Shown piece after piece: positions 1 through 34,832 of a stretch of DNA of 34,832 bases. The notes beneath the pieces were generated by a model that worked only from the letters and a program-made list of their open reading frames with translations, was not told the DNA's origin and made no database searches. Location of the stretch: NCBI GenBank assembly GCA_030148905.1, contig JASBSO010000246.1:1-34832 (forward strand), read 5' to 3'. How positions within the stretch are numbered: position 1 is the first letter of the stretch; the number at the start of each line of letters is the position of its first letter. The stretch is from Kordiimonadaceae bacterium. Its GTDB lineage: Bacteria > Pseudomonadota > Alphaproteobacteria > Sphingomonadales > Kordiimonadaceae. A program made the translations under genes and the position numbers.

Positions 1-716
1 CGGGCAACACCTGCCTGATCGTCGATGTGGGCCCGCCGCCACCGCTTGATTTTGAAGGCGCCCATGCCAGCACCGGTGCCTTTGAATTTTCTGATGGGCT
101 GGACCGGTTGATCGTCAATATGGGCACTGCCCACAAAGGACAGACCCCGATGGCCGATCTGGTGCGCCTGGTGCGCACCAGCGCCGCGCACAGCATGATG
201 GTGATCGGCGACCGCAATGTCACAACCGTCGGCGGCGATGGACGCCTGGAAAAAGGCATAACAAGCACCAGCTTCGAGCGCGAGACCGACCGCGACGAAA
301 CCCGACTGATGGTGCGCCATGACGGTTATCAAAACCGCTTTAAAGTGCGGCAAAGTCGGCAGTTTCGGCTGTCCCGCTCGGGCGACCGGTTGATGGGGGA
401 AGAGATTTTAACCCCGGTCAAGGGCAAAACCTGGCCCGCCACACCGCTCAGTATCCGCTTTCACCTGCACCCCAAGGTGACCCCACAGCCGCAACAAGAT
501 GGCACGCTGGATCTGATCACCGCCAATGGGGCGCGCTGGCGGCTGGCCAGCGACGACGGCGATATCAGCCTGCAAGAGAGCCTCTATCTGCGTCGCCCGG
601 CGCACATCGAGCCCACCCAAGTTGCGGTTCTGGATATCTCCAAACCGCAAAATACCGCCCTGCGTCTCAAATGGTCCTTAACCCGCATCACCAAGGAAGC
701 CTCCGTCCATGACTGA
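1..716 (+). CDS. Heparinase II/III-like protein, C-terminal part
   Basis: Partial gene whose 5' end lies left of the window; the frame is already open at base 3 ([14 protein letters not shown]...) and ends with TGA at 714-716. About 237 residues are visible. They resemble the C-terminal beta-sandwich of heparinase II/III-family proteins: the '[17 protein letters not shown]' and 'LIVNMG' segments are typical of the alphaproteobacterial member found just before purH. The family is annotated as polysaccharide lyase-like, but the substrate of this subgroup is not known and the catalytic domain lies outside the window. The stop overlaps the purH start by 8 nt, so the two are probably co-transcribed and translationally coupled. 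The GTG at base 27 is an internal valine, not a start. Confidence 0.8.
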
Positions 717-2292
717 TATCATTCCCCTGCGCCGTGCCTTGATTTCCGTGTCCGATAAAAGCGGGATTGTCGACTTTGCCTCAGCGCTGGCCGGGGCCGA
801 CTGCGCCCTGATCTCAACCGGTGGCACAGCGGGCCTACTGCGCGAGGCCGGGCTGAAGGTGGCCGATGTCAGCGACGTCACCGGCTTCCCCGAGATGATG
901 GATGGCCGGGTGAAAACCCTGCACCCCAAAGTGCACGGCGGGCTGCTCGCACTGCGCGACAAGGACGACCACCGCGCCGCCATGGACGCGCACGACATTG
1001 AGGGGATCGACCTGCTGTGCGTCAACCTTTACCCGTTCGAGGCGACGGTTGCTGCCGGTGCGGACGCCGAGACCGTCATTGAAAATATCGACATCGGCGG
1101 GCCCGCGATGATCCGCTCGGCGGCGAAAAACCACCGCTATGTCACGGTGCTGACCGACGCCGAGGATTATGCCCGCGTACTCGATGACCTTTTGGCGCAT
1201 GGCGGCACAACGCTCGAGACCCGGCGTATGCTGGCGGCCAAGGCGTTTCAGCGCACCGCCGCCTATGACGCCGCCATCGGCCAGTGGTTCGCCGGGCAGC
1301 AAGACAATCCTTTGCCCAAACGCTTTTCTCTGGCGGGCGAGCAGGTGCAAAGCTGTCGCTACGGTGAAAACCCGCACCAGCAGGCGGCCTTTTACCGCAG
1401 CACACCGCCGCGCCCCGGGGTAGCAAGCGCGACCCAGCTTCAGGGCAAGGAGCTCAGCTATAACAATCTCAATGACACCGATGCGGCCTATGAGCTGATC
1501 TCGGACTTACCGGCGGACCAGCCCGCCGTCGCCATTATCAAACACGCCAACCCCTGCGGCGTGGCGACCGGCGCCACCTTGCTGGAAGCGTATAAGCGCG
1601 CGCTGATGTGCGACCCGGTCTCGGCCTTTGGCGGCATTGTCGCGGTCAATCAACCGCTGGACGGCGACACCGCTGCCGCCATTACCGAGGTGTTTACCGA
1701 GGTGGTGATCGCCCCCACCGTCAGCGACGATGCCAGGGCGATCTTTGCGAAAAAGAAAAACCTGCGGCTGTTGGAGGCGGGCGCCCTCGCCGACCCGGCG
1801 CAGGCGGGCATGACGGTCAAAACCCTGGCCGGCGGATTTTTGGTGCAGTCGCGCGATACCGCCGTGATCACCGAGGCCGACTTGCGCGTGGTGACCAAGC
1901 GCGCCCCCACACCGGGCGAAATTGCCGATATGCTGTTCGCCTTTCAGGTGGCCAAGCATGTCAAATCGAACGCCATTGTCTATGCGCGCGGCAGCATGAC
2001 CGTGGGCATCGGTGCGGGGCAAATGAACCGCCGCGATTCGAGCCGCATTGCCGCCATTCGCGCGGGCGAAGCCGCCGAGGCCGCGAGGGCCGCCGCCAGC
2101 TTTGCCACCGACTCGGTGGTCGCGTCCGACGCCTTTTTCCCCTTTGCTGACGGCCTGCTGGCTGCGGCCGAGGCGGGCGCGACGGCGGTGATCCAGCCGG
2201 GTGGGTCGGTGCGCGACGACGAGGTGATCGCCGCCGCTGACGCCGCCGGGCTCGCCATGGTGTTCACCGACCGGCGGCACTTTCGCCATTGA
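709..2292 (+). CDS. purH: Bifunctional AICAR formyltransferase/IMP cyclohydrolase
   Basis: Catalyses the last two steps of de novo purine synthesis in the cytosol: formylation of AICAR with 10-formyl-THF, then ring closure to IMP. The product is 527 aa, the normal length. The N-terminal MGS-like IMP cyclohydrolase domain (about 1-150) begins '[17 protein letters not shown]' and contains '[15 protein letters not shown]'. The AICAR transformylase domain follows, with '[10 protein letters not shown]' and the catalytic Lys-His segment '[11 protein letters not shown]' near residue 277. The C-terminus 'DRRHFRH' is the family ending. An AAGGA motif lies 11 nt before the ATG. The start overlaps the upstream heparinase-like gene. 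No defects are seen. Confidence 0.98.
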
Positions 2293-2372
2293 TCGCTGAT
2301 TGCGGCCATGATCAACTGCCCAGGGGGTAGACACTATGCGCATATCCGGCACCAATTTGCGCGCGCAACGGC

Positions 2373-3038
2373 ATGAGTGAACGCATGGCAGGGTCAGATT
2401 TTTCCGCGCTTGGCGACCGCATTTTGGAAGGGCCGCGCGTGCGGCTGGAGCCGCTCGATTGGGCGCGGCACGAGCGCGGGCTGGCGGCGGCGCTCACCGG
2501 CCCCGAAAACGCTGATATCTGGTCTTATATGTCGATCGGGCCCTTTGAGGCCGCGGCCGATTTCCGCCCCGGTTTTTCTGCCTCCATCGCCGCTGCGGGC
2601 TTGAAACCGGTGGCGATTTTGGACCGCGCCTCGTCCGCACCGCTTGGCATGGCCAGCTTCATGCGCATCGCACCCGCGCACCGCTCGGCCGAAGTGGGGT
2701 TTGTCGCCTTTTCTTATGATTTGCAGCGCACAGCTCACGCCACCGAGGCGATTTTCTTGATGATCGACCACGCCATGCGCGACCATGGGTGCCGCCGGTT
2801 TGAATGGAAGTGCAATGCCGAAAACACCGCCTCGCGGCGGGCGGCGCTGCGCTTTGGCTTTACCTTTGAAGGCGTGTTTCGCCAGCATATGATCGTCAAA
2901 GGCAAAAACAGGGACACCGCATGGTTTTCGATCCTCGACAGCGACTGGCCGCGCCTGCGCGAGCGCTATAACCGCTGGCTACACCCTGAGAATTTTGACG
3001 CGGACGGGCATCAGATCAAACGCCTGCAAAACTGCTGA
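2373..3038 (+). CDS. GNAT N-acetyltransferase, RimJ/RimL-like
   Basis: A 221-aa acetyltransferase of the RimJ/RimL-type GNAT fold. 'GPRVRLEPLDW' at about 23-33 is the usual first strand. 'EVGFVAFSYDLQRTAHATEAIFLMIDHA' is the central beta4-helix region that binds acetyl-CoA. 'FEWKCNAENTASRRAALRFGFTFEGVFR' is the conserved C-terminal half. The family acetylates protein N-termini or small amines; the substrate cannot be read from sequence. The start has no good Shine-Dalgarno, and a second ATG at 2385 is possible. A 12-bp palindrome (TTGCGCGCGCAA, 2357-2368) ends 4 nt before the ATG and could fold over the initiation region. It lies 80 nt after purH on the same strand. Confidence 0.85.
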   Translation: MSERMAGSDFSALGDRILEGPRVRLEPLDWARHERGLAAALTGPENADIWSYMSIGPFEAAADFRPGFSASIAAAGLKPVAILDRASSAPLGMASFMRIAPAHRSAEVGFVAFSYDLQRTAHATEAIFLMIDHAMRDHGCRRFEWKCNAENTASRRAALRFGFTFEGVFRQHMIVKGKNRDTAWFSILDSDWPRLRERYNRWLHPENFDADGHQIKRLQNC

Positions 3039-3062
3039 TACCCGTTTGCCAGAGCAAATCTC

Positions 3063-4442
3063 GTGAACCTCATCCTTAACACCGACAGCTACAAGGCCTC
3101 GCATTACCGGCAATACCCGCCGGACACGACGGCGATTTCGTCTTATGTCGAGGCGCGGCTGGGCGGACGCTTTAAAGACGTGCTGTTTTTCGGCCTGCAG
3201 ATGTTCCTCAAGGAGTATCTGAGCGCCCCCATTACCCGCGCCGATATTGACGAGGCCGAGGATGTACTGGTGCCGCACGGCCTGCCCTTCAATCGTGCCG
3301 GCTGGGAGACAATCATCAGCAACCATGGTGGCCTGCTGCCGCTGGAAATCGAAGCCCTGCCCGAGGGTACGGTGACCCGCGCGAGTGTACCGCTGGTGCA
3401 GGTGGTGAACACCGACCCGGCGTTTTTCTGGCTACCGTCCTATATCGAAACGGCGCTGCTGCGCGCGGTGTGGTACCCAACCACGGTGGCAAGCCTCAGC
3501 CACTGGGTGCGCGGGCTGATCTGGAAAAACCTGCGGGCGACCTGCGACGACCCGGGTGCGGTGATCGGCAGCCGGTTGCACGATTTCGGCGCGCGCGGGG
3601 CCACCTCGAAAGAACAGGCGGGGCTCGGCGGGCTGGCGCATCTGGTGTCGTTTGAGGGCACCGACACGCTGGAGGCGCTTCTTTACGCGCGGCGCTATTA
3701 TCATGAAGCCATGGCGGGCTATTCGATCCCGGCGGCCGAGCATTCGACCATCACCAGCTGGGGCCGCGCGGGCGAGGTGGAGGCCTACCGCAATCTGGTC
3801 GAGACGTTCAGTCGCGATGGCGCGCTGGTGTCGGTGGTGTCTGACAGTTACGATCTGTGGCAGGCGGTGGAGGGCATTTGGGGCGACCAGCTCAAGGCGC
3901 AGGTGCTTTCGGCCGGCGGCACGCTGGTGGTGCGGCCCGATTCGGGCGATCCGATCCGCGTGCCGCTGGAGGTGTGCGAGCGACTGGGTCGCCTCTTTGG
4001 CACCACCACCAACGCCAAAGGCTATAAGGTGCTGCACCCATCGGTGCGGGTGATCCAGGGCGACGGCATGGACCCGCTGACCATTCAACTCTTGCTGGAC
4101 CGATTGCAGCTTGAGGGCTGGTCGGGGGAAAACATCGCCTTTGGTATGGGGGGCGGCCTGCTGCAAAAGCTCGACCGCGACACGCTTCGCTTCGCCATGA
4201 AGGCCAACGCCCGGCAGGACGCAAGCGGCGCATGGCACGATGTGATGAAAGACCCCGCCACCGACCCGGCCAAGGGCTCCAAACCGGGGCGGCAAGCTGC
4301 GGTCATAGGGCCAAACGGCCTTGAAGCGTGCCGACTTGATGCGCTGGCGGGCCGCGCAAATACCCTGCGCCCGGTGTGGCGCAACGGTGACCTGTTGATC
4401 GACGAAGACCTCGCCACCATTCGCGCCCGGGCACGCTCCTGA
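3063..4442 (+). CDS. nadV: Nicotinamide phosphoribosyltransferase
   Basis: Makes NMN from nicotinamide and PRPP, a one-step nicotinamide salvage route to NAD. The 459-aa product matches the NAMPT/NadV family rather than the shorter PncB. It has N-terminal 'NLILNTDSYKASHYRQYPP', then 'LHDFGARGATSKEQAG' with the Phe and Arg that line the base pocket. 'FEGTDT' carries the Asp that favours nicotinamide over nicotinate. 'PAAEHSTI' has the catalytic His, and 'VRPDSGDP' carries the PRPP-site Arg and Asp. The start is GTG; the family N-terminus begins right there, although the Shine-Dalgarno is weak. It lies 24 nt after the GNAT gene. A palindromic repeat block begins just after the stop and may end the transcript. 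Confidence 0.93.
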   Translation: MNLILNTDSYKASHYRQYPPDTTAISSYVEARLGGRFKDVLFFGLQMFLKEYLSAPITRADIDEAEDVLVPHGLPFNRAGWETIISNHGGLLPLEIEALPEGTVTRASVPLVQVVNTDPAFFWLPSYIETALLRAVWYPTTVASLSHWVRGLIWKNLRATCDDPGAVIGSRLHDFGARGATSKEQAGLGGLAHLVSFEGTDTLEALLYARRYYHEAMAGYSIPAAEHSTITSWGRAGEVEAYRNLVETFSRDGALVSVVSDSYDLWQAVEGIWGDQLKAQVLSAGGTLVVRPDSGDPIRVPLEVCERLGRLFGTTTNAKGYKVLHPSVRVIQGDGMDPLTIQLLLDRLQLEGWSGENIAFGMGGGLLQKLDRDTLRFAMKANARQDASGAWHDVMKDPATDPAKGSKPGRQAAVIGPNGLEACRLDALAGRANTLRPVWRNGDLLIDEDLATIRARARS

Positions 4443-4449
4443 TTTCCTT

Positions 4450-4527
4450 CATCCTTCGACAGACCACCCTTCGACAAGCTCAGGGTGAGGATCATCATTC
4501 TCTTCATCCTGAGCTTGTCGAAGGGTG
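4450..4527. repeat. Inverted pair of palindromic intergenic repeats
   Basis: Two 23-nt copies of one repeat face each other: 4465-4487 (+) and 4505-4527 (-), matching at 22 of 23 positions. Each copy is itself palindromic, with arms CACCCT and AGGGTG around a TTCGACAAGCTC-type core. The pair could form a long hairpin with a 17-nt loop after nadV and may act as a terminator or RNA-protecting structure. A truncated third copy (CATCCTTCGACAG) lies at 4450-4462. Confidence 0.85.
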
Positions 4528-4629
4528 AAGAGAACATGTCTCGACACGCAGCAAGACCTCACTGTTGTCAGATTTCGGTGCGAAATGGAAATGTGTGATA
4601 GGTCAAGCACGGGTCGGCTTTTGATACGG

Positions 4630-4661
4630 TTGACCCTCATCCTCAGCCTGTTGAAGGGTGA
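4630..4661 (+). repeat. Left terminal inverted repeat of the GIY-YIG cassette
   Basis: A 32-nt sequence whose reverse complement recurs at 4998-5029 with three mismatches. It contains a degenerate copy (4638-4660) of the 23-nt palindromic repeat found at 4465, 4505, 4999, 5170 and 5225. Confidence 0.8.
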
Positions 4662-4682
4662 GGCGGAGAGCAAGGACACCCT

Positions 4683-4967
4683 ATGAATGCCCGTGTTTAT
4701 ATCTTGGAATGTAGCGACGGATCCTTCTACGTCGGATTGACGCGGTCATCGCTCGAGAAGCGGATCGCTGAACACAATACAGGATATCACGGAGGCTATA
4801 CACGGTCGCGCCGTCCGGTTTCGCTTCGCTGGTTCCAAGACTTTGATCGGATAACCGATGCCATAGCTGCAGAGCGGCAAATCAAGGGATGGCGACGCGA
4901 GAAAAAGATTGCCCTGATCGAGGGCCGAATCGCGGATTTACCGAGGTTATCCAAAACCGCCAAATGA
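4683..4967 (+). CDS. Small GIY-YIG nuclease-domain protein
   Basis: 94 aa, a single GIY-YIG domain of the YhbQ/UPF0213-like class. 'VYILECSDGSFYVGLT' supplies the two GIY and YIG strands in the variant form Y-I-L / Y-V-G. 'LEKRIAEHNTG' carries the conserved Arg, and 'AAERQIKGWRREKKIALI' carries the conserved metal-binding Glu. All expected catalytic positions are present, so it is not obviously dead. AAGGA at 4672-4676 lies 6 nt before the ATG. There is no DNA-targeting domain; specificity, if any, must lie within the minimal fold. Members of this class are generally annotated as putative endonucleases without a firm role. The gene is visibly less GC-rich than its neighbours and is bounded on both sides by inverted palindromic repeats. 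Confidence 0.9.
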   Translation: MNARVYILECSDGSFYVGLTRSSLEKRIAEHNTGYHGGYTRSRRPVSLRWFQDFDRITDAIAAERQIKGWRREKKIALIEGRIADLPRLSKTAK

Positions 4968-4997
4968 TCATACCGCTCGTTTTGTGGCATATCACCT

Positions 4998-5029
4998 TCA
5001 CCCTTCGACAGGCTCAGGGTGAGGGTCAA
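4998..5029 (-). repeat. Right terminal inverted repeat of the GIY-YIG cassette
   Basis: Inverted partner of 4630-4661 (29/32). The inner 23 nt (4999-5021) are also a perfect inverted match to 5225-5247. Confidence 0.8.
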
Positions 5030-5077
5030 TTATGTCAAAATTACAGGCTCAGGGTGAGGGTCAATCATGTCAAAATT
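5008..5077. repeat. Tandem duplication, 2 x 35 bp
   Basis: 5008-5042 and 5043-5077 are head-to-tail copies differing only at 5031 (t) versus 5066 (c). The unit starts inside the palindromic repeat and includes the outer end of the right inverted repeat, so it looks like a local duplication of the cassette's right edge. Confidence 0.9.
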
Positions 5078-5169
5078 CCAGCCCCAGTTTCACTTGTTCC
5101 ACGTTTTCGTTTGGTGCCAAATCTGCCAAGAGTGAACTCTTGGCATTGCCTGCGGATCAATCTCCACCT

Positions 5170-5263
5170 CATCCTGAGCTAGTCGAAGGATGTGAGGGTG
5201 TAAACCGGAAGGCGGTCTCATCCTCACCCTGAGCCTGTCGAAGGGTGAGCCTGTCGAAGGATG
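5170..5263 (-). repeat. Further copies of the palindromic repeat
   Basis: 5170-5192 is a copy with CATCCT/AGGATG arms and a GAGCTAGTCGA core. 5225-5247 is a full copy, exactly inverse to 4999-5021. 5247-5263 is a second, 5'-truncated copy joined to it. All three lie in the same orientation, just beyond the 3' end of nth, and fill the otherwise gene-free stretch 4968-5282. I see no further gene there. Confidence 0.85.
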
Positions 5264-5282
5264 AGGCGCCACAGAATGCCCC

Positions 5283-5915
5283 CTAAACCGTTTTCTGTTT
5301 ATACCGGCACAGGTCCTGGATCACGCACGCCGGGCATTCGGGCTTGCGCGCCTTGCACACATAGCGCCCGTGCAGGATCAGCCAGTGATGCGCCCCGCGC
5401 GCATAGTCTGGCGGGATTTTCTTGACCAGCTTGTCTTCGACCGCGCGCACATCCTTACCGGGCGCAAGGCCGGTGCGGTTAGAGACGCGGAAGATATGCG
5501 TGTCCACCGCACAGGTGGGGTGGCCAAAGGCCTCGTTGAGGACGACATTGGCGGTCTTGCGTCCGACACCGGGCAACGCCTCGAGCGCGGCGCGGTCGTC
5601 GGGCACTTCGGAGCCATGATGTTCGATCAGCTGCTCGGACAGCGCCAGCACATTTTTGGCCTTGTTGCGGTAAAGCCCGATGGTTTTGATATGCTCGGTG
5701 ATGCCCTCCAGCCCGAGCGCCGCCATCTTTTCGGGCGTGTCGGCAATCTGAAACAGCGCCTTTGTCGCCTTGTTCACCCCCTTGTCGGTCGCCTGTGCCG
5801 ACAGCACCACAGCGACCAAAAGCGTGAAGGTGTTGACAAACTCCAGCTCGGTTTTGGGGTCAGGGTTTCCGGCACTGAGCCGGGCAAACAGTTCTTTAAC
5901 TAGCGCTTTGTTCAC
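5283..5915 (-). CDS. nth: Endonuclease III
   Basis: DNA glycosylase/AP lyase that removes oxidised pyrimidines in base excision repair. It is 210 aa, close to the usual 211. The helix-hairpin-helix 'LPGVGRKTANVV' contains the catalytic Lys, and 'AVDTHIFRVSNR' the catalytic Asp. The C-terminal C-X6-C-X2-C-X5-C ('CKARKPECPACVIQDLC') binds the 4Fe-4S cluster. Translation starts at GTG (5913-5915), which overlaps the stop of the upstream hydrolase in a GTGA junction. This implies translational coupling. It is the last gene of a short minus-strand unit; the palindromic repeats begin 20 nt beyond its stop. Confidence 0.97.
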   Translation of the reverse strand: MNKALVKELFARLSAGNPDPKTELEFVNTFTLLVAVVLSAQATDKGVNKATKALFQIADTPEKMAALGLEGITEHIKTIGLYRNKAKNVLALSEQLIEHHGSEVPDDRAALEALPGVGRKTANVVLNEAFGHPTCAVDTHIFRVSNRTGLAPGKDVRAVEDKLVKKIPPDYARGAHHWLILHGRYVCKARKPECPACVIQDLCRYKQKTV

Positions 5916-6682
5916 CGCGCGGACACCTCTTCAACCACACGCACAAGGCGTGCGAGGTCAGCCTCGGTCGACAGCCGGTGGTCGCCCGCTGGCACGATAA
6001 CCGCCTCCACATCGGCGCTGCCAGATGCCTGCATATGGCAGGCGAGGTCTTTGGCCGTTTCCCACGGCACGTCGGGGTCAGCCGTGCCCTGGATCAGCCG
6101 CACCGGCGCATCGATCCGCAGTGAGCTGTCCATCACAAAATGGGTGCGCCCGTCATCAAATAGCGCCTTGGTGAACACATAAGGATCGGGCCCATATTCC
6201 GAAAACAGTTCGACAAAGCCGTAGTCCAAAATCGCCTTGCGGGCGGTATCATCCAGCTCGCGGTGCCACAGCCGGTCGGTGAAATCGGGCGCGGCGGCAA
6301 TGCCGATCAGCCCCGCGACCCGCTCAGGCCTCGCGCGTGCGATTAGGCAGGCAATCCACCCACCCATCGACGAGCCCACCAGGATGGTGGGGCCAGCAAG
6401 CAGCGTGTCCAACACATGCAGCGCGTCCGCCAGCCACGCGCCGACCGTGCCGTCCCTGAACGCCCCCTCGGATGCGCCGTGGCCCGAATAGTCGAACCGC
6501 ACAAAGGCGCGCCCCTCGCGCGCCGCCCAGCCCTCGAGCGTAGTGGCCTTGGAGCCGGTCATATCGCTCATGAACCCGCCGCAAAACAGCACCGCCGGGC
6601 CGCCAGAGTCAGGCGCGCCCTCGGTCTTGTGATAGGCGATGCGGTGCCCCGACGGGCTGGCGGTAAAAGATAGATTGGCCAC
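5912..6682 (-). CDS. Alpha/beta hydrolase, ABHD10-like
   Basis: About 256 aa. The reading frame is open further upstream to 6790, but GGGAGG at 6691-6696 sits 8 nt before a GTG at 6682, and the family sequence begins there ('VANLSFTASPSGHRIAYHK'). The alpha/beta-hydrolase triad is visible: Ser in 'GSSMGGW', Asp in 'GTADPDVPW' and His in 'GDHRLS'. 'FCGGFMSDMTGSKA' and 'RFDYSGHGASEG' match the subgroup related to ABHD10 (esterase/thioesterase). The substrate is unknown. Its stop overlaps the nth start, so the two are probably an operon, without an obvious functional link to DNA repair. Confidence 0.85.
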   Translation of the reverse strand: MANLSFTASPSGHRIAYHKTEGAPDSGGPAVLFCGGFMSDMTGSKATTLEGWAAREGRAFVRFDYSGHGASEGAFRDGTVGAWLADALHVLDTLLAGPTILVGSSMGGWIACLIARARPERVAGLIGIAAAPDFTDRLWHRELDDTARKAILDYGFVELFSEYGPDPYVFTKALFDDGRTHFVMDSSLRIDAPVRLIQGTADPDVPWETAKDLACHMQASGSADVEAVIVPAGDHRLSTEADLARLVRVVEEVSAR

Positions 6683-6836
6683 AAAGATATCCTCCCTAAT
6701 CGGCGAGCCTAACTGAGCGAGAGTTACACAGCAATATTGCGATGCTCCGGTTAGATTGCGTAGCCAATCAAGGTGGCTTATCTCGGCCATCTCCGCCGTT
6801 TGTGTGCGAGGCCTATATCCGTTTGGTCTGCGACAC

Positions 6837-6868
6837 CACCCGCAGCCCGATTTTAGAGTATGCGGGTG
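6837..6868. other. Perfect 8-bp inverted repeat in an intergenic region
   Basis: CACCCGCA at 6837-6844 and TGCGGGTG at 6861-6868 are inverse with a 16-nt loop. No T-run follows on either strand, so it is not a clear terminator. The rest of 6683-6950 holds no convincing gene or promoter. Confidence 0.3.
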
Positions 6869-6950
6869 ACGCCAATCATGCCTTTTTCAGTGCAGAGATA
6901 TTTTATAGTTTTTAGAAAACAGCCTTGGTCCTAGCAATTTCAGAGTCGGG

Positions 6951-7577
6951 CTATTTCCGTCTCGGTCCATAGGATTTTTTGGGAGATGGCACGACATCCA
7001 AAGTGCCGCTCGGCTTAGTCTCAACTTGCTTGCTTCTCGTATTTAGAAAATTCTTCTTCAACCATATGGAAATCTTCGGAACCAGACCCGCACCAATCGC
7101 TATCACAGCACCAACGACCCCCGCTGGAAGACCAACAAATAACTTGCCCCAATACCCGACTTTCAGCGTTCCATAATCCGAGAGATTCCTAGAAAATATG
7201 ATGTCACCAACACAGACCATTGCCTCAGCTGTAAACATACCGCCGACAGCACCCAATATTGCCATCGCAAAAAAACCACTTGCCCAATTAGTAGCCACTT
7301 GAGGAACAAATAGAAAAAGCACAGCCCAAGGTAAGGACAGCCCCCAAGAAAACAATGAAAGAATTAAAAAATAAAGTAATGGAGGTATTCCTAAATACAA
7401 GCCTAGTGGAATTGATCCAGATAAAGCAAAAATAAAAAAGATATAACAAAAAAATAAAATAGATGGCATAAAAATAACCATGAAAAACGAAATGGTATAA
7501 TTATACAGCCATCTCAGAAGCGTGAGACCATAACGATATGAATCTGGTTTCTGACCTAACATAGATAATTCAATCAC
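6951..7577 (-). CDS. AT-rich multi-pass membrane protein, unknown function
   Basis: Up to 208 aa, starting at GTG (7577) or at an internal ATG (7562). I do not recognise a family. Hydrophobic stretches at about residues 20-53, 55-92, 98-128 and 144-169 suggest four to six membrane segments. A basic cytoplasmic-looking tail ends 'KKSYGPRRK'. The gene is much richer in A and T than its neighbours and uses many A/T-ending codons, which fits acquisition or weak constraint. The GTG start overlaps the stop of the M48 protease gene by 8 nt, so translation may be coupled to it; that pairing is the only functional hint. Confidence 0.65.
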   Translation of the reverse strand: MIELSMLGQKPDSYRYGLTLLRWLYNYTISFFMVIFMPSILFFCYIFFIFALSGSIPLGLYLGIPPLLYFLILSLFSWGLSLPWAVLFLFVPQVATNWASGFFAMAILGAVGGMFTAEAMVCVGDIIFSRNLSDYGTLKVGYWGKLFVGLPAGVVGAVIAIGAGLVPKISIWLKKNFLNTRSKQVETKPSGTLDVVPSPKKSYGPRRK

Positions 7578-8397
7578 ATACGTCTTTTAGCGTTGTCCAG
7601 TCTCTTGCCCCCAGTGCCGCCCTCTCGGCCTTGCGGGCTGCTGCCTCAACCGCCTCGATCCGCTCATTCGACAAAGGATGGGTGGACAGAAGGTTGATCA
7701 GTTCGTCCCCGCCCGAGGCTCCGCTCGCGCCCTCGGGGTCAATAAGGCGCAGAAAATCAGCAAGCGCACGTGGATCGAGCCCCGATGTGTGCATCACCTC
7801 CACCGCAAAGGCGTCGGCCTCGCGCTCGGCGGCGCGGCTACCGGCGAGCCCCGCCAGATCCAAAACCCACCAGCTGAGGCCCGACCCGCCGGTGAGCGTT
7901 TCGATGATCGCCCACAGCGCGATCTGATCCGACACGCCCTCGGCGCTGTGGCGGTGATAGACGTGACCCAGTTCGTGCGCCACCACGCCCGCCACCATGT
8001 CGGGGCTGGTTGCGGTGTCCAGAAGCCCGCGCAAAATCACCACATGCCCGCCCGGAAAGGCAAGCGCATTCACCGCCGCATTGTCGGCAATGTAAAAGCG
8101 CACGTCTTGCAGCTCGGCTGCTGTCATCAGCGGTGCGGTCAGCCGCTTGAGCGCCGCCGCCTCCGCCGCGCGCATGGGGCACTGACCGCCGCTCTCTTCC
8201 AGATAATGCACGGCAAAGGCTTCGCCGATCGCCGCTTCCCAGCTGGTGGGCAGAAGCGCCACCAGCAGAAACGAGATCGCCTTGAAAATCAGCCACAGTC
8301 CGGCCAAAAGCGCCGCCAAAATTCCGCCCAGAATCAGCGCGATTTTGAGGGGGCTGTCGCCACTGCGCCGCGGGCTGCCGGGGAGTGTTTGTCGCAT
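7570..8397 (-). CDS. M48-family membrane metalloprotease
   Basis: 275 aa. An N-terminal membrane segment at about 18-50 ('IALILGGILAALLAGLWLIF') anchors a peptidase domain. The zinc site HEXXH is 'HELGHVYHRH' near residue 144, and the third ligand Glu lies in 'READAFAVEVM' near 190. 'STHPLSNERI' is the conserved late motif of M48 (Ste24/HtpX/BepA-like) proteases. Such enzymes degrade misfolded membrane or envelope proteins. GGAGACGGC directly precedes the ATG. There is no C-terminal TPR as in BepA. It is divergent from thrS across about 165 nt. Confidence 0.9.
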   Translation of the reverse strand: MRQTLPGSPRRSGDSPLKIALILGGILAALLAGLWLIFKAISFLLVALLPTSWEAAIGEAFAVHYLEESGGQCPMRAAEAAALKRLTAPLMTAAELQDVRFYIADNAAVNALAFPGGHVVILRGLLDTATSPDMVAGVVAHELGHVYHRHSAEGVSDQIALWAIIETLTGGSGLSWWVLDLAGLAGSRAAEREADAFAVEVMHTSGLDPRALADFLRLIDPEGASGASGGDELINLLSTHPLSNERIEAVEAAARKAERAALGARDWTTLKDVCD

Positions 8398-8562
8398 TGC
8401 CGTCTCCTACACGGAAAAGCTGGGCGGCCCCGCGCCCAATTACAAGCCAAAACCCGCCAAAAACGGCTAGGCCCGCCGCATCAGATGCGTTAGAAGGCTT
8501 GCTTCACACGCAAACCACAAAGCGTGTATTTGACATTTCACAGGCAAAAAGGACCGCAAGCC

Positions 8563-10551
8563 ATGGCCGACGGCACGAGTGACAACCCGATCACGCTGAC
8601 CCTTCCCGATGGGTCGGCGCGCACCTTCACCGGTGTGGTGACGGGTTTGACCCTGGCCGAAAGCATCGGCCACGGCCTCGCCAAGGCGGCGCTTGCCGTC
8701 AAGGTCAACGGCGAGCTACGCGATCTGACGCGCCCTATCGAGGCCGACAGCGAGGTGGCGATCATCACCGCGCGCGACGACGAGGGGCTGGAACTGCTGC
8801 GCCATGACTGCGCGCATGTGATGGCCGAGGCGGTGCAGGAACTGTTCCCCGGCACGCAGGTGACCATTGGCCCGGTGATTGAGGACGGCTTTTTTTACGA
8901 CTTCGCCCGCAACGAACCCTTTTCCGAAAGCGACTTTGACGCGATCGAGAAAAAGATGGTCGAGATTGTCGAACGCGACGAAGCCATCACCCGCGAGGTG
9001 TGGGACCGGGACGAGGCCATCGCCCACTTCAAATCGATCGGCGAAATGTACAAAGCCGAGATCATTGAAGACCTGCCCGCAGGCGAAGAGATTACCATTT
9101 ACCGTCAGGGAGAGTGGTATGACCTTTGCCGCGGGCCGCACCTGCCGTCCACCGGCAAGCTGGGCACCCACTTCAAACTGATGAAGGTGGCGGGCGCCTA
9201 TTGGCGCGGCGACGCGCGCAATGCGATGCTGACGCGGATTTACGGCACCTGCTGGCCCGACAAAAAATCGCTTAAGGCCTATTTGCACCGGCTGGAAGAA
9301 GCCGCCAAGCGCGACCACCGCAAACTGGGGCGCGAGATGGACCTGTTTCACTTGCAGGAGGAAGCGCAGGGTTCGGTCTTCTGGCACCCGCAGGGCTATA
9401 CCGTGTGGCTGGCGCTGGAGGCCTATATCCGCCGCCGCCTCGCCGGCGCGGGCTACCGCGAGATCAAGACCCCGCAGCTGCTGGACAGCCGGTTTTGGGA
9501 GCAATCGGGCCACTGGGACAAGTTTCGCGAAAACATGTTTGTGGTGCCCGACGAGGTGCCCTCCACCGAGGCGGACGCGCCCATTGTCTCCGCCGACGCC
9601 AAGCTGATGGCCTTGAAGCCGATGAACTGCCCCGCGCATGTGCAGGTGTTCAAACAGGGCATCAAATCCTACCGCGATATGCCCATTCGCTTCGCCGAAT
9701 TTGGCTGCTGCCACCGGAACGAGGCGCACGGCGCGCTGCACGGCCTGATGCGCGTGCGGCAAATGACGCAGGACGACGCGCATATCTTCTGCCGCGAGGA
9801 TCAGGTGGTGGCGGAATCGGTCGCCTTTTGCCAGCTTCTCGCCAGCGTATACCGCGATCTGGGCTTCCCCGAATTTTCAGTGAAACTGGCGCTGCGCCCC
9901 GATGTACGCGGCGGCGACGACGCCATGTGGGACCGCGCCGAAGACGGCCTGCGCCAGGCGCTCAAGGCCGCCGAGCTGGACTATGAGGAACTGGAAAACG
10001 AAGGCGCATTTTACGGGCCAAAGTTAGAATTTCACCTCTCCGATGCGATTGGCCGTACCTGGCAGTGCGGCACGCTGCAGCTGGATTTCCTGCTGCCCGA
10101 ACGGCTGGATGCGCACTATATCGCCGAAGACGGCTCCAAACAGCGCCCGGTGATGCTGCACCGCGCGATTTTGGGCACGCTGGAGCGCTTCCTCGGCATC
10201 ATGATCGAGCATTATGCCGGCAAACTGCCGCTGTGGATGGCCCCGACGCAGGTGGTGGTCGCCACCATCACATCCGACGCTGACGCCTATGCCGAAAGCC
10301 TGGTCGCCGAAATGGCGGCCAAGGGCCTGCGCGTGGTGGCCGACACCCGCAACGAGAAAATCAATTATAAGGTCCGCGAGCACAGCCACGCCAAGGTACC
10401 GGTGCTGATGGTGGTGGGTGGCCGCGAGGCCGACGAGCGTACCGTTTCCGTGCGCCGCCTCGGCTCGCCGAAGAACGAGGTGCAGGCCTTCGATGCGGCG
10501 CTGGCAGCGCTATTGGATGAGGCGATGATGCCGAACGGAGACGCCACATGA
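8563..10551 (+). CDS. thrS: Threonine-tRNA ligase
   Basis: Charges tRNA-Thr and edits mis-acylated Ser. The product is about 662 aa from the ATG at 8563, preceded by AAGGA at 8549-8553; the frame stays open to 8524 but lacks a better start. Domains in order: TGS ('[15 protein letters not shown]', about 10-70); SAD editing domain with '[11 protein letters not shown]' and '[13 protein letters not shown]'; class II catalytic core with '[11 protein letters not shown]', '[12 protein letters not shown]' and '[11 protein letters not shown]'; and an anticodon-binding domain from 'WMAPTQVVV' to the end. Zinc ligands (Cys in MNCPAH, later His) are intact. Its stop overlaps the next gene by 4 nt. Confidence 0.98.
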
Positions 10552-11282
10552 CCGCACAAGCCGAGAATTTCTTTTTGAACTATCTGGAGCGCACGGGCGA
10601 CCGCAAACTTTTTAAGATGCACCATTATCTGGGCGTTTATCACGACCTGATCGGCCACCGGCGCGGCGAAAATGTTCGCTTTCTGGAAATTGGAATTTAC
10701 AAAGGCGGCTCGATGCCGATGTGGCAGGAATTTTGGGGCGACGACAGCCAGCTGACCTGGCTGGATATTGATCCAAAATGTAAAGACTTGGAACTGCCCG
10801 GTACGACGGTGGAAATCGGCGATCAGGCGAACTGGGACTTCATGCTGCGCGTTGCCAAAACGCATGGGCCTTTTGATATCATCATCGATGACGGCGGGCA
10901 CGGCATGTACCAACAGCGGATCAGCTTTGACGCGCTGTGGCCGTATTTGAACAATGGCGGCCTTTATATTATCGAGGATACACACACCAGCTATTGGCCG
11001 GGCTTTGGCGGCGGGTATAAAGCCCCCAAGAGCTTTATGGAATATTGCAAGTCGCTCATCGACCAGATGCATAGTTGGTATACGGATCAGGACGATATTT
11101 TCCCCCTCAGCCCGTGGGCGCGGCAACTGGGCATGATCAGTTTTTATGACAGCATGATCGTCATCAAAAAGCAGCATCATGACGCCCCGGTCTCGATTGC
11201 ATCGGAAAACGGGAAGATGAGCGCATCGCGCGCCATGCTCAGCGTGCGCGACCGCAAGTCGATCTTTGATAAGGCAGAGTAA
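10548..11282 (+). CDS. Class I SAM-dependent methyltransferase, TylF/MycE-like
   Basis: 244 aa. '[17 protein letters not shown]' is motif I of the Rossmann fold that binds SAM, and '[10 protein letters not shown]' supplies the acidic residue for the ribose. '[15 protein letters not shown]' carries the Asp-Asp and His resembling the metal site of the macrocin/mycinamicin O-methyltransferase group. '[13 protein letters not shown]' follows. Relatives methylate sugars of natural products or surface glycans; the substrate here is not apparent, and no glycan cluster is nearby. The ATG overlaps the thrS stop (ATGA), so it depends on thrS for transcription and probably translation. Codon use is slightly more AT-rich than in thrS. 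Confidence 0.85.
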
Positions 11283-11321
11283 AATAAGTACTGCTCGGAA
11301 AGCAGAGGCCTATACTTATTT
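11282..11321. terminator. Probable bidirectional terminator
   Basis: AAATAAGTA (11282-11290) pairs perfectly with TACTTATTT (11313-11321). Inside it, CTGCT/AGCAG forms a second small stem. A/T-rich tails follow on both strands, and the structure lies exactly at two convergent stop codons. Confidence 0.5.
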
Positions 11322-11639
11322 ATAAAATTTTGCGTCTTTTGGCAATTTCACCCTTTTGAAAATGTCTTCGCAGGTTTTCGATTGCAATGAACGAAACATA
11401 GTTATGCGAGCTGAATATAATCGATATTCTGCCACATAATTTACGCGATTCAGGATGGAGGATTTTCTCTCTCGGCTTCCATCAGGTTTAACAACCAAAA
11501 ACCCTTCTTTATCTCCGCAGATTAGCCAAACTTCACCATCAAGATCATATCGGATATACCGGTTGTCTGTGAGCATGAGCGCATGGCTTGCAGTCGACGC
11601 AAAACACGTGAGCATCAGCGCTATAAAGAAACGAACCAT
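11316..11639 (-). CDS. Small secreted protein, unknown
   Basis: 107 aa with a clear Sec signal peptide ('MVRFFIALMLTCFASTASHA', cleavage likely after SHA). The mature part of about 87 residues is probably periplasmic. It has one Cys in 'VWLICGDKEG' and one in 'SKTCEDIF', which could form a disulfide, and a basic C-terminus. The Shine-Dalgarno GGGGAGG is about 8 nt before the ATG, which strongly supports a real gene. No family is recognised. It is AT-richer than neighbouring core genes and stands alone between convergent and divergent plus-strand genes. Confidence 0.75.
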   Translation of the reverse strand: MVRFFIALMLTCFASTASHALMLTDNRYIRYDLDGEVWLICGDKEGFLVVKPDGSRERKSSILNRVNYVAEYRLYSARITMFRSLQSKTCEDIFKRVKLPKDAKFYK

Positions 11640-11910
11640 TCTTAGACCTCCCCTGTCTCGATCAGAATAGACTTTCTAGCTTCATCATGACCCAAATGCG
11701 GGTAAATTGCCACCCGAAGATGATTTCGGGCGATCGGCCCACTGCAATTCAGCTGGCATGGGGTTGCTATCCAACCTTGCTCGCAGCCCAGATAAAAGAC
11801 TCGCTAAGCCCCCGAAATCGCGGTACAAGCAGCGCCTCAGGTGGCGCGCAATCTAGCCATAGCATTTCGCGCCGCAGCCGTTCCCATCAACCTATAAGAG
11901 GAGAGAGATC

Positions 11911-12447
11911 ATACGTAGACGGCAATTTGCGGCCCCCCCCAAGCAAGAGGGACCGCGCATTAATGATCAGATTCGCGTGCCCAATGTACGCCTGATCGGT
12001 GCAGAAGGAGAAAATGTCGGAGTTGTGTCCATCGCTGTTGCGCTCGCCAAGGCCGAAGACGCCGGGCTGGACCTTGTGGAACTCTCCCCCAATGCTGACC
12101 CGCCCGTCTGCAAGATCCTCGATTACGGCAAATACAAATACGAGCAGCAGAAAAAAGCCAGCGCTGCCCGCAAAAACCAGAAAACCCAAGACGTTAAAGA
12201 GATCAAGATGCGCCCCGGCATCGACACGCACGACTATGACGTGAAGATGAAAAAGGTGCATGAATTTATCGGCGACGGCGACAAGGTGAAGCTGACCATC
12301 CGCTTTCGCGGGCGCGAAATGGCGCACCAGGAACTGGGTATGAAGGTCCTCAACCGCGTGGCCGAAGAGCTGGAAGAGACCGCCAAAATCGAAGCGCGAC
12401 CCAAACTAGAAGGCCGCCAGATGATCATGGTGGTGGCGCCCAAATAA
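11911..12447 (+). CDS. infC: Translation initiation factor IF-3, non-canonical start
   Basis: IF-3 binds the 30S subunit, checks start codon-initiator tRNA pairing and prevents 50S joining. The N-terminal family sequence ('RRRQFAAPP', '[17 protein letters not shown]') lies upstream of the first ordinary start (GTG 11977). Between the in-frame TAG at 11860 and that GTG there is no ATG, GTG, TTG or CTG. The likely start is therefore ATA at 11911 (7 nt after GGAG 11900-11903), with ATC at 11908 as alternative, giving about 178 aa, close to E. coli IF-3 (180). The rest is typical: '[23 protein letters not shown]' linker and C-domain '[14 protein letters not shown]...FRGREMAH'. Rare starts allow IF-3 to repress its own mRNA in E. 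coli; the same is likely here. GTG 11977 would cut off the conserved N-terminus. Confidence 0.95.
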
Positions 12448-12473
12448 GCGCCGCCGCCCTCTGTAAAATGCAG

Positions 12474-12503
12474 GCCCTGGGTTCATCAGCCCGGGGCTTT
12501 TTT
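12474..12503 (+). terminator. Rho-independent terminator of infC
   Basis: GCCCTGGG (12474-12481) pairs with CCCGGGGC (12490-12497) over 8 bp with one G-U, leaving an 8-nt loop. Six T residues follow at 12498-12503. It lies 27 nt after the infC stop. Confidence 0.88.
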
Positions 12504-12616
12504 ATGCCTTGCCTCCTGTATGACGCACGCAAATACACCCAATTTAGAATAACGGGTCGGCACGCACTTTGGGTGGGTGCTGCGACCACGAATACTCGAC
12601 ACCTAAGCAATAAATT

Positions 12617-13521
12617 TTACGGGAAAAAGATATTTTTTAAGTTGTGTTCACAATGAACTGGTACAGAGGCGACGCCTAAGCGAACCCATCGCAGAACGTG
12701 TTTTTCGAACCGGTCCTGATCTATTTCCGCTAGCGCAGTGTAGAAATTCGCAACAAATTTGCTGAGCATTATTCTGCCATGCCAAACATTTGGAAGTGTG
12801 CTGGCGTCATAATCTGCCCATAGCGACTGAGCAACACGTTCCAACTCTTGAATTCTTGCCTGAGCTACGCCCGCTTTGCGGTCGCCGATAATATCGTAAA
12901 TCATGGGCATGACCTTGAAATATAGGGGCTCGTCTATTGGACGAGCCAAGCCTTTCCCAGCCGCACGAGCGCGCGCCTCAAGTTCTTGCCAAATCTCAAA
13001 GCTCTCTTGCCCGCCGGTTTCCCCTTGGCCCGCAATTGGACGCAATCCGAAGTGAAGCAAAGTAAATGCTCGAAGCCGGTGCGCGCGTAGTCGCGTGAAC
13101 AGGGGGTCTATATTCGATTCATTCTCAAAATTATTGGCATCAACGGTCGGCAAAATCTCGGTTTCTATAAACTCTAATGCATCCTCAGCAAGCTTGGTAC
13201 GGCCATGTAGTTCAGCTTGAAAAATAGCATTTTCCAAAAAACGATCTTTTGATGAATGTTATGACCGGTGTATTGACGCGACTCTAATAGTGGAAGGAAT
13301 TGATCTTTGTTCTGCTCATGTATGAAACGAAAATAATACTGATTGCAGTCTTCATAGTCATGATACACTTGGGAGTGCGCTGCGGAAAAATGCGCACACA
13401 AAACATGACCCAAGCCCAACCAGGCGATCAAATAGACACTCTTCAAAACAATTATAAGCATATCTCTTTTCAATCTAAGGACGATGCCCCGGAGAAGCTT
13501 TGAGCGCAAGCTTTCGTCCAT
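12617..13521 (-). pseudogene. Frameshifted membrane-anchored protein gene, unknown family
   Basis: Two minus-strand frames join into one product of about 300 aa. The 5' part (13521 down to about 13237) starts at ATG 13519-13521 and has a membrane segment, 'MLIIVLKSVYLIAWLGLGHV'. The 3' part (to 12617) reads '...FLENAIFQAELHGR...' with helical charged sequence. They are out of register by one base at a run of six A (T on the coding strand) at 13236-13241. One extra T there would give a continuous '...HQKIVFLENAIFQAEL'. So the gene is either recently broken, phase-variable, or carries a sequencing error. No promoter or strong Shine-Dalgarno is evident, and no family is recognised. The region is AT-richer than its surroundings. 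Confidence 0.55.
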
Positions 13522-13533
13522 TCAAGTTACTAT

Positions 13534-13562
13534 TTGACGGTATGATAGCGTAAACGCATACA
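13534..13562 (+). promoter_or_regulatory. Weak candidate promoter for the GAF-LysR pair
   Basis: TTGACG (13534-13539) and CATACA (13557-13562) are separated by 17 nt, upstream of the GAF gene. The -10 match is poor. Confidence 0.25.
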
Positions 13563-13663
13563 GTCAGTGTCTTTTGTTCCAATCGGTTTTGCGCGCAGGT
13601 CTGCCAGCCACACATTGCGCCGGTTCGCGTTCCTTTCTATGCTGGCAGGGCACAACAAGGGAT

Positions 13664-14509
13664 ATGCCCGTGCCCAAATGGTTCAAAAATGAACGCCCGT
13701 CGCGCCAGGAGGTTTTGCGCGCCCTGAAGCTGCGCTCGCGGCTGTCGATGGTGCTGCCCGCCGCCTTTGTGATTTTGGGATCGCTGGCGCTTTACCCCTT
13801 TTATGTGCTGGCTGACATGCCGCCGAATGACACGCTGGCCTCTGTCTCGCTTTTGCTGATCATGGCGCTCATCGGTGTGGTGGTCTGGAACAATGTTGAG
13901 CTGACGCGGGTGAACGAACGCCTGATCAAGGTGGAGCGCCGGTATGCCGACTTTATCTCGGCCCAGCACGAGGCAGTCAGCCGCCTGATGGGACAGGCCG
14001 AACTGGACACCAACCAGTGGGACGACATGCGCCGCAATATGGTGCGCGAGATTGCCCGCCTGCTGGACGCCGAGCGCGTGGCGCTGTGGCTCTATGACGA
14101 CCGGCACAAATTGTTGACACTGGAGCTGCGCTATGAGCGTGCAAGCCGCCAGTTCACCACGGGTAAAACCCTCGACGGGCGTGAATTTCCGCGCTATTTC
14201 GCGGCCCTGGAGCGCGGCCAGAATATTGACGCGCACGATGCACAGGACGACCCGCGCCTCGCCGATTTCAGCCAGAATGGCTATTTCGCCGAATATGATA
14301 TTCGCTCTGTCCTCGATACCCGGCTGTTTATCGACGGCCAGCTGGGCGGCATTTTGTCGGTCGAGCAGGTCGGTCAGCCGCGCCGCTGGACCGCCGCCGA
14401 CATCGCCTTTGCCGCGCGCATCGGCGACATGGTGTCGCTGGCTTATGAAGCGCGGCAAATGCGCGACCTGCGCGACCGCCTGATGGCCGCCAGGGAAAGC
14501 CAGAGCTAG
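13664..14509 (+). CDS. Membrane-anchored GAF-domain protein
   Basis: 281 aa from ATG 13664, just after AAGGG; the frame is open from 13574, but the extra N-terminus looks unlike protein. Two membrane segments at about residues 27-80 ('MVLPAAFVILGSLALYPFYV', 'LASVSLLLIMALIGVVVW') form a short hairpin. A helical linker ('NERLIKVERRYADF') leads to a cytoplasmic GAF domain at about 125-265 ('DAERVALWLYDD', 'DIRSVLDTRLFIDGQLGGIL'). No kinase, cyclase or phosphodiesterase output follows; the protein ends soon after the GAF. It may sense a small molecule and act through a partner. The stop TAG is followed immediately by the LysR ATG, so the two are likely translated together. Confidence 0.85.
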   Translation: MPVPKWFKNERPSRQEVLRALKLRSRLSMVLPAAFVILGSLALYPFYVLADMPPNDTLASVSLLLIMALIGVVVWNNVELTRVNERLIKVERRYADFISAQHEAVSRLMGQAELDTNQWDDMRRNMVREIARLLDAERVALWLYDDRHKLLTLELRYERASRQFTTGKTLDGREFPRYFAALERGQNIDAHDAQDDPRLADFSQNGYFAEYDIRSVLDTRLFIDGQLGGILSVEQVGQPRRWTAADIAFAARIGDMVSLAYEARQMRDLRDRLMAARESQS

Positions 14510-15415
14510 ATGGACCTTGTCGCCATCCGCACCTTTTGCCGCGCCGTTGAGGTCGGCAATCTGAGCCGCGCCGCCGACGGTATGCACATTACCAAATCGG
14601 TCGCCAGCCGCCGCATTCAGGCGCTGGAAGATGACCTAGGTGTACGCCTGCTGTCGCGCACCACACGCGGGGTGACCCCCACCGACGAGGGCGCGCGATT
14701 TTACGAGCAAGCGGTGCGCATTCTGGACGAACTGGACGAAGCCCGCCAAAGCGTCACCGGCGACGATGGCAGCATCAAGGGCCGCCTGCGCCTGACCGCG
14801 CCGCGCGCCTTTACCGACATGGTGCTGCGTCAGGTGATCGGCGACTTCATGGCCGCCAACCCGCAGCTGGAAATGGAAATCGAATTGTCCGACAGCCGCG
14901 TGGATGTCGCAGGCGGCGGTTTTGACCTGGCGCTGAGGATCGCGCGGCAGCTTGACGACACCAGCCTGATCGCCAAAAAGCTGGTCGATATCAACAATGA
15001 ATGCGTCGCCAGCCCCGCCTATTTGGGCGCGCGCGGCACACCCAAGGCCTTGGCCGACCTGTCGGGTCATGCCTGTATTTATTATTCCAACCTGGCGGCA
15101 ACGACCCAGTGGCAGTTCACCGGCGACAGCGGGCCCGAAAGCGTGCGGGTGCGCGGCGATTTTGCCACCAATTCGGGCGCGATGCAGCGCGAGGCCGCCC
15201 TTAAGGGCCGCGGCATTGCACTGCTGCCGCGCTTTTTTGTCGCCGATGCCATTGCCGACGGGTCGCTGGTGCGGCTGTTTCCGGGCAAGCCGCCGGTGAA
15301 CAGCGCGCTTTATGCCCTTTACCCCGAACGGCGCTTTACCCCGCGCCGGGCGCGCGCCTTTATCGACTATCTCAGCGCCTGGTTTGGCAACCCACGCAAC
15401 TGTGATTGCCTTTAG
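14510..15415 (+). CDS. LysR-family transcriptional regulator
   Basis: 301 aa. The N-terminal winged helix-turn-helix at about 1-60 contains 'GNLSRAADGMHITKSVASRR' followed by 'DDLGVRLLSRTTRGVTPTDEG', the LysR signature. The co-inducer-binding domain follows ('GRLRLTAPRAFTDMVL', 'DLALRIARQLDDTSLIAKKL', 'FATNSGAMQREAALKGRGIALLP'), of the CrgA/DmlR-like subgroup. It starts directly after the TAG of the GAF gene. The natural target may be the quinone reductase-pirin pair 124 nt downstream on the same strand, since LysR proteins usually control adjacent genes, but no operator was identified with confidence. Confidence 0.93.
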   Translation: MDLVAIRTFCRAVEVGNLSRAADGMHITKSVASRRIQALEDDLGVRLLSRTTRGVTPTDEGARFYEQAVRILDELDEARQSVTGDDGSIKGRLRLTAPRAFTDMVLRQVIGDFMAANPQLEMEIELSDSRVDVAGGGFDLALRIARQLDDTSLIAKKLVDINNECVASPAYLGARGTPKALADLSGHACIYYSNLAATTQWQFTGDSGPESVRVRGDFATNSGAMQREAALKGRGIALLPRFFVADAIADGSLVRLFPGKPPVNSALYALYPERRFTPRRARAFIDYLSAWFGNPRNCDCL

Positions 15416-15539
15416 CGTTCCATTTTTTGCAACACGAGCTTTCTGCTTTCGCGGCTAGGCGAACCGCACCCCATGCGTCATCGTTATCTCCAACGGTGCG
15501 GCATGCACGCCGCGACGACGGAATGAGAAGGACAGCATC

Positions 15540-16535
15540 ATGGGACTTTTGGTAGACGGGGAATGGAAAGACAAATGGTACGACACCAAGTCAACGGGCG
15601 GCAAATTTGTGCGCAAGGACTCGGCGTTCCGCAATTGGGTGACCGCCGACGGCAGTGCAGGCCCGTCGGGCGGTGAAGGCTTTCAGGCCGAGGCCGACCG
15701 TTATCATCTCTATGTGTCTTGTGCGTGCCCGTGGGCGCACCGTGCCTTGATTGTGCGTGCGCTCAAGGGGCTGGAAGGGTTGATTTCGGTCTCGGTGGTC
15801 AGCCCCATCATGCTGGAGCATGGCTGGTCGTTCAACACCGCCGAGGGCTCGACCGGTGATGCGCTGTTTGGCGCGTCCTATCTGCACGAAATCTACACCA
15901 AGGCCGACCCAAATTATACCGGCCGGGTCACGGTGCCAGTGTTGTGGGACAAAACAACCGGCACGATCGTCAATAACGAGTCGTCGGAGATCATCCGCAT
16001 GTTCAACACCGCCTTTGACGCGCTGGGCGCCACGCCGGGGCATTATTACCCCGAAGACCTGCGCCGCGAGATCGATGCGCTCAACCCCCGCATTTATGAC
16101 ACGGTCAATAACGGCGTGTACAAATCGGGCTTTGCCACCACGCAAAGTGCCTATGAAGAGGCGGTGTATCCACTGTTTGAAAGCCTCGATTGGCTGGAAG
16201 GCATCTTGGAAAACCAGCGTTATCTGACCGGTGACACACTGACCGAGGCGGATATTCGTCTCTTTACAACGCTGGTGCGGTTTGACCCGGTGTATTTCGG
16301 GCATTTCAAAACCAATATCAAAATGCTGAAGGATTACCCGGCGCTGTGGGCCTATACGCGCGACCTGTATCAGCATCCGGGCGTCGCCGAAACGGTCAAC
16401 ATGCACCATATCCAGCAGCATTATTATTACAGCCACCGCACCATCAACCCCACAGGTGTTGTACCGGTGGGTCAGGGCGGCGACCTGACAGCCCCGCACG
16501 GCCGCGACGGCCTAACCGCACGAAAATCCGCCTAG
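15540..16535 (+). CDS. Glutathionyl-hydroquinone reductase, Xi-class GST
   Basis: 331 aa. It reduces glutathionyl-hydroquinones to hydroquinones, releasing GSSG, and so recovers quinones that have reacted with glutathione. The catalytic Cys is C63 in 'CACPWAHRALIV'. 'GWSFNTAEGSTGD' and 'LHEIYTKADPNYTGRVTVPVLWD' are typical Xi-class (YqjG/EcmB/PcpF) motifs, and 'NNESSEIIRMFN' is the glutathione-binding turn. The C-terminal all-helical domain ends with the family segment 'INPTGVVPVGQ'. AAGGA lies 7 nt before the ATG. Pirin follows after 28 nt, suggesting one electrophile/quinone stress unit. Confidence 0.95.
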   Translation: MGLLVDGEWKDKWYDTKSTGGKFVRKDSAFRNWVTADGSAGPSGGEGFQAEADRYHLYVSCACPWAHRALIVRALKGLEGLISVSVVSPIMLEHGWSFNTAEGSTGDALFGASYLHEIYTKADPNYTGRVTVPVLWDKTTGTIVNNESSEIIRMFNTAFDALGATPGHYYPEDLRREIDALNPRIYDTVNNGVYKSGFATTQSAYEEAVYPLFESLDWLEGILENQRYLTGDTLTEADIRLFTTLVRFDPVYFGHFKTNIKMLKDYPALWAYTRDLYQHPGVAETVNMHHIQQHYYYSHRTINPTGVVPVGQGGDLTAPHGRDGLTARKSA

Positions 16536-16563
16536 GCGCGGACAAACCAAAAGGAGACGGGTC

Positions 16564-17418
16564 ATGACAGCGAACACTCCCCGCACAACAGCGCCGCAGG
16601 GGGCGCGGCAAATCGCCAAAATCTTCAAGGCCGCAAGCCAAGCCGAAGGTGCGGGCGCCCTTGTTCACCGAACGATCGGTAATCATGCGCTTAGTGTATT
16701 GGACCCGTTTCTATTGCTGGACGAGTTCGAGCTAAAAGCTGACCGGCGCAGCCCCGGCTTCCCCGACCATCCGCACCGGGGGTTTGAAACCGTGACCTAT
16801 ATGTTTTCGGGCACGATGACCCACCGCGACAATGCCGGTAATGCGGGCACCATCGGGCCGGGCGAAGTGCAGTGGATGACGGCGGGCAAAGGCCTGGTGC
16901 ACTCTGAGACGCCCGACTACGCCACCGGCGATGTGCACGGTATGCAGCTGTGGGTCAACCTGCCCGCCAAGGACAAAATGATCGCGCCGCGCTATCAGGA
17001 TATCCCGCTTGGTGACATTGTGGATGTGGCGGGCGACGGCTATACGGCCAAGCTGATCGCGGGCGAACTTGGCGGCCAAACCGGCCCGGTGACCGACATC
17101 GCCGTGGCCCCGCTCTATGCCGACATCACATTGACCGGCACGGCAGATGTGCATCTGCCAGTTGGCGCGACGCGCACGGCGTTCCTGTACGGCATCGCCG
17201 GCGACGTGCAAACCAAGGGTGGCGCGGTCGCCCCGCGCGCGCTGGCGGTGATGACCGACGGCGACACGATTGCTGTGTCGGGCGCGGCAGGCACACGGTT
17301 CCTGCTGGTGGCGGCCGAGCCGATTGGCGAGCCGGTGGCGCGGTACGGCCCCTTTGTGATGACCACCCGCGAGGAGATCATCCAGGCGGTCGAGGATTTC
17401 AAAAACGGGCGGCTTTAA
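16564..17418 (+). CDS. Pirin-family cupin protein
   Basis: 284 aa bicupin. The metal ligands of the N-terminal cupin are present: two His in 'DHPHRGFETV', then His and Glu in 'GLVHSETPD'. 'MFSGTMTHRDNAGNAGTIGPGEVQWMTAGKG' is the core family sequence. The C-terminal cupin ends in 'GPFVMTTREEIIQAVEDFKNGRL', as in most bacterial pirins. Some family members oxidise quercetin and others modulate enzymes or transcription; which applies cannot be told. AAGGAGA lies before the ATG. Its 3' end overlaps that of the convergent minus-strand gene by 4 nt. Confidence 0.95.
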   Translation: MTANTPRTTAPQGARQIAKIFKAASQAEGAGALVHRTIGNHALSVLDPFLLLDEFELKADRRSPGFPDHPHRGFETVTYMFSGTMTHRDNAGNAGTIGPGEVQWMTAGKGLVHSETPDYATGDVHGMQLWVNLPAKDKMIAPRYQDIPLGDIVDVAGDGYTAKLIAGELGGQTGPVTDIAVAPLYADITLTGTADVHLPVGATRTAFLYGIAGDVQTKGGAVAPRALAVMTDGDTIAVSGAAGTRFLLVAAEPIGEPVARYGPFVMTTREEIIQAVEDFKNGRL

Positions 17419-18014
17419 GGCTTGGCTGTGGTCGCTGGTTGCATATCCGGACAGGCCTTGACGCGCACTGGATCGGCGACAAAGTCGGTGCGGTAGCACG
17501 CGTCAAGCAGCGAGCAATAGCACGCTTTTGCCTTAAAACTCCACCTTGCTTTGTCAACCTTCTGCCACAGCGCGCGGCTGTCGTCGGTCAAAGACAACTC
17601 AAAGACCAGGGCGTCGCTGTCGGCCGGGATGATTTGCGGCGCAAGCCTGTCAACGATCAAGGTCTGCATGGCGGCCTGCGCGGCGGGGTCACGGCGCCAG
17701 CTTCCATCCTTGTGCCCGTCCAGACAGCAGTGCTCCAATAAGGCCGCAATATTTGCCGTGGTGAAATCGCCGTGCGCCAAAGAAAAACTTTTCACATTCG
17801 CGGGGCCAACGCCGGCATTCTGAATTTTGTAGCTGATCCGTTGAACACGCTCGTCTTCATCATAATTGCCGTGCTCAATCTGCAGATACGGCCAGGTTGC
17901 AGCACGTACCTGCAGCTCGGCGGCTTCGGCCTGGAGATAGGTGGCATAAAAACTGGCCGCAGAAATCAATACCGCCGACACAGCCATCACCATTTCCCAG
18001 TTGATGCGTTTCAT
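17415..18014 (-). CDS. Single-pass membrane protein, unknown
   Basis: 199 aa from ATG 18014; the frame is open to 18185, but that part would overlap the glutamate dehydrogenase gene and lacks protein character. 'MKRINWEMVMAVSAVLISAASFYATYLQAEAAE' gives one N-terminal membrane anchor. The rest is a probably soluble domain with 'WPYLQIEHGNY' and 'YKIQNAGVGPANVKSF', a beta-rich segment found in various anchored proteins of unknown role. It carries six Cys (CC, CYC, ACY, ACP), which suggests disulfides if it faces the periplasm. It lies 41 nt downstream of NAD-GDH, so may be transcribed with it. Confidence 0.75.
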   Translation of the reverse strand: MKRINWEMVMAVSAVLISAASFYATYLQAEAAELQVRAATWPYLQIEHGNYDEDERVQRISYKIQNAGVGPANVKSFSLAHGDFTTANIAALLEHCCLDGHKDGSWRRDPAAQAAMQTLIVDRLAPQIIPADSDALVFELSLTDDSRALWQKVDKARWSFKAKACYCSLLDACYRTDFVADPVRVKACPDMQPATTAKP

Positions 18015-18055
18015 AGCCGTCCCAACTTGTCTTGACCCCCTTGCATGGGTTGCCC

Positions 18056-21000
18056 TTATTTCAGGATCGATCTGAGATGCCGCGCGGCAAAGCTCAGCTT
18101 GGAGATCGCCACACTGCCCCCCGCCGACAGGTCGTCCATCAACCGGTCCACGCGGATGATTTTGGTTTTCTCGTCGGCGCGCCATTCGGCGATCGCATCG
18201 CGGGCCGATTTGTCGCCCGCGCGCCAGCAGATTTTATAGACCAGTTCGCGCTGCTGGTCGGCCAGATCCTCGACCGTTGACCGAATGGCAAGGCTGTCCC
18301 AGTGGTCACTGGCCTTGATCCGCTCGGCCCGGCCGCGCAGCCAGTCAAAGCCCAGCACATTGCCCACGGCAAAATGCACGGCGGCAACAAAATCAACGCT
18401 TTTCGACGTTTCTTCCGACACATGGATGATATCCGCGCCCGATTTGAACATCTCGAACCCGGCGACAAAGCCCGCCATCTGATCGGGCACACCGGCGTCC
18501 ATCAGGCGCTTGCGCCGCGCCCGGTAGGCGGTCAGCACCGGCTTTGAGACCACCTTGGCATCAATGGCAAAGAGCGCATCCACCGGCGCGCGGAAGCGCT
18601 TGATCAGGGCGGCAATGTTGAACGGCTGCTCCAGATTGCGCAGCATCCACAGCACTTGGGTTTTCACCGCCTCGGAAATCGCCTGGTGCATATCATATTG
18701 CACCTTGGATGCGACCTTATAGTCGAGCGCGTTGATCTCTTCCCAGCGCTCGCGCAGGCCGTAAATCTCGCGCACCACCACAAAGGCGGCGACAATGTCT
18801 TCCACCGCGAGGCCGGTTTCTTCCTTGATTTCATAGACAAAGGTCAGCCCGCCCCAGTTGACCACCTCATTCGCCAACACGGTCGACACAATTTCGCGCC
18901 GCAGACGGTGCGCGCCCAGTTCCTCGTCGTATTTTTCGCGCAAGGTGGTTGGGAAACCCCATTCCAGCTCGGGGCGCAAAACCGGGTCGTCGATGATCGA
19001 GCCGCGCAGCAAAATCTCACTCAGCGACATTTTGGCATAGGCCAACAGCACGCTGATCTCGGGGCGGGTGAGCCCCAGGTCATTGGCCGCCAGTTCCGCA
19101 AACTTCTCGTCGGAGGGCAGATATTCGATCTCGCGGTCAAGGCCGCCGTCGCGCTCCAGCGCCCGGATCAGGCCCAGATGATATTCGCGCGCTCGCGCCG
19201 CGCCCGCTTCGGCCAGCGAAATCGCCTGCGTTTGCAGGTAATTGTCCGACAGTACAATCTCGGCCACTTCGTCGGTCATCGCTTCGAGCAATGTGTCGCG
19301 GTCCTTGCGTTTCAGCTTGCCGTCGGCCATCACCTGGCTCAGCAGGATCTTGATATTCACCTCTTTGTCCGAGCAGTCCACACCCGCCGAATTGTCGATA
19401 AAGTCGGTGTGCAGACGCCCGCCCTTGCGGGCAAATTCGATGCGGGCTTTTTGGGTCATGCCCAAATTGCCGCCCTCGCCTACCACCTTGACCCGAAGCT
19501 CGCCCGCCTTGACGCGCAGCCCGTCATTGGCGCGGTCGCCCACCTCGGCCGGGGTTTCGCCGTCGCCCGCAACATACGTCCCGATGCCGCCAAACCATAA
19601 GAGGTCGGCCTCGGCCTTCAAAATCGCATTGATCAGCGCGGTCGGCGACAGCGCCTTGTCGCTGACCTTCAACCAGTCGCGCATTTCCGTCGACAGCGGA
19701 ATGGTTTTGTCGGCGCGTGAAAACACCCCGCCGCCTTTCGAGATCAGCTTGGCGTCATAGTCGGTCCAGCTTGACCGGGGCGTGTCGAAAAGACGCTTGC
19801 GCTCGGCCCAGTTGGCCGCCCCGTCGCCGGGGTTGGGGTCGACAAAAATATGCAGATGATTGAACGCCGCCTTGAGCTTGATCGCCTTCGAGAGCAGCAT
19901 GCCATTGCCGAACACATCGCCCGACATGTCGCCCACGCCGATCACTGAAATGGGGTCCTCCTGCACATTGGTGCCCATTTCGCGGAACAGACGCTGAACC
20001 GAGACCCAGGCCCCGCGCGCGGTAATACCCATTTTTTTATGGTCATAGCCGTTCGACCCCCCCGATGCGAAGGCGTCATCAAGCCAGAAATCGGCCCCTT
20101 CCGATATCCCGTTGGCAATATCGGAAAAGGTGGCCGTGCCCTTGTCGGCGGCCACCACCAGATAGGGGTCGTCGCCGTCACGCCGGATGGTATGCGCGGG
20201 TGGGACCACCTCGCCCGCGACCAGATTATCGGTCACGCTCAGCAGGCTGGAAATAAAGGTGCGGTACGCGGCCTGCCCCTCGGCCCACCAGCCATCGCGG
20301 TCCGAGGCGGGGGGAAGCTTTTTGGGATAGAACCCGCCCTTGGCCCCCTTTGGCACAATAACCGCATTCTTGACCTGTTGCGCCTTCACCAGGCCAAGCA
20401 CCTCGGTGCGGAAATCCTCGCGTCGGTCGGACCAGCGCAGGCCCCCGCGCGCCACCGGCCCGCCGCGCAGATGCACGCCCTCAACGCGCGGGCTGTAGAC
20501 CCACATTTCCTTAAAGGGTCGCGGTTTGGGGGCCTCGTCCACCTCGGACGATTTGATTTTGAACGCCAGCGCAATCTCGCGCGTGGGGTCCAACACCGCA
20601 GGCTGATAGAAATTGGTGCGCAGGGTGGCCTGAATCACATTGAGATAGGCGCGCATGATGCGGTCCTGGTCGAGACTTTTGATCGTCTCGAGGTCGGCCG
20701 TAATATCGGCAATGATCGCCTTGGCGGTGTCTTCGCCGGTGTCGGTTTTATAGCTTGGGTCAAACAGGGTGCGAAACAGCGTCACCAGTTTTGCGGCGAT
20801 GCCGGCATGGTCGACCACACAGTCGGCGATATAGTCGGGCGTATAGCCAAGGCCCAATTGGCGCAGATATTTGCCGTAGGCGCGCAGGATCACAATTTCG
20901 TCCCAGCTCATCGCAGCGGTCAGCACCAGCTCGTTAAAGCCGTCCTCTTCGGCGACGCCCTGCCAGACCTGTTCGAACAGGTCTTCCACCAGCGGTTTGA

Positions 21001-22879
21001 TCACGGTCAGCGAATGGTCGCAGCCGCCGTCGCGCTCTAGGCGGAAATCATGGATATGCCCGCCCGACTGGTCGCTCAGCTCAAAGCTGTTTTCGCCCAG
21101 CACGCGGAAGCCCATATTTTCCAGCACCGGCATACAATCGCTCAGCGGGACCACGCGCGTACCGTGATGAATTTTCAGCCGGTAATGATGGTCGCCGTCG
21201 GCCAGGTGCCGGTAAAAATCAACCCGCAACACATCCTTGCCCGATACCTCTTCAAGGATTTCAATGTCATAGGCCGCCTGGGCCGGGGTGAAGGCCTCGC
21301 GGTAGGCGGCCGAGAATTTGTCGCGGTAATAATGGTCAAGCTTGTTGCCGCGCTCCTCGCCGTTGCGCTCGATCAAATGCTTCAAAAGCCGGTCGGTCCA
21401 GCCCTGGGCGGCATCGGCAATTTTGGCATTGATCTCTCTTGGGTCGGGCTTTTTGACCTGCCCCGGCTTGGTGCGGATAATAAAATGCCACCGCGCCAGC
21501 GCCTGCTCGGACAACTGGGCATAATAGACGCTGATCTCGCCGTTATAGGCGTCGCATAAAATGTCGCCGATGGCGACGCGCAGGCCCGAATGATAATTTT
21601 CGCGCGGCACATAAATCAAACAAGACACAAAGCGTTCAAAGCGGTCGGGGCGGAAAAATCCGCGCGGGCGCGGGCGCTCGCTGAGCTGCAAAATCCCCAT
21701 CGCGGTTTCATAGAGAAGGCCGTCATCAATCTGCCACAGCTCGTCGCGCGGAAAGGTCTCCAGCACATGGTTGAGCATTTTGGCGGCATAGCTGCGCGGG
21801 GCAAAGGGCGCCCGGTCGCGCACGCCGCGCACCTTGCCGCGCAGGATCGGCACGTCGCGGGCAAACTGGCTGTAGCTGAGCGAGGTAAAGAGGCCGACAA
21901 AACGCCGCTCGCCAATGGCCTTGCCCTGTTTATCGAAGATTTTCACCCCGATATAATCCATATGCGCGATCCGGTGGACGGTCGATTTGACATTGGCCTT
22001 GGTGATGATCAGCGCGTCGGGGGCTTTGAGAAAATGCTGGATTTCCGGCGACATGGGGGTCAGCCCCTTGGCGTCGCGCAGCACATAGCGTCCCTCGTCG
22101 CGCAAAATTCCAAAGCCCGAATCGTCCAGTTGCGAAAAGGCAAAGTCATCACCTTCGCCGTCAAAGCGGTATTCGCGAAAGCCTAAAAAGGTGAAATGAT
22201 CCTGCGCCAGCCAGCGCAAAAATGTGATGGTTTCCGAGACCTCATCTTCGGCAACCGGCGGCGGGTTAACGGTGAGCGAGGCAACGGTTTCGTCGATCTT
22301 GGCCAGCATCGCCTTCCAATCGGCGACAACCGCGTGCACATCCTCCAGAACCGCGGTCAGAACATCTTCAATCTCTAACAGCACATCAGGGTCTGACTGG
22401 GCGCTGATCTCCATATAGATACAGCTTTCAGCAACCGCCTCGCCTTTGCCAGCGTCGCAGCGCTTGCCGGTTTTGTCACGCGCGGTTTGTACAATGGGGT
22501 GGTGCATCATATGAATGCGCGACCTCAGCCCGGTGCTCACCGCGCCGGTGATGCTGTCGACCAGAAACGGCATGTTGGGGTTCACAAGCTGGATGATGCT
22601 GTGGTCAGTTTTCCAGCCGGCTTCGCCGCCGCGCGAATTGATGACCCGCACCAGCGGTTCGTCGCCCTTGCGGGTTTCTGAAAACCTGAACATCGAATAG
22701 GCAATGGCATAGAGCGTATCGGCGTCTGCCACCATCAGGTCCTCGGGGCTGGCAACCGGGTAAAACCCCTCCAAAAACGCGCTGAAGCGGGTAAACTCGC
22801 TGCCCTTCAGCTGGGCTTTTGCGCGTTTTTGGCATGCCTTCAGCGCAGTCTCGTGCAGTTCCTGCGGTTTCATGGCCAT
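18056..22879 (-). CDS. gdhB: NAD-specific glutamate dehydrogenase, large (about 180 kDa) type
   Basis: 1607 aa, the length of the large NAD-GDH family. It deaminates glutamate to 2-oxoglutarate and ammonium, a catabolic reaction. N-terminal ACT-like regulatory regions (about 30-550) precede the catalytic domain. 'RGGLRWSDRREDFRTEVLGL' and the Lys-containing 'KGAKGGFYPKK' near 846 bind glutamate. 'DKGTATFSDIANG' and 'VIGVGDMSGDVFGNGML' (near 983) form the nucleotide-binding fold. The helical C-terminus is complete. Two ATG codons (22879 and 22873) follow AGGAAAGGA; either fits, the inner one with a 6-nt spacing. The PAS-like gene ends 7 nt upstream. The symbol follows the Pseudomonas usage and is less certain than the family. 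Confidence 0.96.
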   Translation of the reverse strand: MAMKPQELHETALKACQKRAKAQLKGSEFTRFSAFLEGFYPVASPEDLMVADADTLYAIAYSMFRFSETRKGDEPLVRVINSRGGEAGWKTDHSIIQLVNPNMPFLVDSITGAVSTGLRSRIHMMHHPIVQTARDKTGKRCDAGKGEAVAESCIYMEISAQSDPDVLLEIEDVLTAVLEDVHAVVADWKAMLAKIDETVASLTVNPPPVAEDEVSETITFLRWLAQDHFTFLGFREYRFDGEGDDFAFSQLDDSGFGILRDEGRYVLRDAKGLTPMSPEIQHFLKAPDALIITKANVKSTVHRIAHMDYIGVKIFDKQGKAIGERRFVGLFTSLSYSQFARDVPILRGKVRGVRDRAPFAPRSYAAKMLNHVLETFPRDELWQIDDGLLYETAMGILQLSERPRPRGFFRPDRFERFVSCLIYVPRENYHSGLRVAIGDILCDAYNGEISVYYAQLSEQALARWHFIIRTKPGQVKKPDPREINAKIADAAQGWTDRLLKHLIERNGEERGNKLDHYYRDKFSAAYREAFTPAQAAYDIEILEEVSGKDVLRVDFYRHLADGDHHYRLKIHHGTRVVPLSDCMPVLENMGFRVLGENSFELSDQSGGHIHDFRLERDGGCDHSLTVIKPLVEDLFEQVWQGVAEEDGFNELVLTAAMSWDEIVILRAYGKYLRQLGLGYTPDYIADCVVDHAGIAAKLVTLFRTLFDPSYKTDTGEDTAKAIIADITADLETIKSLDQDRIMRAYLNVIQATLRTNFYQPAVLDPTREIALAFKIKSSEVDEAPKPRPFKEMWVYSPRVEGVHLRGGPVARGGLRWSDRREDFRTEVLGLVKAQQVKNAVIVPKGAKGGFYPKKLPPASDRDGWWAEGQAAYRTFISSLLSVTDNLVAGEVVPPAHTIRRDGDDPYLVVAADKGTATFSDIANGISEGADFWLDDAFASGGSNGYDHKKMGITARGAWVSVQRLFREMGTNVQEDPISVIGVGDMSGDVFGNGMLLSKAIKLKAAFNHLHIFVDPNPGDGAANWAERKRLFDTPRSSWTDYDAKLISKGGGVFSRADKTIPLSTEMRDWLKVSDKALSPTALINAILKAEADLLWFGGIGTYVAGDGETPAEVGDRANDGLRVKAGELRVKVVGEGGNLGMTQKARIEFARKGGRLHTDFIDNSAGVDCSDKEVNIKILLSQVMADGKLKRKDRDTLLEAMTDEVAEIVLSDNYLQTQAISLAEAGAARAREYHLGLIRALERDGGLDREIEYLPSDEKFAELAANDLGLTRPEISVLLAYAKMSLSEILLRGSIIDDPVLRPELEWGFPTTLREKYDEELGAHRLRREIVSTVLANEVVNWGGLTFVYEIKEETGLAVEDIVAAFVVVREIYGLRERWEEINALDYKVASKVQYDMHQAISEAVKTQVLWMLRNLEQPFNIAALIKRFRAPVDALFAIDAKVVSKPVLTAYRARRKRLMDAGVPDQMAGFVAGFEMFKSGADIIHVSEETSKSVDFVAAVHFAVGNVLGFDWLRGRAERIKASDHWDSLAIRSTVEDLADQQRELVYKICWRAGDKSARDAIAEWRADEKTKIIRVDRLMDDLSAGGSVAISKLSFAARHLRSILK

Positions 22880-22886
22880 TCCTTTC

Positions 22887-24053
22887 CTATGCCTCGGACT
22901 CTGAGGCTTTGAGAACCTGTTTGATCAAGCGCTGCAGCTGCGCAGCAGACAGCGAAACGGGCGCAACAATATCGGCGCCCGTGCCGTGTGCGGATGGCCT
23001 TGCCAAAACGAGGGTGGGGCCGTCCAGATCCAGCCCGTCCACACGACCAAGCGCGTCGAGTGCGGCGACCCGGGCTGTGATATCGGTGCCGGATTCGCCG
23101 CGTTTTGCGCTGCGTTGTGCGGCGACACAGCCCTTGATCCCGCCAGGCATATTGCCCAAAAATTTCACCAGCCCGTCCACCCTGATGCTGCGGGCATTGG
23201 CCTCGGCCAGCGCCGCAGCATATTCGGTCAGCCGGGTCTTGTCATAATCCTTGCCGAAAACCAGTTTCAGCGCCGGGGTAAAAGGCGCGCGCGACTGCCT
23301 GCGGATCCCAGCTTCCTTCAAAAGGGCGATATAGCCATCGCGGTCCGACAGGCTGTTTTTGTAAAAGCCATATGCGGCTTGCAGCGCCCGATAGAGCGCC
23401 TGCCTGCCGCTGGCACTCAGACCGGGAGAGGCCGCCGCGTGGCTGCGGGCAAGACGCAGGGATTCCTGCAGGTCCTGTGTCGGCTCCGGCGCCGATGTGC
23501 CGCCAAGCGCCGGGTCGGCCACGCCGGGTTGCAGATCAAAAGACGTCACAACCAGGGCAAAGGCGCCGTCTCCCGCCGTGCGGTCCAGCGGCAAAATGGC
23601 GCCGCGACCATAAACACGCGCATCGCTGTAGGAAAACTCGCGCGCCTCGCGGCGATTGGCCCGGTCTTTTAAATAGGTAAGCAATTTTGCCGCAAGCGGC
23701 GCATCGGACAGGGTGGAAAAATCGGTGCCCGGCGTCACCGGTATGTCCGACAACAAGGCGGCGATGCTGTCGCCGGCAAACCGGACCTGGCTGCTGCCCT
23801 CAGTGCCAAAGTCGAGCAAAAGCGCCGACCGGCGAAACGGGCGAATGCCTTCGGGTGTCAGATCACGAAAATTTGGGGCATCGGACAATCCCCTCAGCGC
23901 GATCCAATAGTCATAGGCCAAAAGATGCAGACGGCGTTCCGCCTCGCCCGAATAGCGGTCTGCGTTCAGCGGTTGGATAGAAAAGTCGTCTGACTCCGTT
24001 GGCCCCTCCGCCTCATGGTGAGCGCCTTGCGACGACAGTCCGTCATTGTCCAT
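22887..24053 (-). CDS. PAS-like domain protein preceding NAD-GDH
   Basis: 388 aa from ATG 24053, chosen because GGAGGGG (24056-24062) lies just before it; the frame is open to 24212. The N-terminal third resembles the alphaproteobacterial PAS_5 type: 'LLAYDYWIALRGLSDAPNFRDLTPEGI' then 'SALLLDFGTEGSSQVRFAGDSIAALL'. The second half, from about 210, has conserved-looking helices ('QALYRALQAAYGFYKNSLS', 'LVFGKDYDKTRLTEYAAALAEAN') that I cannot assign. No enzymatic output motif is visible. With its stop 7 nt from the GDH start, it is almost surely in the same transcript, so a role in sensing or tuning glutamate breakdown is possible but unproven. Confidence 0.75.
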   Translation of the reverse strand: MDNDGLSSQGAHHEAEGPTESDDFSIQPLNADRYSGEAERRLHLLAYDYWIALRGLSDAPNFRDLTPEGIRPFRRSALLLDFGTEGSSQVRFAGDSIAALLSDIPVTPGTDFSTLSDAPLAAKLLTYLKDRANRREAREFSYSDARVYGRGAILPLDRTAGDGAFALVVTSFDLQPGVADPALGGTSAPEPTQDLQESLRLARSHAAASPGLSASGRQALYRALQAAYGFYKNSLSDRDGYIALLKEAGIRRQSRAPFTPALKLVFGKDYDKTRLTEYAAALAEANARSIRVDGLVKFLGNMPGGIKGCVAAQRSAKRGESGTDITARVAALDALGRVDGLDLDGPTLVLARPSAHGTGADIVAPVSLSAAQLQRLIKQVLKASESEA

Positions 24054-24326
24054 AGCCCCTCCAGTCAGCACAGCTTTTGCCGACCGCCCAACCTGAAATG
24101 GACACGAATCTTGACCGATTTGACAACTCTGCGCAAGCCAAAGTCGATATAAGCCAACTTTTTGCGCAGCATCGGTCGCCGCGATGCCCATGCGCGACCG
24201 CGATGGCGGCACGCGCCGCCGCCGCGCCAGCAGGCGGTTTTCGCAATCAGAACGGCATCGCCTTGAGGGTTGCTCTTGACCGCCCGCGCGGCTATGGCTG
24301 TCGGCGCATCAGTTTTGGAGGGACAT

Positions 24327-26138
24327 ATGGCTGGTGAGTCCACACAGACTCAAGCAATGGGTCGCTGGAACAGCTTAACAGCGATGTTTTTTGAACAGGC
24401 TGCAACCTACGGCAAGCGTCCGTTTTTGCACCATAAAAGCGGCGGTGACTGGCAAAGCCTCAGCTGGACAGAAGTGGCCGAAAAGGTGGCCCGCCTGACC
24501 CGCGCCCTGCGCCGGATCGGGGTACAAAAGGGCGACCGCGTTCTGATTGTCAGTGAAAACCGGCCCGAATGGCTGATCGCCGATTTTGCCGTGATGGCGG
24601 CGGGCGGTGTATCGGTGCCAACCTACACCACCTATACCTCGCGCGATTACGCGCACATTCTGGGCGACAGCGGCGCCAAGGTGGGGATTGTGTCCACCCG
24701 CGCGCTGGCGCTAAAGGTTTTGCGCGCCGGGCACGAGTCGGATGAATTTACCGACGCGATTGTTATGGAAGACCCGAAGTTCAGCCAGTCGCTCAATCTG
24801 ACCATTCATCACTACGACCAGATCATGGCGGGCGACACCCCCGATGTGGCGGCACTGCAAAGCGAGCTGAAAGACCAGATGCGCAGCGACCTGGCGTGCA
24901 TCATCTACACCAGCGGCACTGGCGGCGCCCCCAAGGGGGTGATGCTGCATCACGGGGCGATGCTGTCCAATGTCGAGGCGGCGCATTCGGTGCTGGAGCC
25001 GATCGGCATGAAGAACAACAGCTTCCTGTCGTTTTTGCCGCTCAGCCACGCCTATGAGCACACCGCCGGACAGTTTCTGGCGGTCTCGATCGCGGCTGAC
25101 ATCTGGTATGCGGAAAATCTCGACAAGCTGGCCAGCAACATGGCCGAAGCCTCGCCCACCATCATGGTGGTGGTGCCGCGCCTGTTTGAAATGCTGCGCA
25201 CGCGCCTGATGCGGCAAATCGAAAAAGAAAGCGCCCTGAAGCGCAGCCTGTTTGAGCGCTGCCTGCGCATTGGCGGCAAGGTATCGCGCGGCGAAGACCT
25301 CAGCCTGTGGGAAAAGCTGCAGCTGATGTTTTTGAATGCCACCGTGAAAAAACAGGTCAAAAAACGCTTTGGCGGACGGGTGAAGGCGTTGGTATCGGGC
25401 GGCGCGCCGCTGTCGCCCGACCTTGGGCATTTCTTTGCCGCGCTCGGCCTTCCGCTGTTGCAGGGCTACGGGCAAACCGAATCTGCCCCGATCATCAGTG
25501 TCAACCCGCCCGGCGCGCCGAAGATGCACACCGTTGGCAAGCTGTTGGACGGGGTCGAGTGCAAAATCGCCGACGACGGTGAGATTCTGGTGCGCGGCGA
25601 GCTGGTGATGCAGGGCTATTGGAACCTGCCCGGGGCCACACAAAAGACCATTGTCGACGGCTGGCTGCACACCGGCGATGTCGGGCGGTTCGACCGCGAC
25701 GGCTATCTGGAAATCACCGACCGCAAGAAAGACATTATTGTCAATGACAAGGGCGACAATGTCTCACCCCAGCGGATCGAAGGGCTGTTGGCGCTGGAAG
25801 AAGAGATCGCCCAGGCGATGATTTACGGCGACAGCAAGCCGCATCTGGTTGGCCTGATCGTGCCCGACGCAGAATGGTTTGCCGCCTGGAAACGCCAGCG
25901 CGGCAAAACCGGCGACCTGAAAGAGCTAACCGGCGACCCCGAGCTGAAAAAAGCCATCGACCAGGCGGTCAGCCGCGTCAATCAGCGGCTGTCCAATCTG
26001 GAAAAGGTCCGCAAATTCGTCTTTGCCGATGAGGCTTTTTCGATCGATAACGAGCAAATGACGCCGACGCTCAAGGTGCGGCGGCATGTGGTCTCGGGCC
26101 TGTATCACGACCGGCTCGAATCGCTTTATCGCAATTAA
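24327..26138 (+). CDS. Long-chain fatty acid-CoA ligase (AMP-forming)
   Basis: 603 aa from ATG 24327, with GGAGGG at 24317-24322. It activates fatty acids to acyl-CoA via an acyl-adenylate, at the inner face of the membrane. The AMP-binding P-loop is 'IIYTSGTGGAPKGVMLHH' near residue 193. 'LSFLPLSHAYEHT' and 'QGYGQTESAPIIS' are the A4/A5 motifs. 'WLHTGDVGRFDRDGYLEITDRKKD' holds the ribose-binding Asp and hinge, and the C-terminal subdomain carries 'QMTPTLKVRR'. It resembles the FAA1/FadD15 branch rather than E. coli FadD. It is divergent from the PAS-GDH unit; TTGACA at 24120-24125 lies between them, but no well-spaced -10 was found. Confidence 0.93.
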   Translation: MAGESTQTQAMGRWNSLTAMFFEQAATYGKRPFLHHKSGGDWQSLSWTEVAEKVARLTRALRRIGVQKGDRVLIVSENRPEWLIADFAVMAAGGVSVPTYTTYTSRDYAHILGDSGAKVGIVSTRALALKVLRAGHESDEFTDAIVMEDPKFSQSLNLTIHHYDQIMAGDTPDVAALQSELKDQMRSDLACIIYTSGTGGAPKGVMLHHGAMLSNVEAAHSVLEPIGMKNNSFLSFLPLSHAYEHTAGQFLAVSIAADIWYAENLDKLASNMAEASPTIMVVVPRLFEMLRTRLMRQIEKESALKRSLFERCLRIGGKVSRGEDLSLWEKLQLMFLNATVKKQVKKRFGGRVKALVSGGAPLSPDLGHFFAALGLPLLQGYGQTESAPIISVNPPGAPKMHTVGKLLDGVECKIADDGEILVRGELVMQGYWNLPGATQKTIVDGWLHTGDVGRFDRDGYLEITDRKKDIIVNDKGDNVSPQRIEGLLALEEEIAQAMIYGDSKPHLVGLIVPDAEWFAAWKRQRGKTGDLKELTGDPELKKAIDQAVSRVNQRLSNLEKVRKFVFADEAFSIDNEQMTPTLKVRRHVVSGLYHDRLESLYRN

Positions 26139-26178
26139 GCCTTTGTGACCTGCCGCGTGTCGTCAGTCACGCGGCGGC

Positions 26179-26985
26179 TCAGATTTCCTGCAGGCTGATC
26201 AAAAAGGTGACCTTGCTGCGCGCGCCGCCAGTGCCGACAACATTTTCGCCCGCATCCAGCATCACTTCGTTTTGCTTGGAATTGTGCCGGATCAGCGTGC
26301 CGTTCACCACCGTTCCGTTCGGCGAGCCGAGGTCGCGGATAAACACTTCTTCGCCGCGCTTGAGAAGTTCAAAATGCTGCGAATCCAGATCGGGTGCCAT
26401 CGGCAGCGGCATCATCAGATTCTGGTCGCTCAGCTTGGCCAGCTCGCCGTAAACGCGGCTATTGCCGACAATGAAGGGAAACTGCTTGACGCTGACTTTG
26501 CCTAAAAGTTTTTCCTGCACCAGCGGTGTCACGCCCTCGATCACCGGAACGCCCGTGTGTTTTTTGCGTTTTTCGCGCTTGATTCGCGAGGCCTTGAAGC
26601 TTTCCGGCGTTTCCAAAAGCTCGCGCTCGGGCACATAGCGTTCGGCCAACCGGTCCGCCATGCTGCGAAAGACCAGATTGGTCAGCGGGTCGGCGATCGA
26701 CTTGCGAAACGGGTCGGCCTCGATGAACAGCACCTTGACCTCGGTGCGCGCCCGCGCCGTGGCCGACCGCGCGGCCCGGCGGATGACCGAACTTTCGCCA
26801 AAAATACAGCCATCATCAAAGGTGGCAATATGGTGAAAAACCTCATCGACCACACGCAGAATATCCACCTCGCCGTCGAGGATCAGATACACCCCGTCCG
26901 ACTTCGAATCCTGTTCATAAATGGTCTGCCCTTTTTTGAAGGTCAGCTGGGTGCTGCCATCGGGAAGAGGGGATTCGCTCACCAT
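26179..26985 (-). CDS. Cyclic nucleotide-binding and FHA domain fusion
   Basis: 268 aa, two signalling domains in one protein. Residues about 10-115 are a CRP-like cyclic nucleotide-binding barrel ('FKKGQTIYEQDSKSDGVYLILDGEVDILR', 'DGCIFGESSVIRRAARSATARA', where G-E-S and R-x-A-R-S-A resemble the phosphate cassette). Residues about 165-268 are an FHA domain ('FIVGNSRVYG', 'SQHFELLKRGEEVFIRDLGSPNGTVVNG') that should bind phospho-threonine. There is no DNA-binding or catalytic domain. It could couple a nucleotide signal to a phosphoprotein partner; no kinase gene is nearby. AAAGGA lies 10 nt before the ATG, with a strong hairpin just upstream. Confidence 0.88.
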   Translation of the reverse strand: MVSESPLPDGSTQLTFKKGQTIYEQDSKSDGVYLILDGEVDILRVVDEVFHHIATFDDGCIFGESSVIRRAARSATARARTEVKVLFIEADPFRKSIADPLTNLVFRSMADRLAERYVPERELLETPESFKASRIKREKRKKHTGVPVIEGVTPLVQEKLLGKVSVKQFPFIVGNSRVYGELAKLSDQNLMMPLPMAPDLDSQHFELLKRGEEVFIRDLGSPNGTVVNGTLIRHNSKQNEVMLDAGENVVGTGGARSKVTFLISLQEI

Positions 26986-27001
26986 AAACCGTGGGTCCTT
27001 T

Positions 27002-27026
27002 ACGCGTCTCGACCACCGAGACGCGT
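27002..27026. promoter_or_regulatory. Perfect 10-bp hairpin in the leader of the cNMP-FHA gene
   Basis: ACGCGTCTCG (27002-27011) and CGAGACGCGT (27017-27026) are exact inverse copies with a 5-nt loop. On the minus strand the hairpin ends immediately before the Shine-Dalgarno, and TATAGG lies just upstream of it. It could be a 5' RNA structure that controls access or stability, or a protein-binding operator. No T-run follows. Confidence 0.6.
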
Positions 27027-27165
27027 GCCTATAGCAAACTTACGGCACAGGTGAAACGCAGAAATGCAGCTAGCGCTGCACCGCCACCGCTTAGGCGCGA
27101 CCAAGCCTGACCATGGCTGTGGCTGCGGCGATTTTGCCACAGCACCGAGAAGAATAGTTTTTAAG

Positions 27166-27178
27166 AATGATTATCATT
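27166..27178. promoter_or_regulatory. Fur-like iron box
   Basis: AATGATTATCATT is a perfect 6-1-6 inverted repeat and matches the core of the Fur consensus (AATGATAATCATT) at all but the central base. It lies 85 nt before the siderophore-receptor start used here, where iron-dependent repression is expected. Confidence 0.7.
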
Positions 27179-27250
27179 GACGCCTTCCACGATGCGGCCT
27201 AATTGCAAATCACTCGCAATTACCAGATGCATATAGACAAGGTTTTTTTC

Positions 27251-29536
27251 ATGCTTTTCCCCCGTTTTCTCAGCAAATCCCTTCTTTTGTCGGGCACCGC
27301 ACTCTTTGCGCTCAGCAGCGCAGCCCTTTCCGACGACGGCGCAGCAGCGGCGCAGGATACAGCCAACCCGCGCACGCTGGACAGCGACTATTATGACGAC
27401 GACAATGTCGATACGATCGAGGTAGTGGGGCAATATCTGTACACAGACCGGGTCAACGCTTTGAAATCGCCTACACCGATTTTGGATGTGCCGCAGTCGC
27501 TGTCGATCACAACGGCGGAGCAGATCATCCGCCAGGGTTTTGACAGCATCGGTGATATTGTTCTCTATACACCCGGCGTCAACCAGTCGCAGGGTGAGGG
27601 CCACCGTGACGCGGTTGTGTTCCGCGGCGTGCGGTCAACGGCGGACTTTTTCATCGACGGGGTGCGCGACGACGTTCAGTATTACCGCTCGCTGTATAAC
27701 CTTGAGCAGGTGGAAATTCTGCGCGGGCCGAACGCGCTGTTTTTCGGGCGCGGCGGCACCGGCGGGATTTTGAACCGGGTCACCAAAAAGGGCGTGATCG
27801 GCGAGGACTTTATCGGCTATCTGGGCGCGATTGACACTTTCGGTGCTGGCACCATTCAGCTAGACGGCAACTTCACCGCCAGCGATACGGTCGCCTTTCG
27901 GGTCAACGCTTTTTATGAACGGCTCAACAATCACCGCGATTTCTTCGACGGCGACCGCTTTGGGGTGAACCCAACGGCCTTTATTCAGCTGTCGCCGCGC
28001 ACGACGCTGAACCTGTCCTATGAATATGTGAACAACGAACGCTTTGTCGACCGCGGCATCCCGGCCGGGCCCGATGGCCGCCCGGCAGAAGCGCTGGAAG
28101 ACATCACCTTTGCCGACCCTGAACTGTCGACCGCGACGATCGACGCGCATATCGGCCGGGCGAATCTCAGCCACGAGTTCAGCGACACCATCAAGGGCAA
28201 TTTCAGCATCGCCTACAGCGATTTTGACAAGCTCTATTCCAACTTTTTCCCGGTCAGCTTTGACGCGGCGACCAATATTGTCGGCATTGACGGCTATATC
28301 GACACCACCCAGCGGCGCAGCCTGACCATCAGCTCCAACTTTGTGGCTGAATATGCGACCGGCAGCATCAACCATACCATTGTCACCGGCACCGAATATA
28401 TCGACACCGTCAACAACAATGACCGGTTCAATTCCTTTTTCGATCAGACGCAGGACGATGTGGAATTTTTCCTGGCAACGCGGCCGATCGATTTGAGCGG
28501 CGGCGTTGGGGTCAATGCCGCGGGCAATGTGACCACCAACAGCTTCACCACCGACCTGAACGACGACACCGAAGCCGATGTCACCGTGTTTTCGGCCTAT
28601 ATTCAGGACGAGATCGAAGTGGCGCCCTGGCTTGACCTGATCGTCGGGGTGCGGTTCGACAGTTTTGAAATCACCGTCGACAATATCGCCACCTTCATCG
28701 AAACCGGCCAAAGCGACATCACCAGCCGCACCGACGAGCAGTTTTCGCCCCGCCTTGGTTTTGTTTTGAAACCGCAGGAAAATATCTCTTTCTATGGCAG
28801 TTTCAGCGAGAGCTTTCTGCCCCGAAGCGGCGAGCAATTTGCCGACCTGCCCGACGACCCGGCCACCCCCGACGACGATACGCTCGACCCCAACACCTTC
28901 CAAAATCTGGAGGTGGGCCTGAAATGGGACATCGCCGACAGTGTCAGCTTGACCGCCGCGCTGTTTGAGATCGAGCAAAGCTCGCCGCAGGAAGCGCCGT
29001 CGATCATTGACCCGGTGACCGGGATCATCATCGACGACAATGCTGGCCAGCTGGTGGTTGTCGATTCGGAGATTCGCGGCTTTGAGGCGCAAATTCAGGG
29101 GCAGATCACTGACTTCTGGAGCATCTCTGCGGGCTATAGCTATCTCGACGGCGATCAGGTCGCCACCACCAATATCCTCAATGATGCGGGCGAGATTGTG
29201 GTTGCCCAGGGCGAGGAAAACGGCCTGCGCCTGCGCGAACTGCCCGAACATACGTTCAACATCTGGAACAATGTTCAGGTTACCGAAAAATTCGGCTTTG
29301 GCGTGGGGCTGACCTTTCAGGATGAAAGCTTTGCCGATGTCGGCAACCTCACCACGCTGCCGAGCTTTGTGCGCATCGATGCCGCCGCCTATTACGACCT
29401 GAGCGACAGCGTACGCCTTCAGGTCAATGTCGAAAACCTGACCGACATCGACTATTTCCCGAACGCGCACACCGCCAACAACATCACCGTCGGCGCGCCG
29501 CTGAATGCCCGTTTTACCATTTCGGGCCGCTTCTAG
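27251..29536 (+). CDS. TonB-dependent siderophore receptor
   Basis: 761 aa from ATG 27251, which follows AAGG and begins a clean signal peptide ('MLFPRFLSKSLLLSGTALFA'); TTG 27203 and ATG 27227 are in frame but lack a Shine-Dalgarno. It is an outer-membrane barrel that imports ferric siderophore using TonB energy. A TonB-box-like 'DTIEVVG' precedes the plug domain: 'VPQSLSITTAEQI', 'GDIVLYTPGVNQSQGEGHRDAVVFRG', 'FFIDGVRDDVQYYRSLYNLE', 'VEILRGPNALFFGRGGTGGILN'. This is the catecholate/Fiu-like siderophore subgroup. The C-terminus 'PLNARFTISGRF' ends in Phe, as needed for barrel assembly. A Fur-like box precedes it and a terminator follows. Confidence 0.95.
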   Translation: MLFPRFLSKSLLLSGTALFALSSAALSDDGAAAAQDTANPRTLDSDYYDDDNVDTIEVVGQYLYTDRVNALKSPTPILDVPQSLSITTAEQIIRQGFDSIGDIVLYTPGVNQSQGEGHRDAVVFRGVRSTADFFIDGVRDDVQYYRSLYNLEQVEILRGPNALFFGRGGTGGILNRVTKKGVIGEDFIGYLGAIDTFGAGTIQLDGNFTASDTVAFRVNAFYERLNNHRDFFDGDRFGVNPTAFIQLSPRTTLNLSYEYVNNERFVDRGIPAGPDGRPAEALEDITFADPELSTATIDAHIGRANLSHEFSDTIKGNFSIAYSDFDKLYSNFFPVSFDAATNIVGIDGYIDTTQRRSLTISSNFVAEYATGSINHTIVTGTEYIDTVNNNDRFNSFFDQTQDDVEFFLATRPIDLSGGVGVNAAGNVTTNSFTTDLNDDTEADVTVFSAYIQDEIEVAPWLDLIVGVRFDSFEITVDNIATFIETGQSDITSRTDEQFSPRLGFVLKPQENISFYGSFSESFLPRSGEQFADLPDDPATPDDDTLDPNTFQNLEVGLKWDIADSVSLTAALFEIEQSSPQEAPSIIDPVTGIIIDDNAGQLVVVDSEIRGFEAQIQGQITDFWSISAGYSYLDGDQVATTNILNDAGEIVVAQGEENGLRLRELPEHTFNIWNNVQVTEKFGFGVGLTFQDESFADVGNLTTLPSFVRIDAAAYYDLSDSVRLQVNVENLTDIDYFPNAHTANNITVGAPLNARFTISGRF

Positions 29537-29581
29537 CAGCAAATGAGACAGCCTGAAAACAGGCCAAAAAAATAGAGGGGT

Positions 29582-29618
29582 AGGGTCGTGCCAGTGATGG
29601 TGCGGCCCTTTAATTTTT
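29582..29618 (+). terminator. Terminator after the TonB receptor
   Basis: AGGGTCGTGCC (29582-29592) pairs with GGTGCGGCCCT (29599-29609), 11 bp with three G-U pairs and a 6-nt loop. TTTAATTTTT-type sequence follows. It lies 45 nt after the stop. Confidence 0.7.
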
Positions 29619-29635
29619 GAAGACGCCGTAATGGT

Positions 29636-30670
29636 TTAAAGACGAAGCGTCGCGCCGCTTTGGGTCACCACCGATACGGCCAGCTCGCCGTGTTCGGCCA
29701 TCACCGCCTTGATCGCATCCACCGGCATGGCGTGAAAGCCGGTGGACAGCGCGTCGGCTTCGGTGGCCGTTGGCGCTTCAACGGTTACCCTTTGATAATG
29801 GTGCGCAGGTGCGCCGGTTTTGGGGTCGAGCAGGTGATGATATTGGCCTGCCCGGTCATAGGCCCGGTCCTGCACCGAGGATGTGGCAACGGCACGCTCG
29901 GCAAGATGAATCGCTCCGGGTGCCACCGCATGCGCGTTGCCCGGCGCGGCAGGAACAGACCAGGCCTCGCCGCTTTGCTGCGCGCCCACCGCGGCATATT
30001 CCCCAAAGGCAATCAGCCCGTGACGAACCCCCATGGACGACAATCGCGCCTTAACCCGGTCAACAATATAGCCCTTGGCGATACCGCTCAGGGTCAATTG
30101 CACCCCGGGGCGCATGGTAGACACGCCTTGGCCCCCTATGCGTACGCGGTTGAACCCGACACGGCGTGTTGCGACCGCCACGTCTTCCGCCGCTGGCGGA
30201 GCACCGGTTTCGGCAAAGCTGCGATCATAGAGCGCCAAAAGCGGTGCAACCGTCGGGTCAAAGGCGCCGCCGGTCATGTCGGCCATATAGCCTGCGATTG
30301 ACAAGAGATTGAGAAAATCCGCAGGGGCATCGTCAACAAAGCCGTCGGTATTCAGCCGAGCAAGCGGTGCATCGTCATGCGCCGGATGCAACAGCGCTTC
30401 AAACGCGGCAAAGTCTGAATCGAGCGCCGCAAATACGGCGTCACATTCGTCCTTCCCCAACCCTTGCAGTGTAACCGTTGCGTCGACATCAAGCGCGCGG
30501 CGGTGCCAAACCCGTTCACCCGAGAGGGCTGTTGCCGCCCGCACGGGCTGAGCACCCAGCAGGGTTGCCCCCATAGCGGCGGGCCCCAGGACCGCAAGCC
30601 CAAGACCACCGCGCAACACCGCGCGGCGTGACAGGCTGGAACTGTGATGTTCTGTGGCAGACCTTCTCAT
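29636..30670 (-). CDS. apbE: FAD:protein FMN transferase, Tat-exported
   Basis: 344 aa from ATG 30670, with AAGGAG 6 nt upstream. ApbE-type enzymes attach FMN from FAD to a Thr/Ser of redox proteins in the periplasm. A twin-arginine signal is visible ('SRRAVLRGGLGLAVLGPAAM', mature from about residue 46). Family motifs follow: 'DPTVAPLLALYDRSF', 'LSGIAKGYIVDRV' and the metal-binding C-terminal region 'PTATEADALSTGFHAM'. No flavinylation-target protein lies in the window. It is the last of three minus-strand genes behind soxR and the 5-alpha-reductase-like gene, with a 72-nt gap and no terminator before it. Confidence 0.92.
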   Translation of the reverse strand: MRRSATEHHSSSLSRRAVLRGGLGLAVLGPAAMGATLLGAQPVRAATALSGERVWHRRALDVDATVTLQGLGKDECDAVFAALDSDFAAFEALLHPAHDDAPLARLNTDGFVDDAPADFLNLLSIAGYMADMTGGAFDPTVAPLLALYDRSFAETGAPPAAEDVAVATRRVGFNRVRIGGQGVSTMRPGVQLTLSGIAKGYIVDRVKARLSSMGVRHGLIAFGEYAAVGAQQSGEAWSVPAAPGNAHAVAPGAIHLAERAVATSSVQDRAYDRAGQYHHLLDPKTGAPAHHYQRVTVEAPTATEADALSTGFHAMPVDAIKAVMAEHGELAVSVVTQSGATLRL

Positions 30671-30742
30671 GGCGCGCTCCTTGCCGACATTTGCGGGCGA
30701 AAGCAACCAAATCTTTGTTACAATTTTGCGGCAGTCCGGCTG

Positions 30743-31492
30743 CTACCACAGATAGGGGATCAGCGCTTTGCGAGCTTTGGGATAGTCCGGAAATGTCCGC
30801 CGATACCAGCACAGATGACTATACGCGCGGGGGGCCAGATTGGCGGCGGTAAACAATGCAAACACCCATCCGGCAAGGGTTGACGCCGCAATGGCAAAGC
30901 CGGTCCATTCGATAATCTCGCCCAGATAATTGGGTGCGGCGACCAGCCGGTGGGCACCACCGCGCGGGATTTTATAGCCCCGCTCGCCGGGCGCGCGCAG
31001 GCGGCGCAGCACCGCGTCGCTATCGAGGTTGAGCCAGAGGCCAAAGGCAAAGACCACAACGCCGACCCATAGCTGCGGCTCCAACAGCCACGCATTTGAC
31101 AGATGCCATGCGTGCGCAATGCCCCAGCCATTGATGCTGCCATTGACCGCATTGAACACGACCGCCATTGCCGCCACCAAAACCGGCATGGTCTGCCCCG
31201 CCATGCGCGCCCGCAGCGGGTAAATGAGCGCGCGGTATCCATAATGCCCGCACCACATCGCCGCAAGCAGCAGCCCGGCCAGCGACGGCCGGTTGGTGAT
31301 AAAAAACCAGACAAAGGCAATCGGCGATACCGCTTCCATCACCAGCCAGCCAAGCCGCGCGGGCACAACCGGGCCCCAACCGCCGCGCCCGTGGCGGCCA
31401 TAGCCTGCGGTGGTAACCACCAAGGCCAACGCCACCACAGGCACCAGCCCCAAAAGCACCCAACACAGCAGCGTGTAAAGCGCATAGGTCAT
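30743..31492 (-). CDS. Steroid 5-alpha-reductase-family membrane protein
   Basis: 249 aa from ATG 31492, with GGGAG about 10 nt upstream. It is multi-pass (about six segments). The C-terminal part carries the family's NADPH-site and active-site motifs: 'GYKIPRGGAHRLVAAPNYLGE', 'EIIEWTGFAIA' and 'FPDYPKARKALIPYLW', as in 3-oxo-5-alpha-steroid 4-dehydrogenases. In bacteria the substrate of such proteins is usually not known; an enone reduction is the reasonable guess. It is downstream of soxR by 22 nt, hence probably in the soxR transcript. Confidence 0.85.
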   Translation of the reverse strand: MTYALYTLLCWVLLGLVPVVALALVVTTAGYGRHGRGGWGPVVPARLGWLVMEAVSPIAFVWFFITNRPSLAGLLLAAMWCGHYGYRALIYPLRARMAGQTMPVLVAAMAVVFNAVNGSINGWGIAHAWHLSNAWLLEPQLWVGVVVFAFGLWLNLDSDAVLRRLRAPGERGYKIPRGGAHRLVAAPNYLGEIIEWTGFAIAASTLAGWVFALFTAANLAPRAYSHLCWYRRTFPDYPKARKALIPYLW

Positions 31493-31514
31493 ACCGCGCT
31501 TGCTCCCAAGACCG

Positions 31515-31988
31515 TCACGACCAGATACCCCGGCGTTTCGTGGGCGGGCCGTCCAACAGATAGCGCGCACCCGGTCCGGCGTCTTCGGCGCGGTCATCGG
31601 GGTTATACAGCGCGCACGACCGCAGGCTCAGACAGCCGCAACCAATACAGCCGTCCAGATGATCGCGCAGCCGCGACATCACGGTGATGCGGTCGTCCAA
31701 GATGCGGCGAAACCGGCGGCTGATCCGCATCCAGTCGGCCTTGGTGGGGGTGCGCCCCTCGGGCAGGCTCGCCAGTTGTGTGCGAATCTCCTTAAGGCTG
31801 AACCCAAGCTGTTGCGCGATGAGAATGAACGACAGGCGGCGAATGTCCGCCCGCACATAACGCCGCTGGCCGCCCGCGTTCCGGTGCGGGGTCAGCAGAC
31901 CCTTATCCTCATAAAAGCGGATCGCCGACACGCTGGCACCGGTGCGATTTGAAACCTCACCTATAGTTAAGATATCGCTCGATTTCAC
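31515..31988 (-). CDS. soxR: Redox-sensing MerR-family activator SoxR
   Basis: 157 aa starting at GTG 31988, with AAAGGA 8 nt upstream. The MerR winged helix is 'LTIGEVSNRTGASVSAIRFYEDKGLL' (residues about 7-32), and 'NAGGQRRYVRADIRRLSFI' follows. The 2Fe-2S cluster ligands C-X2-C-X-C-X5-C are present in 'CIGCGCLSLRSC'. SoxR is activated when redox-cycling compounds or superoxide oxidise the cluster. A SoxR box lies in the divergent promoter just upstream, so the direct target is likely the VOC gene, possibly along with soxR itself. The long C-terminal tail after the cluster is usual. Confidence 0.96.
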   Translation of the reverse strand: MKSSDILTIGEVSNRTGASVSAIRFYEDKGLLTPHRNAGGQRRYVRADIRRLSFILIAQQLGFSLKEIRTQLASLPEGRTPTKADWMRISRRFRRILDDRITVMSRLRDHLDGCIGCGCLSLRSCALYNPDDRAEDAGPGARYLLDGPPTKRRGIWS

Positions 31989-32016
31989 TGATCGATTCCT
32001 TTGCGGATTTATGTGC

Positions 32017-32047
32017 TTGACCTCAACTTAACTTGAGCTTGTAAAAA
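32017..32047 (+). promoter_or_regulatory. SoxR-activated promoter with SoxR box
   Basis: CCTCAACTTAACTTGAGC (32021-32038) differs from the E. coli soxS box (CCTCAAGTTAACTTGAGG) at two of 18 positions. It sits between TTGACC (-35, 32017-32022) and TAAAAA (-10, 32042-32047), a 19-bp spacer. That over-long spacer is the hallmark of MerR/SoxR-activated promoters. It points to the VOC gene at 32097. Confidence 0.88.
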
Positions 32048-32096
32048 AACAAAACCAAAACGCCCGAGTGGCGACAGCAAATAGAGGAGACCCATA

Positions 32097-32480
32097 ATGG
32101 CCCGCGTTGAACATGTGAACATCACCGTTAGCAACCCCGCTGCAACCGCACAGGTGCTTGAGGATATTTTCGGCTGGCACATCCGCTGGCAGGGGCATTC
32201 GGCACTGGGCGGCGATACCATCCATGTGGGCGAGGCGGGCACCGCAAGCTATGTGGCGGTTTACGGGCGCGAGGGGCGCGACGAAAGCAAAGCGCTGGCG
32301 CACAAAAAGGGCGCGCCGCTCAATCATATTGGCGTGGTGGTGGATGATCTGGATACCACCGAGGCCCGCGTGGAAGCGGCGGGGCTGAGCCCCTTCAGCC
32401 ACGGCGACTATGCGCCCGGGCGGCGGTTTTATTTTTTCGACCGCGACGGCATCGAATGGGAGGTGGTCAGCTATGACTGA
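32097..32480 (+). CDS. VOC-family (glyoxalase-fold) protein, SoxR target
   Basis: 127 aa, one vicinal-oxygen-chelate domain made of two beta-alpha-beta-beta-beta repeats. 'RVEHVNITVSN' and 'LNHIGVVVDDL' give the first strand and His of each repeat, and 'DGIEWEVVSYD' supplies the final Glu ligand. This ligand pattern fits glyoxalase I/fosfomycin-resistance-type metal sites, but the reaction is not determined. GAGGAGA precedes the ATG. It is the only plus-strand gene after the SoxR promoter, so it should respond to redox-active compounds; detoxification of such compounds is inferred. Confidence 0.9.
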   Translation: MARVEHVNITVSNPAATAQVLEDIFGWHIRWQGHSALGGDTIHVGEAGTASYVAVYGREGRDESKALAHKKGAPLNHIGVVVDDLDTTEARVEAAGLSPFSHGDYAPGRRFYFFDRDGIEWEVVSYD

Positions 32481-32579
32481 CGGTGCGCTTTATGCCCGCT
32501 TCATGCGGCGGCGATATCGCTGGATGCAGGCCCGGCTTCAACACAACAGTCAGAAACGATCCCAAACATCAAAACACTA

Positions 32580-32630
32580 AACCAATTGGTTGACTTTTGA
32601 ATAGACACCGCTATAGTCAACCATATGGTT
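32580..32630 (+). promoter_or_regulatory. Promoter and twin operators of the ArsR-SRPBCC operon
   Basis: AACCAATTGGTTGACT (32580-32595) and AGTCAACCATATGGTT (32615-32630) form an inverted repeat matching at 14 of 16 positions. Each contains its own perfect 12-bp palindrome (AACCAATTGGTT, AACCATATGGTT). The -35 TTGACT (32590-32595) and -10 TATAGT (32612-32617) have a 16-bp spacer. One operator overlaps the -35, the other the transcription start and the ATG at 32625. The predicted start site falls at or next to that ATG, and there is no Shine-Dalgarno, so the mRNA is probably leaderless. Confidence 0.75.
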
Positions 32631-32951
32631 AACAATACTGATCCGCTTGATGATATCTTCAAGGCACTGGCCGACCCCACCCGGCGCGCCATGCTGGTGG
32701 CACTGAAGACCGGCGACCAGCCGATATCGACGCTTGCCGCCCCGCATAGCATGACGCTGGCGGGTGCATCCAAACATGTCGGCGTTTTGGAGGCCGCTGG
32801 CCTCGTGACCCGAGAACGGCAAGGCCGCACCCATATCATTTCGCTGCGCGCGGACCGCTTACGCGAGGCTGAAGACTGGCTGGAGGCCATGCGCGGCTTC
32901 TGGTCCGAGCGTTTGGATGCGCTTGAACGCGCCCTGAGTGAGGAGAGTTGA
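32625..32951 (+). CDS. ArsR-family transcriptional repressor
   Basis: 108 aa winged helix protein. 'DDIFKALADPTRRAMLVALK' is the typical N-terminus, 'TLAGASKHVGVLEAAGLVTR' the recognition helix, and 'RERQGRTHIISLRADRL' the wing. No Cys metal site of the ArsR/SmtB type is present, so it belongs to the metal-independent SdpR-like subgroup, often paired with an SRPBCC protein. It probably represses its own promoter through the two palindromes around its start. Its stop lies 1 nt before the next ATG. Confidence 0.92.
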   Translation: MVNNTDPLDDIFKALADPTRRAMLVALKTGDQPISTLAAPHSMTLAGASKHVGVLEAAGLVTRERQGRTHIISLRADRLREAEDWLEAMRGFWSERLDALERALSEES

Positions 32952-32952
32952 T

Positions 32953-33498
32953 ATGCCCACGCCGACTTGCAAAAAAACCGGCCCAACGCGGCTTGAAATG
33001 GTGCGCCTGATGCCTGGCCCCATCGAGCGCGTATGGGCCTATCTGACCGACGGGGCCTTGCGGCAAACATGGTTTTGCGGCGGTTCGACCGCCGCCGAGA
33101 TTGGCGGCGACATTGTCTTTGACTTTGACCACCGCCGCATTTCCAACCAGCCACCCCCCGAAAAATATAAAGAAGACGCAGGCCGTATCGTGATGACCGG
33201 CACCGTGCGCACCTATGACCCGCCGCACACTCTGGCTTTCAGTTGGAACGAATCCGGCGGCACCAGCACCAGCGAAGTGACCATCCATCTGCGCGAAAAG
33301 GGCGGCAAGGTTGAGGTGCATCTGATTCACGAACGCCTGGATGACCCAAGCCAGCACCTCGGCATCCTGGCCGGATGGGACGCCCATTTCGAGCTGCTGC
33401 TGGACGTGCTTTCGGGCACCACTGTGCGCGATTTTTGGCTGGTCTTCGCCGCCCTTGAGGCCGCGCACGACGCCCGACAATCGGACCCCGCAGCTTAA
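32953..33498 (+). CDS. SRPBCC (AHSA1-like) protein
   Basis: 181 aa from ATG 32953, with AGGAG at 32941-32945 inside the ArsR gene. It is a START/AHSA1-like hydrophobic-cavity fold: 'RLMPGPIERVWAYLTDGALRQTWF' is the first strand-helix, 'GTVRTYDPPHTLAFSWNE' the central strands, and 'DAHFELLLDVLSG' the long C-terminal helix lining the pocket. It presumably binds a small hydrophobic ligand. Together with the ArsR gene it forms a common two-gene arrangement, in which the partner may bind or modify the inducer; this is inference. Confidence 0.9.
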   Translation: MPTPTCKKTGPTRLEMVRLMPGPIERVWAYLTDGALRQTWFCGGSTAAEIGGDIVFDFDHRRISNQPPPEKYKEDAGRIVMTGTVRTYDPPHTLAFSWNESGGTSTSEVTIHLREKGGKVEVHLIHERLDDPSQHLGILAGWDAHFELLLDVLSGTTVRDFWLVFAALEAAHDARQSDPAA

Positions 33499-33506
33499 GA
33501 CAGTCT

Positions 33507-34706
33507 TCAGCGTGCGGCTTGCGCCTTCAGCCAAGCCGTGCCTTGTGCGCGGGTCATCTCCACCAGGTCGCCAAGCGCGAGGTTCATATCAATCAGATGC
33601 AGGCCCCATTCGGGATAGAGTTTTTTGTTGATCACCAAATCGCCCGCAATGTCGTCGGTGCGCGGGTCATTGGGGTCGCTGTGGATGCTGACGGCAAACA
33701 CATCGGCCACCCCCCGGCGCACGCACGCGCCCGATAGCAAACCCGGCAATTTGACAAAGGGCGTGTCGACCGTGGGGTGCTGGGTTGACCAGGTGATGCC
33801 GCCCCGGCTGCTGGCGGTGCGACCAGCCAAGAGCGCCCGCGACGGAAAATACGCATCCAGTGGTGCCGCTTGCCCGGTCGGCGCAGCAGGCGCTGCCGGG
33901 TTGACACACAGCACCCGTGTGTCGTCCGACCCGGTGATCCCGTAGGCCGGTGCTGCCTTGGGAATAGCGGTGGCACGAAAGCTGGTATAAGCGGTGGTGC
34001 AACCAATCTGTGCCGCCCCCTTGCACGCCGGGAAGTCGGCAAAGGGCCCCGCGCCGGTGTCTGCGTCCACCTCGACATTGAGGCCGATCATCTGTACCCC
34101 GATGATGCGGTCGGCCACCTCGGTGCCCTCAATCGCCGCCGGGATCAGCGTTTGCAGCCGCCGCGTCCCCTGGCTGTGGCCGATCAATACGACGCCCCGG
34201 CCCTGGTTATAATGCGTCAGGTAATAATTCCACGCCGCGCGCACATCGGCGTCGGCCAATGCGCCACTGCCCATGGCCACGCCGTATAAGCGCCGCACCG
34301 CCAGCGCCGGAAGGGTCACCTGCCGGTAAATTGGAGCATAAAGCCGGCACACCTCGCCGTAGCGGGCAAATTGAATTTGCGCGACACCGGTTTCCTGCAC
34401 ATCAACCGCCCAATCCGAATTGGGCGACACATCGGTCGATACCGTGGGGTAGAGATAAAAACAGTCAAAGGGTGCGTCCGCATCGGGGGCAAAGGCCTCC
34501 AATGTCGCGGTGCCATCGGCGGCAATGACGGTGGCGGCAAAATCGCCCGCGCACACATCGTCGCGCCCCGGCAGGCACAGCCATTTTGCGCCGTCGGCGT
34601 AGGCCGCTGCATCCACCTGCGGGCGCGGGAAAAACAGCCACAGGCTCACCCCGGCCACCACCAGGCCAAATACAGCCAGCAGCCCCAAAATCAGCTTTTT
34701 GATCAT
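33507..34706 (-). CDS. DUF3089 alpha/beta-hydrolase-like lipoesterase
   Basis: 399 aa. An N-terminal membrane anchor or uncleaved signal ('KLILGLLAVFGLVVAGVSLWLFF') puts the domain in the periplasm. The body matches DUF3089: 'DCFYLYPTVS', 'RLYAPIYRQVT', 'WNYYLTHYNQGRGVVLIGHSQGTRRL' (nucleophile elbow G-H-S-Q-G), and late 'INKKLYPEWGLHLIDMNLALGDL' with the His. Members are predicted lipases or esterases; the substrate is unknown. The ATG overlaps the stop of the DUF3237 gene by 4 nt, implying coupled translation. It is convergent with the SRPBCC gene, 8 nt apart. Confidence 0.87.
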   Translation of the reverse strand: MIKKLILGLLAVFGLVVAGVSLWLFFPRPQVDAAAYADGAKWLCLPGRDDVCAGDFAATVIAADGTATLEAFAPDADAPFDCFYLYPTVSTDVSPNSDWAVDVQETGVAQIQFARYGEVCRLYAPIYRQVTLPALAVRRLYGVAMGSGALADADVRAAWNYYLTHYNQGRGVVLIGHSQGTRRLQTLIPAAIEGTEVADRIIGVQMIGLNVEVDADTGAGPFADFPACKGAAQIGCTTAYTSFRATAIPKAAPAYGITGSDDTRVLCVNPAAPAAPTGQAAPLDAYFPSRALLAGRTASSRGGITWSTQHPTVDTPFVKLPGLLSGACVRRGVADVFAVSIHSDPNDPRTDDIAGDLVINKKLYPEWGLHLIDMNLALGDLVEMTRAQGTAWLKAQAAR

Positions 34707-34832
34707 GCAAGCCCCCCAATTTCAAAAATCTCATAGACCGGGTTCAACCCCGACGGTGTGCCCGTGCCCACAGCCACCACATCATTGAGCCAGCCATAGG
34801 CACCAAGCGGGGCTTCGAACTGCGCGCTGATG
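34703..34832 (-). CDS. DUF3237 family protein, C-terminal part
   Basis: Partial gene that continues beyond the right edge. The last 42 codons are visible, ending TGA at 34703-34705. 'YGWLNDVVAVGTG' followed by 'NPVYEIFEI' is the characteristic C-terminal signature of DUF3237, a small beta-barrel family of unknown function. It overlaps the DUF3089 start in an ATGA junction. Confidence 0.75.
   Translation of the reverse strand, partial: ISAQFEAPLGAYGWLNDVVAVGTGTPSGLNPVYEIFEIGGLA

Follow-up and report, generated by a model that had tools for sequence, protein, structure and literature searches.

In the window, by which we mean the whole 34,832-nucleotide stretch of DNA analysed, a gene for an ArsR/SmtB-type repressor and a gene for an AHSA1/SRPBCC protein very probably form an autorepressed operon whose mRNA begins without a leader at the start codon of arsR (Table 1). 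The positions of two palindromic sites, the fit of the promoter, the absence of a Shine–Dalgarno (SD) sequence before arsR, the conservation of this layout, a constraint on codon 2 and the nature of the partner gene can all be read directly from the DNA. From these features we infer with high confidence that ArsR would bind both sites and repress the operon, that the 5' end would fall at the start codon, and that the two genes would be translated unequally.

Table 1. Coordinates of the arsR–AHSA1 operon and its start region in the window
Feature	Position	Strand	Basis
Distal operator (putative)	32580..32591	.	AACCAATTGGTT; sequence, pattern search, homologue copies
-35 hexamer TTGACT	32590..32595	+	10/12 promoter match; TTGAC over distal operator in 67/73 relatives
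-10 hexamer TATAGT	32612..32617	+	promoter match; ends 7 nt before ATG
Proximal operator (putative)	32619..32630	.	AACCATATGGTT; sequence, pattern search, homologue copies
Predicted transcription start (leaderless)	32625 (within about 2 nt)	+	-10/ATG distance; haloarchaeal TATA-like box position
ArsR/SmtB-type repressor, 108 aa	32625..32951	+	NF033788, 67 bits (cut-off 55)
SD-like GAGGAG of second gene	32940..32945	+	sequence; within arsR 3' end
AHSA1/SRPBCC protein, 181 aa	32953..33498	+	PF08327, 45.4 bits (cut-off 22.1)

The ATG at 32625 is the only plausible start of arsR, because an in-frame stop codon lies at -27, no ATG, GTG or TTG occurs between this stop and the ATG or in codons 2–15, and the ArsR model NF033788 aligns from residue 9 of the encoded protein. 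This model, HTH_20 (30.1 bits, cut-off 27) and fold matches assign the protein to the ArsR/SmtB family; its score with the SdpR autorepressor model NF033789 (55.3 bits) stays below the cut-off of 100. AlphaFold2 predicted a winged helix with high confidence (mean pLDDT 91.5); residues 1–4 score below 50. The closest solved ArsR structures, 3f6o, 2oqg (Rhodococcus RHA1) and 7r22 (M. abscessus Mab3862), have the same fold (3f6o: E 6.8e-31 by profile, VIA Z 14.3, rmsd 1.8 over 97; 2oqg: Z 14.6, rmsd 2.5 over 106). The protein contains no cysteine, so that a Cys-based metal site, and with it the class of Cys-based metalloregulators, can be excluded. With this single protein as the query, no viral relatives were found.

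The second gene encodes a COG3832-type protein of the START superfamily. We chose the ATG one base past the arsR stop codon as its start; the list of open reading frames (ORFs) also offers a GTG at 32938. With its AHSA1 gene 1 nt behind arsR, the pair qualifies as an ArsR-COG3832 (AHSA1) module, a type that Makarova, Wolf and Koonin described in 2009 as toxin–antitoxin-like or, likelier, a resistance module (PMC2701414). Those modules consist of the same gene pair, and their ArsR subfamily likewise lacks metal motifs (PMC2701414). The pair Rv2035–Rv2034 of M. tuberculosis has been listed as another of this type (PMC3968373). Given a two-gene operon with sites that resemble autoregulatory operators, and given that COG3832–ArsR was put forward as a candidate in 2009 (PMC2701414), the locus could encode a toxin and its antitoxin. 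We consider this highly improbable: the same study favours antibiotic resistance over a bona fide toxin–antitoxin function, and the COG3832 protein of S. maltophilia was non-toxic in kill-rescue assays (PMC7650669).

Elsewhere in the window, a TonB-dependent receptor gene lies at 27203–30706, and after it, within the same interval, comes an ApbE-family gene in convergent orientation. A SoxR gene (31515–31988, minus strand; TIGR01950, 191 bits, cut-off 117) is separated from a divergent VOC/glyoxalase gene (32097–32480, plus strand) by a SoxR-box-like palindrome (32021–32038) with two mismatches to the SoxR-box consensus, where 0.01 such sites are expected. The VOC/glyoxalase gene may be a SoxR target.

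The initial annotation had reported two perfect 12-bp AACC-N4-GGTT palindromes in front of and across the arsR start. Both are present, and the window contains no third. The distal palindrome ends on the first two bases of the -35 hexamer; the proximal one begins one base past the -10 hexamer and spans the start codon (palindrome bases 7–9) and codon 2. Their centres (32585.5 and 32624.5) are 39 bp apart, about 3.7 turns at 10.5 bp per turn, and not 35 bp as first stated. By chance 0.36 copies are expected in the 34.8-kb window, and 5 of 100 shuffles also reach two. The bare 12-mer shows hardly any enrichment in the 2.7-Mb genome as a whole, with 39 sites against 30 for a reversed control; the flanked form TNAAC-N6-GTTNA has 29 sites against 21, and five of these 29 are of the AACC-N4-GGTT type (the window pair, two in C137 and one in C149). 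These counts leave a wider regulon in this genome unsupported. Palindromes in one sequence alone are weak to modest evidence, and it is across relatives that the pattern goes far beyond chance.

For this comparison we used the best 80 of 550 named homologues, picked by protein and not by DNA. A palindrome copy was accepted when at least 7 of the 8 bases of AACC-N4-GGTT matched, and the distal copy was sought at 33–44 bp. Among these 80 loci, 78 carry the palindrome across the start codon at the same place, and 73 also have the distal copy, 38 (9 loci), 39 (28), 40 (32) or 41 bp (4) upstream. As a control, 330 places inside ORFs of the named loci and of 30 related loci yielded two matches at 7/8 and none at 8/8. 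Since the sequences are related, we did not use statistical (Fisher) tests as evidence. In fuller form the sites read ATTnAACC-N4-GGTTnAAT. The complete layout is also present on pSymA of S. meliloti 1021 (complement 106356–106652). A class scan with GGTTGAC-N15-40-AACCNNATGGTT found it in 14 of 385 genomes, and the reversed pattern in 0 of 385; judged by eye, 13 of the 14 layouts (window included) open an ArsR ORF, the exception being L043. Conservation is not general: of the 30 best-scoring loci from related genomes (window included), both sites are present in 17 and the ATG-spanning site in 18; the other 12, more distant relatives, lack the ATG-spanning site, which counts against the operon model proposed here.

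Where the two sites do not occur together, the losses run in one direction. Eight loci keep the ATG-spanning site without a good distal one (L069 with 6/8, L084, L110, L124, L023, L131, L155 and L156). Not one of the 80 named loci has a distal site without the start-codon site, and L081 and L121 lack both. This asymmetry points to the start-codon operator as the core element of the pair. We also noticed a different arrangement among paralogues. In L026, L032 and L034 the ATG is flanked by two AAC-N6-GTT sites at a distance of 16 bp, and in L031 and the Nostoc locus L154 both sites precede the ATG, 15–16 bp apart. Judged from these sequences, the AAC-N6-GTT pairs appear to be a second start-region operator layout.

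The promoter elements named in the initial annotation could be confirmed. TTGACT, a 16-nt spacer, TATAGT and 7 nt lead to the arsR ATG, which corresponds to a sigma70-type promoter with a 10/12 match. No AGGA, GGAG or GAGG occurs in the 20 nt before the ATG, in agreement with the reported absence of an SD sequence and as expected of a leaderless mRNA. These 20 nt consist of the end of the spacer, the -10 hexamer and the left operator half; the operator thus occupies the position of an SD sequence.

We examined the conservation of this promoter in a profile of the 73 two-site loci, which omits seven of the 80 (L069, L081, L084, L110, L112, which is cut off, L121 and L124). Since palindrome positions chose these 73 loci, the conservation of the palindromes in the profile is partly circular; no such circularity affects the -10 element, the flanking ATTn, the GA of codon 3 or the SD result. 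Of the 73 loci, 67 have TTGAC overlapping the distal palindrome, five have TTGAA or TTGAT there, and one has neither. In 63 loci the best -10-like hexamer ends exactly 7 nt ahead of the start codon, and 58 of these match at least 4 of 6 consensus bases; it ends at another distance in three and was not found in seven. By this comparison the most likely transcription start is the ATG or a position no more than about 2 nt from it, as had been proposed. A very short leader, with a start 2–6 nt before the ATG, would make the mRNA SD-less rather than strictly leaderless and would leave the reading of the operators the same. The -10 hexamer does end 7 nt before the ATG, and position -2, an A in 80% of the 73 relatives, is another possible purine start. 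We nevertheless consider such a leader unlikely, given that the -10 distance is nearly fixed (63/73), that a ribosome site cannot fit, and that the acuR transcript, whose -10 and -35 elements have their centres 10 and 35 bp upstream of the start, begins exactly at the AUG (PMC3017554).

A longer leader could arise if arsR were mainly read through from the upstream VOC gene, with the ATG-proximal promoter playing a minor part. That gene lies on the same strand at a distance of 144 nt, and no terminator was found before the arsR operon, so that read-through is possible. It is very unlikely to be the main source of the transcript: arsR has no SD sequence, and although the promoter/operator block is conserved, information does not exceed 0.13 bits at positions 11 nt or more upstream of the distal site.

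The comparison also explains how far apart the operators lie. As one promoter hexamer is attached to each operator, the operator spacing equals the promoter spacer plus 23, a rule that is a matter of arithmetic wherever the -10 hexamer ends 7 nt before the start codon (63/73). Helical phase is consequently not what is conserved, and the earlier argument from helical turns fails: the spacing varies between 38 and 41 bp in bacterial relatives, is 35–36 bp in haloarchaeal ones and tracks the core promoter. A larger inverted repeat formed by the two sites (TGGTTGACT...AGTCAACCA) had also been proposed. It is present in the window, but its inner arm is unconserved; GTC precedes the proximal AACC in 0 of 73 relatives, which rules the repeat out as a conserved feature.

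The proximal site leaves a mark on the coding sequence. Of the 80 named loci, 76 use GTT as codon 2, compared with 35 of 353 later valine codons in the same genes, and 72 of 78 have GAA or GAG as codon 3. The start triplet itself can vary, with GTG in L080 (Nocardia) and CTG in L109, and the palindrome is intact in both. The codon bias and the persistence of the palindrome when the start triplet changes indicate that a constraint at the DNA level reaches into the gene, where the constrained codons encode residues that are modelled as disordered in the ArsR protein of the window. Comparison with relatives thus bears out the proposal that operator and start codon share bases. For 77 of the 78 palindrome-bearing named loci we also searched for upstream starts: 26 have none in frame before a stop codon; the remaining 51 either contain one or have no closing stop in that frame, and their start rests on conservation.

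An SD-like tetramer precedes arsR in four of the 73 relatives versus the partner gene in 81 of 96 loci (nearest-start rule). The partner itself is a constant companion. In 96 of 97 loci (78 of the 80 named and 19 of the 30 related ones; in L026 the site lies away from the start codon) arsR is followed by an SRPBCC-like ORF within 1.5 kb. Its start is at most 34 nt from the arsR stop codon in 82 of the 96, and in the other 14 the best SRPBCC ORF is not adjacent and follows 370–1195 nt after arsR.

Plasmid-borne homologues of Halobacteria provide a comparison across domains. We inspected 23 loci, comprising 20 of the 31 haloarchaeal records listed and three more. The start-codon operator is present at 7 or 8 of 8 bases in 16 of them, including one broken gene. 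The 15 intact loci have a distal site (6 to 8 of 8 bases) 35–36 bp upstream; in L145, where a match at 48 bp scores equally well, the 35-bp site was assigned by eye. In 14 of these 15 the distal site continues into a TATA-like box located at about -31 to -25. TTAAATA or TTAAGTA was found by pattern at -31/-32 in ten and TTTAATAT by eye in four more; L143 has no clear box. An archaeal TATA box for a transcript that starts at the ATG is expected about 25–30 bp before it. In the broken gene (L150, with in-frame stops) the start-codon operator is intact and the distal copy still recognisable. In two more of the 23 loci, L152 and L153, the left half-site is weak.

Five further haloarchaeal loci (L146–L149 and L151) have AAGC-N4-GCTT as the distal site and match at the proximal site only in the right half (GCTT). 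Their recognition helix reads SQH, as opposed to SKH in the others. L146, L148 and L149 encode an identical protein, and the joint change of helix and site is probably a single event. All 78 palindrome-bearing named loci have K at this helix position (71 SKH, 7 AKH). We rejected residue 50 as a general code (SRH for AAC-N6-GTT, SKH for AACC), because the paralogues are mixed; the claim that residue and site correspond is therefore limited to the SQH/AAGC case.

Comparison with relatives makes ArsR itself the most likely reader of the palindromes, as had been suggested. Another regulator, for example a LysR-type protein, might in principle read them, as the PcaQ motif of S. meliloti (ATAACC-N4-GGTTAT) contains the same half-sites, AACC...GGTT (PMC3557286). 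This is scarcely probable, because the site pair tracks one ArsR subfamily across phyla and domains while fused to the start codon, and because site and ArsR recognition helix change together in one group.

On the basis of these comparisons, we propose that ArsR dimers would bind both AACC-N4-GGTT copies, the distal one fused to the -35 hexamer and the proximal one covering the transcription start together with the ATG and codon 2. The distal dimer would cover the -35 hexamer and the proximal dimer the start region, which should exclude RNA polymerase and result in autorepression. An inducer would free the promoter and give rise to an mRNA whose 5' end is the A of the AUG or lies no more than about 2 nt from it. 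From this mRNA arsR would be translated without an SD sequence, probably weakly, and AHSA1, with an SD sequence of its own, would be made well. The core promoter rather than helical phase would set the operator spacing. We lean, with some reservation, towards the broader view that the start-codon operator is a portable cassette, retained in bacteria and haloarchaea alike, that leaves the gene no leader, dictates codon 2 and limits the choice of codon 3, and that the core promoter between the two operators has been replaced across domains. Bacteria would combine it with TTGACA and a -10 element at an operator spacing of 38–41 bp, and haloarchaea with a TATA box at 35–36 bp. The promoter geometry of each domain would have been refitted, with the start staying at the same ATG inside the operator.

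The nearest precedent is AcuR, a TetR-family protein encoded in acuR-acuI-dddL of Rhodobacter sphaeroides, where 5' RACE placed the transcript start at the AUG (PMC3017554). This operon also begins with an autorepressor gene that lacks an SD sequence, is followed by genes that have one, and contains an inverted repeat that overlaps the promoter; related operons are said to be leaderless too (PMC3017554). Unlike the locus in the window, where two short ArsR operators occur and one of them lies across the ATG and codon 2, AcuR uses one inverted repeat with 8-bp arms over the promoter (PMC3017554). A translational acuR fusion reached about 7.5% of the acuI level (PMC3017554), and on this ground translation of the leaderless arsR is probably weak. 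The mRNAs of lambda cI and of tetR of Tn1721 (cited in PMC3017554) and of PY54 cI and cro (PMC4488713) likewise start at the AUG; these repressors belong to other families, and the passages on them in these two papers describe no start-codon operator. A transcription start map of Cupriavidus metallidurans includes an arsR, presumably the gene of an ars cluster, among its leaderless mRNAs, and the part of that report concerned describes no fusion of operator and start codon (PMC7563307). The published map for S. meliloti contains 171 leaderless starts, and its main text does not mention ArsR (PMC3616915). As for the ArsR-COG3832 modules, the account in PMC2701414 deals with their genes and spread, not with an operator, a promoter or a leaderless start. 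In the titles and abstract openings returned by searches of an open-licence library we found no ArsR operator across a start codon, and the sole match there to the literal operator sequence concerns a LysR protein. The gene pair and leaderless autorepressors are thus already known, and a conserved fusion of operator and start codon was not found in these searches.

This arrangement offers a specific explanation for the possible lack of a leader in some regulator genes, namely that an operator occupies the position of the ribosome site. A low output of repressor beside an SD-driven partner would follow from the leaderless state of arsR. The palindrome supplies a candidate operator for the widespread and poorly understood ArsR–AHSA1 gene pair, and it can be used to check the annotation of start sites in this family. 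Finally, one regulator cassette has seemingly been adapted to two kinds of core promoter, sigma70 and archaeal TATA.
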